From: Veillonella magna DSM 19857
GTDB lineage: Bacteria; Bacillota; Negativicutes; Veillonellales; Veillonellaceae
Length of the DNA stretch: 64,000 bases
Direction: 5' to 3'
Assembly (NCBI RefSeq): GCF_000428745.1
Contig: NZ_KE386795.1
Span: forward strand, 456,692 to 520,691
Positions 1-64,000 of this stretch are shown piece after piece. The notes below the pieces were generated by a model that had not been told where the DNA came from, did no database searches, and worked only from the letters and a program-made list of their open reading frames with translations. A program made the translations under genes and the position numbers. Each line of letters starts with the position of its first letter. Position 1 is the stretch's first letter.

Positions 1-2
1 CT

Positions 3-260
3 GTATCTATGGACTTGCCGTTTGCACAGAAACGTTGGTGCGGTGCTGCCGGCGTTGAAAACGTTGTAACCTTGTCCGACCACAAAGATGCAAGCTTCGG
101 TACTAACTATGGTTTCTTAATTGAAGAACTTCGTCTTTTGACTCGTGGTATCGTTGTTGTTGACAAGAACGACAAAGTTACTTACGTTGAATATGTTCCG
201 GAAGTAACTAATGCTGTAAACTTCGATGCTGCTGTAGAAGCCGCTAAAGCTGCTCTCTAA
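3..260 (+). CDS. tpx: Thiol peroxidase (3' part; 5' end outside the window)
   Basis: The reading frame is open from the window edge, so only the C-terminal ~85 residues are present. The sequence DLPFAQKRWCGA carries the resolving cysteine of atypical 2-Cys peroxiredoxins of the Tpx family. It is followed by the expected thioredoxin-fold segment with NVVTLSD and GIVVVDKNDKV. These enzymes reduce alkyl hydroperoxides using thioredoxin in the cytoplasm. The peroxidatic cysteine lies upstream and cannot be checked. The gene is followed by a strong hairpin terminator and stands apart from the minus-strand genes that come next. Confidence 0.9.
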   Translation, partial: VSMDLPFAQKRWCGAAGVENVVTLSDHKDASFGTNYGFLIEELRLLTRGIVVVDKNDKVTYVEYVPEVTNAVNFDAAVEAAKAAL

Positions 261-321
261 TTTATAGGGCAACACCTATCGCCGTCATGTACATTACGGC
301 TGATTAACAATTAGTACAAAT

Positions 322-373
322 AAAAAGAGATGTAACACATGGAGCCTATTCTCCGTTGTTACATCTCTTTTTT
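322..373. terminator. Strong bidirectional terminator after tpx
   Basis: A perfect 16-bp inverted repeat (322-337 with 357-372) encloses a 19-nt loop. A-rich and T-rich flanks sit on both sides, so it can stop tpx transcription on the plus strand and the convergent thi operon on the minus strand. Confidence 0.85.
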
Positions 374-509
374 ATATATTCTTTTTGTACAATCTTTTTA
401 CAGAATCTTTTTGCAATCTCTTCGCTATACATTCACGTGTCTATGCAATCGTATTATATCTTTCTATATGTAGTTGACTAGCCTTGCGACGCACGTCTCC
501 GGTGTCCCC

Positions 510-1172
510 TCATTTTTCTAACACGCCGTATACTGCTTCGCGCAACGCTTTTACTGCACAACTTACATTGTCCGCACGACTGATAGCGGAAATAACCGAC
601 ACACCGTCTGCGCCGGCACGAATGACATCAGCCGCATTGCCAGCCGTAATTCCCCCAATACCTACTATGGGGATTGTTGCATCTAATTGTCGCACACATG
701 TAATGCCCGCCGTCCCTGTTGCCGGTGATGCATCGTCTTTTGAAATTGTAGGATACACCGGTCCGGTACCGATATAATCAGCCAATGCCACATTTGACTG
801 TCTATATTCTTCTTCGTTACCTACAGACAAGCCGATAATCTTATCAGGAAATAATCGACGGGCCTCGACAATATCCATATCATCTTGGCCAATATGAATA
901 CCATCTGCATCAAGCTCTAAGGCTAGGTCAATATCATCGTTTACTAAAAAAGGAACGTCATAGGTTTTACAAAGTTGCTGTACCTTCTTGGCAAAGATTC
1001 GCTTTGCATCTCCGGTTAACGAGCCCTGCCCTTTTTCGCGCAGTTGAAACATCGTTACTCCACTGCGCAAGGCCGTTTCTATGGTATCCAACGGATCGTG
1101 CGGACAATCTTGGGTGCCGCAAATAAAATAGACTGCCAATGCTGGTCGTACGGGAATTCGTTTATATTCCAT
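510..1172 (-). CDS. thiE: Thiamine-phosphate synthase
   Basis: This TIM-barrel enzyme joins HMP-pyrophosphate and thiazole phosphate to make thiamine monophosphate. Family motifs are in order: FQLREKG near residue 43, VNDDIDLA, ADGIHIGQDD, GTGPVYPTISK with the phosphate-binding segment, PIVGIGGI and GVSVISAI near the C terminus. At 220 residues it has the usual length. It is the last gene of the thiW-thiD-thiM-thiE operon, one base after the thiM stop codon, so translational coupling is likely. Control is expected through the TPP riboswitch upstream of thiW. Confidence 0.95.
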   Translation of the reverse strand: MEYKRIPVRPALAVYFICGTQDCPHDPLDTIETALRSGVTMFQLREKGQGSLTGDAKRIFAKKVQQLCKTYDVPFLVNDDIDLALELDADGIHIGQDDMDIVEARRLFPDKIIGLSVGNEEEYRQSNVALADYIGTGPVYPTISKDDASPATGTAGITCVRQLDATIPIVGIGGITAGNAADVIRAGADGVSVISAISRADNVSCAVKALREAVYGVLEK

Positions 1173-1173
1173 G

Positions 1174-1965
1174 CTATGCCTGCACCTCCTTATGCAAACG
1201 TTGACGAACCGCTTCGTCCGTCACTGTATACAGTGCATCAATAAAATGTACCGCATAATGACCGGGACGATGTCCCAAAGGTGCTTCTGCCGCAAGCTCA
1301 CCGGCTACCGCATACATGCCCAGTGCTTCAGCACAGGCTTCATACGTATCATCACCGGCCACACCTACATAAGCAGCTACGACTGCCCCTAACAGACAAC
1401 CGGTCCCCACGACTTTCGGCATCATCGCCGATCCGTTGTGCAACAAGCAAACTTCCTTTCCGTTTGAAACCGCATCGGTTTCACCGGTAACAGCCACGGT
1501 GAGTCCATAGGTCTTGGCAGCAGCCTGCGCAATAGCCGCTACGTCCTCTGCCGCTTGTGAATCCACCCCTTTACTTTGTATTTTTTCGCCGATTAGGGCT
1601 GCCACTTCACTGGCATTACCGCGAAGAACAGCAAAGCTATGCTGCTCTAATAATTCCAGGGCAATGCGTTTTCTAAATGCCGATGCGCCGCAGGCTACCG
1701 GATCCAACACAGCCGGCACACCATACGCATTAGCAATCGTCATAGCCGCATGATACAATGCTTCCGACCGTTCATCGGCAGTACCTATATTAATTAACAG
1801 TGCTCCTGCATAACGCAATAAATCTTTTAAGTCATCGGCATGCGCGCTCATAGCCGGTGATGCACCGACTGCGATAAGACCGTTTGCCGTAAAATTTTTC
1901 ACTACATCATTCGTCAAACAAATAACCAATGGCTGTTTGCTGCGAACGAGGTCCATATACTTCAT
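1174..1965 (-). CDS. thiM: Hydroxyethylthiazole kinase
   Basis: It phosphorylates 4-methyl-5-hydroxyethylthiazole for thiamine salvage. The ribokinase-like fold is supported by PLVICLTNDVV at the N terminus, AVLDPVACGASAFR in the middle and the catalytic anion-hole segment VVGTGCLLGAV near residue 190. Its 263 residues are normal for ThiM. It lies between thiD and thiE in a thiazole/HMP salvage operon. No thiC or thiG is present in the window, so this locus can only show salvage. Confidence 0.95.
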   Translation of the reverse strand: MKYMDLVRSKQPLVICLTNDVVKNFTANGLIAVGASPAMSAHADDLKDLLRYAGALLINIGTADERSEALYHAAMTIANAYGVPAVLDPVACGASAFRKRIALELLEQHSFAVLRGNASEVAALIGEKIQSKGVDSQAAEDVAAIAQAAAKTYGLTVAVTGETDAVSNGKEVCLLHNGSAMMPKVVGTGCLLGAVVAAYVGVAGDDTYEACAEALGMYAVAGELAAEAPLGHRPGHYAVHFIDALYTVTDEAVRQRLHKEVQA

Positions 1966-2047
1966 GTATGTGTGTCCTTCTTTCTTGTTATCTCTTCTTT
2001 AACTCTAATCGATCGATGTATAACCGGTTGACCGGTGTATTCCGACA

Positions 2048-2836
2048 TCACTCGTGATAAGCCATGTGATTTACCGGTCCGTGTCCCTTACCTAAGCCCG
2101 GATTTTCTTTGATGGCTGTCGTAATGAAAGCCTTGCCTACCGCCACTGCTTCGGCAATTGATTTGCCCTTTGCCAATTCCGCCGCAATTACGGCCGAGAA
2201 GGTACAGCCTGTACCGTGAGTATGCGGTGTATCGAATTTAGGCGATGTCCAGGTTCTTCGTTCTTCTCCCTTGACATATAAATAATCGGTAGCATCCGCT
2301 CCGATATGACCACCCTTTATAATTACTGCCTTCGGCCCCATCTCCGTCAAAATTTCATGAGCTGCTTTATCAATATCTGCTTCTGTCGTCAGCTTGCGTC
2401 CTACCAAAAATTCCGCTTCCGGTAAATTAGGTGTAACCAATGTAGCCAGCGGCATAAGTTCACTAATCAGATGGTGACGAGCCTCCTCATCAATCAATGC
2501 ATCTCCGCTGGTTGCCACCATGACCGGATCCATTACATATGGTGTTACCCTTGATAAAAACGGTTTAATAACACGCATCATATCTGCCGTAGCCAACATA
2601 CCGGTCTTAACCGCCATAGGGGAAATATCATCATACACCGCTTTTAGCTGTGCCTCCAGCATATCTAACGAAATATTTTCAATGGCGCGTACCCCCATCG
2701 TATTCTGCGCAACCACACTGGTTACCACAGCCATTCCATAGACACCGCGTGCCGTAAACGATTTTAAATCGGCCATAATACCTGCACCGCCGGTCGGATC
2801 CGTACCGGCTATTGTCAACGCTGTTGCTAATTTCAT
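2048..2836 (-). CDS. thiD: Hydroxymethylpyrimidine (phosphate) kinase
   Basis: It phosphorylates HMP and HMP-P to HMP-PP. Ribokinase-family motifs are visible: TIAGTDPTGGAGIMADLKSF at the N terminus, YVMDPVMVATSG, VTPNLPEAEFL and the catalytic DTPHTHGTGCTFSA near residue 205. A longer frame starts at a GTG at 2857, but AAGGAGGT sits between that GTG and the ATG at 2836 at the right distance, so I place the start at 2836 (262 residues). The short gap to thiM fits one transcript. Confidence 0.94.
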   Translation of the reverse strand: MKLATALTIAGTDPTGGAGIMADLKSFTARGVYGMAVVTSVVAQNTMGVRAIENISLDMLEAQLKAVYDDISPMAVKTGMLATADMMRVIKPFLSRVTPYVMDPVMVATSGDALIDEEARHHLISELMPLATLVTPNLPEAEFLVGRKLTTEADIDKAAHEILTEMGPKAVIIKGGHIGADATDYLYVKGEERRTWTSPKFDTPHTHGTGCTFSAVIAAELAKGKSIAEAVAVGKAFITTAIKENPGLGKGHGPVNHMAYHE

Positions 2837-2862
2837 ACTATTACCTCCTTGCTTCACATCGT

Positions 2863-3360
2863 TTATAACGAATACAATCCGTGGCGTAAACGTTCCAACA
2901 TTCCTTTACGTTCTAACACATACAAAATCAGAACGGCCATGAACGAACCGGCTGCCGTACTTGCCGTAAAGGAAATGATCAACGTCATAATCGCCATTTC
3001 TTTTCCCAATAAAAATGCAGCAATAGGATAGCTGATGATAGCTCCGATAATTCCGGTACCCACCACCTCTGCACAGGCAGTCAATACAATATTCTTTGTG
3101 TATCGATACGTAAGTCCCGCTAAAAATGCTCCGACCATGCTGCCGGGAAAGGCTAACGGCGATCCCATGCCCAATAGATTTCGCAAGCATGATGTGCCAA
3201 AAGCAGCCGACACATTGTAGCGTGCACCTACCAACACTGCGAGTATAACATTAATCATATGCTGCACCGGAAATATTTTGGCACCGCCAATAGTAACATG
3301 AAATGTTGACAGCGCCACACCGATAGCAATAAACATAGCTGCGATAATACTTTTCTTCAT
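2863..3360 (-). CDS. thiW: Thiazole-specific energy-coupling S component ThiW
   Basis: This is a small, very hydrophobic protein with about five membrane segments, matching the ThiW family of ECF-type substrate-binding subunits that import the thiazole precursor. VGARYNVSAAFGTSCLRNLLGMGSP is a typical stretch (quoted only in part here: RNLLGMGSP). The start at 3360 is set by GGAGGT eleven bases upstream. A longer open frame runs back through the riboswitch terminator and is not credible. The ATPase and EcfT modules it would need are not in this window. Its place as first gene after the TPP riboswitch supports the role. Confidence 0.88.
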   Translation of the reverse strand: MKKSIIAAMFIAIGVALSTFHVTIGGAKIFPVQHMINVILAVLVGARYNVSAAFGTSCLRNLLGMGSPLAFPGSMVGAFLAGLTYRYTKNIVLTACAEVVGTGIIGAIISYPIAAFLLGKEMAIMTLIISFTASTAAGSFMAVLILYVLERKGMLERLRHGLYSL

Positions 3361-3376
3361 ACAACACACCTCCAAA

Positions 3377-3409
3377 TAAAAAACACCTCCGCCGGAATGG
3401 TGAGGTGTC
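3377..3409 (-). terminator. Riboswitch-controlled terminator before thiW
   Basis: On the minus strand a hairpin with arms ACACCTC and GAGGTGT (3402-3408 and 3383-3389) is followed by a run of T. It lies between the TPP aptamer and the thiW ribosome binding site, the usual position for a terminator formed when TPP is bound. Confidence 0.8.
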
Positions 3410-3429
3410 CCTACTGTACGGTACACCAC

Positions 3430-3509
3430 TTTCCTACGCCGGCATTATCCGGATCAGGTCAAAGGGATTTGACTGGTGTCAATCTCAGCAGTTAGCACCC
3501 CTAGTGGCT
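3430..3509 (-). promoter_or_regulatory. TPP riboswitch (THI element)
   Basis: The minus strand reads CTAGGGGTGC, then GCTGAGATTGACACC, CCCTTTGACCTGATC, CGGATAATGCCGGCGTAGG. These are the conserved thi-box blocks of the TPP aptamer in the right order. It lies upstream of thiW-thiD-thiM-thiE and is expected to end transcription when thiamine pyrophosphate is plentiful. Confidence 0.95.
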
Positions 3510-3529
3510 TATCCTATGAATTTACTTCA

Positions 3530-3558
3530 ATTATAACAACAGCCGTCTAATCTGACAA
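3530..3558 (-). promoter_or_regulatory. Promoter of the thi operon
   Basis: TTGTCA (3558-3553) and TATAAT (3535-3530) are separated by 17 bases on the minus strand, about 20 bases upstream of the TPP aptamer. This is a near-consensus vegetative promoter. Confidence 0.8.
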
Positions 3559-3574
3559 GGTACAGAGGCATTAC

Positions 3575-3612
3575 AAAAAGAGTTCCCCCTCATTACAAGA
3601 AGGAACTCTTTC
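3575..3612 (-). terminator. Terminator after the glutamine synthetase gene
   Basis: Arms AAAGAGTTCC and GGAACTCTTT pair across a loop (3602-3611 with 3576-3586 region), followed by TTTTT on the minus strand. It sits 20-50 bases after the glutamine synthetase stop codon. Confidence 0.8.
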
Positions 3613-3629
3613 GTGTAATCTATGACTTA

Positions 3630-5525
3630 TTACAGAATGTTACGCACATATTCTGCATATTTTGCTTCCAAGAGAGGCATTTTTTCATTCATTTCTACCT
3701 GTAAAGCAGAAGCCGTATCATAGTCTTTCGCTGCAATGGCTTCGGTGATACGAGTGAACAAGCTCTTAGCCGTAGCAGTATCCTTAGCCAAATAGATGCG
3801 CAATTCGTTTACAGCATCCCAACGAGCCGTATCTACTACATCGTCCGTAGTATGAACCGGCTTCATAGCACGTACCGCCTTGATGTTAGCCGGTACAATA
3901 CGATTAGCCAATTCCAACGTCCAACGAGTCATGACACCGGCGATGAAAGAATCCATCAAACGACGGCTGAATGCATTTCCGCGACTGAGTACATCCACTT
4001 TTTCCGGATGGTTTTTATAACCCAACACGTTTTCCCATACCGTTGCCGGCGGTTTACCAAACATCGCATCGCGTTCTTCCTGCGTGTAATCTTCGAACAC
4101 ATCTTTTTCGGAACGATATGCACGACCGGTTTCCAGGTAATCCGTTACATCTTCCGGTGCCTTGGCCAATTCGTCAAGAAGCTGTGCCGGAGTCTTACCG
4201 GAGTTAATTACATAGCTCATGCCGTCAAAGGCAGCCAAGTACATCAACGCCAAAGCCGTGTATGTATTAGTGTACGGATTCGGGGAACGCAATTCAAAAC
4301 GCGTTGCCATCGGATTATCGATATCGCGAATCAGACCGCAAAGAATGGTACGGTTACGGCTCGGCACGCTGGGATCTTCACCGATAGAGGTTACGATACA
4401 AACCGGTGCTTCGAAACCGGGTTTCAAACGATTCAAAGAGTCTGTCGTAGAGGAAATGAAAGGGTTAATGGCTTCATAGTTTTTAAGAAGACCCATGATA
4501 GCGCCGATGCCCAACGGACTCAAGGCAGCCTTTTTCATATCTTCCGGCGAGAAGAGGTTAACCATCTTGCCATTTTTCAATTTAGCCATCAAGCCGAAAT
4601 GAGTATGTTCACCAGAACCGGCTACGCCAATAATCGGTTTTGCCTGGAAGGTTACATCAAGACCGTTTTCGCGGAATACTTCGCGAACGATGATACGCGC
4701 CTGCAATTCGTTATCTGCCGTCTGCAACGGGTTGCTCGTATATTTCCAGTCGATTTCCAACTGTTCCAATACATGATCCATATGACCTTCGTCATCGATT
4801 TTACCCTTAACGCCACCCACTTCTTTGTGACCCATTTCAGCATGTAAACCATACTGATCGAGGCGTTCTACCGCCTGTTCCATCGCAGTACGTACGGCAC
4901 CGTGCGTACGCTGCCAATATTGTTCCTGCAATTTCTGAGACGTAGACAATTCTTTTGTGCTAACCACCTTAGACGGTGTTTTAACCCAGAATTCCAATTC
5001 CGTAGCTGTAGTGAAGTAAATATCAGCGATGTCTTCGCCCTTTACATGATCCATGCCCGGAACATAGTTATTTTTAAGCATAGCCAGCAATTCGGATTTT
5101 ACGTAATCTACACTGCGTTTTAAAATAGAGCGAGAGTCTACGTATTCATCGCAGTGCATAAGGAAGGCCGGAATGCGAAGAGTACCTGTAGGCAATCCTG
5201 TCATAGGGTCGAGGTTTTCATAGTTATAATCAATAAACCAATTTACACTGGCATCGGCCCACATATCAACGCGCGCATTATTGAGCGTAGCAATGTCCGT
5301 TAACACAACGGAGGAGCCGTCGGTTTGTACCATGCGCCCTTCGAAGAAATCTTCGTAGTCATCAAAGAACATGGAAATTGGAATTTTTTCATCCGTATCG
5401 TTACCTGCCAAGTCAACACCTACCAACGATACAAATTTAATTTCCGGGTGCTGTTCCAGTAAAGCCAAAACCCCTTCTTTACCATACTGCCCTGCCGGAA
5501 TGTAATACAATAATTCGTTTGCCAT
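3630..5525 (-). CDS. glnA: Glutamine synthetase, large ~630-residue form
   Basis: It is expected to make glutamine from glutamate, ammonia and ATP. The glutamine synthetase beta-grasp and catalytic regions are seen: GVAGSGEHTHFGL corresponds to the ATP/glutamate loop, SRNRTILCGLI to the NRS..RIP region and TRFELRSPNPYTNTY to the RFExRSPD..ANPYLA active-site block. The chain is 631 residues, longer than ordinary type I enzymes (~440), with extra N- and C-terminal segments. GGAGGAG fixes the start at 5525; a GTG six codons earlier would use that site as codons. It has its own promoter and a leader hairpin. A related ligase activity cannot be excluded. Confidence 0.85.
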   Translation of the reverse strand: MANELLYYIPAGQYGKEGVLALLEQHPEIKFVSLVGVDLAGNDTDEKIPISMFFDDYEDFFEGRMVQTDGSSVVLTDIATLNNARVDMWADASVNWFIDYNYENLDPMTGLPTGTLRIPAFLMHCDEYVDSRSILKRSVDYVKSELLAMLKNNYVPGMDHVKGEDIADIYFTTATELEFWVKTPSKVVSTKELSTSQKLQEQYWQRTHGAVRTAMEQAVERLDQYGLHAEMGHKEVGGVKGKIDDEGHMDHVLEQLEIDWKYTSNPLQTADNELQARIIVREVFRENGLDVTFQAKPIIGVAGSGEHTHFGLMAKLKNGKMVNLFSPEDMKKAALSPLGIGAIMGLLKNYEAINPFISSTTDSLNRLKPGFEAPVCIVTSIGEDPSVPSRNRTILCGLIRDIDNPMATRFELRSPNPYTNTYTALALMYLAAFDGMSYVINSGKTPAQLLDELAKAPEDVTDYLETGRAYRSEKDVFEDYTQEERDAMFGKPPATVWENVLGYKNHPEKVDVLSRGNAFSRRLMDSFIAGVMTRWTLELANRIVPANIKAVRAMKPVHTTDDVVDTARWDAVNELRIYLAKDTATAKSLFTRITEAIAAKDYDTASALQVEMNEKMPLLEAKYAEYVRNIL

Positions 5526-5553
5526 AATAGCTCCTCCATTCACTGTTTTCTCA

Positions 5554-5625
5554 ACTGGTCAAATAGCAAAAAGACCCCTTACCCATTGCATTACACAATA
5601 GGTTAAGGGGTCTTCATTGACCAGT
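5554..5625 (-). promoter_or_regulatory. Attenuator-like hairpin in the glnA leader
   Basis: A nested inverted repeat lies between the glnA promoter and its ribosome binding site. The outer arms are TTGACCAGT-type repeats at 5617-5625 and 5554-5562. The inner GC-rich stem is AAGACCCCTT with AAGGGGTCTT, followed by TTTTT on the minus strand. A terminator inside the leader suggests control by premature termination. It could also serve as the yqeY terminator. Confidence 0.65.
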
Positions 5626-5641
5626 ATTATCTTTTACGGAA

Positions 5642-5671
5642 ATACTATCATATTTCCTAACTGTATGTCAA
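5642..5671 (-). promoter_or_regulatory. Promoter of glnA
   Basis: TTGACA (5671-5666) and TAGTAT (5647-5642) lie 18 bases apart on the minus strand, overlapping the end region of yqeY, so transcription would start near 5635, upstream of the leader hairpin. Confidence 0.7.
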
Positions 5672-5675
5672 TAGC

Positions 5676-6131
5676 TTAGCCGTTAATTTTCGCAATTTCC
5701 TGACGAACAACGGTATTAACCAATTTCCCGTCAGCTCTGCCTTTTGTTTGCGGCATAACCTTTGCCATCACATCCCCCATCTTAATCGGTGCAGTCATTT
5801 CACTGAGCACCGCCGTTACGATGTCGCGAATTTTATCTTCGCTAAGCTGTTCCGGCAAATATTTGGTAAGCACGGCCATTTCGGCTTCTACCTGAGCTAT
5901 CAAATCATCACGATGTCCTTTTTTGAATTCTGCCAAAGAATCTTGACGAAGCTTCATTTCCTTTGCCACGATCCCCATAACATCCGTGTCATCAAGTTCT
6001 CGTTTTTCATTGATTTCTACATTTTTTATTGCGCTATTAACCATTCGGATAACCGATAATGCTGTCTTGCCCGCTTCGCGAGCCTTCATAGCGTCTTTCA
6101 TATCCGCTTTAAGCTGATCTTTTAAGGACAT
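5676..6131 (-). CDS. yqeY: GatB/YqeY-domain protein
   Basis: This 151-residue protein is made almost wholly of the YqeY helical domain, as shown by MSLKDQLKADMKDAMKAREAG at the N terminus (first part quoted) and GDVMAKVMPQTKGRADGKLV near residue 120. The domain is shared with the tail of the GatB amidotransferase subunit and is thought to bind tRNA, but the cellular role of free YqeY is not settled. It follows rpsU closely and is read from the same promoter, an arrangement seen in many Firmicutes. Confidence 0.9.
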   Translation of the reverse strand: MSLKDQLKADMKDAMKAREAGKTALSVIRMVNSAIKNVEINEKRELDDTDVMGIVAKEMKLRQDSLAEFKKGHRDDLIAQVEAEMAVLTKYLPEQLSEDKIRDIVTAVLSEMTAPIKMGDVMAKVMPQTKGRADGKLVNTVVRQEIAKING

Positions 6132-6152
6132 ACAATGCCTCCAAGATAAATC

Positions 6153-6332
6153 TTATCCTCTGAACTTGCGTTTGCGCGCTGCTTCAGATTTTTTCTTTCT
6201 CTTTACGCTCGGTTTTTCGTAGTGTTCGCGTTTTCTTACTTCAGACAAAACACCCGCTTTTTGGCAGGAGCGTTTAAAACGACGAAGAGCACTTTCAAGC
6301 GTTTCGTTTTTACCGACTTTAATTTCAGACAT
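6153..6332 (-). CDS. rpsU: 30S ribosomal protein S21
   Basis: A 59-residue, strongly basic protein starts [20 protein letters not shown] and continues with [20 protein letters not shown], the conserved S21 sequence, ending in a Lys/Arg-rich tail. S21 is part of the small ribosomal subunit platform near the mRNA exit. The start follows GGAGGGAGGG at a good distance. It is the first gene of the rpsU-yqeY pair and has its own strong promoter. Confidence 0.96.
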
Positions 6333-6396
6333 CTATATCCCTCCCTCCAAAATGTTTTATGGAAGTGCAGGTATTTATATATACGCACATAAGCTT

Positions 6397-6425
6397 ATTA
6401 TAATAACTTGAACTAAGTTTGTCAA
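6397..6425 (-). promoter_or_regulatory. Promoter of rpsU-yqeY
   Basis: TTGACA (6425-6420), a 17-base spacer and TATAAT (6402-6397) on the minus strand form a consensus vegetative promoter about 65 bases before the rpsU start. Confidence 0.88.
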
Positions 6426-6509
6426 TATTAACAGCCTATATCCGCATAGCTCTGCACCTTTCTCACAAGGACAGGAGTACATGTATCCGAAGATGGTTAT
6501 TACCTGTGA

Positions 6510-6854
6510 TTATGCATCAGGCCAACCGAACTCTTGACCGCCCAATACATGGGCATGCAGATGGAATACCGTCTGCCCTGCTTTCGCACCGGTATTCAAA
6601 ATTACACGGTATCCGTCGGCAGAGATTCCCAGTTCCTTCGCTACATCGCGAATAAAACTGAGCATGCCGTCAACATACGATTCATTTTTATCTGTTAGGT
6701 GCGCGATATTCGCTACATGTTTTTTCGGGATAACCAATACATGTACCTTCGCCACCGGATTTATATCGTGAAAGGCAATGAAATTTTCATTTTCCAGAAC
6801 TTTATTGGACGGTATTTCTCCGGCTGCAATTTTACAGAATAGACATTCGCTCAT
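6510..6854 (-). CDS. HIT-family (HINT-like) nucleotide hydrolase
   Basis: The 114-residue protein has the whole histidine triad domain: CLFCKIAAGEIPS at the N terminus, AFHDINPVAKVHVLVIPKKH and the triad HLHAHVLGG near residue 97. HINT proteins hydrolyse nucleoside phosphoramidates and related AMP conjugates. It lies just downstream of mtaB with a clear AAGGAGG site and is probably cotranscribed with it. Confidence 0.92.
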   Translation of the reverse strand: MSECLFCKIAAGEIPSNKVLENENFIAFHDINPVAKVHVLVIPKKHVANIAHLTDKNESYVDGMLSFIRDVAKELGISADGYRVILNTGAKAGQTVFHLHAHVLGGQEFGWPDA

Positions 6855-6872
6855 GTGTCAACCCTCCTTATG

Positions 6873-8171
6873 CTATGCAATCGTTACAAACTCGCCATCT
6901 ACGGAGACAACCGTACCACCGACAATATCGCCTATCTGATACTCGGCATCTCCCTTTTTTATTCTACCGTGAATGTACTCATTAGTAAAGCCTTCGTACC
7001 AACCGTCTTCCTCACGTTCGATAAGAATTTCCGCCGGTTTACCTACAAGATTCGCGGCAAATGTTTGTAATCCTAAACTGCCTTGTTCATTTAAAAGAGC
7101 AACGCGTGTTTTCTTAACGGCTTCCGGTACTTGATTATCCATAACAGCTGCCGGTGTACCTTCGCGTTTTGAATACGGGAAGGCATGAATATGAGTAAAT
7201 CCAATCTCTTTTACCGTATTTAATGTTTCTTCAAAAAGCTCATCCGTCTCACCGGGGAATCCCGCAATAATATCCGTTGTCACCGAAAGGCCGGGGATGC
7301 GCGCCCGTAAATTTCGTATAAGCTTCTTGTATTCATCCAATGTATAGTGGCGATTCATCGCTTTTAATATCGCATCCGATCCGGCTTGTAACGGTAAATG
7401 CAAATGGGAACAAAAGCGTTTTTCCGTCGCCATAAGTTCTACCAGCTCCGGCGATACCTCTACCGATTCGATGGATCCCAAACGAATGCGTTCCAACCCG
7501 TCGATAGTAAGTAATTCTTTTACAACGGCAGCCAGATTAGGACGCCCCGGTAACTCCACGCCGTAATTTCCCAAGTGAATGCCGGTAAGTACAATTTCAT
7601 AATAACCATGATCTACCAAACGTTGTGCTTCTTGCTTGATATCGTCAACACGCCGCGATTTCAGCTTACCTCGCGTGTAAGGAATTATGCAGAAGGAGCA
7701 GTAGTTATTACAGCCTTCTTGAATTTTCATAAAGGCACGAGCCTTATCGATTTCATTACCGTACAAAGGCATTTCCTCAAACGTAGCTTGCTCCATAATA
7801 TTGCGCACCGCATTGATTTGCTTTTCCGTTGTTTCCAGCTGTTCCACCAATTCTACAATTTTATGGCGGTTGTTCGTTCCGATAACCAGGTTAACCCCAT
7901 CAATGGCCGCAATCGCATCAGGTGCCAGCTGTGCATAACAACCGGTAACTACAATGTATGCATCTTCATTGGTTCGCTTTGCTTTTCGAATCAGTTGTCT
8001 TGATTTTCGTTCCCCCATGTTCGTTACAGAACACGTATTAATCACATAGATATCCGCCTTGCTGTCAAAATCAACCGGCTCATATCCTTTTTGAATAAAT
8101 AATCCTCGCATAGCATCCGTGTCATATTGATTAACACGACAGCCCAGCGTTGTAAATGCTACTGTTTTCAT
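6873..8171 (-). CDS. mtaB: tRNA t6A37 methylthiotransferase
   Basis: This radical-SAM enzyme adds a methylthio group to t6A at position 37 of tRNAs. The N-terminal UPF0004 domain has TLGCRVNQYDTDAM, NTCSVTN and VTGCYAQ cysteines. The radical-SAM core follows with CNNYCSFCIIPYTRG, and a C-terminal TRAM-like segment ends the chain at 432 residues. The MtaB subgroup is indicated by LGCRVNQYD rather than the MiaB form; miaB itself is at 38356-39666. It belongs to the cluster rsmE-mtaB-HIT downstream of dnaJ. Confidence 0.93.
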   Translation of the reverse strand: MKTVAFTTLGCRVNQYDTDAMRGLFIQKGYEPVDFDSKADIYVINTCSVTNMGERKSRQLIRKAKRTNEDAYIVVTGCYAQLAPDAIAAIDGVNLVIGTNNRHKIVELVEQLETTEKQINAVRNIMEQATFEEMPLYGNEIDKARAFMKIQEGCNNYCSFCIIPYTRGKLKSRRVDDIKQEAQRLVDHGYYEIVLTGIHLGNYGVELPGRPNLAAVVKELLTIDGLERIRLGSIESVEVSPELVELMATEKRFCSHLHLPLQAGSDAILKAMNRHYTLDEYKKLIRNLRARIPGLSVTTDIIAGFPGETDELFEETLNTVKEIGFTHIHAFPYSKREGTPAAVMDNQVPEAVKKTRVALLNEQGSLGLQTFAANLVGKPAEILIEREEDGWYEGFTNEYIHGRIKKGDAEYQIGDIVGGTVVSVDGEFVTIA

Positions 8172-8255
8172 CTCAGCTCCTTATACATCAAACTATCATC
8201 GACTGACAGCTTATACATACCCTATCTATTCCTGCCCGTTTAGCTTCGTCGGCTC

Positions 8256-8987
8256 TCATTTCATATAATGATAAGAAATCATACTCACCGCAGCAACAGC
8301 CGCTGTTTCGGCACGCAAAATATTGGAACCCAACGACACAGGATATGAACCTACAGACATCAACGCCTCAATCTCGAAAGCAGCAAAGCCGCCTTCGGGC
8401 CCGATGATAATCCCGATACGGTCACAGCCTGCGAGAGTAGCCTCTTCGAGACGTTCCCGCAGCGTATGTTTATCCTCGTCTTCATAGGCAACGAGCCACC
8501 GAATATTTTTTTCTTCCGTACAGACATCATGCATAGACTCAGCGATTACTAACGACGGCAACGCCATTCTCCCACATTGCTGCCCGGCTTCGCGAATAAT
8601 TTTTTCCCAACGAGCCGTTTTACCTGCCAGTTTATCGGAGGTATATTTTGCAACGCAGTTTTCGGTTTTTACCGCATATATGCGATTTACACCAAGCTCC
8701 GTCGCTTTTTGCAGTACCCATTCGAAGCGATCCCCCTTCAAAAACGCTTGCATCAATATGATTTCAGGTCCGTCAGCCATATCTTCATCACAATAACGAA
8801 GACAATGCGCACTGGCGCAACCATCTTCGACGGCTACAATTTGGTAAATCCCACTGCGCCCGTCACTACCGCCTACGACAACGGGCTTATCCTGCGGATG
8901 TCGAAATACACGCAATAAGTGATGGGTCTCTTCGCGTGGAATAATAATGACATCAGCCAATGGCGTAGGTATAAAAATCTTCTTCAT
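8256..8987 (-). CDS. rsmE: 16S rRNA m3U1498 methyltransferase
   Basis: This SPOUT methyltransferase acts on 16S rRNA U1498. The N-terminal PUA-like part includes ETHHLLRVFRHP, and the C-terminal knot region has IGIIIGPEGGFAAFEIEAL and LGSNILRAETAAVAA, both diagnostic. At 243 residues the length is usual. It begins six bases after the prmA stop codon with only a weak Shine-Dalgarno, so translation probably depends on coupling to prmA. Confidence 0.94.
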   Translation of the reverse strand: MKKIFIPTPLADVIIIPREETHHLLRVFRHPQDKPVVVGGSDGRSGIYQIVAVEDGCASAHCLRYCDEDMADGPEIILMQAFLKGDRFEWVLQKATELGVNRIYAVKTENCVAKYTSDKLAGKTARWEKIIREAGQQCGRMALPSLVIAESMHDVCTEEKNIRWLVAYEDEDKHTLRERLEEATLAGCDRIGIIIGPEGGFAAFEIEALMSVGSYPVSLGSNILRAETAAVAAVSMISYHYMK

Positions 8988-8993
8988 AGGTAA

Positions 8994-9848
8994 TTACTCT
9001 GCCTGCACAAGTGCCAACGTATGCCACGGCCCCTTAACAAGCTCCTCCTTTATTTGCCAATGTGCCGTAATATACGGCATGATTTCTTCATAGCGTTCAT
9101 CAATAATCCCGCTGATAATAAGTATACCATCTTTAGTCATTTTTTTGCCAATCCCCGGTAATACAATTTTTAATGGATCTACGGTAAGATTGGCCATGAC
9201 TAAATCGGCTTTACCGTGAAATTCGCTATCTAAATCGCCGCAATAAACGGTGGCGTCCACCGCATTGGCCTTACAGTTTTTTTGTGCCTGCACAGCTGCT
9301 TCCGGATCAATGTCAACACCGATTAATTCAGGAATACCCAACACATGGGCAATCAATAATAATACAGCTGTACCCGTACCGATATCCAAGCATACCTTCT
9401 TTTCTTTGCCGTATTTTGCCATCAGTTCGGCACAAGCCTGTGTCGTCTCATGTGCTCCCGTTCCAAAGGATAGCTCCGAATCAATTTCAATGATTGTTTC
9501 TCCCTCAGAAGCCTCATACGCTTGCCATGCCGGTTTAATAATTACACCGGGTAAAATCTCCGTGGGCTGTATATACTGTTGCCAGCTGTTATACCAGTCA
9601 TCATCGGTAACCGTCTTAGTAGTTACTTCATCATAATTAATCTTCGCTCGGCTCAACTCATTTTCAACACGTTCTTGCCAAGCAGCTTCCGGTATATTCG
9701 CATCACCGTAAAATACTAAACGAACCTTGTCAGGCTCCTCTGGTATATCCTCTTCAATACTTCCGTTTACCGTCAGAGTATCAAAAAGAGTAGTCACCTC
9801 ATCGATGACTACTCTCTCTGCGGTAACGGAGATTTCAATCCATTTCAT
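8994..9848 (-). CDS. prmA: Ribosomal protein L11 methyltransferase
   Basis: It trimethylates ribosomal protein L11. An N-terminal recognition domain (WIEISVTAE, WYNSWQQY) is followed by a SAM-binding fold with SFGTGAHETTQAC, CLDIGTGTAVLL, IGVDIDPEAAVQAQ and DLVMANLTVDPL, the last being the NIxxxxL catalytic-pocket loop. It is 284 residues long. It sits 16 bases after dnaJ, as in many Firmicute heat-shock operons. Confidence 0.95.
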   Translation of the reverse strand: MKWIEISVTAERVVIDEVTTLFDTLTVNGSIEEDIPEEPDKVRLVFYGDANIPEAAWQERVENELSRAKINYDEVTTKTVTDDDWYNSWQQYIQPTEILPGVIIKPAWQAYEASEGETIIEIDSELSFGTGAHETTQACAELMAKYGKEKKVCLDIGTGTAVLLLIAHVLGIPELIGVDIDPEAAVQAQKNCKANAVDATVYCGDLDSEFHGKADLVMANLTVDPLKIVLPGIGKKMTKDGILIISGIIDERYEEIMPYITAHWQIKEELVKGPWHTLALVQAE

Positions 9849-9864
9849 CCGTTCACCTCATGTG

Positions 9865-11043
9865 TCATTTATCTAAATCCAGTGCATCCTTTAATTTCTC
9901 ACCGAGATTTTTCAATAAACTTTTACTTACCTTGAGTACCGAAACATCCTCTTTACCTTCCTTGGCAAATTGAAGCAATAGCTGGCGCTGCTTATCGCTA
10001 AGCTTCTTCGGTGTTTCTACGGTAACGCGAATATGTTGATCCCCTCTTTGCTTAGGATTACGCAAGTACGGAATGCCTTTGCCCTTAATTCGGAATACGG
10101 TACCTGTTTGCGTCCCTTCAGGAATCTTCAATTCGACTTTACCATCCAAGGTGTTAACTAAAATCGTAGCTCCCAATGCTGCCTGTGCAAAGGTAATGTT
10201 GGCCTTGCTTACCACTTCATTACCTTGTCGTTCGAACTCGCGATGCGGGCGTACGTAGATATATACGTACAAATCACCCTTCGGACCGCCTTTTGTTCCC
10301 GGTTCGCCTTCACCGGCTACACGCAGGCGTGAACCGTTATCCACACCGGCAGGGATTTTGATTTCAATTTTACGTCGTGCCACGGTTTGACCGGAGCCAT
10401 GACATTTCGAACAAGGCTTTTCAATATGCTTACCGCTACCATGACAAGCCGAACAGGTTCTTGCTGTCCTAATCTGACCAAACGGTGTATTCTGAACAAC
10501 CGTTTCCTGCCCCGTACCATGACAACGCGGGCAAGTTTCTACCTTGCTTCCCGGTTCGCCGCCGGTACCATGACAATAATCGCAATCTTCATGACGCTGA
10601 ATTTCGATAACCATTGACTTACCGAACGCAGCATCTTCAAAGCTGATATCAACGTCTTGACGTAAATCGGCACCTTTCTGCGGACCTTGCGGTTCATGCC
10701 CGCCACCGCCGAAAAACATATCAAAAATATCGCCGAAGCCGCCACCGCCGCCAAAGCCTCCGAACCCGCCTTGACCACCGAAGCCACCAAATCCACCGGC
10801 ACCGGCGCCTCCACCTTGGGTGAAGGCTTCGTGCCCGTACTGGTCGTATTGTGCGCGTTTAGTTTCATCGGATAAAACTTCATACGCTTCATTGGCTTCT
10901 TTAAAACGTTCTTCCGCTTCTTTCGGATTATCACGATTTACATCGGGATGGTATTGACGTGCCTTCTTGCGGAAGGCCTTTTTTATTTCATCTTGTGATG
11001 CATTTTTATCTACGCCAAGGACTTCATAGTAGTCTTTTGCCAT
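9865..11043 (-). CDS. dnaJ: Chaperone DnaJ
   Basis: This is the Hsp40 co-chaperone that stimulates DnaK ATPase. The J domain has the HPD motif (QYHPDVNRD). A long Gly/Phe linker follows, then four zinc-binding repeats [24 protein letters not shown] and CSKCHGSG, and two C-terminal substrate domains. Its 392 residues match type I DnaJ. The gene is 16 bases after dnaK in the hrcA-grpE-dnaK-dnaJ operon. Confidence 0.97.
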
Positions 11044-11059
11044 CGTCTACCAGCCCTTC

Positions 11060-12910
11060 TTAGTTCTTTTTATCGTCTTTAACTTCGGTGTAGTCTGCAT
11101 CAACTACATCATCTTGCGCCTGCTGCTGAGCACCGCCGTTTGCCTGAGCACCTTCAGCTCCGGCTGCACCGGCAGCCTGTGCCTGTTCGTACATCTTTGT
11201 AGACAATTCATACAACGGTTTTGTCAATGCTTCGCTGTCTTTCTTAATGGCTTCCACATCATCGGCTTCAATAGAAGCTTTCAATTTATCTTTTGCCGTC
11301 TTAACCTGTTCAAGTACAGCTGCATCGGCCTTACCTTCAAAGTCCTTCAATGCTTTTTCAGCCTGGTAAACCAAGGAGTCTGCATTGTTTTTAACTTCAA
11401 TTTTTTCTTTTCTAGCTTTATCTTCAGCTGCATGTGCTTCTGCTTCTTTTACCATGCGATCGATTTCATCCTGCTGCAATCCGCCGGAGGAAGTAATCGT
11501 AATAGCCTGTTCCTTACCTGTGCCGAGGTCTTTAGCTTTTACATTAACGATACCGTTAGCATCGATGTTGAAAGTAACTTCAATCTTCGGTACCCCACGC
11601 GGAGCTGCCGGAATTCCGGTCAATTCGAAACGGCCCAACGTTTTGTTATCTGCCGCAAAGTCGCGTTCACCCTGCAATACATGAATATCTACGGACGGCT
11701 GATTATCTGCGGCCGTGGAGAATACCTGGCTCTTGGAAGTCGGAATTGTCGTATTGCGGTCAATAATACGGGTAAATACGCCACCCAATGTTTCAATGCC
11801 AAGGGACAACGGAGTTACGTCGAGAAGCAATACGTCCTTAACTTCACCAACCAATACGCCGCCTTGAATAGCAGCACCGACAGCTACGCATTCATCCGGG
11901 TTAACATTCTTCGTAGGTTCTTTGCCCAATACGCGCTTGATAGCTTCCTGAACAGCCGGAATACGGGAAGAACCGCCTACCAAAAGAATCTTATCAATTT
12001 CATTTACAGACAAACCGGAATCAGCCAATGCCTTACGGGTCGGTTCGATAGTTGCTTCTACAAGGTCACGAGTGAGTTCTTCGAACTTAGCACGGGTTAA
12101 GGTCAAGTCCAAATGTTTCGGGCCGGTAGCGTCGGCGGTAATGAATGGCAAGTTGATGTTCGTGCTCATAACGCCGGATAATTCAATCTTAGCTTTTTCA
12201 GCAGCTTCTTTTAAGCGTTGATCGGCCATTTTATCGTTGGACAAATCAATACCTGTTTCCTTCTTGAATTCTTCAATCATCCAATTCATAACGCGCTGGT
12301 CGAAGTCATCGCCGCCCAAGTGGTTATTACCGCTGGTTGCTTTTACTTCAAATACGCCGTCGCCTAATTCCAAAATGGACACGTCAAAGGTACCGCCGCC
12401 CAAGTCAAATACGAGCACTTTACCTTCTTCATCTTTATCTACACCGTATGCCAAAGCTGCTGCTGTCGGTTCGTTGATAATACGGAGTACATCAAGACCG
12501 GCGATAGCACCTGCGTCTTTAGTTGCCTGACGCTGGCTATCGGTGAAGTATGCCGGAACCGTAATAACAGCCTGCTTTACTGTTTCACCTAAATATGCTT
12601 CTGCGTCAGCTTTCAACTTCTGCAATACCATAGCAGAAATTTCCTGCGGCGTATAACTCTTGTCATCAATCGTTACTTTATAATCACTACCCATGTGACG
12701 TTTAATGGAAGAAATCGTACGTTCCGGATTGGAAACAGCCTGACGTTTTGCCAACTGACCTACCAAGCGTTCGCCATTTTTAGCGAAACCAACTACGGAC
12801 GGAGTCAAACGAGAACCTTCCTGATTTGTGATTACGACCGGTTCGCCGCCTTCCATAACAGCAACAACCGAGTTTGTTGTCCCTAAGTCAATACCAATTA
12901 CTTTTGCCAT
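11060..12910 (-). CDS. dnaK: Chaperone DnaK (Hsp70)
   Basis: Hsp70 chaperone of 616 residues. The nucleotide-binding domain shows [42 protein letters not shown] and [13 protein letters not shown]. The substrate domain and a flexible tail rich in Ala, Gly and Gln follow, ending [13 protein letters not shown], close to the usual EEVxD-type Gram-positive tail. It is transcribed with grpE and hrcA from the CIRCE-controlled promoter. Confidence 0.98.
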
Positions 12911-12966
12911 GTTACATGACCTCCTACTACATTTTTACTTTATATCAAACAATTTGTCTATTTACA

Positions 12967-13521
12967 TTATCCATTGTGAACGACCTTAACCATAGCCGGG
13001 CGCACGGTGCGACCATCTACGGTATAGCCTGTCTGCAATACTTCACACACAGTATCATCCGGATATTCATCGGACTCAACACGCATGATAGCCTGATGGA
13101 AATTAGGATCAAAGGGCTGTCCTACTGCTTCGATAACGGCCAATCCGTGTTTGCTGAGCATAGCCATGAGATTCTGATGAATCATAACAAAACCATCCAA
13201 GAACGCCTTCGTTTCCGGTGTAGTCGGTACTGCCAAAGCCCTCTCGAAATTATCCAGTACACTGAACAAATCTTTCATTACGTCGCCTTTTACAAAACCG
13301 GCCAACTGCTCCTTCTCCTGAGCGGTCCTGCGTTTAAAATTCTCAAAGTCAGCTTGCAAACGAGTATACCGTTTTTCCCACTCCGCCAAAGCTTCTTCTG
13401 CTGCTTGTGCTTCCGCTTCCACAGCCTCTGCCTCCGGAGCTTCGTCAGTAATTTCCGGCATTTCGTCTGCCTGCACCTCTTCGACTACCTGTTCTTTTTC
13501 CTTCATTTCCTCTGTTGACAT
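12967..13521 (-). CDS. grpE: Nucleotide exchange factor GrpE
   Basis: GrpE releases ADP from DnaK. An acidic, coiled-coil N-terminal half (Glu/Ala-rich) leads into WEKRYTRLQADFENFKRRT and the beta-domain with VLDNFERAL and VDGRTVRPAMVKV. I take the ATG at 13521 (184 residues), preceded by GAGGTG; the frame extends into the hrcA 3' end but without support. It lies 16 bases after hrcA. Confidence 0.95.
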   Translation of the reverse strand: MSTEEMKEKEQVVEEVQADEMPEITDEAPEAEAVEAEAQAAEEALAEWEKRYTRLQADFENFKRRTAQEKEQLAGFVKGDVMKDLFSVLDNFERALAVPTTPETKAFLDGFVMIHQNLMAMLSKHGLAVIEAVGQPFDPNFHQAIMRVESDEYPDDTVCEVLQTGYTVDGRTVRPAMVKVVHNG

Positions 13522-13537
13522 TCGGTGAATCACCTCA

Positions 13538-14560
13538 TTACTTTCTATTCGTCGATGATGCCAATGCATCTATAAACTGTTGCATATACGTTAAGATTCC
13601 GATGATTCGACCGTACTCCATACGCGTCGGTCCCAAAATTGCCAATGTGCCAATTTTTTCTTTATCCCCACCGAAATCCGCTTGTATCAAACTCAAATCT
13701 TTTAACGGTTCCGCCTCGTTTTCTTCACCGATGCGAATATCTATACCATCATGAGATTTGCCTTGCAACAGCCGGCTCAACTGATCCTGTTGTTCCAACA
13801 TTGACAATATCGGCTGTACCTTTTTTATATCTTTAAACTCCGGCTGTTCCAACAATGCTGTTGTTCCCACGGAGTAAAACAGCTTGCGTTTAGCAATGGC
13901 ACGGTGTAATGCCGCCGCCATTTCTTCGAGCAATCGCTTCGGTCCTTCGATAATTCGAACCGTTGCCTTTAAGCTGTACAGGCTCAATTCACTGATAGGC
14001 GAATCCTTTAATGCATTGGCAAAACGCATTGCCGCAGCATGTAACTCTTCCTCAGCCACCGGTTCTTCGAAATACATAGGTTCATTATCCAATGCACCTC
14101 GATCGGTTACGACCACCATTACTGCCCGTTGTGAATCAATAGGCAAAATGTGTATAAACTTGATGGTTGAAGAATCATGCGCCGGTGCCAAGAACAAGCT
14201 CATATTGTGACTAATGTTAGATATTAGCTTCGCCACATTTAAAAAGAACTCATCAAAGCTTCCCGGTTTAGCCTGCCAAAGTCTGTGAATTTCTTCAGCA
14301 TCTCCTCGCTCAGTACCTGTTCCATGAATCATCGAGTCTACATAATATCGATATCCTTTTGCGGAAGGAATACGCCCCGCCGAAGTATGAGGCTGTTCCA
14401 AAAAACCTAAGTCCTCCAAATCGGACATCTCGTTACGAACCGTGGCCGGGCTAATTCCCAGATCATAGTTCTTAGCTAATGTTCGGGAGCCTACCGGCTC
14501 GGCCAATCGTATGTAGTCTTGAATGATAGCGTGTAAGATGCGTCGTTTTCGTTCATCCAT
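13538..14560 (-). CDS. hrcA: Heat-inducible transcription repressor HrcA
   Basis: HrcA binds CIRCE operators and represses class I heat-shock genes. The N-terminal winged helix has LAEPVGSRTLAKNYDLG and SPATVRNEMSDLEDLGFL, and the GAF-like dimer domain follows. The start is the ATG at 14560 after GAGGTG; the frame has a GTG two codons earlier. It is the first gene of the operon and is itself downstream of a CIRCE, so it is autoregulated. Confidence 0.96.
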   Translation of the reverse strand: MDERKRRILHAIIQDYIRLAEPVGSRTLAKNYDLGISPATVRNEMSDLEDLGFLEQPHTSAGRIPSAKGYRYYVDSMIHGTGTERGDAEEIHRLWQAKPGSFDEFFLNVAKLISNISHNMSLFLAPAHDSSTIKFIHILPIDSQRAVMVVVTDRGALDNEPMYFEEPVAEEELHAAAMRFANALKDSPISELSLYSLKATVRIIEGPKRLLEEMAAALHRAIAKRKLFYSVGTTALLEQPEFKDIKKVQPILSMLEQQDQLSRLLQGKSHDGIDIRIGEENEAEPLKDLSLIQADFGGDKEKIGTLAILGPTRMEYGRIIGILTYMQQFIDALASSTNRK

Positions 14561-14576
14561 AATCACACCTCACTTA

Positions 14577-14603
14577 TTAGCACTCACTACCATCGAGTGC
14601 TAA
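14577..14603 (-). promoter_or_regulatory. CIRCE operator
   Basis: TTAGCACTC, nine bases, GAGTGCTAA: an exact match to the CIRCE inverted repeat, 17 bases before hrcA. It is the HrcA binding site for the hrcA-grpE-dnaK-dnaJ operon. Confidence 0.98.
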
Positions 14604-14614
14604 CTACAGGTAAT

Positions 14615-14642
14615 ATATTATCATATAACATTAAAATGTCAA
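14615..14642 (-). promoter_or_regulatory. Promoter of the hrcA-dnaK operon
   Basis: TTGACA (14642-14637) and TAATAT (14620-14615) with a 16-base spacer on the minus strand, immediately upstream of CIRCE. Confidence 0.8.
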
Positions 14643-14683
14643 GGCTATATTTTTCCGAAACTCTGCATTGCGACTGTTTAGTC

Positions 14684-14712
14684 AAAAGGGCAAGACAACT
14701 CTTTGCCCTTTA
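14684..14712 (-). terminator. Probable terminator after the siroheme protein gene
   Basis: AAAGGGCAA and TTGCCCTTT arms (14685-14693 and 14703-14711) pair over a nine-base loop, followed on the minus strand by TTTTG. The T run is short. The rest of 14713-14878 shows no gene. Confidence 0.5.
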
Positions 14713-14878
14713 CAGATTTCTGTTCTAACGCCTTGACATCTATGCTTCATATTAAATTCTTACATACCTTATGACGCAGCACCTTCTACACATGTAAGCT
14801 TCTGCCACAATTTATTTTATTCCGCTGCCTGTTAAGAATATATTGTAGTTTACGTTTTCAACTTCAAAGACGAATTCT

Positions 14879-15472
14879 TCATTCCGCGAAAGGATTTCCC
14901 AATCGTTCTAAACAATGATCAAATTTTTCTTTCGGTAATGCATTCGCCTTATACCACGATAGGAGCTCTGCAATTTTTGTTTCCGCTTCTTCGGGACTTA
15001 ATCCCTTCAGCAATACTTCACCACCCTTTGGACGATTTCCGCTTTTGCCGCCGGCTACCAGCACAAATCCATCGGGCAATCCATACACACCGATATCTTT
15101 AATCATCGATTCGGCACAGCACCTTGTGCATCCGCTAATGCCAATACGAATTTTATTAGGCATTTCTTCCCCGAAATAGTTTGTGTCGATAGCCTTTCCC
15201 AAAGGTATGGTCTGCATAAAAGCATGACTGCATCCATCCGTGCCGCGACAAGCGACTACGGAGTTCACTGCATTATGCTTGACCGGATACACGCCTTCCG
15301 GTAATGCCGCCAGAATAGCAGGCTTATCCTCTTTTTCTATATCGTAAATCTGAATTCCCGTTACAACTACACGAAACTTTCCATTGTATCGCTCCGCCAA
15401 ATCCATAATCCCCTTCAGCTGTTCCATCGAAAACTCACTGAATAACGAATGAAGAATAACTGATGTCTTCAT
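14879..15472 (-). CDS. Small siroheme/[4Fe-4S] sulfite/nitrite reductase-like protein
   Basis: The 197-residue protein has the cysteine pattern of the siroheme-[4Fe-4S] site of sulfite and nitrite reductases: C75-x5-C81 and C115-x3-C119 (CRGTDGC and CTRCC), with GISGCTRCCAESMIKDIGVYG typical of the family (start quoted only). Full-size enzymes have two such halves. This single-module size resembles the low-molecular-weight sulfite reductase-like proteins of anaerobes, whose physiological role is unclear. It stands alone, with its own ribosome binding site and no flanking electron-transfer genes. Confidence 0.75.
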   Translation of the reverse strand: MKTSVILHSLFSEFSMEQLKGIMDLAERYNGKFRVVVTGIQIYDIEKEDKPAILAALPEGVYPVKHNAVNSVVACRGTDGCSHAFMQTIPLGKAIDTNYFGEEMPNKIRIGISGCTRCCAESMIKDIGVYGLPDGFVLVAGGKSGNRPKGGEVLLKGLSPEEAETKIAELLSWYKANALPKEKFDHCLERLGNPFAE

Positions 15473-15672
15473 AATGTAACTCCTTAGTCAACCACTGTAC
15501 TTACCGTAAATCCATAGCACAATCCATAAAAGGTAGAGAACGCACATACAGAGACAGTCTATATAATGTACTTCCTATCTATTGCTAGCCTCTTGATGAT
15601 TCGCTATGAGCAATCATTTTTACTTGTAACATACTTCTATTGTACAGTTTAGTGACCTAAGTCACATAATAA

Positions 15673-16902
15673 CTATTTTTCATAATAATATCGAATGGCT
15701 GCGACGGCCATAATCTTTGCCCCGATAACAGCGCGACGATATCCCTCGTCAGATCCTGCGGCTGCTGCAAAAGCAGGCGTATGAATCTCTAACCCATCCC
15801 CGATATTTAATGTCGGTTGTACCGTAGGAATATCATGTGATACATTGCCTACATCGGTACTGCCATCGGCTTCATCCTCCGGTAGCAGACGTGGCTCAAA
15901 GCCAAACTCTTTCATCGTATCTCCTACAATGGAACGCAGAGTCAAATCTTCTTTCATTTCTTTAAATAAAGGCTCGTAATGCTCTGTTTCAACAGCAGCC
16001 CCTATTTCCGCAGCCGCCTCGGCCGCTGCGTTACGAATGCGTGGTAATACAACCTCTTCCAAATGGTCAACCGTATGCGATCGTACCGTTAAGCGAACCG
16101 TTGCCTTATCAGGAATTACATTCGGAGCTTGTCCTGCTTCCGTAAAAATCGCGCCGATAACGGCTGCACTGCCAAATCCATTTTTAATATCCATAACCTT
16201 ACGATAGAACACAACCGCCGCATCCAATGCATTAATTCCCCTGTCGACTAACGAAGCTACATGAGCCGAACGTCCGGTAAAACGTACTTCTAAGGGATGC
16301 GTAGCTAACGAAGTCCCACCTAATTCATTACATCCGCCGGGATGAATAATAAGTGCCGCATCATAGGGTTTAAATAAGCCTGCTTCACTCATAAACACCT
16401 TGCCGCCAACCGTTTCTTCTGCCGGACAACCGAAAAAGGTAGTCACTACCTCCGGCATAGCTTCACTAAAACCAACAGCTGCGCCGATACTCATCATAGC
16501 AATAAGATTGTGACCACATCCATGCCCCAGCCCCGGTAATGCATCATATTCCCCGAGAAAAGCCATTTTATATGCATTATTCAACAACCGACCCTGACTA
16601 GAGATATCATTACTATCATACTGTCCCTGTTCGGTACCTCCTTTATCGGCACGCAGCGCCGTTTTTAATATGGGATACCGACCGTTCTCGCTAAGATCTT
16701 CACGGACAGTAAATCCCTGTTCATCTAAATAAGCACTAACCGCCGTCACCGCATAATGCTCTTCGCCCCCCAGCTCCGGATGGGCATGCAATCGTTTAGA
16801 TACATCAATCAAGCCTTCCGCAATACGGTCAATCGTCCGAACAGCAATTTTTTCTCGCTGTATACGCTCTGCTTCTTTTTTATTATCAACAATATAGCTC
16901 AC
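15673..16902 (-). CDS. M20-family amidohydrolase/peptidase
   Basis: This cytosolic metallopeptidase-like amidohydrolase has 409 residues. Metal-site motifs are GLGHGCGHN near residue 125, CPAEETVGGK near 155 and a conserved His-containing RSAHVAS dimerisation segment. It resembles the AbgB/aminoacylase group that cleaves N-acyl or dipeptide-like amides; the substrate is not evident. A GTG at 16902 with AGGAGGT ten bases upstream is the start. It is the last gene of the opp operon, right after the LD-carboxypeptidase, so a peptide-derived substrate is likely. Confidence 0.85.
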   Translation of the reverse strand: MSYIVDNKKEAERIQREKIAVRTIDRIAEGLIDVSKRLHAHPELGGEEHYAVTAVSAYLDEQGFTVREDLSENGRYPILKTALRADKGGTEQGQYDSNDISSQGRLLNNAYKMAFLGEYDALPGLGHGCGHNLIAMMSIGAAVGFSEAMPEVVTTFFGCPAEETVGGKVFMSEAGLFKPYDAALIIHPGGCNELGGTSLATHPLEVRFTGRSAHVASLVDRGINALDAAVVFYRKVMDIKNGFGSAAVIGAIFTEAGQAPNVIPDKATVRLTVRSHTVDHLEEVVLPRIRNAAAEAAAEIGAAVETEHYEPLFKEMKEDLTLRSIVGDTMKEFGFEPRLLPEDEADGSTDVGNVSHDIPTVQPTLNIGDGLEIHTPAFAAAAGSDEGYRRAVIGAKIMAVAAIRYYYEK

Positions 16903-16928
16903 CGGTGTTTTACCTCCTATCCATTATT

Positions 16929-17888
16929 TTATGTCCATGAAATACATCCGTTTTCAATATGTACCCATCGTCCGATAGGCAACGCCTTATGAGGTGCTCC
17001 GTGACCCAAGGGGATATGCCCGATAAAAGGAATATCGCCCGTGGTACGTCCCGCCATTGCATACGTAATAATCATGCGTTCCATATCATAGATTTCATTA
17101 GTATCTTCATCCTTGCAATCGGTAAAAGTACCTAGCAAAATTCCTCGAACAGATCGTAATATTCCCTGCAGACGAAGTTGTTGTAATAACCGATCCAATT
17201 TATACGGAGGCTCACCGATGTCCTCCAATATAAGAATCGCTTCTTGCCATTCCGCCAAGCTAGGCATATATGCGGTACCGCTAATACTGCAAAGCACCGT
17301 AGCATTGCCGCCCCAAAGGCGACCTTCAATCCTACGGGGGAATAAAGAGGGACGCTCCTGTAACTCCGATAACTCATCATTACCCGAAGCATCTCCATCA
17401 TTGCTCAGTAGGACTTGTTCTTTTTTTCGTCCTTCCAAAAGGTCCCATAAATCAGCCACATCACTTTCGCGACCTGAACGTAGCCAATCCACCCCCATCG
17501 GTCCGTGATACGTAACTAACCGGCTATGCACACCGATAGCTTGCAACAATGACGTACAGTCGCTATAGCCTACCAAAGGCTTGGCGGCACGCCGTATTCC
17601 GGTATAATCCAATCGATCCAAGTAGCGCGCACAACCATAGCCGCCGCGAACGGCCACTACGGCATCACAAGACGCGTCCGTCAAAAAATAATTTAATTCA
17701 TTTGCCTGTTCTTCCGGTGTTCCCCCATATTCGCCACGGCGAAAACAAGACTCACCGAATACAGCCCGGTAACCGGCTGCCTCCACCAGTGCGCGTAATG
17801 CATCCATATCTTCTTCACTGGCTGAAGCCGGTGCGGTGAAGGCAATTGTCATGCCCGGTTTTATTTTTGCCGGATAGCACCAGTCCAT
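16929..17888 (-). CDS. ldcA: LD-carboxypeptidase, S66 family
   Basis: S66 serine peptidases remove the terminal D-Ala from murein tetrapeptides in the cytosol. The nucleophile region GYSDCTSLL, the ILEDIGEPPYKLDRLL block bearing the catalytic Glu, and IPLGHGAPHKALPIG with the catalytic His are all in place. The start at 17888 (319 residues) follows GGGAGA; the longer frame overlaps the upstream oppA gene. The protein has no signal peptide, in keeping with action on imported muropeptides. It lies between oppA and the M20 peptidase. Confidence 0.88.
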   Translation of the reverse strand: MDWCYPAKIKPGMTIAFTAPASASEEDMDALRALVEAAGYRAVFGESCFRRGEYGGTPEEQANELNYFLTDASCDAVVAVRGGYGCARYLDRLDYTGIRRAAKPLVGYSDCTSLLQAIGVHSRLVTYHGPMGVDWLRSGRESDVADLWDLLEGRKKEQVLLSNDGDASGNDELSELQERPSLFPRRIEGRLWGGNATVLCSISGTAYMPSLAEWQEAILILEDIGEPPYKLDRLLQQLRLQGILRSVRGILLGTFTDCKDEDTNEIYDMERMIITYAMAGRTTGDIPFIGHIPLGHGAPHKALPIGRWVHIENGCISWT

Positions 17889-17916
17889 GTAAATCTCCCT
17901 TCTACCTGTTGTACTT

Positions 17917-19509
17917 TTATTTTCTATACGCATGTTTAAAGTCCACGGTTCCCAGTATTGACCAATTATATCCATCAATAGCTTCGTTTGCCACATAAGG
18001 CGTAGTCGTGAAATAAATAGGAATAATCAGTGATTCATCGAACATCATTTTCTCTGCTTCGTGCATAAGCGCCATGCGCTCGCCTACATCCGTTGTGGCA
18101 TGAACACGGTCCATCAATGCATTATAAGCCTCACTGTGGTATTGCGCATCATTGGCCGGATCGGAGAATACGTCAAAGAAGGTTTGCGGATCCGCATAGT
18201 CACCGATCCAAGATGCTCGCGCTACCTGATAGTGCCCGGCTTCACGGTTGGCCATAAATACTTTTGTTTCCTGATTCTGTAACGACACATCCAGACCTAA
18301 TTCATTACTCCATACGGCTTGAATTGCCTCAGCAATGGCTTTATGCATTTCATTCGTGTTGTACAAAATCGTAATCGGCGGTACCGGATGGCCGGGACCG
18401 TAGCCGGCCTCTGCTAATAGCGCTTTTGCTTCTTCTACATTTTTGGAAACTAAATTACCGCCTTCATGGCGAAAATCTTGTCCTGTTGCTTCGTTCGTAA
18501 GTCCCGGCGGTACAAAGGCAAAGGCCGGAATTTTACCGCCATGTACAATCGTGTCGACAATTGCTTTGCGGTCGATAACCATAGACAATGCACGCCGTAC
18601 CTTAGGATTATCAAAAGGAGGCGCTGTCACATTGTACACATAATAGTAGGTGCCCAATGAAGGTTTTACTTTAAACAAACCTGCCTTTGTCAATCGTTGT
18701 TGATCGGCTACCGGCGGCTCCGTCGTCATGTCCGCTGCCCCGCCTTCCACTAAAGTAAGGCGCGTACTCTGTGATTCGCTGACAGGCCACTCCATTGATT
18801 TCAATCGCACTGCCTTAGCATCCCAATAGGTTTCGTTCTTTACAAAATCCAACTCTGCATTATGCTGCCATTTAGTGAGTATAAACGGACCATTGCCTAC
18901 AATAGTTTTAGCATCGGTTGCCCATGTATCGGGGTGCGCTTCTACTATATCCTGCCGTACCGGATAGTACGCGTGAAATGCGGTAAGCCCGATAAAATAA
19001 GCTGCCGGTGCTTCCAACCGCACCACTAACGTCCTATCGTCAACAGCTGTTACCCCTACATCTGCTGCGGTTGCTTTTTCCGTATTGTACGCTTCGCCGT
19101 TTTTAATAACATATAACATATATGCATTGGAGGCGGCAACATCCGGATTTAATACGCGCTTCCAAGCATATTCAAAATCATGAGCCGTCAAAGGCTTGCC
19201 GTCGGACCAGGTAAGGCCTTCACGCAGCCGGAAGGTGTAAGTCATTCCATCATCGGATACCGTCCAACTTTCAGCAGCAGCCGGCTCCGGCAAATCCTTA
19301 GCATTCAGACGCGTAAGGCCTTCAAAGATAGCCAGCTCCACATCCGACTCAGGCAATGTTGATGACTTAGCCGGATCCAATGTAGATGGCTCTTGCTCCA
19401 GTGCAAAACGCAGGGAATCGGGAGCAATGTCACTGCTGCGACCGCATCCTCCAAGAAGCAGCGCCGTTGCCAACAGCATAGTTGCCACTAATTGCCACCA
19501 TTTCTTCAT
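17917..19509 (-). CDS. oppA: Oligopeptide ABC transporter binding lipoprotein
   Basis: A signal peptide with lipobox LLLGGC near residue 20 leads into a family 5 solute-binding protein: FALEQEPSTLDPAKS, TYTFRLREGLTWSDGKPL, FEYAWKRVLNPD and the ligand cleft regions. At 530 residues it is of the usual length. It should be anchored outside the cytoplasmic membrane and deliver peptides to OppBC. The start at 19509 follows GGGAGGT; an ATG two codons earlier lies too close. OppA/MppA relatives can bind murein tripeptides, which fits ldcA next to it. Confidence 0.92.
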   Translation of the reverse strand: MKKWWQLVATMLLATALLLGGCGRSSDIAPDSLRFALEQEPSTLDPAKSSTLPESDVELAIFEGLTRLNAKDLPEPAAAESWTVSDDGMTYTFRLREGLTWSDGKPLTAHDFEYAWKRVLNPDVAASNAYMLYVIKNGEAYNTEKATAADVGVTAVDDRTLVVRLEAPAAYFIGLTAFHAYYPVRQDIVEAHPDTWATDAKTIVGNGPFILTKWQHNAELDFVKNETYWDAKAVRLKSMEWPVSESQSTRLTLVEGGAADMTTEPPVADQQRLTKAGLFKVKPSLGTYYYVYNVTAPPFDNPKVRRALSMVIDRKAIVDTIVHGGKIPAFAFVPPGLTNEATGQDFRHEGGNLVSKNVEEAKALLAEAGYGPGHPVPPITILYNTNEMHKAIAEAIQAVWSNELGLDVSLQNQETKVFMANREAGHYQVARASWIGDYADPQTFFDVFSDPANDAQYHSEAYNALMDRVHATTDVGERMALMHEAEKMMFDESLIIPIYFTTTPYVANEAIDGYNWSILGTVDFKHAYRK

Positions 19510-19526
19510 AATCATACCTCCCAGAG

Positions 19527-20348
19527 TCACACGGGTAATTTTTCTTCAATAAATGCTTTACAACATCGTCCCATACGCGCTGTTAGCTGAATGGCTTCAT
19601 CATTATCCATATTTGAAATGAGAACAACCAAACCAAAGTTGCCATTCATCAGCGGCAGTATCCCACCATCGTGTTCCACTCTATCAAGACAACCTGTCTT
19701 ATGATGAAACGGTACTTCTTCGCCCCAATGAAACGGAAGCTTATCCCGAAATTGTTGACGGCCCAATATTTGCCACATTTCGTGGCCGCCTACGGATTGT
19801 TCCCGTATTTGGAAAATAGCATCCAACAATACAATCATATCGTAGGCAGTAGTGACATTCTCTTCGCCGCGTGCCGCCGCTGCCGTATCCATCATATATC
19901 GTTTCAAGCTTGTCTTTGCCGCACCATACTTTTTAGCAGTGTCATTAATAAAGGTCATGCCCAGTGTACGAATTAACAAATTGGTTGCCCAATTATCACT
20001 GAGCACCATCATTAAGCGGCAAAGCTCCAACACGGAAAATGTATGATTTCCCTGCAACTCCTGTAATGCACCGCCGCCTTCAACGCGCGGTGTCGCCGTC
20101 AATGCAATTTGATCGGTCAAAGCCAACTTCTGCTGCGACACAGCTTCAAATACGGAAAGCATAATTAAAATTTTTATCATACTGGCCGATGCATGAACAG
20201 TATCTTCGTTGCGCGCTACCACATAGCGCACCGGCTCGTCGTCATTATGAATGGTCACCATATATGATATCGTTGCCTGCGGAGCATATTCTTTGATTAT
20301 GTCATCCAACTCTGTTTGCAGCCCTTTTCCGGCTAACATACATTCCAT
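19527..20348 (-). CDS. Class A beta-lactamase-like serine hydrolase, apparently cytosolic
   Basis: The penicillin-recognising fold is shown by S56-M-I-K59 (SxxK), S117-D-N119 (SDN) and K217-T-G219 (KTG) in the right order and spacing for class A enzymes. There is no signal peptide, and the position equal to the deacylating Glu166 appears to be Met152 in RYMMD. These features argue against an effective drug-hydrolysing role and for a peptidase or transferase acting on peptides inside the cell. It lies in the opp operon between oppF and oppA. The family is certain; the function is not. Confidence 0.75.
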   Translation of the reverse strand: MECMLAGKGLQTELDDIIKEYAPQATISYMVTIHNDDEPVRYVVARNEDTVHASASMIKILIMLSVFEAVSQQKLALTDQIALTATPRVEGGGALQELQGNHTFSVLELCRLMMVLSDNWATNLLIRTLGMTFINDTAKKYGAAKTSLKRYMMDTAAAARGEENVTTAYDMIVLLDAIFQIREQSVGGHEMWQILGRQQFRDKLPFHWGEEVPFHHKTGCLDRVEHDGGILPLMNGNFGLVVLISNMDNDEAIQLTARMGRCCKAFIEEKLPV

Positions 20349-20358
20349 ATCCTCACTC

Positions 20359-21309
20359 CTATCTTTTCCAGCACGCTACTCTGTGAACATCATTGCCCGT
20401 TAACTGCGGCCATGCTTCCATGCACCGTTCCTCCTTCTCGGGACAGCGCGAAGCAAAGGGACAACCCTTTGGTTTTTGTAGAGGGCTCGGCACTTCACCT
20501 TGCGGTACCGGACCGATGGGCATTCGCGGTGCAATAGGTTGATGCAGACGTATCAACGCTTGTGTATAGGGATGTAACGGATGATTATATAGCTCATCCG
20601 TTGTTCCTTCTTCCACCACATACCCTAAATACATGACCGCAATGCGATGGCTCAGATAACGTACCATGGATAAATCGTGTGAAATAAACACATAGGAAAT
20701 ATTAGTATCGGTCTGCAGTCGCTCCAGTAACGTAATAATTTGCACCTGAATTGATACATCTAATGCCGAAATAGGCTCATCACAAATAATACAAGACGGA
20801 TTGCTGATTAAGGCCCGTGCAATTCCCACACGCTGTCGCTGCCCGCCGCTGAACTCATGGGGATAGCGCTCGCTGTATGACGGTCGTAATCCAACTTGCT
20901 CCAATATGCCTCTAATTCGCTCACTGCGCACTGTTGCTTCTTTCACTCCCATACGCCGTAACGGCTCTTCCAAGGTCTGTCGCACCGTCATGCGCGGATT
21001 TAGCGATGCATAGGGATCCTGAAATACCATTTGAAAGGTATGATGTAACGTCTTCCGCGCCGTTTCCGTGTCTATCAGCTGATTACCGACGCGAAGTGTA
21101 CCCGACGTCGGCGCATATAATCCCATTAGAACACGACCGAACGTAGATTTACCACACCCCGATTCGCCAACAATGCCCAATGTTTCCCCCGGAGCTTGCT
21201 GCAAGGAAATACCGTTTAATGCATATACGGTTTTTTCTTTACCCGAGAATATACCACCCGGTGTATTAAACTCCTTGGTAATTCCCTCCGTTTGCCATAT
21301 ATAATCCAT
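20359..21309 (-). CDS. oppF: Oligopeptide ABC transporter ATPase OppF
   Basis: ATPase subunit with Walker A GESGCGKSTF, signature FSGGQRQRVGIARAL, Walker B CIICDEPISALD and the C-terminal oligopeptide-transporter extension with a cysteine cluster (GCPFASRCPEKEERC) that can hold an iron-sulfur cluster in this family. It pairs with OppD. The gene abuts oppD with no gap and precedes the serine hydrolase. Confidence 0.95.
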   Translation of the reverse strand: MDYIWQTEGITKEFNTPGGIFSGKEKTVYALNGISLQQAPGETLGIVGESGCGKSTFGRVLMGLYAPTSGTLRVGNQLIDTETARKTLHHTFQMVFQDPYASLNPRMTVRQTLEEPLRRMGVKEATVRSERIRGILEQVGLRPSYSERYPHEFSGGQRQRVGIARALISNPSCIICDEPISALDVSIQVQIITLLERLQTDTNISYVFISHDLSMVRYLSHRIAVMYLGYVVEEGTTDELYNHPLHPYTQALIRLHQPIAPRMPIGPVPQGEVPSPLQKPKGCPFASRCPEKEERCMEAWPQLTGNDVHRVACWKR

Positions 21310-22368
21310 CTATTTCACCTCCGGACGATACAGCCAGCATGAGACTTGATGCGGACACTCCCTTGTTTGTTGATGCTCCCGAACATGCTGTACCCTCTCT
21401 CTTTTTGAATATTCATCAGATACATTACTGTTTGTCGGCGTTATTCGAGCGCAAATGCGCATTGCTTTATGACAACGTGGATGAAAAGCACAACCTGTTG
21501 GCATGTGATAGCTATCCGGCGGTTGCCCTTCTATAGCAGTTAGCCTACCGTCGGTCGCACTTTCCGGCAAGGAAGACAGCAATCCCTGCAAGTAGGGGTG
21601 TGCCGGCGAAGTTAAGACGGTTTCAATACTACCTTCCTCTATAATAGTTCCCGCATACATAACAGCAACGCGATCACATAAACGGGCTATGACGCGCAGA
21701 TTATGTGAGATAATAATCATCCCCATCCCCTCTTCGCGGACTAACTTCTGCAAGAGTAATAAGATTTGCGCTTCCGTTGTCACATCTAATGCTGTCGTTG
21801 GTTCGTCTGCCAATATAATTTTCGGTTTACCTGCCAGCGCCATAGCAATCACCACGCGCTGTCGCATACCACCGCTTAACTCATGCGGATATTGATTACG
21901 GCGCCGTTCCGGTTCGGGGATTCCCACCTGTCGCAATAAATGAATCACCTCTTCCGCAATCCCTTCCGTCATTGCCCCCTTCTGATCCGATCTGCGCCGC
22001 TTCTGACGTAGCCGAATCACTTCTTCCAATTGCTTGCCAATAGTTACGATAGGATTTAACGCCGTCATGGGGTCCTGAAAGACCATGGCTATGTCCGTTC
22101 CCCGTAAGGTACGCCAATCACTTTCCGTAAAAGACCGGCAGTCATGCCCCAGTACCGTATGCTCTGCCGCCTCTACCGTTGTAATAGCTGTAGGCCAAAG
22201 CCCCATCATCGCCTGTACCGTTACGGATTTACCACAGCCCGACTCACCGACGATGCCCAAAATCTCACCGGCCGCCAACCGAAGTGATACATCACGCACC
22301 GCCTGCACCGGACCGTTGAAGGTAGAAAAAGTAACATGCAATCCTTTTACACGTACAATATCACTCAT
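21310..22368 (-). CDS. oppD: Oligopeptide ABC transporter ATPase OppD
   Basis: ATPase subunit with Walker A GESGCGKSVT, signature LSGGMRQRVVIAMAL, Walker B IILADEPTTALD and the oligopeptide C-terminal extension with CAFHPRCHKAMRIC. The 352-residue length fits OppD/DppD. The start overlaps the oppC stop by four bases, which indicates coupled translation. Confidence 0.95.
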   Translation of the reverse strand: MSDIVRVKGLHVTFSTFNGPVQAVRDVSLRLAAGEILGIVGESGCGKSVTVQAMMGLWPTAITTVEAAEHTVLGHDCRSFTESDWRTLRGTDIAMVFQDPMTALNPIVTIGKQLEEVIRLRQKRRRSDQKGAMTEGIAEEVIHLLRQVGIPEPERRRNQYPHELSGGMRQRVVIAMALAGKPKIILADEPTTALDVTTEAQILLLLQKLVREEGMGMIIISHNLRVIARLCDRVAVMYAGTIIEEGSIETVLTSPAHPYLQGLLSSLPESATDGRLTAIEGQPPDSYHMPTGCAFHPRCHKAMRICARITPTNSNVSDEYSKRERVQHVREHQQTRECPHQVSCWLYRPEVK

Positions 22369-23270
22369 TTTGTACCTCCTTCCTTCGGATCCAGCGCACT
22401 GCGCAAACCATCGCCAAAAAAGGTAAAGCCTAACATGGTAATGCCAATAGCCAATGCAGGAAACAACAGTTGATACGGATACGAACGCATCGAATTAATA
22501 CCTTCTGCCGCTAACACACCCCAACTGGCCATAGGTGCATTAACACCAAGCCCGATAAAACTCAAAAAAGCTTCTGTAAAAATAGCCTCCGGAATTGCCA
22601 GTGTCATAGTAATAATAATCGGTCCCATACAGTTAGGTAGAATGTGGCGGAACAAGACTGTCATAGGTGATGCTCCCATAGAACGCGCCGCCAACACATA
22701 TTCTTCTTCTTTCAATTTAATAATTTGACTTCGCACAATACGTGCCATAGTCAACCAATACGCAATACCGAGAGCAATAAAAATAGATGTTAATCCCGGT
22801 GATAACACAACCATCAATAAAATAACATACAGCAACAATGGGATGCCGTATAAAATATCTACGATAGACATCATCAAGCGATCGACACGTCCACCCAAAT
22901 AACCGGCCACCCCACCGTACACTACGCCGATAACCAGATTGATAGCCGCTGCAACGAAACCGACCGCTAAGGAAATACGCGCTCCGTACAAAACGCGAGT
23001 ATATAAATCACGGCCCAGCGTATCCGTGCCAAACCAATGACTGGCAGACGGTCCTTGATTTGCTTCCAGTAAATTTTGTTGCGCATAGGTATACGGCGAA
23101 AGCCACGGTCCGATAATGGCGGCTACAATCATAATACAAACAATGATCATACCTAATACAGCTAACTTATTTGCTTTTAACCGTTGCCACGGGCCGGGTC
23201 GTGTGATAAGCTCAGCCGATTCATCACAACGCATTGGCTGCAACGGTAAAAAATCTTCCTTGCTATACAT
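22365..23270 (-). CDS. oppC: Oligopeptide ABC transporter permease OppC
   Basis: An inner membrane permease with about six membrane spans, an N-terminal OppC-type soluble stretch, HWFGTDTLGRDLYTRVLYGAR and the ATPase-contact EAA loop AARSMGASPMTVLFRHILPN. The ATG at 23270 with AGGAGG ten bases upstream is chosen; a GTG at 23279 is too close to that site. Length is 301 residues. Confidence 0.94.
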   Translation of the reverse strand: MYSKEDFLPLQPMRCDESAELITRPGPWQRLKANKLAVLGMIIVCIMIVAAIIGPWLSPYTYAQQNLLEANQGPSASHWFGTDTLGRDLYTRVLYGARISLAVGFVAAAINLVIGVVYGGVAGYLGGRVDRLMMSIVDILYGIPLLLYVILLMVVLSPGLTSIFIALGIAYWLTMARIVRSQIIKLKEEEYVLAARSMGASPMTVLFRHILPNCMGPIIITMTLAIPEAIFTEAFLSFIGLGVNAPMASWGVLAAEGINSMRSYPYQLLFPALAIGITMLGFTFFGDGLRSALDPKEGGTK

Positions 23271-23271
23271 A

Positions 23272-24201
23272 TTAATCACGCCTCCTTCCTACGGTAACGC
23301 GCGGATCGATAAGAGGATAAACAATATCCACTAACAAATTAAACGCCACTACCAAAGCACTGTAGAACATCGTAACCCCGAGGATAACCGTATAATCACG
23401 ATTGTAAATAGAGGTGACAAAATATTTACCCAAACCGGGAATGGCAAAAATAGTTTCTACGATAAAGCTGCCTGTAAACAAAGCCGCTGCCAACGGTCCG
23501 ATATAGGTAATAACCGGAAGAATCGCATTACCCAGTGCATGATGCCATACAATCTGAAATTGACTTAGCCCTTTGGCTCTGGCTGTTTTAATATATTCCT
23601 GCTGTAGTACTTCGATCATGGTAGTTCTGGTAAGGCGCGCAATAAATGCCATCGGCTGTGCTGCCAATGTAAGGATTGGTAATACCATATAGGACGGCCC
23701 CTTCCACAAGGCTACCGGAAAAATGGGCCATACAAATCCCAACCAATAGACAAGTACAGCGCCGATAATGAAGGTAGGTACGGATATACCTAATGTTGAA
23801 AAAAACGTCACGCCGTAATCAATCCAAGAGTTGGGTCGTAATGCGCTGATAACACCGGCTATTACACCGCCTACGAGCGCCACCACCAATGCACCAAAGC
23901 CCAGCTGTGCCGATACGGGAAAGGATTCCGCGACAATATCATTTACGCTGCGACCGATATATTTATAAGACGGTCCCAAATCACCCTTAACAATCTGTCC
24001 CATGTACTCCGTATACTGTTGCCACACCGGTCTGTCCAAATGATAGGTAGCTTCTATACTCGCCTTAATTTGCGGAGGCAATTTCTTTTCTTCCGTAAAA
24101 GGACCGCCGGGGATAGCATGCATTAATAAAAAAGTAATGGTTATGATAGCCCACATGACTACTATCGCACCGGTCAATCGTTTAACCAAGTACATACCCA
24201 T
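23272..24201 (-). CDS. oppB: Oligopeptide ABC transporter permease OppB
   Basis: Permease with about six membrane spans, starting MGMYLVKRLTGAIVVMW, and containing the EAA loop TARAKGLSQFQIVWHHALGN and GSFIVETIFAIPGLGKYF. I take the ATG at 24201 after GGAGAG; upstream in-frame starts overlap that site. It is the first gene of the eight-gene opp-ldcA-M20 operon. A TATAAT-like box lies near 24262-24267, but no good -35 is visible. Confidence 0.93.
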   Translation of the reverse strand: MGMYLVKRLTGAIVVMWAIITITFLLMHAIPGGPFTEEKKLPPQIKASIEATYHLDRPVWQQYTEYMGQIVKGDLGPSYKYIGRSVNDIVAESFPVSAQLGFGALVVALVGGVIAGVISALRPNSWIDYGVTFFSTLGISVPTFIIGAVLVYWLGFVWPIFPVALWKGPSYMVLPILTLAAQPMAFIARLTRTTMIEVLQQEYIKTARAKGLSQFQIVWHHALGNAILPVITYIGPLAAALFTGSFIVETIFAIPGLGKYFVTSIYNRDYTVILGVTMFYSALVVAFNLLVDIVYPLIDPRVTVGRRRD

Positions 24202-24373
24202 TCGTTTCACTCTCCTCATCTTGGTAATGCTCTGATACTTTTAGTTTTTACTATTGTACCATATTATAGAACATTATCATCCTAGCTTTATCAAGCACCT
24301 CTCATGTATACATTATGCGTTTTGTGTCGCCTGCGTCTTGCATCTGTCCTCTCTTGAATTTTCTTTCTGTATA

Positions 24374-24402
24374 TTTACCGTTGGCATCAATTCTCCTATA
24401 AT
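24374..24402 (+). promoter_or_regulatory. Promoter of the ECF S-component gene
   Basis: TTTACC (24374-24379), 17 bases, then a perfect TATAAT (24397-24402), about 30 bases before the start codon. Confidence 0.6.
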
Positions 24403-24433
24403 AGCAACATGCCTAATAAAGGAGGTCGTATAT

Positions 24434-24949
24434 ATGAATCTATCTGTTCGTGATATCGTTTATATCGGTGTTCTTTCCGCACTATGCGCCATCGCCACAT
24501 CAATATTAATTCCCTTACCCAATGGCGGCATGGTCCACCTTGGATCAGCGGCACTCTTCACCATCGGTGCTCTGTTCGGCGGAATGTACGGAGCCTTGGC
24601 AGGTGCCATCGGTTCGGCCCTGTTCGATCTTGTTATGGGGCACTCCGCCTATACTCTTTTTTCTATCGTAATTAAAGGCCTTGCCGGATTATTTGTAGGA
24701 CTTATATTGGTAGGTATGCGTCCCCGTCCCTTTTATCAACTCACCTATAGCCTGGGAAAGCTTATCCTGGCTCTTATCATCGGTTCCGTTTGGACTGCCT
24801 TTGGATATTGGATTGCTTGGGCCTATGTTCTCAACAGTATGGCGGCAGCCACCATCCGTTTACCCGCTTCTTTTCTCACCAGCGGTGTAGGTTGTGTCAT
24901 CACCTTATTTCTAGTGCGCGCCATATTGCGACAGTTCAAAAAACATTGA
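24434..24949 (+). CDS. ECF transporter S component
   Basis: This 171-residue membrane protein has about five or six hydrophobic segments and starts MNLSVRDIVYIGVLSALCAI. The GMVHLGSAALFTIGALFGG and GALAGAIGSALFDL stretches match vitamin-type S components of the DUF1393-like group. It would bind a vitamin or precursor and work with a shared EcfA/EcfT module, which is not in this window. The substrate cannot be named from sequence; pyrimidine or thiamine precursors are possible given the ThiW gene elsewhere in the window. GGAGGT precedes the ATG. One of few plus-strand genes. Confidence 0.78.
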   Translation: MNLSVRDIVYIGVLSALCAIATSILIPLPNGGMVHLGSAALFTIGALFGGMYGALAGAIGSALFDLVMGHSAYTLFSIVIKGLAGLFVGLILVGMRPRPFYQLTYSLGKLILALIIGSVWTAFGYWIAWAYVLNSMAAATIRLPASFLTSGVGCVITLFLVRAILRQFKKH

Positions 24950-25000
24950 TACAGTTCAAAAACCATCAATCGTTAATTTCTATTTAAATGTATAGCCATT

Positions 25001-25105
25001 ACAGATAGTAATTGCCGATTATGTATCCCATGACAGTAATTGCTAGGTATACTATGACTGTAATTGCTAGGTATACTATGACAGTAATTGCCGGTCATAG
25101 TATAC
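25001..25105. repeat. 24-bp tandem repeats with a terminal hairpin
   Basis: Two near-identical 24-bp units (25031-25054 and 25055-25078, TGACAGTAATTGCTAGGTAT plus ACTA) are followed by a partial third (25079-25098) and preceded by a degenerate copy near 25001-25024. The end of the block also forms a 12-bp inverted repeat, GTATACTATGAC at 25071-25082 with GTCATAGTATAC at 25094-25105. No open frame uses it. It lies just upstream of the tRNA-Ala promoter. Confidence 0.8.
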
Positions 25106-25145
25106 ACTGTATTATAAATTCTTATTGTGAATACTGCTCTCCCTA

Positions 25146-25174
25146 TTGACACCATTTCATAAATTTAGTATTAT
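25146..25174 (+). promoter_or_regulatory. Promoter of tRNA-Ala
   Basis: TTGACA (25146-25151), 17 bases, TATTAT (25169-25174), with the tRNA starting 16 bases further on. Strong consensus fit. Confidence 0.85.
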
Positions 25175-25189
25175 GTACGAGTAACACAT

Positions 25190-25265
<76 letters not shown>

Positions 25266-25271
25266 TCAGTT

Positions 25272-25316
25272 AAAAAGAACGGTATTGCATATACTTGCAG
25301 TACCGTTCTTTTTTAG
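25272..25316 (+). terminator. Terminator after tRNA-Ala
   Basis: AAAGAACGGTATTGCA pairs with TTGCAGTACCGTTCTTTT apart from one mismatch, followed by a T run; it begins seven bases after the tRNA. Confidence 0.85.
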
Positions 25317-25345
25317 TGCTTATAGGAGTATATAGCCTTTGCACC

Positions 25346-25375
25346 TTGTTTTTCCACGGTTTTATTCGCTATAAT
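25346..25375 (+). promoter_or_regulatory. Promoter of the Doc toxin pair
   Basis: TTGTTT (25346-25351), 18 bases, TATAAT (25370-25375), about 27 bases before the first gene. Confidence 0.55.
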
Positions 25376-25402
25376 AATATTGTAGCAGAAAGGAGATTCT
25401 GT

Positions 25403-25546
25403 ATGAAAAATATAGCATCAGATAAGACCAAGAAAGTAATTATAACAACAAAAAACTCTGAACAATTAGCTAAGAAAGTAAAACTACTATCAGCACAGAT
25501 TCTTAAACGTAACCAAAACTTATATAAAAGATTGGAAAACAGATGA
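25403..25546 (+). CDS. Small basic protein, candidate antitoxin of the Doc toxin
   Basis: A 47-residue, lysine-rich protein starts MKNIASDKTKK after AAGGAGA. It overlaps the downstream Doc-like gene by four bases (ATGA), the arrangement of toxin-antitoxin operons in which the antitoxin comes first. I recognise no antitoxin family from sequence. It is shorter than Phd, and no DNA-binding fold is obvious, so the role is inferred from position only. Confidence 0.6.
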   Translation: MKNIASDKTKKVIITTKNSEQLAKKVKLLSAQILKRNQNLYKRLENR

Positions 25547-25932
25547 CTGAAATTATTCAATTTTTAATAGATGATATCATTGGTTTTCACGAAGAACTCC
25601 AAGCCTCCTCTATTATGAAGTCCGGTATACACAACTATAATTTACTTGAGTCTGCTGTAAATGCCCCTTTCCAAACTTTTGCCGGCGAAGAACTCTACCC
25701 TACGATTTATGACAAAGCAGCTCAATTATGCTATGGACTGGCAAAAAATCATGCTTTCACAGACGGAAATAAGCGCACCGCTTTTCATTCGATGCAGGTT
25801 TATTTGGCTGTTGAAAATATTTCCCTCAATTATACCGATGACGAGGCTGAAGAGTTGATTATCGGGGTAGCTGATGGTTCAATAACAGTGGAAGTTCTCA
25901 AAGAGTGGCTAATACAAAAAAGTTCTGATTAA
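25543..25932 (+). CDS. doc: Doc/Fic-family toxin
   Basis: The 129-residue protein carries the Doc signature H70-A-F-T-D-G-N-K-R78 in the active-site loop, followed by TAFHSMQVYL. Doc proteins phosphorylate elongation factor Tu, unlike Fic proteins, which use a GNGR loop to AMPylate. The N-terminal half is helical, as expected. It is translated with the 47-residue upstream protein and lies beside a tRNA gene, a common site for mobile cargo, although no integrase is visible. Confidence 0.88.
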   Translation: MTEIIQFLIDDIIGFHEELQASSIMKSGIHNYNLLESAVNAPFQTFAGEELYPTIYDKAAQLCYGLAKNHAFTDGNKRTAFHSMQVYLAVENISLNYTDDEAEELIIGVADGSITVEVLKEWLIQKSSD

Positions 25933-25996
25933 TCACTATTAATACTGAATAATATATGTAGAATATATTATTATCTCTGCCATTACAATAAAAGTC

Positions 25997-26046
25997 AAAA
26001 GGCTGTAATAAAATGAGTAAAAAGCTCATTTTATTACAGCCTTTTT
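25997..26046. terminator. Bidirectional terminator between doc and hemW
   Basis: A perfect stem of about 20 bp (AAAAGGCTGTAATAAAATGA with its complement) with A and T tracts at both ends serves the convergent doc and hemW genes. Confidence 0.9.
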
Positions 26047-27222
26047 TCAAATAAATTCTGCAAATACATGATTGCCGTATTTAGCACCCAGCCGTGTTAA
26101 ATGCCAAGAGTCTTCACGCTGTTCAAGAAGCTGTTGTCTTGTCAGCCTCTCCAATATTTCGCCGTACGTGTCTTCCAATGATTGGTGAAATGTTTCTTCA
26201 AACGTCGTAGCACATAATCCCCACTTAGTTCTAAGCGCAAGAAAACAAAAATCTCCCATCGCACGTGCTTCATCAATAGCAACCTCTTCTATAAGGGGAA
26301 GCCGATGATTGCGCAAACGATTGACATAAGGTACTACATACCCTTCGTTTTCACGACGCACTCCCTTGTAAAAGGAATGGGCCCCGGCACCGAATCCCAA
26401 GTAGTCCTTATACTGCCAGTACCGTAAATTATGGCGGCTGTATGCACCACAGTTTGTAAAATTAGAAATCTCATACCGTTCAAAGCCGGCCTCGGCCAAT
26501 GTATCCAGCATGCAATCATACATAGACTCGGCAGCATCCTCATCGGGTAAGCAAATCCTCCCCTGCTCTACCTGTGCATGCAAATTGGTTCCCGGCTCCA
26601 ATTGTAATCCATAAATAGAAATATGCGTAATCGGTAACGCAACGGCGGTCCGCACTTGTCTGCGTATATCTTCCACCGATTGTCCCGGCAAACCGTAAAT
26701 CAAATCAATGTTACTATTCGTAAAGCCTGCTTCCACCGCTTCGTGTACTGCCCGGTGAGCTTCTGCAGCCGTATGTCCTCGCCGCAAGAGCCGTAACAAG
26801 GCATCGTCAAAACACTGCACGCCATAGCTGATCCGATTATATCCCAGCTCACGTAATCCCTTCACATACGCGAAAGACAATTCTCCGGGATTGGCTTCAA
26901 TCGTTGCTTCTACATTGGGCTTCCATGTAAAATACTGCGATACCGCGCTCAAAATCTTACCCAACTGCTCCAATGATAATTGCGTCGGTGTGCCCCCACC
27001 AAAATAGATGGTATCCACCGGAATCTTGGTGCATTCCGGATATTTCTCAACCCATAATTCAATTTCGTGACAAAGGGCTTCCACATACTCATCATAATAT
27101 GCCTGCAGTCCTTCATACGCCGCAAAATCGCAGTACGCACATTTATGTCGACAAAACGGGATATGAAGATAAATCCCCATATCCCGTCCTGTCGAGTCGG
27201 TCGTTACACATGGTGTATCCAT
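26047..27222 (-). CDS. hemW: Radical-SAM heme chaperone HemW
   Basis: HemW is a radical-SAM protein related to coproporphyrinogen dehydrogenase that hands heme to target proteins. The cluster motif CRHKCAYCDF is near residue 33, followed by YFGGGTPTQLS, NPGELSF and ISYGVQCFDD. HemW proteins lack the extra residues of the true dehydrogenase, as here. The ATG at 27222 follows AAGGAG. At 391 residues the size fits. It lies 41 bases after lepA, a linkage common in Firmicutes. Confidence 0.93.
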   Translation of the reverse strand: MDTPCVTTDSTGRDMGIYLHIPFCRHKCAYCDFAAYEGLQAYYDEYVEALCHEIELWVEKYPECTKIPVDTIYFGGGTPTQLSLEQLGKILSAVSQYFTWKPNVEATIEANPGELSFAYVKGLRELGYNRISYGVQCFDDALLRLLRRGHTAAEAHRAVHEAVEAGFTNSNIDLIYGLPGQSVEDIRRQVRTAVALPITHISIYGLQLEPGTNLHAQVEQGRICLPDEDAAESMYDCMLDTLAEAGFERYEISNFTNCGAYSRHNLRYWQYKDYLGFGAGAHSFYKGVRRENEGYVVPYVNRLRNHRLPLIEEVAIDEARAMGDFCFLALRTKWGLCATTFEETFHQSLEDTYGEILERLTRQQLLEQREDSWHLTRLGAKYGNHVFAEFI

Positions 27223-27263
27223 TACCGTACTCCTTATTATGTAATCCACATTATAGTTTCTTT

Positions 27264-29069
27264 TTATTTATCGTCTACCTTAAGGATAGCCATAAACGCT
27301 TCCTGCGGAATTTCTACACTGCCTACCGCCTTCATGCGCTTTTTGCCTTCCTTTTGTTTTTCCAAAAGCTTACGCTTACGGCTGATATCGCCGCCGTAAC
27401 ATTTGGCCAATACGTCTTTGCGCCATGCTTTTACCGTTTCGCGGGCTACAATTTTATTTCCCACCGCAGCTTGGATAGGAATTTCAAACATTTGACGCGG
27501 AATTAATTCCTTTAGCTTTTCGGCCAATGCTCGACCGCGCATAGCGGCTCTGTCCTTGTGAACGATAATACTCAACGCATCCACCGGATCGCCGTTAAGC
27601 AAAATATCCATCTTCACCATCGGCGATGCTTTGTAACCGATCAATTCATAATCAAGCGATGCATAGCCTTTGGTAGCCGACTTCAACTTATCGAAGTAAT
27701 CGTAAATGATTTCTCCCAACGGCAAGTGATATACGATGGACACGCGCGTTTCATCCAAGTATTCCATACTCTGGTACTCGCCGCGTTTATCCTGAGACAA
27801 TTCCATAATGGCCCCGACGTAATCCTTCGGCACGATGGTCGTCGCTTTTACATACGGTTCTTCGATGAAATCAATTTCCGTCGGTGGCGGCAGCTTGGAC
27901 GGGTTGTCGATTTCCAGTACATCGCCGTTTGTTTTATGTACTTTGTAGTTTACACTCGGCGCCGTAGTAATAAGTGATAGATTGTATTCTCGTTCCAATC
28001 GTTCCTGAATGACATCCATATGCAACAAGCCGAGGAAGCCGCAACGGAAACCAAAGCCCAAGGCAATGGACGTTTCCGGTTCATACTCCAAGGCAGCGTC
28101 GTTAAGATTTAATTTTTCCAGTGCATCGCGCAAATTGTCGTAATCCTTACTGTCTGTAGGATACAAACCGCAATATACCATCGACACTGCTTTGCGATAC
28201 CCCGGAAGCGGTTCCTTAGCCGGATTATCCGCCTTCGTTACCGTGTCGCCCACATGGCAGTCGCGCACGTTCTTAATGCTCGCCGCAATACAACCAACGG
28301 ACCCGCAGGTCAGTTCTTCCACAGGCAATAAATTCGGTGTGAACACACCTAACTCCGTAACTTCAAAATCCTTGGAATCGTGCATCATGCGAATGATGTC
28401 TTTTTTCTTAATGGAGCCTTCCTTAACGCGTACGTAAGCGATGGCCCCCTTATACGAATCAAAACGGGAATCAAAAATCAGTGCCCGCGTCGGTTCGTCG
28501 GATTTATCCGGCGGTGCCGGAATGCGTTCAACAATAGCCTCTAAAATATCCTGAATGCCTATGCCCGACTTCGCACTGGCGAGAATGGCATCGGATGCAT
28601 CGAGACCGATAATATCTTCGATTTCACGCTTTACCCGTTCCGGATCGGCGCTGGGCAAATCAATCTTGTTGATAACGGGAATAATCTCCAAATCATGCTC
28701 CAAGGCCAGATACACATTAGCCAATGTCTGTGCCTCTACGCCTTGCGCTGCGTCTACTACGAGCAGTGCCCCCTCGCAAGCTGCCAGCGAACGGGATACT
28801 TCGTAGCTAAAATCTACATGACCGGGTGTATCAATCAAGTTAAGCGTATATTGCTTACCGTCCTTTGCCGTATGCAGCAACCGAACGGACTGCGCCTTAA
28901 TGGTGATGCCTCGTTCACGCTCCAAATCCATGGAATCCAACACTTGCGCTTCCATCTCGCGCTTAGTGAGTGTACCGGTTTCTTCGATAAGTCGATCGGC
29001 TAACGTGGACTTGCCATGGTCTATATGAGCAATAATACAAAAATTGCGAATGTGTTCAGTCGATGCCAT
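27264..29069 (-). CDS. lepA: Elongation factor 4 (LepA)
   Basis: This ribosome-bound translational GTPase has 601 residues. G-domain motifs are [26 protein letters not shown] and [10 protein letters not shown], followed by domain II, EF-G-like domains and the LepA-specific C-terminal domain with [16 protein letters not shown] and the [21 protein letters not shown] block (start quoted). It promotes efficient initiation/back-translocation under stress. Upstream gene is mnmA, downstream hemW. Confidence 0.97.
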
Positions 29070-29081
29070 AGACTACCCCTC

Positions 29082-30143
29082 TCAAAGAATATTTTCGATG
29101 ACACCGCCACCCAGGACTTGCGTTCCGTCATAGAACACTACGGACTGTCCCGGAGTAATCGCACGCTGCGGTTCATCGAATACAACCTCCATCGTTGTAT
29201 CATCTAAAATACGTGCCGTGCACGGCGACGGATTGGCAGCATACCGAATTTTCCCGGTAGCGCGCAACTCCTTCGGAATCGTGCCGGACAAGAAATTATA
29301 ATGTTTACAAATCATCTTATTGGTAAATAAGCTTTCGTTCGGTCCTACGATGACTTCATTCGTTTGACCATCAAGGCGCACCACGTACAACGGATATTTA
29401 TAGGCAATCCCCAGCCCTTTACGCTGACCGATCGTATAGTTGAAGAGTCCGTTGTGTGTGCCCAGCACTTCACCGTTCTCATGCACAATGTGTCCCGGCT
29501 TCGGTGTTTCCGTTAGCTGACCGGCGACGAACTTCTGGTAATTATGATTCGGCAAGAAGCAAATATCTTCGCTGTCCGGCTTATTGGCTACCGGTAAATC
29601 ACGGTCCGATGCCATGGAGCGGGTCAATGTTTTCTTCTGCGCCCCCAAGGGGAACATGAGATGGCTCAAGATATGCTGATTCAAGGTGTACAGCACATAG
29701 CTTTGATCCTTGCTGGGGTCATCCCCCTTATGAAGTTCGTACAAACCGGTATCCTCATTGTAACGCACCTGCGCATAATGACCGGTTACCATATGAGTGG
29801 CCCCTAATTCCAAGGCCTTATTTAACAGTAGATCAAACTTTATATTCTTATTGCAGAATACACAGGGATTCGGTGTACGCCCGGCGGCATACTCATTAAC
29901 AAAATAATCGACTACGTTTTCATAAAAGGTATCGCGAGCATCGACTACATGATGTTCAATGCCGAGAAAATCACACATTTTCTTAGCGTCCGTCACAGCT
30001 AACGGAATATCGTCGGGATCCGTATCGCTCACCCATAGACGCAATGTAATACCAAATACCTTATACCCTTGTTCTAACAGCATCGCTGCCGTTAAGGAGC
30101 TGTCAACGCCCCCACTCATTGCTACTGCAACAACTTTTTCCAT
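29082..30143 (-). CDS. mnmA: tRNA-specific 2-thiouridylase
   Basis: MnmA thiolates U34 of tRNA Glu, Gln and Lys. The PP-loop VAMSGGVDSSLTA is at the N terminus, the first catalytic cysteine lies in NPCVFCNKNIKF, and the second in NPSPCTARIL. The ATG at 30143 (353 residues) follows AAGGAGAAAGC; the longer frame upstream has no support. It ends twelve bases before lepA. Confidence 0.96.
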   Translation of the reverse strand: MEKVVAVAMSGGVDSSLTAAMLLEQGYKVFGITLRLWVSDTDPDDIPLAVTDAKKMCDFLGIEHHVVDARDTFYENVVDYFVNEYAAGRTPNPCVFCNKNIKFDLLLNKALELGATHMVTGHYAQVRYNEDTGLYELHKGDDPSKDQSYVLYTLNQHILSHLMFPLGAQKKTLTRSMASDRDLPVANKPDSEDICFLPNHNYQKFVAGQLTETPKPGHIVHENGEVLGTHNGLFNYTIGQRKGLGIAYKYPLYVVRLDGQTNEVIVGPNESLFTNKMICKHYNFLSGTIPKELRATGKIRYAANPSPCTARILDDTTMEVVFDEPQRAITPGQSVVFYDGTQVLGGGVIENIL

Positions 30144-30281
30144 GCTTTCTCCTTCTGTTACCGGCCGGTTATCAACCGTCGGCACTGTAAAACTACATAT
30201 ACATGATACAGAGTGAAAGTCCGAATATGTATATACAAACAATAAAACAAATAAAGTATACCACAACTCATCGATAAAAGG

Positions 30282-31523
30282 CTATTTACGGTATTTCAAA
30301 ATTTCTTCGGCCGCACCTAAAATACCCAGCATCGAATGCTCAAATACCAAGCCGCCTTGCATAAAAATAGTATACGGCGGACGAATCGGTCCATCGGCGC
30401 TGAGCTCAATGGAGGACCCTTGTACAAAGGTGCCACCGGCCATGATAATCTTGTCCGCATACCCCGGCATGTCACCCGGTACAGGACGTACATGAGCATC
30501 TACCGGCGAATACGCTTGCATGCCTCGGCAGAACTGTTCCATTTCTTCTGCGGAGTGCAAATTAATAGCCTGAATTAAATCGAATCGCTGTGCATCCACC
30601 TTCGGGAACACGTCGTATCCCAAAAGCTCGCCTACAGCCGCCGTATACACAGCCCCCTTTAACGCCTGCAACACTACATGAGGTGCCAGGAACAAGCCTT
30701 GGAAGAATAAGCGATACCCCGGCGTGTACGATCCCATATGGTCCCCCAAGCCGGGTGCCGTCAATTCATAGGCTACTCGTTCCACCAAGTCTTCGCGCCC
30801 CACTACATAGCCACCGGTCGGAGCAATACCGCCGCCGGCATTTTTTATTAAAGACCCGGCCATAATGTCCGCACCGTGTTCCAGCGGTTCTGTTGTTTCC
30901 GTAAACTCACCGTAGCAATTATCCACAAAGCAAATTGTCTTCGGGTTGACCGCTTTAACGGCTTTGCAAATACGCCCGATATCATGTACCGACAAGGGTT
31001 CACGTGTACTGTATCCGCGGGAACGCTGAATGACTACGACGCGCGTATCGGAAGTAACCGCCGCAGCAATTCCTTCTAAATCATACGTACCCTCCTTGAG
31101 CGGCACTTCCTTATATATAAAGCCCTTTTCCGTAAGTGACGCCGGAACGTCTCGGTCTGCGCCGATAACGGATTGCATCGTATCGTACGGTGCGCCAACG
31201 GCATACACAAATTCGCGTCCATCCTTACCGCTGCCTAACAACGCGATAAGTGTCGTAGCCAATGCATGGGTACCGGATACGAAATGAGCTCGTACCAACG
31301 CCTTTTCACCGCGGAACACATGAGCAAACACTTCATCCAATTTCTCGCGTCCGCTATCGTTATACCCGTAACCGGTAGTACCGTTAAAATGGTAATCCGA
31401 CAACTGACACTCTTTAAACGCTTCCAGTACTTTTTTTGTATTTGCCAACGCAATAGGTTCAAATTTTTTAAATTGCGGCTCCGCCATAGCAAGGGCTGTA
31501 GCGCGTAATTCTTCCATATTCAT
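30282..31523 (-). CDS. Methionine gamma-lyase-family PLP enzyme (aluminium-resistance type)
   Basis: This 413-residue PLP enzyme belongs to the group once called aluminium resistance proteins (Met_gamma_lyase Pfam family). HFVSGTHALATTLIALL near the N terminus, VDNCYGEFTETTEP, and AGSLIKNAGGGIAPTGGY with the PLP-binding lysine support it. The reaction in vivo is not established. The start at 31523 follows AGGAAG. It sits between mnmA and miaA; an A-rich repetitive leader precedes it. Confidence 0.85.
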   Translation of the reverse strand: MNMEELRATALAMAEPQFKKFEPIALANTKKVLEAFKECQLSDYHFNGTTGYGYNDSGREKLDEVFAHVFRGEKALVRAHFVSGTHALATTLIALLGSGKDGREFVYAVGAPYDTMQSVIGADRDVPASLTEKGFIYKEVPLKEGTYDLEGIAAAVTSDTRVVVIQRSRGYSTREPLSVHDIGRICKAVKAVNPKTICFVDNCYGEFTETTEPLEHGADIMAGSLIKNAGGGIAPTGGYVVGREDLVERVAYELTAPGLGDHMGSYTPGYRLFFQGLFLAPHVVLQALKGAVYTAAVGELLGYDVFPKVDAQRFDLIQAINLHSAEEMEQFCRGMQAYSPVDAHVRPVPGDMPGYADKIIMAGGTFVQGSSIELSADGPIRPPYTIFMQGGLVFEHSMLGILGAAEEILKYRK

Positions 31524-31539
31524 GTAGTACAACTTCCTA

Positions 31540-31612
31540 TCTTCTTTACTTCTATTTTTTACTTTTATTTTTTACTTCTATTTTTTTACTTTTATTTTTC
31601 TACTTCTGTTCT
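31540..31612. repeat. T-rich 13-14 bp tandem repeat upstream of the PLP enzyme gene
   Basis: Four to five copies of ACTTYTATTTTTT, alternating C and T at the fifth base, so the true period is about 27 bp. On the coding (minus) strand this is an A/G-rich leader just before the ribosome binding site. 31613-31718 is also AT-rich, and no gene is visible there. Confidence 0.75.
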
Positions 31613-31718
31613 AATTCTATTTTTGCTTCAATCTTACATTTGTTTTGCTTCGCCTTTTATATTGCTTCTGTTTCTCACATCTATTTTTATAGTATGTACG
31701 CAAGGCAAATTGCCTGTA

Positions 31719-32648
31719 TTAGCCTTCAAAATAAGATTTCACTATGTCCATAGCCTTCTCATAAATATCATCACCGGTCATAGCCGCATCAATGTCTATC
31801 CATTCAATATAAGGCATTCGTTTATACCACGTAATTTGCCGTTTGGCAAAACGCCGCGTATTTTGCTTTATCGCCGCCACCGCCTCTTCCTTGGTGGCTT
31901 TGCCGGCAAAATAGTCCAGCGTTTCCTTGTAGCCGATGCCCTTAAAGGCTTGCGAATGCGGTGACACACCGGATGCCAGTAAGTCTTCTACCTCTTCAAA
32001 CAAACCGGCCTCTACCATGAGATCCACACGCAAATTAATTCGTGCGTACAACTCTTCCCGCGGTCGTCTAAGTCCAATCACTGGGCCCTCATAGGCAAGG
32101 CCTGCCTTTGTCTGGGTCGTCAGCGCCGCATAGTCACCGCGCTCCATCAATTCGATGGCTCGATATAAACGGTGCTTATCCGTAAAGCGCAACGTAATCC
32201 GTCCCTTGGCCGCCAGCGACATAGCATAGGCCTTGAGTGCCTCTTCGCCTTCGGTAGCTACCAATACATCCAGGCGCTGTCGCAAGGATTCATTAGGCTC
32301 TGCCGTTGCAAAATCGTATTGCTCCAGCAACGACTGTACATAAAAACCGGTGCCGCCGGAAAGAATGGGAATCTCTCCCTTTGCCGCACAGTCCCTGATA
32401 ATAGCTGCCGCCTGTTCCTGGAAAACAGCTGCGCTGTACGGTTCATCAGGATCGAGAATATCAATAAGATGATGCGGTACCCGTGCCAATTCCTCTGCCG
32501 AGGGTTTAGCCGTTCCGATGGAAAGCCCGCGATAAATCTGATACGCATCACCGGAAATTACCGACGATGATAATGTCTCGGCAAGGCGGAGCGTTAATTC
32601 CGTCTTGCCCACCGCAGTAGGTCCCAAAATGGTAATCAATCGTTCCAC
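31719..32648 (-). CDS. miaA: tRNA dimethylallyltransferase
   Basis: It prenylates A37 of tRNAs reading UNN codons, the step before MiaB. The P-loop GPTAVGKTELTLRL is at the N terminus, followed by SGDAYQIYRGLSIGTAKPS, HLIDILDP, ILSGGTGFYVQSLLE and the RQITWYKR substrate loop. The start is a GTG at 32648 preceded by AGGAGCG; it overlaps the upstream methyltransferase 3' end by 13 bases. Length 309 residues is usual. Confidence 0.95.
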   Translation of the reverse strand: MERLITILGPTAVGKTELTLRLAETLSSSVISGDAYQIYRGLSIGTAKPSAEELARVPHHLIDILDPDEPYSAAVFQEQAAAIIRDCAAKGEIPILSGGTGFYVQSLLEQYDFATAEPNESLRQRLDVLVATEGEEALKAYAMSLAAKGRITLRFTDKHRLYRAIELMERGDYAALTTQTKAGLAYEGPVIGLRRPREELYARINLRVDLMVEAGLFEEVEDLLASGVSPHSQAFKGIGYKETLDYFAGKATKEEAVAAIKQNTRRFAKRQITWYKRMPYIEWIDIDAAMTGDDIYEKAMDIVKSYFEG

Positions 32649-33436
32649 ATTGTCGCTCCTTTCTCATATACGCCGTAAGCTACGCGACTGTACTTACCGC
32701 CTAACAACCGTGTAGGACGCATCGTTTGAAACAGCTGCGCAAAAGGTCGTTCCTTTACGATGACCTTGCGTCGTGCCACCGCCAGCGCCCGCCGTAACGT
32801 ATCCGCAGTAAACCCGATTTCTACCAAATGACCGCGCAGTCCCGTAAACTGAGGACTTTCCTTCACAGGCACCTCAAACATGGGATCGAAATAAATAACG
32901 TCAATACTATTCTCCCGTTGCTGCGCCAGAAATTGTTCGTAACGCACCGCCACAATCTGCAGCCGTCGCAGCGCCGCCGTAACAGCGTGCTCTTTATGCG
33001 TAAAGTGACGACAACCGTAATTTGTAATATACGCCAATGCCGGTACCCCTTCGAGCCCGATATACCTAGGGCACTCCGGATGTACGTACGACACAATGAG
33101 ACTGTCTGCCCCAAGACCTACGGTACAATCCAGGAACGATTCCAACGGCTCATCGCCTACTGCCTCTGCCAGATGATCCACACCGCCGCGCTGCAATCGC
33201 AATAGCCTAAGCTGTGCCATAGATAAATGAAAGGTATGCTCCTTGCCTTCGCCGGTATATAGTTGCGGTCCCTTCTTAGTAATTACCAAAATATCGTCCG
33301 CCCCGTATATTTTCTGCATGGTCGGCAACGATCGCTCCCGTCGCTCCTCATAAGGCAAGGCCAAGCATTTCGCTACCGCCTCGGCTTCCCTGCGTTCCTC
33401 TACTGTTGCTTTCTGCGATACCGTAACTATCGTCAT
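32636..33436 (-). CDS. RsmJ/YhiQ-like SAM-dependent methyltransferase
   Basis: A 266-residue protein matching the SAM_MT (PF04445-type) family: DCTVGLGADSLIVSYV is the SAM-binding loop, and VIYFDPMFEVP is the DPPY-like catalytic motif with the family-specific DPMFP form. RsmJ methylates 16S rRNA G1516 in E. coli; whether this distant homologue does so is not known. It lies between mutL and miaA, nine bases after mutL. Confidence 0.8.
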   Translation of the reverse strand: MTIVTVSQKATVEERREAEAVAKCLALPYEERRERSLPTMQKIYGADDILVITKKGPQLYTGEGKEHTFHLSMAQLRLLRLQRGGVDHLAEAVGDEPLESFLDCTVGLGADSLIVSYVHPECPRYIGLEGVPALAYITNYGCRHFTHKEHAVTAALRRLQIVAVRYEQFLAQQRENSIDVIYFDPMFEVPVKESPQFTGLRGHLVEIGFTADTLRRALAVARRKVIVKERPFAQLFQTMRPTRLLGGKYSRVAYGVYEKGATMWND

Positions 33437-33444
33437 ACATCCTC

Positions 33445-35604
33445 CTAGCTACGCTTAAACAATTTTCCCAGTTCATCCGGAGTAAAACGGATAATAGTAG
33501 GACGTCCGTGAGGACACACATACGGTTTATCGGTAGCAAATAAATCTTCGATTAATACGGAAATTTGGTACATGTTAAGACTATGTCCAGCTTTAATAGC
33601 ACCGCGGCACGATGCATAGGCCAGCATTTCATGACGCAGCTGTGCCTTGGTCGGCATTTCGCCGTCCAGCATATAGGTGAAGGTGTGACGCAGTACATCA
33701 ATAGCCTTGTTCTCTACCAAATCACTGGGCACACCGTCAACGCGAATTTGTGTAGGACCGCCTAAAGCAACGGCAAACCCTAAATCCGCAAAGGCCTCCG
33801 CCTGCTCTTCTACCAATGTTTGCTCCTCATCGGTCGCATCAAACATCAAGGGAATCAACAGCTCCTGCATAGGGATGGCCGCTGCCGATTTACAAAGCTT
33901 GTCATAGCGTATTCTCTCATGCGCCGCATGCTGATCGATAATATATAAATCGCTTCCCTTTTTCGCTACGATATAACAGTCGGCCACTTGTCCCAACGGA
34001 ACCAATCCGCTGTTAGCAATCACCCGTTGCGGTAATCCGTCAGGTGCTACCGCGGCTGATTCATTACCGCTATCTGCTGCCGCTGCGCTGCTGGCAGTAT
34101 CGTTTTCCCGTTCGCGCCGTTGCTCTTCACCGTAAAATCCATCTTGACGATATGCTTCCTGCAAGGACGAAAATTGCTGTATCTCTGCCGGGGTATATGT
34201 CGAAGGCTGGGCATTCGTTACAAAGGAATCATCCCCCAGCTGCTCCTGTTCGTAGCGAACCGGCCGCTGTGGCACATATTCACCGCTGCGAATTTTTTCT
34301 ACCAATTCATTGGTTTTCTCGCGCCGACGCTCCCAGGCAGCCTTGCCTGCACCTTGATTAGATTCGCTGTCATCATATACCGACGCGGTCTCGTTATGCG
34401 TGAATGCCGTTCCGTTATGCGTAGATTCTATTCTGTCATGCCCGTATCCTGCACCGACATTCCCCGATAACTTGCCATCAGTGCCTATCGACAGGTCCCC
34501 TTCATCGGGCCGCAAGGACAAGTTGCGTCGTCCTTCGAATACCTTTTCGTACCGAATATCCGTGGCGATAACCGATTCCGTTTCTTGATGTAGCCTACCG
34601 CTTTCCACTTGGCGCAACGGATGTTCCAGCGCCTGTAAAACGCCGTGATACACAGCTTTAAAAATAGGCTTGTCATCGGAAAACTTAACCTCGCTTTTGC
34701 GTGGGTGCACGTTGATATCCACGACCTCCGGCGGCACAACAATGCTGAGCACCACCAAGGGGTAACCCCCTTTCGGCAACAGCGCATGGTACGCATTGTC
34801 GATGGCTTTGTTAATAGCCTTATCACCGATGACGCGATTGTTGACGATTACCGTCTGCCATATGCGACTGCTTTTTAACAATGTCGGTTTAGATACGACA
34901 CCGTCCACGCGGACACCTTCGATTTCATACGCTACGGGGAACAGATCCTCCTTAACCTTGTAACCGTACAAGGCCGCGATAGTATCCGTAATATCTCCGC
35001 TGCCCGGCGTAATAAGACTGACCTTGTCATTACTTACCAATTTAAATGCAATGTGGGGATTGCTCAAAGCCAGCTTCCCCACCATGTCCTGTATCTTTGC
35101 CGTTTCCGTGCGTTCCGTTTTTAAAAACTTGCGCCGCGCCGGCGTGTTGTAAAATAAATCGCGTACTTCGATGGTCGTCCCCGGCTGTGCGCCGTAAGGC
35201 ATGCACTCCATATCATGACCGCCGTCAATGGTGATGCGGGTTCCCATTTCATTATCTGCCGTGCGCGTAGTCAAACTGAAATGCGATACCGACGCAATAC
35301 TGGCCAATGCTTCGCCGCGAAAACCCAGGGACGCAATGGCAAACAAGTCATCTACCGAAGCGATTTTACTGGTAGCATGACGAAGCACCGCCAAGCGCGC
35401 ATCCTCCTCGGTCATGCCGATACCGTTATCCGTGACGCGCATATAGGCTACGCCGCCTTCGGCAATTTCCACATCGATGGAAGTCGCACCGGCATCCACC
35501 GCATTTTCCAGAAGCTCCTTAATAACCGATGCCGGACGTTCTACTACCTCGCCGGCAGCTATTTTATTAATTGTCGCTTCATCCAATACGTGAATATGTG
35601 CCAT
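33445..35604 (-). CDS. mutL: DNA mismatch repair protein MutL
   Basis: MutL of 719 residues. GHKL ATPase motifs are VVERPASVIKELLENAVDAGA (first part quoted), RVTDNGIGM and GFRGEALASIASV, followed by a long acidic linker (about 370-510) and a C-terminal endonuclease-type domain with QHAAHERIRYDKL and the CPHGRPT segment. The DQHA(x)2E(x)4E-like motif (IDQHAAHERIRYDKL) suggests intrinsic nicking activity as in other bacteria lacking MutH. Start overlaps the mutS stop (TAATG). Confidence 0.96.
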   Translation of the reverse strand: MAHIHVLDEATINKIAAGEVVERPASVIKELLENAVDAGATSIDVEIAEGGVAYMRVTDNGIGMTEEDARLAVLRHATSKIASVDDLFAIASLGFRGEALASIASVSHFSLTTRTADNEMGTRITIDGGHDMECMPYGAQPGTTIEVRDLFYNTPARRKFLKTERTETAKIQDMVGKLALSNPHIAFKLVSNDKVSLITPGSGDITDTIAALYGYKVKEDLFPVAYEIEGVRVDGVVSKPTLLKSSRIWQTVIVNNRVIGDKAINKAIDNAYHALLPKGGYPLVVLSIVVPPEVVDINVHPRKSEVKFSDDKPIFKAVYHGVLQALEHPLRQVESGRLHQETESVIATDIRYEKVFEGRRNLSLRPDEGDLSIGTDGKLSGNVGAGYGHDRIESTHNGTAFTHNETASVYDDSESNQGAGKAAWERRREKTNELVEKIRSGEYVPQRPVRYEQEQLGDDSFVTNAQPSTYTPAEIQQFSSLQEAYRQDGFYGEEQRRERENDTASSAAAADSGNESAAVAPDGLPQRVIANSGLVPLGQVADCYIVAKKGSDLYIIDQHAAHERIRYDKLCKSAAAIPMQELLIPLMFDATDEEQTLVEEQAEAFADLGFAVALGGPTQIRVDGVPSDLVENKAIDVLRHTFTYMLDGEMPTKAQLRHEMLAYASCRGAIKAGHSLNMYQISVLIEDLFATDKPYVCPHGRPTIIRFTPDELGKLFKRS

Positions 35605-38261
35605 TATTTACCGCCTCCCTTACGCGCGCTTTCCTGTAATTTATACAATACATTTAACGCTTCGATAGGCGTAAGACTCATTACATCCACCGCTAACAAA
35701 TCGTCGATTACAGAAGAAGTAAACAAATTACCGCTGCCAAACCCGGCTTCTTCCGCTGCTGCTTGTTGACGACTCGCCTTCGACACCTTCTTCGCCGGTT
35801 CCGCCACCTGCGCCGGTAAGGTGCGCATCGCATCCTCACCGTCCCGATGACTGCCGGCTTCCAAGGCCTGTAGTAATTCCTCCGCACGGGTCAATACATC
35901 GGCAGGCAGTCCTGCCAAGCGCGCCACGTGAATACCGTAACTGCGATCGGCACCGCCTTTTACAATGCGTCGCAAGAAAGCAACATCCTTGCCCTTCTCC
36001 TTAACGGCTACCGTATAATTTTTAAGGCGCGGATACACCTCTTCCAAATGAATCAATTCGTGATAGTGCGTAGCAAACAATGTCTTGCCGTGAATATGGC
36101 GATAAATATATTCCACTACGGCTTGCGCAATGCTAAGTCCGTCAAAGGTACTGGTCCCCCGTCCGATTTCATCGAGAATGAGCAAGCTCTTCGACGTGGC
36201 GTTTTCCAAAATATATGCCACTTCCTTCATCTCTACCATGAACGTACTCTGCCCGGTAGAAATATCATCGCTGGCACCGACACGGGTAAAAATCCTATCC
36301 ACCGGTGAAATCGTCGCTTCTCGCGCCGGAATAAAGGAACCGATTTGCGCCATGATCATGAGCACCGCTACCTGCCGCATATATGTTGACTTACCGGCCA
36401 TGTTCGGTCCGGTAATCAGTAAAAATTCTTCTTCATCGTGATTCAGCGTTACATCATTTGGTACGAACACTTCATGCTTCAAATATTTTTCAATCACCGG
36501 ATGACGTCCGTCACGGATCACGATTTGACCGTTCATCGTTACGGTAGGACAAATGTATTGCTCTTCGTAAGCTACCGTCGCCAACCCGGCCAACACATCA
36601 AGCTGTGCCAACGCGCGTGCCGTTTCCTGTATGGGACGGACAACCGCTTTAATCCGGTTACGCAACTCTTGGTACAGCTGCTGCTCCAGGCTGATAATTT
36701 TTTCCTTGGCACTGAGGATTTTAACTTCAAACTCCTTTAGCTCCGGCGTAATGTATCGCTCCGCATTAGCCAAGGTTTGTTTGCGCACGAAATAGGCAGG
36801 CACTGCATCCGTATGGGAATGAGGCACTTCAAAATAATACCCGAACACCTTGTTATAACCGGTGCGCAGTCGTATGCCCGTCTTTTCTTTTACATCCTCT
36901 TCCAGGCGATGCAGCCATTCCTGGCTGTTCGTCGCCAATGACCTAAGTTCATCCAGTTCTTCGTTGTAACCGTCGCGAATCACGCGTCCATCCTTTAAGG
37001 TAAGTGCCGGCTGCTCGGCAATAGCCGTAGCCAACAATTCATACACAGCATCGTGCGTATCAATACGAGAGGCCACCTCTTGCAACGCCGATGCTTCAAA
37101 GTCCTCCGTAAGCCCTCGCAAAGCCGGCAAAGTCCGCAACGATTCGCGCAGCGAGGTAAAATCGCGCGGCGATACGGAGCCTGTTTCCACACGACTTAGG
37201 ATACGCTCGAAATCAAAGACCGATCGCAACGTGTCTCGAATACCGTCACGCAGCGCCGGCTTTGCCACCAACTCCGCAATAGCATTTTGACGACGCTGTA
37301 TGTGATATACATCCATAAGCGGGCTTTCCACCCATTGCTTTAACAGGCGTGCCCCCATAGGTGTTAATGTGCGATCCAATATGCTCAGCAGCGTGCCCTT
37401 GGTACCACCGTCGCGTAAATTGTGAGTAACCTCCAAATGGCGAAGGCAGGATGTATCGAGAATCATCCGATCTCCCAGGCTCCGCTGATGAACATAGTTA
37501 ATATGGGAAATATCCGCCTTGATCACCGACTGATAATACAACAGCAAATACCCCAGTGCTTCCAGTACATCTTCCTCAACCAAGCCGATATCGACAAACT
37601 GGGCTCGCGCCGTACTGCGCAGCACGTCCACATCCACATCCGGATGGAACGGGGATTCCACCAACCGGGAAAACTGATTGCTGATAAATCCGGACATATC
37701 CTTCGTCAATGTCGTCTCTCCGGCCAACACCAACTCCGACGGGCGATACATGGACAGCGCATCCAGCACCGGTCCCATCCGATCGTCCGTATCTGCCAGG
37801 CGATCCCAAATGATTTCCCCCGTGCTGATGTCACTGTATAGTTGTACAAAGGCTTCCTTCGTGCGATAGAACAGGGCCAAGAAATTATTTTCCCGCGAAT
37901 CCGTACCGTTTTCCGTCATAAGCGTCCCCGGCGTAACCACGCGAATCACATCGCGCTTCACAATCCCCTTCGCCGCCTTCGGATCCTCCACCTGTTCGCA
38001 AATCGCTACCTTGTAGCCTTTTTGAATCAGCTTTTCAATGTAGCTTTCCGCCGCATGATACGGTACACCGCACATAGGTGCCTTATCGCTTTCCCCGGAG
38101 TTTCGTCCGGTTAAGGTTATATTTAATTCTCGTGATGCCGTAATGGCATCGTCGTAAAACAATTCGTAAAAATCGCCTAACCGATAGAACAGCAATTCAT
38201 TGGGATATTGATCCTTAATGCTGAAATACTGCTCCATCATGGGCGTTTGCTTTTTCGCCAT
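35604..38261 (-). CDS. mutS: DNA mismatch repair protein MutS
   Basis: Mismatch-recognition ATPase of 885 residues. The N-terminal FYRLGDFYELF holds the Phe-x-Glu mismatch-reading motif. The ATPase has Walker A GPNMAGKSTYMRQ, ASDDISTGQSTFMVEM, Walker B LLILDEIGRGTST and ATHYHELIHL. The start at 38261 follows GAGAGGG. It forms the mutS-mutL pair. Confidence 0.97.
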   Translation of the reverse strand: MAKKQTPMMEQYFSIKDQYPNELLFYRLGDFYELFYDDAITASRELNITLTGRNSGESDKAPMCGVPYHAAESYIEKLIQKGYKVAICEQVEDPKAAKGIVKRDVIRVVTPGTLMTENGTDSRENNFLALFYRTKEAFVQLYSDISTGEIIWDRLADTDDRMGPVLDALSMYRPSELVLAGETTLTKDMSGFISNQFSRLVESPFHPDVDVDVLRSTARAQFVDIGLVEEDVLEALGYLLLYYQSVIKADISHINYVHQRSLGDRMILDTSCLRHLEVTHNLRDGGTKGTLLSILDRTLTPMGARLLKQWVESPLMDVYHIQRRQNAIAELVAKPALRDGIRDTLRSVFDFERILSRVETGSVSPRDFTSLRESLRTLPALRGLTEDFEASALQEVASRIDTHDAVYELLATAIAEQPALTLKDGRVIRDGYNEELDELRSLATNSQEWLHRLEEDVKEKTGIRLRTGYNKVFGYYFEVPHSHTDAVPAYFVRKQTLANAERYITPELKEFEVKILSAKEKIISLEQQLYQELRNRIKAVVRPIQETARALAQLDVLAGLATVAYEEQYICPTVTMNGQIVIRDGRHPVIEKYLKHEVFVPNDVTLNHDEEEFLLITGPNMAGKSTYMRQVAVLMIMAQIGSFIPAREATISPVDRIFTRVGASDDISTGQSTFMVEMKEVAYILENATSKSLLILDEIGRGTSTFDGLSIAQAVVEYIYRHIHGKTLFATHYHELIHLEEVYPRLKNYTVAVKEKGKDVAFLRRIVKGGADRSYGIHVARLAGLPADVLTRAEELLQALEAGSHRDGEDAMRTLPAQVAEPAKKVSKASRQQAAAEEAGFGSGNLFTSSVIDDLLAVDVMSLTPIEALNVLYKLQESARKGGGK

Positions 38262-38355
38262 TACCGTCCCTCTCATCTATGATATATGCCTATGCACCAC
38301 ATAGCTCCACCGTTACAAGCGGATGCCATGCAGTGCATTCAACTAGCAGCACCGA

Positions 38356-39666
38356 TTACAGAATCTCTCCGTAAAGCACCCAGGTCTGTCCCTTCGTAAT
38401 GCGTGCCTGCACCGTATCACCGACATGCAAGCGATCTTCCCGCGGGAACAGCACCATCTTATTACCGGAGGTACGACCGAACCACATGGTTTCGTCCGTA
38501 CGGCTCGGACCTTCTATAATAATATCGTACACATGCCCTTCCATGTCCTTATTAAGCGCTAAGGAAATTTCGTTTTGCACATCCATGAGTTTTTGCAATC
38601 GTACGCGCTTTACTTCCTCCGGCACCTGATCCTCCATGGTAGCCGCCGGCGTACCGGATCGTTTCGAGAAAATAAACGTATACGCCATATCGTAGCGCAC
38701 ATCTTTTAAGAGCTGCACTGTTGCTTCGAAATCTTCTTCTGTTTCTCCCGGGAAGCCTACAATAATATCCGTCGTCAACGTCAGGCCGGGAATCATCTTG
38801 CGGCAGTAAGCCACCAAATCCTTGTAATGCTCCACCGTATAATGGCGATTCATCTTGTGCAAAATGCGGTCGGACCCGGACTGTACCGGCAAATGCAGCT
38901 GCGTCACCACATTGGAAGACCGTCCCAACGCATCAATCATTTCCTTATTCATATCTTGCGGATGACTCGTCATATACCGAATGCGTTCAATCCCCGGAAT
39001 CCCATCCAGTGCATCAATGAGCGTACCGAAATGCGTACCGTCTTTAAAATCGAGACCGTAGGAATTTACATTCTGTCCGAGCAATGTAATTTCCTTATAC
39101 CCTTGCGCCCCTAACTTACGTACATCTTCAACGATGGCCGACACGGGGCGGCTGATTTCACGGCCGCGCACATGCGGCACGATGCAGTACGTACAAAACT
39201 TATTGCAGCCGTTCATAATCGGTACCCACGCAAAGAACGTACCGTTTGGCTTTGCCTCCAGCTCTGGCAATACGGTGTTATCCATGTCCACATTGAGCTG
39301 ATGCGTATGCGTACGCTGCACTTCCGCAATCATTTCGTTGATATGCTGAATGTTATGCGTGCCCAACACAATATCGATGTGCGGTGCCCGTTTGAACATA
39401 TCCGCCTGATTCTTCTGCGCCATGCAACCGGTAATGGCCAAGATAAGATCTTTGTTCTTTTCCTTTAAATGCTTTAACTCACCGATGCGACCGTAAATTT
39501 TATTCTCTGCCGTTTCGCGGACACAGCATGTGTTGAGGATGATCAAATCTGCCTCCTCTACCGCATCCGTCGCTGTGTAGCCTGCCGTCTCCAACTGATG
39601 CGCCAAGCGCTCCGAATCACTTTCATTCATCTGACAACCGTACGTATAAATATAATACTGCTTCAT
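38356..39666 (-). CDS. miaB: tRNA i6A37 methylthiotransferase
   Basis: MiaB adds a methylthio group to i6A37, the product of miaA in the same region. TYGCQMNESDSERLA starts the UPF0004 domain, CNKFCTYCIVPHVRG is the radical-SAM cluster motif, and a TRAM domain ends the 436-residue chain. It lies upstream of mutS, as in many Firmicutes. Confidence 0.96.
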   Translation of the reverse strand: MKQYYIYTYGCQMNESDSERLAHQLETAGYTATDAVEEADLIILNTCCVRETAENKIYGRIGELKHLKEKNKDLILAITGCMAQKNQADMFKRAPHIDIVLGTHNIQHINEMIAEVQRTHTHQLNVDMDNTVLPELEAKPNGTFFAWVPIMNGCNKFCTYCIVPHVRGREISRPVSAIVEDVRKLGAQGYKEITLLGQNVNSYGLDFKDGTHFGTLIDALDGIPGIERIRYMTSHPQDMNKEMIDALGRSSNVVTQLHLPVQSGSDRILHKMNRHYTVEHYKDLVAYCRKMIPGLTLTTDIIVGFPGETEEDFEATVQLLKDVRYDMAYTFIFSKRSGTPAATMEDQVPEEVKRVRLQKLMDVQNEISLALNKDMEGHVYDIIIEGPSRTDETMWFGRTSGNKMVLFPREDRLHVGDTVQARITKGQTWVLYGEIL

Positions 39667-39702
39667 GCATACGCTCCTTTGTACTCTATCGTATTCGCCA
39701 AG

Positions 39703-40542
39703 TTACGCCTTGGCATCCTTAATATCTTTAACAACTATCGACAATCGCTCTACAGACATGCCGGTAATGTATTCGATTTCATTGCGAATCGCTTTATTAA
39801 GCTCGCCCATGATATCCTTAACCGGTCGACCGTAATACACGGACACATCCATGTTGAGCAATAAGGCATTCGTTCCTTTATTACTCTTTTTAATCTTAAT
39901 GTCCGAACCGCCCGCAATGCCTTGTACCTTTTTAAAACTATTCTTAATCAAGGCCATGATGACATTGTCCGAAAAGGTCAGCTTGCCGTAATAACTGAAA
40001 ACGGGGCGAATGACAGACTTTTCAAAATCCTCTTCGGCCCCCTTCTTATGCACCCGTTTCCGTCGCCAAATCGACTTGATGGGATCAATTAAATACCCTT
40101 TAAAATGCGGCTTCAATTCCATGGTCGGCACCGGAATAATATGCTTACCTTCCTTTAGCCGCGCATACTGCGCCTTTTCAATATCCCGCGCCGAAGCCAC
40201 ATCCTCTATATGAATAAATCGCGCCGGTGCCGGAATCTCCAATGCTTTGGCAATCTTTCGCACCATATTTTCCGACGTCCCCAATATCATAATGCGTTCG
40301 GGATTAATCTTACGCAACTGATCCTGCACGGACTTTACCTGTACGGGATCCTGAAAGATAGCGCGACGCACCGCTTTCAAACGGCTTTCCTCCTTCTTCG
40401 CAGAAAACCCGGCCACGATGCGATTGTTATGAATTAAAATACCGTCATCAATAATACATTGTGCGTTGTTTTCGTGTGCTACCACCAATGCGCGGTGACT
40501 CTTACCGGTACCGCTGGGGCCGACAAATGCAATTACTTCCAT
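39703..40542 (-). CDS. P-loop protein with a C-terminal Asp23-like domain
   Basis: The 279-residue protein starts with a clear Walker A, G8-P-S-G-T-G-K-S15, and the first ~165 residues look like a nucleotide-binding domain (IIDDGILIHNN, RIMILGTSENM). The last ~110 residues (KLTFSDNVIMALIKNS, GINALLLNMDVSVYYG-like segment, VERLSIVVKDIK) resemble the Asp23/Gls24 alkaline-shock domain. I know of no assigned function for this pairing. It lies between the PHP protein and miaB with normal ribosome binding sites. Confidence 0.7.
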   Translation of the reverse strand: MEVIAFVGPSGTGKSHRALVVAHENNAQCIIDDGILIHNNRIVAGFSAKKEESRLKAVRRAIFQDPVQVKSVQDQLRKINPERIMILGTSENMVRKIAKALEIPAPARFIHIEDVASARDIEKAQYARLKEGKHIIPVPTMELKPHFKGYLIDPIKSIWRRKRVHKKGAEEDFEKSVIRPVFSYYGKLTFSDNVIMALIKNSFKKVQGIAGGSDIKIKKSNKGTNALLLNMDVSVYYGRPVKDIMGELNKAIRNEIEYITGMSVERLSIVVKDIKDAKA

Positions 40543-40551
40543 AGGACACCT

Positions 40552-41382
40552 CTACACTCCGGGCCGCAAGCCAAGGGCCCTCATAAATTCACTCACCATG
40601 GACGGCGTAATTAAAAATTCACCTAATGTAGACGGATAGCGATTGGGAATGCCGTGAAAGTCCGAACCGCCGCTAATGAGTAGCGACCGCTCCTTTGCCA
40701 TAGCCAGATAACGGGCCGTCGCTTCTTCATCCTGCTTCGGATGATAACACTCCATGCCGTCAAAGGGCATGTCCAGTAGTTCCGTCACATACTCATCATT
40801 GCGAATCAACACGGGATGTGCAAGCACACCGATACCGCCGGCCTCCCGTATAATATCTAAAATATCCGTGGGATGCGCAGTGAACTTCGGCACATAGCAA
40901 GGACTTTTAGGATGAAGCACCGTGGCAAAGGCCTCGTTAATATCTGTTACGTATCCCTTGCTGATGAGAAGTCGTGCCAAATGAGGACGGCCGTATGACG
41001 CATGCTCGCCGCAGGTTGTCATAAGGTCCTCCACACTCACATCATACCCTGCCTGCTGACACTTCGTTATCATCTTAATAATACGTGTTCGCCGTTCTTC
41101 TTTAAAAAAACGAATATAATCTAAAAGCCGCTTATTCGCGGTATCAATCGCATAACCTAATATATGTACATCCTTCCCGTGAAACGTGGCACTGAACTCC
41201 ACACCCGGCACTACTGTCACACCGTCTACGGGATGCTCGTGTAACCATACACCGCCGCCGATTTCATCATGATCCGTGATGGCTATCGTCGTTACCTGTC
41301 GCTTGCGCGCCAACGACGCCAACGCCTTAGGACTCATGGTTCCGTCGGAATATGTTGTATGCATATGAAAATCTACCGCCAT
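40552..41382 (-). CDS. PHP-domain phosphoesterase (RNase AM/YciV-like)
   Basis: The PHP metal-binding motifs are present: DFHMHTTYSDGTMSP at the N terminus, AITDHDEIGG, GVEFSATF, LAHPVLI and SGGSDFHG near residue 240. Family members of this size (276 residues) remove nucleotides from 5' ends of RNA or hydrolyse pAp. The start follows GAGGTG. The gene ends ten bases before the P-loop/Asp23-like gene. Confidence 0.85.
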   Translation of the reverse strand: MAVDFHMHTTYSDGTMSPKALASLARKRQVTTIAITDHDEIGGGVWLHEHPVDGVTVVPGVEFSATFHGKDVHILGYAIDTANKRLLDYIRFFKEERRTRIIKMITKCQQAGYDVSVEDLMTTCGEHASYGRPHLARLLISKGYVTDINEAFATVLHPKSPCYVPKFTAHPTDILDIIREAGGIGVLAHPVLIRNDEYVTELLDMPFDGMECYHPKQDEEATARYLAMAKERSLLISGGSDFHGIPNRYPSTLGEFLITPSMVSEFMRALGLRPGV

Positions 41383-41589
41383 ACACTCACCTCATTTCAT
41401 CAGTCGGTATGTCTAGCAAAATCGGTTACATTCTTCGTATCTAATCTATTATGACGTAAAAATAAAATTTCATCAAGTAGGAATGCATTTCATTTGCCCG
41501 AAGCAGATTGTCTTTTCACATTCCTTTCACTGCAGTTCATTATGGTTAAACATGCCTTGCGCATCGATGGCGCTAACGGTACGATAAAA

Positions 41590-41616
41590 AAAAGACCTCA
41601 TTACATGAGGTCTTTT
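41590..41616 (-). terminator. Terminator overlapping the stop codon of the unknown 257-residue gene
   Basis: AAAGACCTCAT and ATGAGGTCTTT form a perfect stem over a three-base loop with a long T run on the minus strand. The TAA stop codon of the gene lies in the loop. 41383-41589 shows no gene. Confidence 0.85.
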
Positions 41617-42374
41617 TCACTTAATAGGAAAAATTCGGCTCCATCACAGTAATCAACGTCCCCTTCTCTAGCAAACGTCTTCAATACTTGTAAGTCCATT
41701 CGGCGGTATTTATTTTCTATCTCTTTGGTGAAAGAGGTGGAGCGTTTTTCCATAATTTCACATAGCGCTTCAAAACGTTTGGGACTATATGTATCGGGAT
41801 CAAATTCATATAAGTCTATCAATTCCTTGCGTCGTTCATCGCTAGTAACACCGGTGGCAAGCAGATAGCCTTCTCTCCACCATTGATGCAAGGTACGTGC
41901 GTCTACCTTCGTGCCATCTTGCATGACCATTTGTCCGTCTTTACTTGCTTTCACTTCTTCACATATACAGCGAATCATATCAAGCAACGTCCTAGGAGAA
42001 AATATAAATCCCCCTACTGACAAATGGTCACTATTAATAAATGCAAAGAGTTCAGAAAGTACAGATGAACACTCCTGTATCCATTGGTACTCAAGTTCTA
42101 CTACCGGGCAAGAGCGAAAATTATCCAACTCCTCTATATCGCTTACCTCGCCAAACTTATCTCTGTACATGGCATCCAACTTTTCTCCTAACCTCTCTTT
42201 AAACATATCGCCATGTTCAACAAAATACGCTCCGGACGTAACATCTCTGTAAGTGTTTATCGCCAGCGATATCCCCCAATCATACAAGAACAATTCCGTA
42301 GGTTCATTAACTAACTGACTCTTCTTCTTTTCAAAAAACTCATCACATGAGAAGCAGCCTTTTATTTGCTTCAT
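41601..42374 (-). CDS. Protein of unknown function, 257 residues
   Basis: I do not recognise this protein. It starts MKQIKGCFSCDEFFEKKK with a CxxC pair near the N terminus, is rich in charged residues, has no signal peptide or membrane segment, and includes DGTKVDARTLHQWWREG near residue 150. A good GAAGGTG site precedes it. It lies downstream of the truncated hsdR in the same orientation, at the edge of the restriction locus, so a link to that locus is possible but unproven. Confidence 0.6.
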   Translation of the reverse strand: MKQIKGCFSCDEFFEKKKSQLVNEPTELFLYDWGISLAINTYRDVTSGAYFVEHGDMFKERLGEKLDAMYRDKFGEVSDIEELDNFRSCPVVELEYQWIQECSSVLSELFAFINSDHLSVGGFIFSPRTLLDMIRCICEEVKASKDGQMVMQDGTKVDARTLHQWWREGYLLATGVTSDERRKELIDLYEFDPDTYSPKRFEALCEIMEKRSTSFTKEIENKYRRMDLQVLKTFAREGDVDYCDGAEFFLLSEKDLM

Positions 42375-42594
42375 TCCATCACCTTCATATATACCAATCG
42401 TGATTCACCAACATATACACCTTTACAGAAGATATATTTGTTTTTCAAACTATTTTATATAGTAACAAAACAGGCATATAATTTCAATTGTTTATTTGCG
42501 GAAGGGATGGAATTATAAAGAAATCAAAGAGCTATCATTTATGAAACTCTTAATAAAATTCGGTGGTTCAATGTCTAAAATGGGTTGCAATGAT

Positions 42595-43768
42595 TTACTT
42601 TATACGGTATGTTTTACTCCCCTCCGTTTCCTCAGCAACATTATCAAGATACTCTGAGGCCGGCTCTTTATAAGTAAAAGTTTTGACGTTTCCCACATGC
42701 TGATTACTATTGCCAGTATCTTCTACCGGCATCTCTGTATAATCCGTCCATAATTCACATTGACTAATGACAGTAGATATAGCAAAATCATAATCTTCCG
42801 GCGGATACTTATACTTCCGTAACAAGCGCTTGACCATCATACGCATACTTGCGCGCGCCGTCTCCTTCTTTTGCCAGTCAATGGTTCTACTCTTACGGAG
42901 CATATCCGTCAGTTCTTTTGTCAACGCAATTAATTCATTGTTATGATAAAAGTCCTTGATATGCTCCGGCTTTGTTAACGCATCGTAAAAGGCTAATTCC
43001 TCTTGTGATAAGCCAAGCTTTTCTCCATTTTTATACAGCTCCGTAATTTCCTTCGCCGTCTTAAGAAGCTCCTTAATAACTTCTTCATTAGTGATTAGCC
43101 CATTGTAGTATGACCTCATCAGCTGGGCTATCTTCTCCGAAAATTTTTGTGACTGCACCACATTGGTTCGCTTATAAATGGACACCTGCTCTGCCATCAA
43201 TTTCTTTAAAATTTCAACCGCAATATTTTTCTCTTTCATACCAGCAATCTCTTCCAGTACTGCCGGATCAAAAAGATTCACATGTTCTCCACCCATCTTG
43301 CTGCTATCGAACAAGCTAATGACGCCATCACTCTGCACGGCTGCTTTTAGCAATTCATTAATCTGTGCATTAATCTCATTCAAAGATAATGTTTTCCCAC
43401 CGGAACCACCTAATGTTATCTTCATCACCGTAGAACGCACTGCTTCCATATAAGCAGCTTCTCTCCGTTCTATATCAGTAGCCATACTGGAACATAACGA
43501 ATGTGCTTGACGCAATAAAAGTGCTTCCTTTAGGAATAACTCCTTACGCTCCGGTTCCCGCGAATCTAAAACAAAATTCACGCCACCAGTAATAAGCTTA
43601 GCCATCATTAACGGACTGCCATGTATAAATCCACTGAAATCAAATCCGTGAAGTAAATCTTTGCACACCTGTAATTTTTCCTGAAACTTAGGATAGGCTA
43701 CTCGTGCAATATCCATATCTCCATACTTAGACTGGTCACGCCTCGTATATTCCTTCATGGCTGGGGCA
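42595..43768 (-). pseudogene. hsdR: 3' remnant of type I restriction subunit HsdR
   Basis: The frame encodes about 390 residues matching the C-terminal helical region of EcoR124-type HsdR, including KEYTRRDQSKYGDMDIARVA-like start, RLLRKYKYPPEDYDFAI and a Tyr-rich end. HsdR is normally ~1000 residues with an endonuclease and two helicase domains at the N terminus; all of these are missing. The frame runs into the left inverted repeat of the IS256-family element at 43769, so the gene has been cut. An ATG at 43758 is probably an internal codon. The fragment cannot cut or translocate DNA. Confidence 0.85.
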
Positions 43769-43789
43769 TGTCAAATATTTTGTGTAAAC
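43769..43789 (+). repeat. Left terminal inverted repeat of the IS256-family element
   Basis: Matches the reverse complement of 45106-45126 at 19 of 21 positions. Confidence 0.8.
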
Positions 43790-43791
43790 TC

Positions 43792-45039
43792 TTAAAAATC
43801 TTTGTCATACTTTTCCATCAAAGGTCCCAGCCGCTCATCAATAAGCATCTAGTTACGGATCATTGCCCAGTTCGCCAGACGATGTGAAGTCCATTTCTTA
43901 TAGAGTTCCTGAATACGAAGATAGAAAATTTTAAAAATAGCATTCTCGTTAGGGAAGGAACCTTTCTTCGTGACTTTGCGAAAACTGGCATTTACGCTTT
44001 CAATGGCGTTGGTCGTGTACATTGCCTTTCGTACTGCACTACCATAGTGAAAGAGCTGTTCCACGTGTTGAAAGTTGTTTTCCCAAACAGCGATAGCACC
44101 AGGATACTCCTGCCAGTCTTTTTTTAACTTTTCGAACGCACGTCGTGCTTCTTCCACATTTACAGCACCATACATGCCTTTCAATTGCTTAGTAAAAGAA
44201 CTCCATTCTTTTCGCGGAATATAACGAATTGAGTTTCGTATGAGATGGACGATGCAACGTTGCACGGTGATGTTCGGGAAAATAGCCTTGGCACCTTCTT
44301 CCAGCCCGGATACGCCGTCAATCGAGAGAATACCTAACTCCTCAATACCGCGGGCTTTAAGCTCATCAAAAATCTGCATCCATACATGCTTGCTTTCCGT
44401 TTCGTTAATCCAAAGACCTAATACATCTTTATATCCATTAGTGTCGTAAGCAAGCATCACATAGACAGCGACCTGGTGAACACCACGTTCTGTCCGCATA
44501 GATACATAGATGCAGTCTACGAAGGAAAACGGATAGAACGGCTTTAATGGTCGCGTACGCCAGCGGTCTACTTCTTCCATAACGCAGTCGGTAATATTCG
44601 AAATTTGTTCATGAGAGAGCTAGAATCCATACATATCTTCAATGGTCGCAGCAATGTCACGCTGGCTCATCCCACGCGCATACATGGCCAGCACTTTGCC
44701 TTCAATCGAGGATACATTACGCTGATACTTCTTTACTATTTGAGGCTCAAATTGCCCCTGACGGTCTCTTGGAACAGAGATAGGGACTTCTCCCAGTGAT
44801 GTATTCAATGTTTTCTTTGAATATCCATTGCGAGTATTTGTAGACTTTCCTGTATGCCCATTCTTTTCATAACCGAGATGATTTTGCATTTCACCTTTTA
44901 GTATAGCTTCAAAAATAGGGCCAAACACCTGCTTTAAAGCATCTTGTACATCCTGGGTATTTTTTAGATCGTAATTATCAAGAATTTGCTGAGCGATTTT
45001 TTCACCGGGAGTTAGTATAGTTTCTTTACGTTTTGTCAT
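43792..45039 (-). pseudogene. IS256-family transposase with two in-frame amber codons
   Basis: One frame of 416 codons starts at the ATG at 45039 after AAGGATGAG and encodes the whole IS256 transposase: NGYSKKTLNTSLGEVPISVP, MYARGMSQRDIAATIEDMYG, the DDE residues in FSFVDCIYV, GILSIDGVSGL and TTNAIESVNASF. TAG codons interrupt it at 44620-44622 (after DMYGF) and 43849-43851 (after NWAMIRN). The sequence on both sides of each stop continues the family match without a shift, so these are point changes, most simply CAG or GAG to TAG. The element is unlikely to move by its own enzyme. Confidence 0.88.
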
Positions 45040-45105
45040 GAGTCTCATCCTTGCTATGTGTTTGCTCAATTATGAGAGGAATAATTGAGACTAGTATAAT
45101 AACCT

Positions 45106-45126
45106 GTTTACACAAACTATTTTACA
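45106..45126 (-). repeat. Right terminal inverted repeat of the IS256-family element
   Basis: Partner of 43769-43789; marks the outer edge of the element, next to the frameshifted gene. Confidence 0.8.
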
Positions 45127-45491
45127 CTCCCTTTTTTGTGTTTCAGATAAATCTGATTCTTTGATGAGTGTGAGTAACTCACTCATCATATCATCAACTT
45201 TTACTCCACTAAGAAAATTATCCAAGACTTTCTTGTCAAAATACTTTCCTATAGCCTTGTATACCTTAGCATTATCCGCTGCTTTTTTAGATTCCCTGGT
45301 ATATCTGATTCCTGTTTATACCAAAGAGCTGCGTACTTACTATTAATTACATATGGTACGTTTTTTCTAGTAACACACTCTCCCAGACTAATAATCGGCT
45401 CAAATAAAATTTTAGCAATTTTGGTCATATTAGGCGCAACAACGCCCTTCGAAAACACCTTGGCATAAGCCGCATAATTATAAACCGACAT
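45127..45491 (-). pseudogene. Frameshifted, IS-truncated gene of unknown function
   Basis: Translation from the ATG at 45491 gives MSVYNYAAYAKVFSKGVVAP and continues to NLKK near 45300, then leaves frame. Adding one A to the A6 run there restores a long match in the next frame (AADNAKVYKAIGKYFDKK, LSGVKVDDMMSELLTLIKE) up to the IS end at 45126. So one base has been lost, and the 3' end has been replaced by the IS. I do not recognise the family. It follows the LlaJI-type operon in the same orientation, beyond a terminator. Confidence 0.7.
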
Positions 45492-45612
45492 GAATTATCA
45501 GCTCACCCAGACGATAATGCACTTCATATTATATTAATATTGTACTACATTTTCTCATCTAATCCATAGCAAACCGTCCAAGGCACGCTCAAACTGGATA
45601 AAGCTCTAATAG

Positions 45613-45662
45613 AAAAAGCGCAACAAGGAAATAATGATTATACTTCCTCGTTGCGCCTTTTA
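45613..45662. terminator. Terminator after the LlaJI-like operon
   Basis: AAAAAGCGCAAC-AGGAA pairs with TTCCT-GTTGCG-CTTTTT over a short loop, with A and T tracts on both sides. It lies 40 bases after the endonuclease stop codon. Confidence 0.85.
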
Positions 45663-45701
45663 ATAACGCCCGCTAAACACGCGATATGATGAGCTGTAGC
45701 C

Positions 45702-47147
45702 TCAAAGACCAAGTAGTCCAATATCCATTATTTTTCCCGACAGATAGTGCTCGTATGCCATTTCCGCCGGCAAAAATCTAACTTGGATATTTTGAAGACC
45801 CAGTCTATGAAGCATTGCCATGGATACTTCGCCTCGATCTTCTATCTCTTTATTTTCTGTCGGTAACAGGAAACAGTTTTTCACCGCATCAAATTCATGG
45901 TCCTCAATGAATTTTTGATACGCCAACTGATATAGATATTGCTTCGTCACCGATTCAATCCCTGGTTGTCTTGTAGGTGGAGTGCCCGCTCTCAGTTTAG
46001 GAACATAGTACTTTGCGTCGAAGATGATGAACTGCCACTTAGTCCCCACCTTAGCTATTGAAATTAAATCAGGAATGAGCGTATCTGCTGCGGTCTTTCC
46101 CGTTGCCGTCCAAAGAGGCTTTTCAATCAAGTCTATCAACTTCTGCTTTCGATCGTACTCAGGCTTTAGAGGAACGGGCAACTTGATCGCCCCTAGCGGT
46201 GTATCTAGCTTATTATTCATGATATCCGCACAAATATGTTCCCATACAAGATTGAAACTATTCGTTCCAAAAAGTGACAAACAATCCATGTCATATAAAT
46301 TCCCGTTTTGAGAAATATATGTATAAATTGTTTTCAGCAGCAGTTGCTTTCTCGTATTAAACTGTGTATTAAGTTCCTGTTCTAGCCGATACAGAATGTA
46401 CTCAACATCCCCAAAATCGTCTAATTCCTCGTCTGTTAAATCTATATCCGTAATCTCAAATAAATCTAGCAGCCCTGCTTCTTTGAGTTCCTTAGACGCT
46501 TTGGTTAAAACGCATTCATGTAGTCGCTTGAAGTAGTCGTGGTCATTCGTGACACGCTTTTTCGTTTGCAGATCAATATAATAGGGACGATTTTCCGAAA
46601 TGAGCGTAAAAGTTTCATTAATGGTTTTGTCCCAAAGAATCTCACCAAATCCATTGCTTTCGACAATATCCTCGGTGGTCGTGTAAACTCCATTTTCATA
46701 ATAGTCCTGAAGCAAAAATAAGAGCACGGCTAATAAATTAAAGGTACTCCCTTCACTACTATCATTGAAAATACTAATGATCTGCTCTTTGGAGTTGTAT
46801 TTTTCTAGGACTTTGAGAATCTGTTGTAGTTCTTTTTGTGGTGTACGATTAGGCGGCAGATACTTTGGATAACATTTGAGAACACGCCCTGCAACAACGA
46901 TGACGCCCACAAAAGTAATCACGTATAGATATTCGTCATCACCTTCAACAACATCCGTTACTGCGACATCTTCATCGAGTAAGTCAGACATATTTTTCTG
47001 CTCATCAGTATATTTAACCGATTTAAGTACCCCAAATTCTTTTAACCTACGAATCAACGGTACAACCTTATCTTCTGAGCAGTGCATAATACGACAAATA
47101 TCTCTTTGTGTATATCTGTGCTGTTCTCTAATAAATTCGGAGATCAT
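45702..47147 (-). CDS. LlaJI-family restriction endonuclease subunit
   Basis: This 481-residue protein matches the LlaJI restriction endonuclease family (RE_LlaJI). An N-terminal winged-helix region (YTQRDICRIMHCSEDKVV) is followed by an all-helical middle and a C-terminal PD-(D/E)xK nuclease site: P359-D360 and D377-A-K379 in FIIFDAKYY. In LlaJI of Lactococcus two restriction proteins, this nuclease and a McrB-like GTPase, are both needed for cutting. Here the GTPase gene lies 12 bases upstream. LlaJI recognises the asymmetric site GACGC; the target here is not known. Confidence 0.85.
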   Translation of the reverse strand: MISEFIREQHRYTQRDICRIMHCSEDKVVPLIRRLKEFGVLKSVKYTDEQKNMSDLLDEDVAVTDVVEGDDEYLYVITFVGVIVVAGRVLKCYPKYLPPNRTPQKELQQILKVLEKYNSKEQIISIFNDSSEGSTFNLLAVLLFLLQDYYENGVYTTTEDIVESNGFGEILWDKTINETFTLISENRPYYIDLQTKKRVTNDHDYFKRLHECVLTKASKELKEAGLLDLFEITDIDLTDEELDDFGDVEYILYRLEQELNTQFNTRKQLLLKTIYTYISQNGNLYDMDCLSLFGTNSFNLVWEHICADIMNNKLDTPLGAIKLPVPLKPEYDRKQKLIDLIEKPLWTATGKTAADTLIPDLISIAKVGTKWQFIIFDAKYYVPKLRAGTPPTRQPGIESVTKQYLYQLAYQKFIEDHEFDAVKNCFLLPTENKEIEDRGEVSMAMLHRLGLQNIQVRFLPAEMAYEHYLSGKIMDIGLLGL

Positions 47148-47159
47148 AAGTCAAGCTCC

Positions 47160-48959
47160 TCATTCATTTTCATCAACTTTTTCATTTATAATCTCAAGTC
47201 CCGTTTGAGCGATAATGTCGGCATCAAATATATTAATTCCTTTATCATCGAACTCACGGCAAATTTCAGAGTATCTGTTGGCGTTCTGTGCGCAACCGCC
47301 AAATAGCTTAGACCGTTTTTGCTTTGCTGCATCCTCGAACAAGTACATGATGACCTTGTTTTTAAATACACGAATAAATTTTTCCCGATCAATTTCATCG
47401 CCATTTTCCGGCACGACTATATTTTTAGAGATGAAATATGGTCCAAGTTGCTTATCTTCGTTGATTTTTTGATTAGCTAAGAAGTCATTAATCGCCTTTC
47501 TTAACTTATTCCATTCCACCTTCTGCGATTCATCTTTGCCAAGACAAACATACTTTCCACGGATTTGTTCATCGCTTTCATTGATGCCCAAATAGGTGAA
47601 ATCCCATCTACGCTTAAAGGCGGTATCCATAGGAAATACACCTTGGTCGGCACTATTCATCGTTGCCCAGATGAACATATTGTCGGGGATGCGAATTTTA
47701 GAATAGTCTTCTGGTGAACCGCCCAATTCGCTGCACAGATATTTCTTTATATCCTCGGAGGCTTGAATAGGATACTCGCTTACGCCATTTTCATCTCTAT
47801 CAAGCAACTGGAATATATCACCAAAAACCGACGCTACATTAGCGCGATTAATTTCCTCGATGATGAGTAGGAACGGTCTAATATGATCCGTCCTGCTATT
47901 TTTAAGTGCCTTGACATACATCCGCATAAACGGTCCGGGCACATACTCGTAAGAAATATCTTTCTTCGATTTTTTCGGAGATAAAAATTTAACGTATGGA
48001 CGATCTCCTCCGTTCTGAATCTGATAGGGTAAACTATCTTCTGCTACGAGTGATTCGTCTGCAAAAACTCCTGGCGATAGAGGTCTCTCAATTTTTTCTT
48101 GAGTCGTTTTTGTCTTATCCGTTAAGATAGAAAATGCTTTTGCTTTGTCATCATCAACGTAAGCGTTGTTATCGTCACTCACCATCACAGGTTTGTATGT
48201 GCCGACAAAATTCGCATATGAGTAATCCGGATGGAAGGTAACTCGTTCATAGTCGTTTTCGTTACCTTCTCCGATCAGTTCTTTTGCCTGTTTATTGATC
48301 GTATAACTCTTCCCTGTTCCCGGTGCGCCAAAAAGGATGCGATTTCTTTCAAAATCAGATTGATATCCTGTGTTAAAGTTTATTGAACGCTCTTCATCAT
48401 GTGCATCCTCTAAATCTGTCTTTCGAGTTTCTGCATCCAAAGATGCTCTATTATCATACATGGAAATGTAGTCGTATATTTTGTCTTTATGTACAACCGC
48501 TATCTTGATCCCTAGTTTGTTGGTAATTCTCTCAAAAGGAAGTGTTGGAATATAATTATTGGGGATAATAATTTGATTTCCTGGACCGTTCCTTTTCCCT
48601 TCCTTTGTCCCTGAAATTTCCTCTATAATTTTTTCATTAGACTCAAGGCTAAAAATGTAGTTTTGATATTTCTCAACCGAGCTATTTAGTCCTAAGCAAA
48701 AGTATTTCATTTCTTGCTTTAATGCATAATTCCACGCAACACTTCTTTCAAAAGCACCACTATCTCGAGTATCAAAATAATTTTTTGTATTGTCTTGCTT
48801 GTGTACTAGCGGATACAAAAATAAGACAATTTTTTCTCCATTTTTTAAAGTTAGAACGATGCCTCTATTTTTTGTTTCACTAATGTACTCCTTTTGAGAT
48901 TCATCTAGGAGCATATATTCATTTAATGCATCTGCTGCCTGTGATACCGTATATGCCAT
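47160..48959 (-). CDS. McrB-like AAA+ GTPase subunit of the LlaJI-like system
   Basis: A 599-residue protein with an N-terminal domain probably reading DNA and a C-terminal AAA+ GTPase. Walker A is G211-A-P-G-T-G-K-S218, Walker B is LLIIEEINRANVASVFGDIF near 364, and the McrB-type sensor ATMNSADQGVFPMDTAFKRR lies near 431. McrB-family motors translocate on DNA by GTP hydrolysis to bring nuclease subunits together. It sits between the methyltransferases and the LlaJI nuclease gene in one operon. Confidence 0.88.
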   Translation of the reverse strand: MAYTVSQAADALNEYMLLDESQKEYISETKNRGIVLTLKNGEKIVLFLYPLVHKQDNTKNYFDTRDSGAFERSVAWNYALKQEMKYFCLGLNSSVEKYQNYIFSLESNEKIIEEISGTKEGKRNGPGNQIIIPNNYIPTLPFERITNKLGIKIAVVHKDKIYDYISMYDNRASLDAETRKTDLEDAHDEERSINFNTGYQSDFERNRILFGAPGTGKSYTINKQAKELIGEGNENDYERVTFHPDYSYANFVGTYKPVMVSDDNNAYVDDDKAKAFSILTDKTKTTQEKIERPLSPGVFADESLVAEDSLPYQIQNGGDRPYVKFLSPKKSKKDISYEYVPGPFMRMYVKALKNSRTDHIRPFLLIIEEINRANVASVFGDIFQLLDRDENGVSEYPIQASEDIKKYLCSELGGSPEDYSKIRIPDNMFIWATMNSADQGVFPMDTAFKRRWDFTYLGINESDEQIRGKYVCLGKDESQKVEWNKLRKAINDFLANQKINEDKQLGPYFISKNIVVPENGDEIDREKFIRVFKNKVIMYLFEDAAKQKRSKLFGGCAQNANRYSEICREFDDKGINIFDADIIAQTGLEIINEKVDENE

Positions 48960-48975
48960 AATACATCTTCCTCTA

Positions 48976-50220
48976 CTAACCGATTATTTCAAAAGTCTCT
49001 AGCGTGTCAATTACAGCTTCTGCGCAGCACTTTGCAAATAACGGCGGAACTGCATTGCCTATCATTTTATATAATTCCATGTTACTCCCCGTAAACACGT
49101 AATCATCAGAAAAAGTTTGCAATCTTGCTGCCTCTCTAACTGTTATAGTTCTTTGTTGCTTAGAATCTGGATGAATATGTCGTAACCCATCCTTATACAA
49201 ATGCGCCGGGATTAAATTACTAGGTGCATCCCAACGAATAACATGATATTTATGAACATTAGACTTTCTTCCAGTCATTTCAGTATATAGTTCTTTCAGC
49301 GCGGCAATTGACGTATATTGGTTTCTTCCAGATTCAATATCTTCCGTTAATAGCTTAAAAATACCAATATCTCTATCACTCTGCCATCTAGCGATATGAT
49401 TAGGTATTGTACTATCCGGAATTGTATGTCTCGTCCTGCCCCCGTTTATTTTAATATCCTCATTTACTGGATATAATTTAGGAAGATCGCCTATAGCCTC
49501 AAAAACAGTCATTTTCTTTAGTGTTTTATGTTTTGGTAACGCAACTTTGTAAAAATAATCAATAGCCTCTTTACTACGATCTCCCAAAACATCTTTTCGC
49601 ACACCAAAAATAATAATTCTTTTTCGATTTTGAGGAACACCGTAGTCGGTAAAGTCCACAACTGCTTCCCCCAAGTCAGGCAAAAGCAAGTATCCTGATT
49701 CATTAAAACGCTCTTGTATTATATCTTTTATCGGTCTATCTCCAGGTTTAGCACTTAAGAGACCAGGTACGTTTTCAAAGATAAATGCCTTAGGTTTATA
49801 TCGTTCTAATACTTTTATGTAGCTCTCAAATAAATAGTTTCTGTAATCATTTTTCATTCCAAACTCATCACGAACTCGCCCGGCAATGGAATAAGCTTGA
49901 CACGGTGGCCCACCGATTACAATATCAATTCCCTTGGCATTATTAACCAACTTATCTAAGCCACTTGAACTACTGTATTGTGGATCACCTTCCCATCCAT
50001 TAAACAATTCTTCTGTTCGTTGAATATCAAATCTAATAACTCTTTCTTCGGCATCTTTATAATGCCATTTGTCCCGTAACCTAATTTTGAGATTCTCGCT
50101 AGGGGCTTTCTCCCACTCAACAGCAGCTACTGTCTCAAAGCCCCCCGATTGCTCAAAGCCATCCATCAATCCACCGCATCCCGCAAATAAATCAATGGAG
50201 CGGATTTTATTTTTTTTCAT
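48976..50220 (-). CDS. DNA C5-cytosine methyltransferase M1
   Basis: All main cytosine-5 methyltransferase motifs are seen: I DLFAGCGGLMDGF, IV GGPPCQAYS with the catalytic Cys, VI FENVPG, VIII VPQNRKR and X MIGNAVPP. The target-recognition region lies between VIII and X. I prefer the ATG at 50220 (414 residues), seven bases after CAGGAG, over the one at 50226. It overlaps the end of the second methyltransferase gene. Two methyltransferases are needed because an asymmetric site has a different cytosine to protect on each strand. Confidence 0.93.
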   Translation of the reverse strand: MKKNKIRSIDLFAGCGGLMDGFEQSGGFETVAAVEWEKAPSENLKIRLRDKWHYKDAEERVIRFDIQRTEELFNGWEGDPQYSSSSGLDKLVNNAKGIDIVIGGPPCQAYSIAGRVRDEFGMKNDYRNYLFESYIKVLERYKPKAFIFENVPGLLSAKPGDRPIKDIIQERFNESGYLLLPDLGEAVVDFTDYGVPQNRKRIIIFGVRKDVLGDRSKEAIDYFYKVALPKHKTLKKMTVFEAIGDLPKLYPVNEDIKINGGRTRHTIPDSTIPNHIARWQSDRDIGIFKLLTEDIESGRNQYTSIAALKELYTEMTGRKSNVHKYHVIRWDAPSNLIPAHLYKDGLRHIHPDSKQQRTITVREAARLQTFSDDYVFTGSNMELYKMIGNAVPPLFAKCCAEAVIDTLETFEIIG

Positions 50221-51277
50221 TTTCATTCTCCTGAATAATTTCCATTATCGCATTAGCCAAAGCTTGTCCTAATAATGGCGGGACTGCATTTCCTACTTGT
50301 CTGCATTGCTGTGTTTTCGTCCCAGTAAAAATAAAATCATCGGGGAAAGATTGCATTCTTGCGCTTTCACGTACAGTAGGAACTCGATTAAATGTATAGT
50401 GGAATAGATTTCTATGCCCTGTATCTACCGTTCTGGCCGGAGCATTTCCGTTCAATCTAGTCCATGCCATATGAAATTTTCTGCTTTCTCCCCAACCCTT
50501 AGGGAGATCTTTATAGTTCCCTCCCTCAGGAACAAGCGCAATTGTCTCCTTGACCATTTGAGTGTGATTTGTTCCTAAGTGGTTATATAGTACAGTACAC
50601 TTTCCGCGCATCAATTTTTGATATTCTGTTAACGGCGCCTGTTGATATTCTGATACGTCAGCGCCAATTCCATCTTCTAATGAAGGCAAATCACTTATAG
50701 CGTCCCTACATGTACGATAATTTGTTGTATCGAATTCTGCTATTGGAAAAACTGGTACACCTATGTCTTTTCTAATTCCCATAAAAATTAATCTTTTTCT
50801 CATCTGAGGAACGCCATAATCAGCTGCACAAAGAATTTTACAATCAATGTTATATCCTATTGCTCTGAAACGGCGGAGAATTTCTTCTTTGATTTGCCCC
50901 TTATAAAGGGTTGCCATTCCAGGAACGTTTTCTATTATAAAAGCCTTCGGTTTAAACTGTTTTACAATCTCAATAACCGCTAAATATAGCTTGTTTCTTT
51001 CATCTTCAAAATTTCTTGGCCCCGTTAAAGAAAAACCCTGACACGGAGGCCCTGCAATTACTACATCAATTTCTCGATTACCTGCAATATTCTTAATCTC
51101 ATCAAAGGTTTCCTGTTTGGAAAGGTCTGCATTCATCGCAATCGCGCCGTTATGGTTTTTAGCAAATGTATTTAAGGCCGCTTGGTCATTGTCAACTCCT
51201 ACAATAATATCAAAACCGGCATCCATAAAGCCTTTAGATAGCCCACCACAACCGGCAAATAAATCGATAGCATTCAT
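50207..51277 (-). CDS. DNA C5-cytosine methyltransferase M2
   Basis: A second, distinct cytosine-5 methyltransferase of 356 residues: motif I IDLFAGCGGLSKGF, IV AGPPCQGFS, VI IENVPG, VIII VPQMRKR and X VGNAVPP. It differs from its neighbour throughout the target-recognition region, consistent with methylation of the other strand. It starts 16 bases after the small regulator gene and overlaps M1, so the operon is tightly packed. Confidence 0.93.
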   Translation of the reverse strand: MNAIDLFAGCGGLSKGFMDAGFDIIVGVDNDQAALNTFAKNHNGAIAMNADLSKQETFDEIKNIAGNREIDVVIAGPPCQGFSLTGPRNFEDERNKLYLAVIEIVKQFKPKAFIIENVPGMATLYKGQIKEEILRRFRAIGYNIDCKILCAADYGVPQMRKRLIFMGIRKDIGVPVFPIAEFDTTNYRTCRDAISDLPSLEDGIGADVSEYQQAPLTEYQKLMRGKCTVLYNHLGTNHTQMVKETIALVPEGGNYKDLPKGWGESRKFHMAWTRLNGNAPARTVDTGHRNLFHYTFNRVPTVRESARMQSFPDDFIFTGTKTQQCRQVGNAVPPLLGQALANAIMEIIQENENEKK

Positions 51278-51292
51278 TCAATTTCCTCCCAA

Positions 51293-51496
51293 TCAGTCCT
51301 TAATAAATTCACATATATCCGAAATGTCGCAATCAAGTCTAGAACATATTTTAAGCAAAACGTCCATACTCACAGGTTGATTTTTACTCAACTTAGCCAA
51401 TGTATTCGTTCCAATTCCCGTTAACAATCTCAATTCACTTTTATTTATTCCTCTATCTATTATTAACTTCCACAACTTATTATAGCTTACATCCAT
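51293..51496 (-). CDS. Cro/CI-type regulator, probable controller of the restriction system
   Basis: This 67-residue helix-turn-helix protein has GINKSELRLLTGIGTNTLAKL as its reading-head region (start quoted) and ends in a short helical dimer segment. Proteins of this size at the head of restriction operons act as controllers that delay endonuclease synthesis until DNA is methylated. It is the first gene of the operon, with GAGGAG before its ATG. No operator sequence is recognised in the promoter region. Confidence 0.85.
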   Translation of the reverse strand: MDVSYNKLWKLIIDRGINKSELRLLTGIGTNTLAKLSKNQPVSMDVLLKICSRLDCDISDICEFIKD

Positions 51497-51561
51497 TTAA
51501 GCCACTCCTCTGCCAGACAAGAAAAGTCACAATTTCGCTACAAATAAATTTAGTTTGTTCT

Positions 51562-51590
51562 ATAATAGCATTTCACATAGAATATATCAA
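51562..51590 (-). promoter_or_regulatory. Promoter of the LlaJI-like operon
   Basis: TTGATA (51590-51585), 17 bases, TATTAT (51567-51562), about 65 bases before the controller gene on the minus strand. Confidence 0.75.
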
Positions 51591-51828
51591 CGGAGAAATA
51601 AAATATTTCAATATCTGCATATTTCACTCAGTTATTCTACCAGTGATGCCCAGCTATCGTTAATACCATACGCACATTCCTCTATTCCCCCTCTCTATCC
51701 TCTAGAAATCACACACCTGTTTTTAGGCACAAAAAAAGCCGGCCTTCTGCCGACATTCGCTAAACACACTCTATATATGTGGTTTTCCGCTACGCGCCCC
51801 GATTGATAAGTTTTATCACATCAAACAC
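51591..51828. other. Junction between the LlaJI-like operon and the hsdM remnant
   Basis: Contains no credible gene. A GC-rich hairpin with a T7 tail on the minus strand (51731-51754) looks like a terminator left from another unit. The hsdM frame ends at 51829 right after VYD, just where the PCCGSGGM motif should follow, so the recombination point is about 51830-51840. Confidence 0.6.
51731..51754 (-). terminator. Terminator between the hsdM remnant and the LlaJI-like operon
   Basis: GTCGGC and GCCGGC arms over AGAAG, followed by seven T on the minus strand. Confidence 0.65.
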
Positions 51829-52427
51829 TTACATATCATACACACGACCCCGAAACGGTTTCAACACTTCTACTAACGTGCGAACTACACAAGAAGGCGT
51901 GAAAAACTCACCGCCACGCTTACCTTCTTGTTCGGCAAACATAGCTAAACAATATTCATAAGTACGTCCTAAAATATCTTTTTCACTACCATGTTCAATC
52001 ATTTTAATATTGGTAAACAAATCGACAACTTCACCCAACCGTCGTTTATCCAATTCCGGAAGAGCAAAGTTTTTAGGGAGAATATCCTTGAGACGTGTAT
52101 TTTCTTTTCAATAGCTCTCATAGCATTGTCAATAACCGTCCCTATTTCTTCCTCACGCGACTTTGCCGCAATTTCATTCCAACGCGCGCCAGCTGGAACA
52201 AAAAAAATTCCATCCGAAAGATATTCATCTCTATCCTCTTCAAATCCTTCCCCTTCTTCTACCAGGGCTTGGTATTTTTCATCGAATCTGTCGGAGATAT
52301 ATTTTAAAAAGATAAGTCCAAGAACAACGCTCTTGTATTCTGAAGCATCTATGTTACCACGCAACACACAGGCTGCATCCCAAATCTCTTTTTCAAATCC
52401 AATATCTGCTGTACTCTTTGCTGCCAT
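51829..52427 (-). pseudogene. hsdM: 5' remnant of type I modification subunit HsdM
   Basis: The start MAAKSTADIGFEKEIWDAAC at 52427 follows GGAAGG and matches the HsdM N-terminal helical domain. Near 52100-52108 one A is missing from an A run; reading the next frame restores NTRLKDILPKNF-type sequence, KRRLGEVVDLFTNI and GGEFFTPSCVVRTLVEVL. The frame then ends after VYD, before the SAM-binding PCCGSGG and the catalytic NPPY motifs. HsdM is normally ~500 residues, so this copy has both a frameshift and a lost 3' two-thirds. No hsdS is present in the window. Confidence 0.9.
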
Positions 52428-52590
52428 TTAAGTTCTACCTTCCCTTGCACGTTTATACCAATCCAAAATATATTGAACCTTATCTCTTGGAGTCCTTCAA
52501 TTATAGTTCATGCTATTTTCATTTTATTATAGCACACCTCATCAATTATCCCCTGAATCCCCTCGCCTTGATTAACTCTTTCTTGTTCTC

Positions 52591-53655
52591 TTAATAGTAG
52601 CCATTCTCCCTATACTCTGCATCGTATTTTTCCCATGACCGTACAGCTGCTTTCCAATCCTTCATAGGATATTTACCTCGCACCCATCCGATAGAGTCGT
52701 AATAAGCAACAAACATCTCCGGATCAATCACATTGCCTCGTTCCTTACAATACGCCTCTACCATCTCTACCGTAGGCGGAACAAATTCCTCTTCTTTTAT
52801 TTTCTCTTCACGCATGTTGTCGTTATGCATGTTGTCATCATATACTTTGTTATTACGCATGTTGTCGTCGTACACGGTGTCATCATACACTTTGTTATCA
52901 TGCATGTTATTGTCATACATGGTGTCATCATACATGGTGCCATCATGCATTTCATCATCATACATGATGTTACCATGCATATCAGCGTTGTCCGAACGGT
53001 AAGCATTTTCTTTTTTTTCTTTTTCTTTTTTTTCACCCCCTGAAAAAGAAAATTCAGAAAGACTGTCTGGTCTGGTTTGATTGTCTTGTCTAGTGTTGGT
53101 GTCTTGTATAGTATTAGTCTGGTCTTGTCTAGTCTGGTTTAGTCTAGGTATGTGTCCGTCCTGTGTATCATGCGCTATGTCACAGGTGTTGTCATACACT
53201 ATATCATGTGGTGTGTCATAGACCGTGTCATCCTTTGTGTCATGCCCTGTGTCATATACTGTGTCATGCAGTGTATCACGTTCTGTGGTATATCCTTTGT
53301 CATAGCCTGTGTCATGTTCCGTATCACGCCGTGTAGTATAGGTATCATAGCCTGTAGCAATTCCCGGTTCGTCACTCATAGGCAGTAATTCGTATTCCGT
53401 TGCTTTCATGTCGGATCGTGTTGTATAACGAATACGGCCTGACTCTTGAAGAAGTTTGCGTGCCCGTACAATTGACGATCGTGATAAACCGGAATCCCCC
53501 ATAAGTAAACTGATAGGTACATTAAATACTCGCTTCCATCCACAGCTGTTATTGTAATGCATCAACGTAAACCAGAGTATCCGCGCTGATGTAGGAAGCT
53601 CCGGATGTGTTTGTACCCACTTGTGAAATCCATTAATTTCATTAATATAAGACAT
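52591..53655 (-). CDS. Phage-type replication protein with two Asp-rich repeat arrays
   Basis: The N terminus (INGFHKWVQTHPELPTSARI, then LLMGDSGLSRSSIVRARKLL) matches winged-helix replisome organisers of Firmicute phages. The C terminus (VEAYCKERGNVIDPEMFVAY, KDWKAAVRSWEK) matches the DnaD-like tail of the same proteins. Between them are a tetrapeptide array of the form xYDT/xHDT (residues 101-164), an Asn/Gln/Thr-rich stretch, a Lys/Glu run and a pentapeptide array of the form MYDDx/MHDNx (226-285). Both are encoded by tandem DNA repeats. No other phage genes are adjacent. AAGGAGG precedes the ATG. Confidence 0.8.
   Translation of the reverse strand: MSYINEINGFHKWVQTHPELPTSARILWFTLMHYNNSCGWKRVFNVPISLLMGDSGLSRSSIVRARKLLQESGRIRYTTRSDMKATEYELLPMSDEPGIATGYDTYTTRRDTEHDTGYDKGYTTERDTLHDTVYDTGHDTKDDTVYDTPHDIVYDNTCDIAHDTQDGHIPRLNQTRQDQTNTIQDTNTRQDNQTRPDSLSEFSFSGGEKKEKEKKENAYRSDNADMHGNIMYDDEMHDGTMYDDTMYDNNMHDNKVYDDTVYDDNMRNNKVYDDNMHNDNMREEKIKEEEFVPPTVEMVEAYCKERGNVIDPEMFVAYYDSIGWVRGKYPMKDWKAAVRSWEKYDAEYRENGYY
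52801..52980. repeat. 15-bp tandem repeats encoding pentapeptides
   Basis: Twelve degenerate 15-bp units encode MYDDx/MHDNx/VYDDx pentapeptides in the replication protein. Changes by whole units keep the frame. Confidence 0.85.
53164..53355. repeat. 12-bp tandem repeats encoding tetrapeptides
   Basis: About sixteen degenerate 12-bp units encode xYDT/xHDT tetrapeptides in the same protein. The unit differs from the 15-bp array, so the two arrays expanded independently. Confidence 0.85.
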
Positions 53656-53717
53656 ACTAATTCCTCCTTATACACATAACCAATCATCCCAAACTCATAC
53701 CGACTCATTTCGGTTCA

Positions 53718-53836
53718 TACTTCGTTATTGCAACTTACACTTCTTTATTACTACTGTACTTCTTTATTACCACTTGTACTTCTGTATTGCCACTTGCACT
53801 TTTGTATTGCCACTTATATTTCATCGTTGCCCTTCG
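53718..53836. repeat. 20-bp iteron-like tandem repeats upstream of the replication protein
   Basis: Six adjacent ~20-bp units of the form TACTTCTTTATTACCACTTG, best in the middle (53757-53816) and degenerate at the ends. They lie about 60-180 bases before the replication-protein start codon. The length and placement resemble plasmid iterons. The rest of 53656-54039 is AT-rich and holds no gene. Confidence 0.75.
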
Positions 53837-54039
53837 TACTCACTCATATTCATGCTGACCCACAGTACCTATACACGATATGCCCCTCTTTCCTTTACAG
53901 CAGTATTCGTTGCCAACACCTTCAGATAAATATACAATATATAACGATGTTTTTAACAAAAATGTAAATTTAATTATTTTGTAACATAGTTAATTATTAT
54001 ATCACTTTTATCATAAATAGATAGTAAAAATTTGCATAC

Positions 54040-54068
54040 AAAAACGGGCCTCCTTTCGGAGACCCGTT
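54040..54068 (-). terminator. Terminator after the cold-shock gene
   Basis: ACGGGTCTCC pairs with GGAGGCCCGT with one mismatch over a four-base loop, followed by TTTTT on the minus strand. Confidence 0.8.
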
Positions 54069-54095
54069 AAAAGAGCAATCGCTCTCAGTGTTCAA

Positions 54096-54293
54096 TTATG
54101 CTTTTACTACGTTAGTCGCCTGGGGACCACGAGGGCCATCTACGATTTCGAACTCAACTTCCTGACCTTCAGCCAAGGAGCGGAACCCGTCTTCTTGGAT
54201 AGCGGAATAATGCACGAATACATCGCCACCATTTTCTCTTTCAATAAAACCATAACCTTTTTCTGCACTGAACCACTTAACTTTACCAAGCAT
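54096..54293 (-). CDS. Cold-shock protein, CspA family
   Basis: A 65-residue single cold-shock domain: [20 protein letters not shown] includes RNP1 (KGYGFI), and DVFVHYSAI is RNP2. It binds single-stranded RNA and DNA as an RNA chaperone. The start at 54293 follows AGGAGG. The promoter is about 55 bases upstream, and the ~50-nt leader holds a small hairpin (GGCATC with GATGCC). Confidence 0.95.
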
Positions 54294-54345
54294 ACAAATT
54301 CCTCCTAAACTGTCCAAGCAACCGGCATCCTCGATGCCTATGGTC

Positions 54346-54374
54346 ATAGTAGCACGCATGCGTACATGTGTCAA
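54346..54374 (-). promoter_or_regulatory. Promoter of the cold-shock gene
   Basis: TTGACA (54374-54369), 17 bases, TACTAT (54351-54346). The spacer contains the palindrome ACGCATGCGT. Confidence 0.78.
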
Positions 54375-54482
54375 CAAATTTATACCTATCACGGACATGA
54401 TTATGCGTTATCAGTATATAATCAAAAAATTATACTACCATTATGAGAAAATAGCGTGACTTTTTTCAAATTCTTGAATAGC

Positions 54483-54525
54483 AAAATCCTCTGCACCAAT
54501 TCCTATTTGACGCAGAGGATTTTTT
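54483..54525. terminator. Terminator after the amino-acid transporter genes
   Basis: AAAATCCTCTGC pairs exactly with GCAGAGGATTTT over a 17-base loop, with short T tracts in both directions. 54526-54626 shows nothing else. Confidence 0.75.
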
Positions 54526-54626
54526 ATTCATTGATTAAATTCTATAAGGGAAACATGGATATGCAACTATCTATTTTTCCCTATCACTATACACCGTCAA
54601 ACAGTTATAGCTAAGAAAGTAATCAC

Positions 54627-55346
54627 TTATAATATTTTCGATAAGAATAATTTTGTTCTATCGTTTTGCGGATTGTCAAATACATCCGCCGGCGAACCGG
54701 ATTCCAAAATCTGACCGCCGTCAACAAAGAGTACGCGCGTACCTACTTCTTTGGCAAAGCCCATTTCGTGTGTAACTACAACCATGGTCATGCCTTCTTC
54801 GGCGAGGCTCTTCATTACATCCAATACTTCGTGAACCATTTCCGGATCAAGGGCGGATGTAGGTTCGTCGAAAAGCATTACCTTCGGCTTCATTGCCAAC
54901 GCGCGGGCAATGGCTACACGCTGTTGCTGACCGCCGGACAGCTGTTCCGGATAGGCCTGAGCTTTATCCGCCAAACCTACTTTTTTCAAAAGCTCCATCG
55001 CAGTTGCTTCCGCTTCTGCCTTAGATACTTTACGAATTTTCTGCGGTGCCAAGGTAATGTTATCCAATACCGTCATATGCGGGAACAGGTTAAATCGCTG
55101 AAACACCATACCTACTTCGGCACGAACGTTATTAATATTTTCTTTAATATTAAGGTTCATACCATCAACGATAACATCGCCGGAGGTTGGTTCTTCCAAA
55201 TAATTCATGCAGCGAAGCACCGTACTTTTACCGGAACCGGACGGTCCGATGATAACAACTACTTCCCCCTGTTCGATATCTAAATTAATTCCTTTCAGCA
55301 CTTCCAGCTTGCCAAAGCTTTTATGTACATCGATCATCTGAATCAT
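54627..55346 (-). CDS. glnQ: Polar amino-acid ABC transporter ATPase
   Basis: ATPase of 239 residues with Walker [10 protein letters not shown], signature [16 protein letters not shown], Walker [13 protein letters not shown] and the His of VVTHEMGFA, all typical of the GlnQ/ArtM group. It should energise uptake of a polar amino acid with the permease gene that it overlaps by four bases. Substrate is not clear from the ATPase. Confidence 0.92.
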
Positions 55347-55999
55347 TTGATTTTATATCTCCTTTCCAGATAGCCTACCAGCTGAGAAATACTCAATGTC
55401 ATAATAAGGTAAATAATAGCAACGGCAGACCAAATTTCAAAGGAGCCGTACGTACGAGCAATGATGAGCTGGCCGCGGCGTGTCAATTCTTCGAAGCCGA
55501 TAACGGATACCAAGGAAGTATCTTTCATCATGGCAATAAATTCATTTCCCAACGGCGGGATGATGGCTTTAAATGCCTGCGGCATAACAATGTAACGCAT
55601 CGTCTGTCCCCAAGTTAGTCCCAAGGAACGACCGGCTTCCATCTGACCTTTATCGATGGATTGAATACCGGCGCGGAAAATTTCGGATACGTACGCACCG
55701 GAGTTAATACTACATGCCGTAACGGCTGCAACGTACGGATCGATGCGATGCCCGATTACCATCGGCAATGCAAAGTAAATCATAAAGATTTGTACCAACA
55801 GCGGTGTGCCGCGGAATAATTCCACATAGCATTTTACCAACAGGCGAATCGGTTTAAATCGCGACATATTCGCTAGCGATGCAATCATACCAATTAAAAA
55901 GCCGCAACCTACACTCATAATCGTAATCTGGATGGTTACGACAGCCCCTTGCAATAACAGAGGCAAGTTGTCCCAAATCAGGCTCCAATTAAAACTCAT
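55343..55999 (-). CDS. Polar amino-acid ABC transporter permease
   Basis: A 218-residue permease with about five spans. The EAA loop [20 protein letters not shown] is typical of the His/Glu/Gln/Arg permease group, which often works as a homodimer. AAAGGGAAGG precedes the ATG. The binding proteins and aminotransferase lie upstream, separated by 284 bases with repeats. Confidence 0.92.
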
Positions 56000-56176
56000 G
56001 TTTCTACCTTCCCTTTTCCAGTGTGCTCTGCCATCATCCGTACGCCTTGTGACGGCATCCGATCATCGATGACAACTGACAATGTATAATAATAGCTTAA
56101 TATGTATAAACAATTATAGTTGCATTATTATACAATGTCAATGCTCATTCTCTATTAAATTTGTAAATTATAGTTT

Positions 56177-56190
56177 CGCAGCCGGCTGCG
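56177..56190. repeat. 14-bp perfect palindrome
   Basis: CGCAGCCGGCTGCG lies between the aminotransferase and the permease. It could fold as a hairpin, but no T run follows. 56000-56176 has no gene. Confidence 0.6.
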
Positions 56191-56210
56191 CTTATTTTAA
56201 CTCTATATTA

Positions 56211-56295
56211 GTCCCGGTCCTGCTGATACAAGCTGCATTAACCCCGACCCCGCTGATACAAGTTGCATTAACCCCGTACCTGCTTATACAAGCTG
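56211..56295. repeat. 30-bp tandem repeats overlapping the aminotransferase stop codon
   Basis: Three 30-bp copies; the last overlaps the 3' end of the aminotransferase gene. On the minus strand each copy reads CTTGTATCAGC with a CGGGG core, but the gene-end copy has TAA in place of TCA. Reading on after the stop gives two further ten-residue copies (MQLVSAGSGL type) in the same frame. Confidence 0.8.
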
Positions 56296-57471
56296 TGCAT
56301 ATGCCTTCGCCATGCGCTGTACGGCACTCACCAAGTCTTCTTCGTTAAGTCCCGTAAAATTAAGACGCATAAACTCATGATTATCCTTATTTGTATAGAA
56401 CGGTGTTCCCGGCACGCAGGTTACCTGCTCTTCCAAACAAGCGTCGAAGAATTTCATACAATCCACGCCGGCCGGCATGCGAAGCCACAGGAAGAAACCT
56501 CCTTTAGGCACGGTAAAGGTAAAGTCCGGCAAGTAGGTACGCAACGCTTCAACAAAGGCATCGCGCCGTTTTTTGTATACGCCGCACATGTATTTCACAT
56601 GGTCATCATAGGAATAAATATTCATGTAGGTAGCGGCAATGCTGTGATCCGGAATCGAGCTGTGCAAATCGCAGTGTTCCTTCACCAGCTCTAAGGCATC
56701 GATAACCGATTGTTCTCCGGCCAACCAACCGATACGAATACCGGGGCTAAAGGTTTTGGACAGGCTTCCCATGAAGATAACTTGGTCCTTGGTGTCGTAG
56801 GATTTAACTGCTTGTTGGTACGCTTCGCCATAAGTAAGCTCGCCGTACGGATTATCTTCTAACACAACCACATTGTACTGCGCTACTAATTCCATGAATG
56901 CTTTGCGGCGCGCCTGTGTCCAGGTCAGCCCCGTCGGGTTCTGATAGTCGGGAATAATATAAATAAGTTTAATACGAGGATTGGTGCGCAGTTTCTCTTC
57001 CAATACGGCAAGATCCATGCCTTCTTCGTCGAGAGGCACGCCTTCGATGGTGCCACCGGCAAAGGCTAAAATATTCATGGCATCGATAAAGGTAGGATCT
57101 TCTACCAATACGGTGTCCCCTTCTTCCAAGAAGAGACGAGCACATAAATCCAGCGACTGCATAGAACCGCTGGTAATTTGCACTTGATCCGGCTGCACGT
57201 GAATGGCATATTTTTCCATAATATGCGCAATATGTGTACGCAATCCTTTGTCGCCGCGACAATCACCGTATTGCAGGATACGCGCGCCGTCTTCGGAAAT
57301 AATTTTATAAGCCGCTTTCGCAATTTCTTCCGTTGGGAACAGTTCCGCCGCCGGAACCCCTTCCGCTAAGGAAAGAATGTCCGGCTTACCTGCGGCACGA
57401 CTTTTCAGTTCACCGATTTCCGATCGTTTCAGTTTCGATGCTGCTTTGCTGTATAACTGTTTCATATCCAT
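56284..57471 (-). CDS. PLP-dependent aminotransferase, class I (MalY/2-aminoadipate type)
   Basis: A 395-residue fold-type I aminotransferase: LSLAEGVPAAELFPTEEI at the N terminus, QYGDCRGDKGLRTHIA, IPDYQNPTGLTW with the cofactor-contacting Asn, and GSLSKTFSPGIRIGW with the PLP-binding Lys. It resembles the multifunctional LysN/ARO8-like enzymes with broad substrate use. Start at 57471 follows GAGGTG. It lies between two binding-protein genes and the permease, so it probably acts on the imported amino acid. The C terminus runs into a 30-bp repeat. Confidence 0.88.
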   Translation of the reverse strand: MDMKQLYSKAASKLKRSEIGELKSRAAGKPDILSLAEGVPAAELFPTEEIAKAAYKIISEDGARILQYGDCRGDKGLRTHIAHIMEKYAIHVQPDQVQITSGSMQSLDLCARLFLEEGDTVLVEDPTFIDAMNILAFAGGTIEGVPLDEEGMDLAVLEEKLRTNPRIKLIYIIPDYQNPTGLTWTQARRKAFMELVAQYNVVVLEDNPYGELTYGEAYQQAVKSYDTKDQVIFMGSLSKTFSPGIRIGWLAGEQSVIDALELVKEHCDLHSSIPDHSIAATYMNIYSYDDHVKYMCGVYKKRRDAFVEALRTYLPDFTFTVPKGGFFLWLRMPAGVDCMKFFDACLEEQVTCVPGTPFYTNKDNHEFMRLNFTGLNEEDLVSAVQRMAKAYAQLV

Positions 57472-57544
57472 ATGTATCACCTCATAGAATAACATAGTAG
57501 CGAACAGGCCGAGGCACAATGTGCCCCGGCGCCGTTAGTTTTGC

Positions 57545-58321
57545 TTATTTACTGGTACCAAACCATTTTTTTGTCAACTTGTCGTATTCACCGTTTTCTT
57601 TAAGCTTGGCCAATGCTTTGTTCATATCGGCCAATAGCTGTTTGTCGTCTTTGCGAAGACCGATGGCCACTTTGTGATGCTGCAAGCCGATGTCCACTAC
57701 TTTAAGATCGTCCATGTTCATCTTCTGGATGTAATAACGCGCTACCGGTTCGTCCAACATTACGATTTGTACGTTACCGTTTTGCAAATCCTGAAGCATG
57801 TTCGGAATAGAATCAAACTCTTTTACCGTAGTCCCCGGTTTTTCTTTGGCCAGCATAGCACCGGTCGTACCGATTTGCGCAGCTACCGTCTTACCGGCAA
57901 TGTCTGCTTCGCTTTTAATATTGTTTTCATCCTTGCGAACAACCATCATCAACGATACTTCGTAGTACGGATCGGTGAAAGCAATTTTTTCTTCACGTTC
58001 CTTAGTGATAACCAAGCCGGATGCAATAGCGTCAATCTGTTTACCCTGCAATGCCGGAATCAAGGCATCAAAGCCCATGCTTACGAATTTAGCTTCGGCT
58101 CCCATTTCCTTGGCCAATGCATTGCTAAGGTCAACATCGAATCCCTTATACTTGTCGCCTTCTGCATATTCGAACGGCGGATATGTAGTTTCCGCAGCAA
58201 AGGTAATTACTTTTTTACCGTCTGTTTTACCACCGTTGTCTGCCGAGTTACCGCAACCGGCAATAAGTCCTACTGTAAGCATTGCACCCAGTAACAGGGC
58301 CGCTCCCTTTTTCCACTTCAT
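57545..58321 (-). CDS. Amino-acid binding lipoprotein of the ABC transporter (copy 2)
   Basis: A signal peptide with lipobox LIAGC near residue 22 precedes a family 3 solute-binding protein: ETTYPPFEYAEGDKYKGFDV, SGLVITKEREEKIAFTDPYY and GTTGAMLAKE. It is 258 residues, starting at 58321 after AAGGAGAG. It lies 110 bases after a paralogous binding protein, with which it shares order and motifs. Confidence 0.93.
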   Translation of the reverse strand: MKWKKGAALLLGAMLTVGLIAGCGNSADNGGKTDGKKVITFAAETTYPPFEYAEGDKYKGFDVDLSNALAKEMGAEAKFVSMGFDALIPALQGKQIDAIASGLVITKEREEKIAFTDPYYEVSLMMVVRKDENNIKSEADIAGKTVAAQIGTTGAMLAKEKPGTTVKEFDSIPNMLQDLQNGNVQIVMLDEPVARYYIQKMNMDDLKVVDIGLQHHKVAIGLRKDDKQLLADMNKALAKLKENGEYDKLTKKWFGTSK

Positions 58322-58432
58322 CGTGTTCTCTCCTTTAATCAACACTTGATAACGCGTCCGTTATTCACTGATGACGCATATGTATTCACCAGTACAATAT
58401 AGCAAATGTCAAACAATTATTCAACTACTTTC

Positions 58433-59254
58433 TTACTTACCCTGCCATTCCGTAGGCATGTCAGCCGGTGCATCGGTGTTAAACCATTTTTTGTAAATCG
58501 TATTGAATTCGCCGCTCTTCTTCATCTCTGCCAAGGCTTTATTCACTTCGGCTTGTAACTCTTTGTTGTTCTGGTTCATAGCAAAGCCAAAGTATTCTTT
58601 GGTATTCGGGAAGGGAATGACTTTGAATCCTTCATCCTTATGCTTGGACACATAGTACTGCGCTACTGGTAAATCGATAACGGCTGCTGCAACACCGCCG
58701 TTCTTCAATTCTAAAAGGGCTTCGTTACTGTGATCGAATTGTTTCAGCGTTACCCCTTCGATTTTTTTCGCCATGTCCGCACCGGTGGTTCCCATCTGGG
58801 CGGATACGGTTTTACCGTTCAAGTCTTGTAAGGTGTTGATATTGGCATTGGCCGGTACGACTACGCCGAGACCCGATTCATAATACGGCGAGGAGAACAA
58901 TACCTTCTCCGCTCTTGCTTTCGTAATGGTCATTCCCGATGCGGCAAGGTCGATGTCCTTATTCCCTAAGCTCGGAATTAACGCATCAAAGGATACGTTT
59001 TTAAATTCTACCTTTGCATTCATATGCTGCGCTACGGCTTTAATCATATCAATGTCAAAACCATTCAGGTCCTGCGTCTTTTCGTCTTTGAATTCAAAAG
59101 GTACAAACGTTGCATTCGTACCGACATGGATAACCTTCTGCCCGGCGGCTGCTTGTTTGGAATCATTGTCGCTGCCGCATCCGGCAATCATAGTACCGAT
59201 GGCCAAGGTAGCTACGGCTGTAATGGTTAATTTCTTTAACATGTGTGTATTCAT
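58433..59254 (-). CDS. Amino-acid binding lipoprotein of the ABC transporter (copy 1)
   Basis: Another family 3 binding lipoprotein of 273 residues: lipobox MIAGC, GTNATFVPFEFKDEKTQDLN, SGMTITKARAEKVLFSSPYY and MGTTGADMAKK. It differs clearly from copy 2, so it may bind a different amino acid for the same permease. I place the start at 59254, after AAGGATGAGG; a later ATG at 59242 is possible. A consensus promoter lies 205 bases upstream. Confidence 0.93.
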   Translation of the reverse strand: MNTHMLKKLTITAVATLAIGTMIAGCGSDNDSKQAAAGQKVIHVGTNATFVPFEFKDEKTQDLNGFDIDMIKAVAQHMNAKVEFKNVSFDALIPSLGNKDIDLAASGMTITKARAEKVLFSSPYYESGLGVVVPANANINTLQDLNGKTVSAQMGTTGADMAKKIEGVTLKQFDHSNEALLELKNGGVAAAVIDLPVAQYYVSKHKDEGFKVIPFPNTKEYFGFAMNQNNKELQAEVNKALAEMKKSGEFNTIYKKWFNTDAPADMPTEWQGK

Positions 59255-59465
59255 TGTCCTCATCCTTTTCGCATAACTATACTGATTTTGATGCATCCTT
59301 GCGATAGTGAATCTACTTTTGATCCTCCCCTTACACATATATACAGCGGCACCAAGAATCGCTTAGTTACTGCATATACAATGTATCTTCTATCTGTTTT
59401 CTACCCTCTATTCGTTCATTACCGCCATTAGGAAATACATCCTTGCATCTCGTTTCGATGGAATA

Positions 59466-59494
59466 ATTATACAATCACATTCCCCTGTAGTCAA
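59466..59494 (-). promoter_or_regulatory. Promoter of the amino-acid transporter operon
   Basis: TTGACT (59494-59489), 17 bases, TATAAT (59471-59466) on the minus strand. The leader of about 205 nt before the first gene shows no known riboswitch signature. Confidence 0.82.
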
Positions 59495-59627
59495 TAGTCT
59501 TTATGAATATTTTATTTAATTTTGCGAATATTTTTACACAATATAACTTCACATCCGTCAATCTATTACTGCTCCGTAAACCGTCAATGTGTTGCTGCAC
59601 AACAAAAACCGAATCGTTACAGGCAAT

Positions 59628-59884
59628 AAAAAAATAGCCACAATGAAAGGAGATGTCCTCCTTCATCATGACTATATCGTACGGCTGACCTGGTCTTTGC
59701 CCCCACACTCGCCTGCTGGAGGGTTCGCTCCTAAGCCCGTGGCTCCCCACTACTACCTCTCTCGACATTATTTTTTTCGGCAGGACTTACTTCTAAGCCG
59801 CACCATGCTCACAACGACTTTGCATTGCTTACGTGGATCGTTTTGCCTGCGACTGGCCTCGACTTTCAACCACAGACCCGTACA
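59628..59884 (-). ncRNA. Putative structured RNA, identity unknown
   Basis: A promoter lies at 59890-59919 on the minus strand. From the expected start near 59884 the RNA begins GUGUACGG, and GUACGG at 59679-59684 (plus strand) can pair with CCGTAC at 59878-59883, with further pairs (CUG, UGGU) inside, closing a ~205-nt domain. Small hairpins lie within it (GGAG/CTCC, CGGC-TTA/TAA-GCCG, GTGG/CCAC). A terminator-like hairpin with T7 ends it. It lacks the signatures of SRP, RNase P and tmRNA. A 6S-like or lineage-specific RNA is possible. The frames here lack ribosome binding sites. Confidence 0.45.
59643..59666 (-). terminator. Terminator-like hairpin of the putative RNA
   Basis: ATGAAGGAG pairs with CTCCTTTCAT with one bulge over a five-base loop; a T7 run follows eight bases later (59634-59628) on the minus strand. 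Confidence 0.55.
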
Positions 59885-59889
59885 CTGTG

Positions 59890-59919
59890 ATTATACGGTA
59901 AGACTCTCTTCTTTGTCTA
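59890..59919 (-). promoter_or_regulatory. Promoter of the putative RNA
   Basis: TAGACA (59919-59914), 18 bases, TATAAT (59895-59890) on the minus strand, placing the start at the 5' arm of the closing stem. Confidence 0.6.
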
Positions 59920-60070
59920 TAGAGAAATCGCATAGCACTTTTTAAATTTCCTATTGATACTTTCATACATAAAAGTTAGAAAGCTGAAAAAGCCTTATTT
60001 TATCTATATTGTTTATAACATCATACGTTTGTACTATGAGAAGATGAGATACGTCGTCGGTCTCGTTACA

Positions 60071-60099
60071 TACACAAGGAGCGTAAAATGTTGTATAAT
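60071..60099 (+). promoter_or_regulatory. Promoter of the HD-GYP gene
   Basis: TACACA (60071-60076), 17 bases, TATAAT (60094-60099). The leader of ~90 nt has nothing recognised; 59920-60070 is empty. Confidence 0.55.
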
Positions 60100-60194
60100 A
60101 TCTTTACTGTGAGTCACGAGTACAAGACTGACTCTATTCATCTTACAATCACTAAATATCTAGAAGGGGATATTTAAAGGGAAGGGATTTTTTC

Positions 60195-60797
60195 ATGTTT
60201 ATGTTATCGTTAATGCAGCCGTCGGGACTGTATGAGTTGGAGGAAGACAGCTTAGAGGCCATCAGTGCGCAGCTATTGCAGATGATTCAAATGAAGAGTC
60301 ATGAGCTGTATACGCATTCTATTCAAGTGGCTAACTACTCCGTTAGTATCGCTGCCAAGATGGGCTTGCCGCAAAATGAAATCATACAGATCAAGCACGC
60401 TGCCCTCCTCCACGATGTAGGACTGTTAACGATGCCAAATACCGTATTGAAGAAAGCACCTTATTTCAATCGCCAGGAAATGTCTCGTTTCCGTCAGCAT
60501 CCGGTAAACGGAGCGAATATGATTGAAAATTATCCGTGCTGTCAAGAAATCCTGCCGTATATTCGTTATCACCATGAACGTTGGGATGGCTCCGGGTATC
60601 CGAAGCATTTGCGCGGTGCCAATATTCCGTTAGGGGCTCGCATCATCGGCATCGCCGATTATTACGACTCCGCCATCAATCCGTCTACGGAGTTGTGGTC
60701 CAAAACACGGAAAACGGTTAAACAGGAATTATTCAGCGGCTCCGGGATTTATTTCGATCCCGATGTGGTTCGTGCCTTCATCGAAATCTTATCATAA
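60195..60797 (+). CDS. HD-GYP domain protein
   Basis: A 200-residue protein consisting of an HD-GYP domain: H41, H73-D74 in ALLHDVGLL, H102, HHERWDGSGYP with the GYP at 134-136, and D155 in IADYYD. HD-GYP enzymes hydrolyse cyclic di-GMP or related dinucleotides. The Lys normally following HDxG is Leu77 here, so activity is uncertain. There is no sensor domain or membrane segment. AAGGGA precedes the ATG. It is one of few plus-strand genes and convergent with comFC. Confidence 0.88.
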   Translation: MFMLSLMQPSGLYELEEDSLEAISAQLLQMIQMKSHELYTHSIQVANYSVSIAAKMGLPQNEIIQIKHAALLHDVGLLTMPNTVLKKAPYFNRQEMSRFRQHPVNGANMIENYPCCQEILPYIRYHHERWDGSGYPKHLRGANIPLGARIIGIADYYDSAINPSTELWSKTRKTVKQELFSGSGIYFDPDVVRAFIEILS

Positions 60798-60799
60798 GA

Positions 60800-60828
60800 A
60801 GCATCACCGGTTATGGTGGTGCTTTTTT
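60800..60828. terminator. Terminator between the HD-GYP gene and comFC
   Basis: AGCATCACC and GGTGGTGCT arms with a six-base loop and six T on the plus strand; only three bases after the HD-GYP stop. It may serve comFC as well. Confidence 0.8.
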
Positions 60829-60829
60829 C

Positions 60830-61504
60830 TTAACGACCGCTGGCTAATGTGAGTACATTAACAGAGTCGGTACCCATGGCTGCCAGTACGTCTGCTGCTT
60901 CACTGACGGTAGCTCCGGTAGTATAAATATCATCGAGGAGGAGTACGGATTTTCCGTTTAGAATATGACTTCGTTTCACTGCAGCTATAGGCAGGAATGC
61001 GCCCTTAGTATTCAGCTGTCGTTCCCGTTTCGTCAGTCCCCACATGGGACGCGTGGAATCAACCTTTACAAGCGCCTCCAGCCAGTGCCATTTTCCTAAA
61101 TCACGTTGACGAAACCTAGACATATAAGGTTTAAATAATATATCCACCTGATTATAACCGCGTATTTCTCTTTTTTTCTCGCTGACGGGAATGGGTATAA
61201 CATAATCCGGCAACCACTGCCATGTAGCCGTAGCATAATAAAACGAATGCAAAAAAGGAGCGGCCCCTCGGGATCGCTCCTTCTTTTTATTAAATTTTAC
61301 ATCGTGCAACAGTTGTTTCATACCCTTGTCATAATGACTCAACGTCCAAACATGCTGTACAAAGCGTCCGGGACAACCGGTGATCTCTCGTATCTCGGCT
61401 ACCGCTTCGTAACAATCCCGGCACCACTCGCCGCTTGCATGTACGGCTTGTCCGCATCCCGGGCAACGCGGCGGATACAAAAAATCAAATAACCAGTCAA
61501 TCAC
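60830..61504 (-). CDS. comFC: ComF-family protein
   Basis: The 224-residue protein has an N-terminal zinc-binding segment (YPPRCPGCGQ and WCRDC) and a C-terminal phosphoribosyltransferase fold with VLLLDDIYTTGATVSEA. ComFC takes part in DNA uptake for transformation in some bacteria, but homologues are widespread. It starts with GTG at 61504, overlapping the recD2 stop (GTGA). Confidence 0.9.
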   Translation of the reverse strand: MIDWLFDFLYPPRCPGCGQAVHASGEWCRDCYEAVAEIREITGCPGRFVQHVWTLSHYDKGMKQLLHDVKFNKKKERSRGAAPFLHSFYYATATWQWLPDYVIPIPVSEKKREIRGYNQVDILFKPYMSRFRQRDLGKWHWLEALVKVDSTRPMWGLTKRERQLNTKGAFLPIAAVKRSHILNGKSVLLLDDIYTTGATVSEAADVLAAMGTDSVNVLTLASGR

Positions 61505-63648
61505 TCTATCATCCCCTGTAGACGTTCTTTAAATAATGTATATCGTTCATCGCCGCGCACCGTATCCACTGCCCGTTGCACCGCACTTTTCGTACCGATA
61601 AGAATCACTCGACGCCGCGCCCTTGTTACCGCTGTATATAAGAGACTGCGTTGCAGCATAATACCATACGGCGGAATAAAAGGAATAATCACGACGCTGT
61701 ATTCACTGCCCTGACTTTTATGAACCGTAATCGCATAGGCAGGCATAATGGACTCCGCCTCATCCAAAGGCAGCGATACATCTTTATCGGTAAAACGAAT
61801 TCCCATATGTGTCTTGGAAATAGCATAGATGCTTCCAATCTCACCGTTGAAAATTTCATACTCGTAGTTGTTGAGTACCTGGATAACCTTGTCCCCTACG
61901 CGATAGGTGATACCGTTGATAACGACCTCCGCTTTTTTAGGACTTGGCGGGTTCACCGCCTGCTGCACGGCTTGCGAAATTTTTAAACTGCCGTAAGCAT
62001 TGCGGCGCATAGGAGATAAGATTTGTATGTCCAGTTCATCCTCCACGTCATCGCGCAAACTGTTATAGGCATTGATGATGGCGGACATCATATCCCGTAA
62101 CGTGTGTACCTCGATGAATGTAAAGTCGCCGTCACCGCTGAGTACCGGCATCTGTCCCTCATTAATGCGATGCGCATTTTCTACGATGGCGTTTCCTTTT
62201 TCTTGGCGATAAATATGTGCCAGTCTGGTATACGGAATCGTTTCTGCATTTAGCATATCCCGCAAGACAAAGCCGGCTCCGATAGGCGGTAATTGATCCA
62301 CATCGCCGACAATAACGAGATGGGCCGTTGCCGGAACAGCCGCAACCAACGCGTAATACAGTTGAATGTTCAGCATAGAGGCTTCATCGACAATGACTAC
62401 ATCCGCTTCCAACGGGTCATCTTCGTTTTTTGAAAAGTCGTACGCATCGCTGCCTTCCACCGGCATAAGCATGCGGTGAATCGTTGTAGCTTCAAAACCG
62501 GTAGCCTCCGTCAAGCGCTTCGCCGCACGACCTGTAGGTGCACATAACAAAATGCGCTGAAGATTGGTTTGCTGAAAGGCTTCCACAATTGCTTTCACAA
62601 TTGTCGTCTTCCCCGTACCCGGTCCGCCGGTAATGACCGTCACCTTATTCGTCAGTGCCATGTCGATGGCTTCGCGCTGCTCATCGCCTAGGCGTATGCT
62701 GTATCGTTCTTCAAATCCGTCGAGAAAGGCTTCCGTGTCCAGCGCTGTCAATACCGGTTCCTGCATCAACAGCTGCGTCAGCGCTACCGATTCCGTTTCC
62801 GCCATGTAAAGCTCCGGCGTATATACATATAAAATGCCATCGTGTTCGGTGGCTGCCAGCTGTCCGTACTCCAGCTGTTCTTCTACGGCGGCAGCAATTT
62901 CATCGGCACAGCCATGCAACAGATCAAAGGTTTTCTGTATTAATACATCCACAGGCAGACAGCTGTGTCCGTTATCGCCGATGCCGGCAAGGCAATTCCG
63001 AAGTCCCGCTTCGATTCGATTCGGGTCGTCAGGTTCGATACCTAATGACGAAGCCAAGGTATCCGCCATCGTAAAGGAAGGGCCGCCAGGAATATGCAGC
63101 AATGTATAGGGATTATCCCGCAGTACATCAATGGCAGCTCCGCCGTAAATATTGTAAATCTCACGACTCCACTTGGCACTGAGCCCGCCGGCTTCCAGAA
63201 AACGGTTCAATTCCTGCAGCGCCCCTTCTCCGATGAGTGTATGATACAAGTCTTCCTTAATGCTTTTACGCAATCCGGGAACTTCCAACAGATCTTTGGG
63301 ATCGTCGGATTTTAAAATATCGATAATCTCGTCTTCAAAATAGGCAATAACCTTCTCCGCCGACTTTTCGCCGAAGCCCTTAACGCCTAAATTCATTAAA
63401 TATTGTTTGGCACCGCCTATTGTATCGGGCTTACATTTCTCCAACGTACGCACGTCAAACTGTGTGCCGTATTTCGGATGCTCCACAAAACGTCCCGTAA
63501 GTTCCAGTTCGTCCCCTTCCTTGGGGGCCTCACATTTACCGGTACAAGTAATGCGTTCTTCGTTGTAATCGTACAACAAGAAAACGCAATACGAATTCGA
63601 CTCATTCGCAAAAATAAGTCGCTGCACCGTTCCTCGAATCGTTTCCAT
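61501..63648 (-). CDS. recD2: RecD2-type DNA helicase
   Basis: A 715-residue superfamily 1B helicase with the extra N-terminal RecD2 region (IRGTVQRLIFANESNSYCVF start). It has helix-hairpin-helix-like LEVPGLRKSIKEDLYHTL, Walker A GGPGTGKTTIVKAI, DEASMLNIQ, GDVDQLPPIGAG, and AYAITVHKSQGSEYSVVI as motif V/VI. RecD2 works without RecBC, in repair and fork maintenance. It overlaps the shikimate kinase stop by one base (TGATG). Confidence 0.94.
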   Translation of the reverse strand: METIRGTVQRLIFANESNSYCVFLLYDYNEERITCTGKCEAPKEGDELELTGRFVEHPKYGTQFDVRTLEKCKPDTIGGAKQYLMNLGVKGFGEKSAEKVIAYFEDEIIDILKSDDPKDLLEVPGLRKSIKEDLYHTLIGEGALQELNRFLEAGGLSAKWSREIYNIYGGAAIDVLRDNPYTLLHIPGGPSFTMADTLASSLGIEPDDPNRIEAGLRNCLAGIGDNGHSCLPVDVLIQKTFDLLHGCADEIAAAVEEQLEYGQLAATEHDGILYVYTPELYMAETESVALTQLLMQEPVLTALDTEAFLDGFEERYSIRLGDEQREAIDMALTNKVTVITGGPGTGKTTIVKAIVEAFQQTNLQRILLCAPTGRAAKRLTEATGFEATTIHRMLMPVEGSDAYDFSKNEDDPLEADVVIVDEASMLNIQLYYALVAAVPATAHLVIVGDVDQLPPIGAGFVLRDMLNAETIPYTRLAHIYRQEKGNAIVENAHRINEGQMPVLSGDGDFTFIEVHTLRDMMSAIINAYNSLRDDVEDELDIQILSPMRRNAYGSLKISQAVQQAVNPPSPKKAEVVINGITYRVGDKVIQVLNNYEYEIFNGEIGSIYAISKTHMGIRFTDKDVSLPLDEAESIMPAYAITVHKSQGSEYSVVIIPFIPPYGIMLQRSLLYTAVTRARRRVILIGTKSAVQRAVDTVRGDERYTLFKERLQGMIE

Positions 63649-64000
63649 CAGCGTTCTACATTCGGCAAGGCATCGATAATTTCATTTACCGCATCGCCGA
63701 TGCTGGACGCATTTTGGATCTTCACATGGCAAACCTTTTCATATAACGGGTACCGTTCTTCGTAAAGACGGAAAATGTATTCGATGCTTTCCTTCAAAAG
63801 CGGTCTGATTTCCATATCCAAATCATCTAAAATACGTGTTACATCGCGGTGGATGAATACCACAAAGCCGGAGTCGCGCATTAATTTAACCGTTTTTTCT
63901 GACAGTACCGTACCACCGCCGGTAGCCACAACACTAGGCTTTTTGTTGGTAACGATATCGCTGATTACTTCGTATTCCAATTCGCGGAAGGCTTCTTCCC
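63648..64000 (-). CDS. aroK: Shikimate kinase (3' part; 5' end outside the window)
   Basis: The frame is open to the window edge. It begins with EEAFRELEYEVISDI and has VVATGGGTVLS, the Gly-rich segment of the shikimate-binding domain, RPLL with the adenine/lid Arg, and YEERYPLYEK near the end. Shikimate kinase phosphorylates shikimate with ATP. The P-loop lies upstream of the window. Its stop overlaps the recD2 start. Confidence 0.88.
   Translation of the reverse strand, partial: EEAFRELEYEVISDIVTNKKPSVVATGGGTVLSEKTVKLMRDSGFVVFIHRDVTRILDDLDMEIRPLLKESIEYIFRLYEERYPLYEKVCHVKIQNASSIGDAVNEIIDALPNVER

Follow-up and report, generated by a model that had tools for sequence, protein, structure and literature searches.

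A phage-type replication initiator with a putative origin inside its own gene, one of 13 dispersed loci in Veillonella magna

The minus-strand open reading frame at positions 52591-53655 of the window, the 64,000-nt stretch of the Veillonella magna DSM 19857 genome analysed here, encodes a 354-residue protein that is most probably a phage-derived, theta-type replication initiator with the origin inside its own coding sequence, the module being stranded in the chromosome together with a target in trans. The computational analysis directly yielded the domain layout, the kinship to prophage genes, the structure of the arrays, the dispersed copies and an orphan array that matches the window gene. 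Origins within initiator genes are already known singly in phages and plasmids; new here are the multi-copy chromosomal set, loci that keep only an array while the matching initiator lies elsewhere, and a promoter-like sequence in common with a sigma/DUF2922 cluster.

Protein domains, phage kinship and genomic setting

In the AlphaFold2 model a winged-helix N-domain and a three-helix C-domain, both confident, flank a disordered linker (Table 1). In VIA-align the N-domain matched best the N-domains of staphylococcal plasmid RepA proteins (4pql, 4pt7 and 5kbj; Z 9.6-10.9), followed by primosomal DnaB (5wtn; Z 9.2), so that the models and alignments give the protein the winged-helix N-domain expected of in-gene-origin initiators such as lambda O and pSK41 Rep. 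Because unrelated generic winged-helix proteins also score 8-10, the similarity to RepA N-domains is a lead, short of proof. Foldseek returned no match of the protein to the PDB at E<=0.001, and the RepA likeness comes from VIA-align; a sequence search of the PDB found no relatives of the protein. RepA_N (PF06970) was matched neither by the protein (hmmscan, E up to 0.1) nor by 26 aligned family members, leaving a similarity of fold only. HTH_36 (PF13730) matched the protein with E=2.8e-4 and 21.1 bits, under the Pfam gathering cut-off of 25. The C-domain had no Pfam match by hmmscan, and the DnaB_2 C-terminal domain (PF07261) was absent from the window protein and present in 5 of 26 homologues.

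The kinship of the protein lies with phages. Its structure matches in BFVD were phage replication initiators and replisome organisers, and residues 197-346 matched PHROG 15768 (E=1.5e-22). By these matches the gene is identified as a phage-type replication initiator, and the earlier note's proposal that the protein ends resemble phage replisome organisers is borne out by the PHROG, by BFVD and by the phage homologues. Homologues in related genomes sit in prophages (L045, L046, L047, L049, L050 and L230, where L labels denote fetched loci) and take the replication position in intact prophages, among genes for SSAP, HNH, Rep, DnaC or SSB, terminase and integrase.

No structural, integration or lysis genes lie beside the window copy, which is placed between cspA and a LlaJI-type restriction-modification (R-M) cluster, its further neighbours being an amino-acid ABC transporter and HsdM fragments. 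The suggestion that it is a stranded replication module agrees with both observations, its relatives being initiators in intact prophages and the window copy having no phage neighbours. The earlier note had named, as evidence to the contrary, a repeat-free version at the same chromosomal position in every relative. This was not what we found: the six other genomes of the genus have no equivalent gene save one prophage copy.

The same stretch holds several further features. The LlaJI-type cluster is complete (45702-51496, minus strand), with an HTH regulator, two C5 methyltransferases, and McrB-like and LlaJI subunits. Immediately downstream of the initiator gene, hsdM is split into HsdM_N and N6_Mtase fragments (51829-52427, minus strand). 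A 24-bp tandem repeat (25023-25091) precedes a tRNA-Ala gene by ~100 bp, and a 30-bp tandem repeat of 2.5 copies (56222-56295) lies close to the end of an aminotransferase-like gene.

Table 1. Features of the initiator gene and its upstream region (window coordinates)
Feature	Position	Strand	Evidence
Winged-helix DNA-binding N-domain (residues 1-95; 1-90 in the AlphaFold2 model)	53371..53655	-	AlphaFold2 pLDDT 91-98; VIA-align; HTH_36 sub-threshold
Helical C-domain (residues 291-344; about 291-350 in the AlphaFold2 model), proposed helicase/primase contact	52624..52785	-	AlphaFold2, three helices at high pLDDT; PHROG 15768
12-bp array of 16 in-register units, each an RTGAYACA core with a 4-bp spacer; putative iterons for Rep binding	53172..53363	-	TRF 12/36-bp at about 53164-53340
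5-bp array of [TAC]A[AG]AC units adjoining the iterons, proposed to open the strands	53063..53151	-	TRF 5/10-bp at 53082-53147
A-rich tract (GGTGAAAAAAAAGAAAAAGAAAAAAAAGAAAA), proposed as the AT-rich portion of the origin	53006..53037	-	Similar A-rich tract at C8
15-bp (pentapeptide) array	52810..52983	-	TRF 15/45-bp at 52808-52970
Upstream array, about five 20-bp units (AAGTGGCAATAMARAAGTAC)	53715..53821	-	TRF at 53719-53815
TTTACA-N-TTATATATTG, weak resemblance to the sigma/DUF2922 cluster promoter, without the GGGG block	53935..53968	-	By eye

Repeat arrays and the proposed in-gene origin

The earlier note had described a replication-type reading frame with 12-bp and 15-bp in-frame coding repeats. 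TRF confirmed these, and the gene holds a third array, of 5-bp units, in the position that this array also occupies in the phage homologues. Synonymous codons were shuffled within each gene, the protein being held fixed. By this measure the DNA repetition of the 12-bp array goes beyond what the protein demands (27/36 against 23.1 in the shuffles, p=0.02). The 15-bp array has no DNA-level excess (35/45 against 34.0, p=0.37) and was dropped as a candidate for iterons; it is a protein-level or tandem-duplication repeat with no sign of DNA-level constraint. The window gene's 5-bp array taken alone likewise has no excess (p=0.31). The coding region contains the proposed iteron array and the proposed AT-rich, opening element, the 12-bp array being degenerate in the window copy (69% by TRF) and near-perfect in the prophages. 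An Rfam search of 51000-55500 returned no match.

The prophage genes present the same plan in regular form. The initiator of L045 has seven perfect 12-bp units (GGAACACAAAGC) within the gene, followed by ..TAGACAAGACAAGACTAGACTAG.., and that of L046 seven near-perfect units (ACGCAAGAGTAT), followed by ..TAGACTAGATAAGACTAGAC... A winged helix, a 12-bp array with a phage-specific unit and a 5-bp array recur in many of the 72 viral and 76 genomic loci; the 5-bp array consists of TAAAC or AGACA units, whose period is out of phase with the codons and which encode a recurring peptide, KLNETKLN or RQDKTRLD. When 133 distinct homologues were compared with their synonymous-codon shuffles, repetition was in excess (p<=0.05; about 7 genes expected) in 51 genes for lag 12, 44 for lag 5 and 16 for the control lag of 15; some of the lag-12 excess could stem from tandem duplication. 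Detectable in this way, the 12-bp plus 5-bp layout offers a means of predicting origin location and initiator specificity from sequence in many Bacillota phages.

A DNA scan of 2.9 million viral contigs for the iterons only (three exact units) matched 44 stretches. About 14 of them were initiator-like as judged by reading the ORFs, and about two thirds were unrelated acidic-repeat (low-complexity) or other genes. The six matches that were scanned all belonged to replication-initiation or DnaD-like helicase-loader families, and one match with six units, L281, came from the window gene's own family. In-gene units with an RTGAYACA core are common to phage initiators of different families (L246, L254, L263, L268, L271-L273, L276, L277 and L281), which suggests convergent or exchanged iterons.

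The prophage linkers combine a perfect or near-perfect 12-bp array with a 5-bp array, an in-gene-origin layout known from lambda O and pSK41 Rep; the in-gene 12-bp units, rather than the 20-bp repeats upstream, are therefore the likely iterons. The earlier note had counted about six of the latter and likened them to plasmid iterons. The array is real, with 46 of 60 bases matching at lag 20 where 1000 dinucleotide shuffles averaged 24 and never exceeded 32, and it is specific to this locus; it holds about five units. The plasmid parallel is probably misplaced, given that the comparison with lambda O, pSK41 Rep and the phage homologues points into the gene. We regard it as very unlikely that this array is the real origin in the style of an iteron plasmid, with the coding repeats serving only as a flexible linker. 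A clear array does lie directly upstream of the gene, and pSK639-type plasmids have 22-bp tandem repeats before rep (PMC5703833); yet the 20-bp unit was absent from every other locus, paralogues included, among the 239 fetched, phage homologues have coding genes at that place, and hmmscan found no Rep_3 domain in the window protein. An autoregulatory role for the array would be a guess.

For the in-gene origin, we infer DNA binding, melting, helicase recruitment and firing from the anatomy of the gene and from pSK41 and lambda. The winged-helix N-domain would bind the 12-bp RTGAYACA units in mid-gene, the 5-bp array alongside and the A-rich tract would open, and the C-domain would bring in a helicase loader, helicase or primase. 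The window copy has no dnaC of its own, so any initiation there would need a loader in trans, and DnaC could be supplied by the three paralogous loci that encode one. The absence of partner genes reported in the earlier note thus holds at the window locus but not for these three paralogues. The coding linker would be present because its DNA is needed, and its use as origin DNA would explain why its length varies; the alternative raised earlier, a host gene with a linker of variable length, is by this reading incomplete.

Dispersed copies, array-only loci and a promoter-like sequence

Counting the window gene, the genome has 13 dispersed loci of this family, many of them partly broken. The window protein alone, used as query against the genome contigs, found nothing, and a family alignment was needed to find the copies. 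Both domains are retained at the window locus and at C5:23.9k, C22:0.9k, C1:195k and C1:21k (C labels are contigs of this genome, G000, and the number after the colon is the position). Six loci have the N-domain without an intact C-domain (C10, C4, C1:544k, C1:328k, C2 and C3), and C8 and C9 retain neither. No close relative carries these 13 loci: among 61 genomes of the order the gene is multi-copy in this one only, and eight others have a single-gene match, located in prophages in those examined. DnaC-like genes follow three paralogous copies, and a sigma-like gene with DUF2922 and DUF1659-type genes follows the copies at C1:195k and C5 (sigma region 4 and DUF matches). Against viral contigs, the sigma-factor alignment found no relatives and the DnaC alignment only two weak ones; the rep-dnaC-sigma-DUF module is thus not seen as a known virus.

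The surroundings of the other copies are varied. A Type I-B CRISPR-Cas operon lies immediately downstream of the C1:21k copy (L032 1796-10715; G000:C1:24-33 kb), and other copies adjoin Old-like and RmrA-like genes. Near two copies are PD-(D/E)XK transposase-like genes that are 83% identical (L009 5627-6673 and L014 4866-5912), accompanied by many short dispersed repeats.

The N-domain dN/dS was 0.09 for C10/C4, 0.13 for C5/C2 and 0.30 for C1:195k/C1:544k; it lay at 0.09-0.34 for most pairs with unsaturated dS, with one outlier at 0.53, and for most other pairs dS was high or saturated. Together these values indicate old copies and past purifying selection on their binding domains, part of which may predate truncation. 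They bear on a plainer account, in which repeated insertion of a phage or plasmid family left copies that are now decaying, and the arrays survive only because the decay is recent. Most copies are indeed truncated, partner genes appear to have been lost stepwise (dnaC remains in three, sigma in two), the window array is degenerate and the gene is multi-copy in one genome of 61. On the other side stand the mostly saturated dS with N-domains intact (dN/dS about 0.1-0.3 where measurable), the near-invariant cores and variable spacers at C8, and the promoter-like sequence common to the copies. We hold this account to be a serious possibility, though a somewhat doubtful one. Like the decoy and regulon proposals below, it is judged here as a statement about benefit to the host, and does not exclude the in-gene origin itself.

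A run of 13 consecutive 12-bp units at C8:19989-20150 retains the RTGAYACA core, whose columns average 1.71 bits. The four spacer positions, at 0.52 bits, are variable, which argues against recent duplication of units; a 5-bp array and then an A-rich tract follow. Both initiator domains are absent and the linker frame is still open, so the loss of coding context may be recent; because of that open frame, a noncoding reading of the array was rejected. In the whole genome, exact three-unit matches to TGAYAC at 12-bp spacing are confined to the window gene (4) and C8 (8), and the C8 array, on another contig, is the predicted trans target of the window initiator. C9, with neither domain, has the common promoter-like sequence and two arrays, one of 5-bp units and one of 12-bp units resembling those at C3 and C5. 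At C3 the N-domain ORF stops at residue 108 and all three frames are interrupted beyond it, yet the 5-bp array there is the most regular of all copies. A chromosome with 13 loci, one of them an array whose matching initiator lies elsewhere, would make it possible to ask whether bacteria keep phage origins as working secondary origins or as decoys.

As decoys, dispersed origins and truncated initiators would persist because an incoming phage whose iterons match would have its initiator titrated or poisoned by them. In-gene iterons with RTGAYACA do occur in phages, among them L281 of the window gene's family; plasmid-borne lambda iterons stop lambda theta replication (PMC3349717); truncated copies retain a DNA-binding domain that shows purifying selection; and copies adjoin LlaJI R-M, CRISPR-Cas I-B, Old-like and RmrA-like genes. 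However, no phage with exactly the window array is known to infect this host, the defence neighbours may merely mark insertion hotspots, the lambda effect also required oop transcription, and the selection could be older than the truncation. We consider this role unlikely.

In nearly all other copies the start is preceded, at a distance of about 35-75 bp, by TTTAMA-N19/20-GTWATA..GGGG, which in most cases has an A/T tract in front of it. In three pattern searches, 12/12, 3/3 and 11/12 matches fell at initiator loci, in the module or upstream of the DUF2922-DUF1659-sigma cluster; the reversed-pattern control of the first gave 0 and the two controls of the third 1 and 1, and the single off-target match of the third lay upstream of an mraZ-like gene. 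C5 has three of these sites, located before rep, sigma and DUF2922. The strict patterns had no match at the window copy. From these positions, a dedicated sigma factor for the common promoter-like sequence is a reasonable inference.

The cluster itself (L025 11686-14169; G000:C21) consists of DUF2922, a YvrJ-like short ORF, a DUF1659-like gene and a sigma-like gene, lies beside dnaA/oriC and has the initiator-copy promoter in front. DUF2922 was present in 29/30 relatives searched, in some adjoining amidase genes, and a literature search found no paper on it; the idea that the DUF2922 cluster of relatives has the common promoter was not supported, the promoter being absent there. Two to three tandem promoter-like sites of different types precede one initiator copy (L019/L026 528, 703 and 855, G000:C22; and G000:C2:27930 and 28071), as if modules had nested or recombined at one spot.

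These sites could be read as a host regulon in which the sigma factor encoded with the DUF2922/DUF1659 genes would activate the dispersed initiators jointly, with programmed amplification of local DNA as the outcome. The TTTAMA-N-ATA-N-GGG sites at copies, module and sigma cluster beside dnaA (reversed controls 0 and 2), the three sites at C5, and the sigma region 4 and DUF matches speak for it; the window copy without a strict site and the DUF2922 loci of relatives without one speak against it, and we think it quite improbable. The broader idea, a network of domesticated phage origins in which initiators with their own iteron cores and initiator-less arrays acted on in trans, under a common alternative-sigma promoter, would serve local amplification or sequester invading-phage initiators, is speculative and rather unlikely.

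Comparison with known systems

The phage-derived initiator with its proposed origin inside the gene is closest in plan to three groups of systems. In pSK41 Rep the origin lies centrally within rep and the encoded middle is dispensable, and pPR9 Rep, which is of this type, carries a phage PF13730-type N-domain (PMC5703833) resembling that of the window protein. With pSK41 and pTZ2162 (RepA_N) and pPR9 Rep, the window protein would share a winged-helix N-domain, origin boxes in mid-gene, a dispensable encoded middle and a C-domain for primosome contact. Unlike this group, it has no RepA_N Pfam match, its units are 12-bp direct repeats rather than four Rep boxes, and its gene is chromosomal and belongs to a dispersed set, with no antisense-RNA control seen.

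In lambda, ori-lambda lies inside O and comprises iterons plus an AT-rich part (PMC3349717); the window gene would likewise place in-gene iterons and an AT-rich element between a DNA-binding N-domain and a proposed helicase-contact C-domain. It differs from lambda in having 12-bp instead of 18-bp iterons, an extra 5-bp array, a DnaC-like loader in relatives and a position outside a prophage.

The third group comprises the DnaD-like replisome organisers of Bacillota siphoviruses. The 'DnaD-like helicase loader' of Aeribacillus phage AP45 is 37.9% identical to the window N-domain over 95 aa, and the 12-bp plus 5-bp linker architecture is common among such genes. Compared with them, the window gene stands apart by its degenerate 12-bp array, its added 15-bp array, its place outside a phage and its membership in a multi-copy set.
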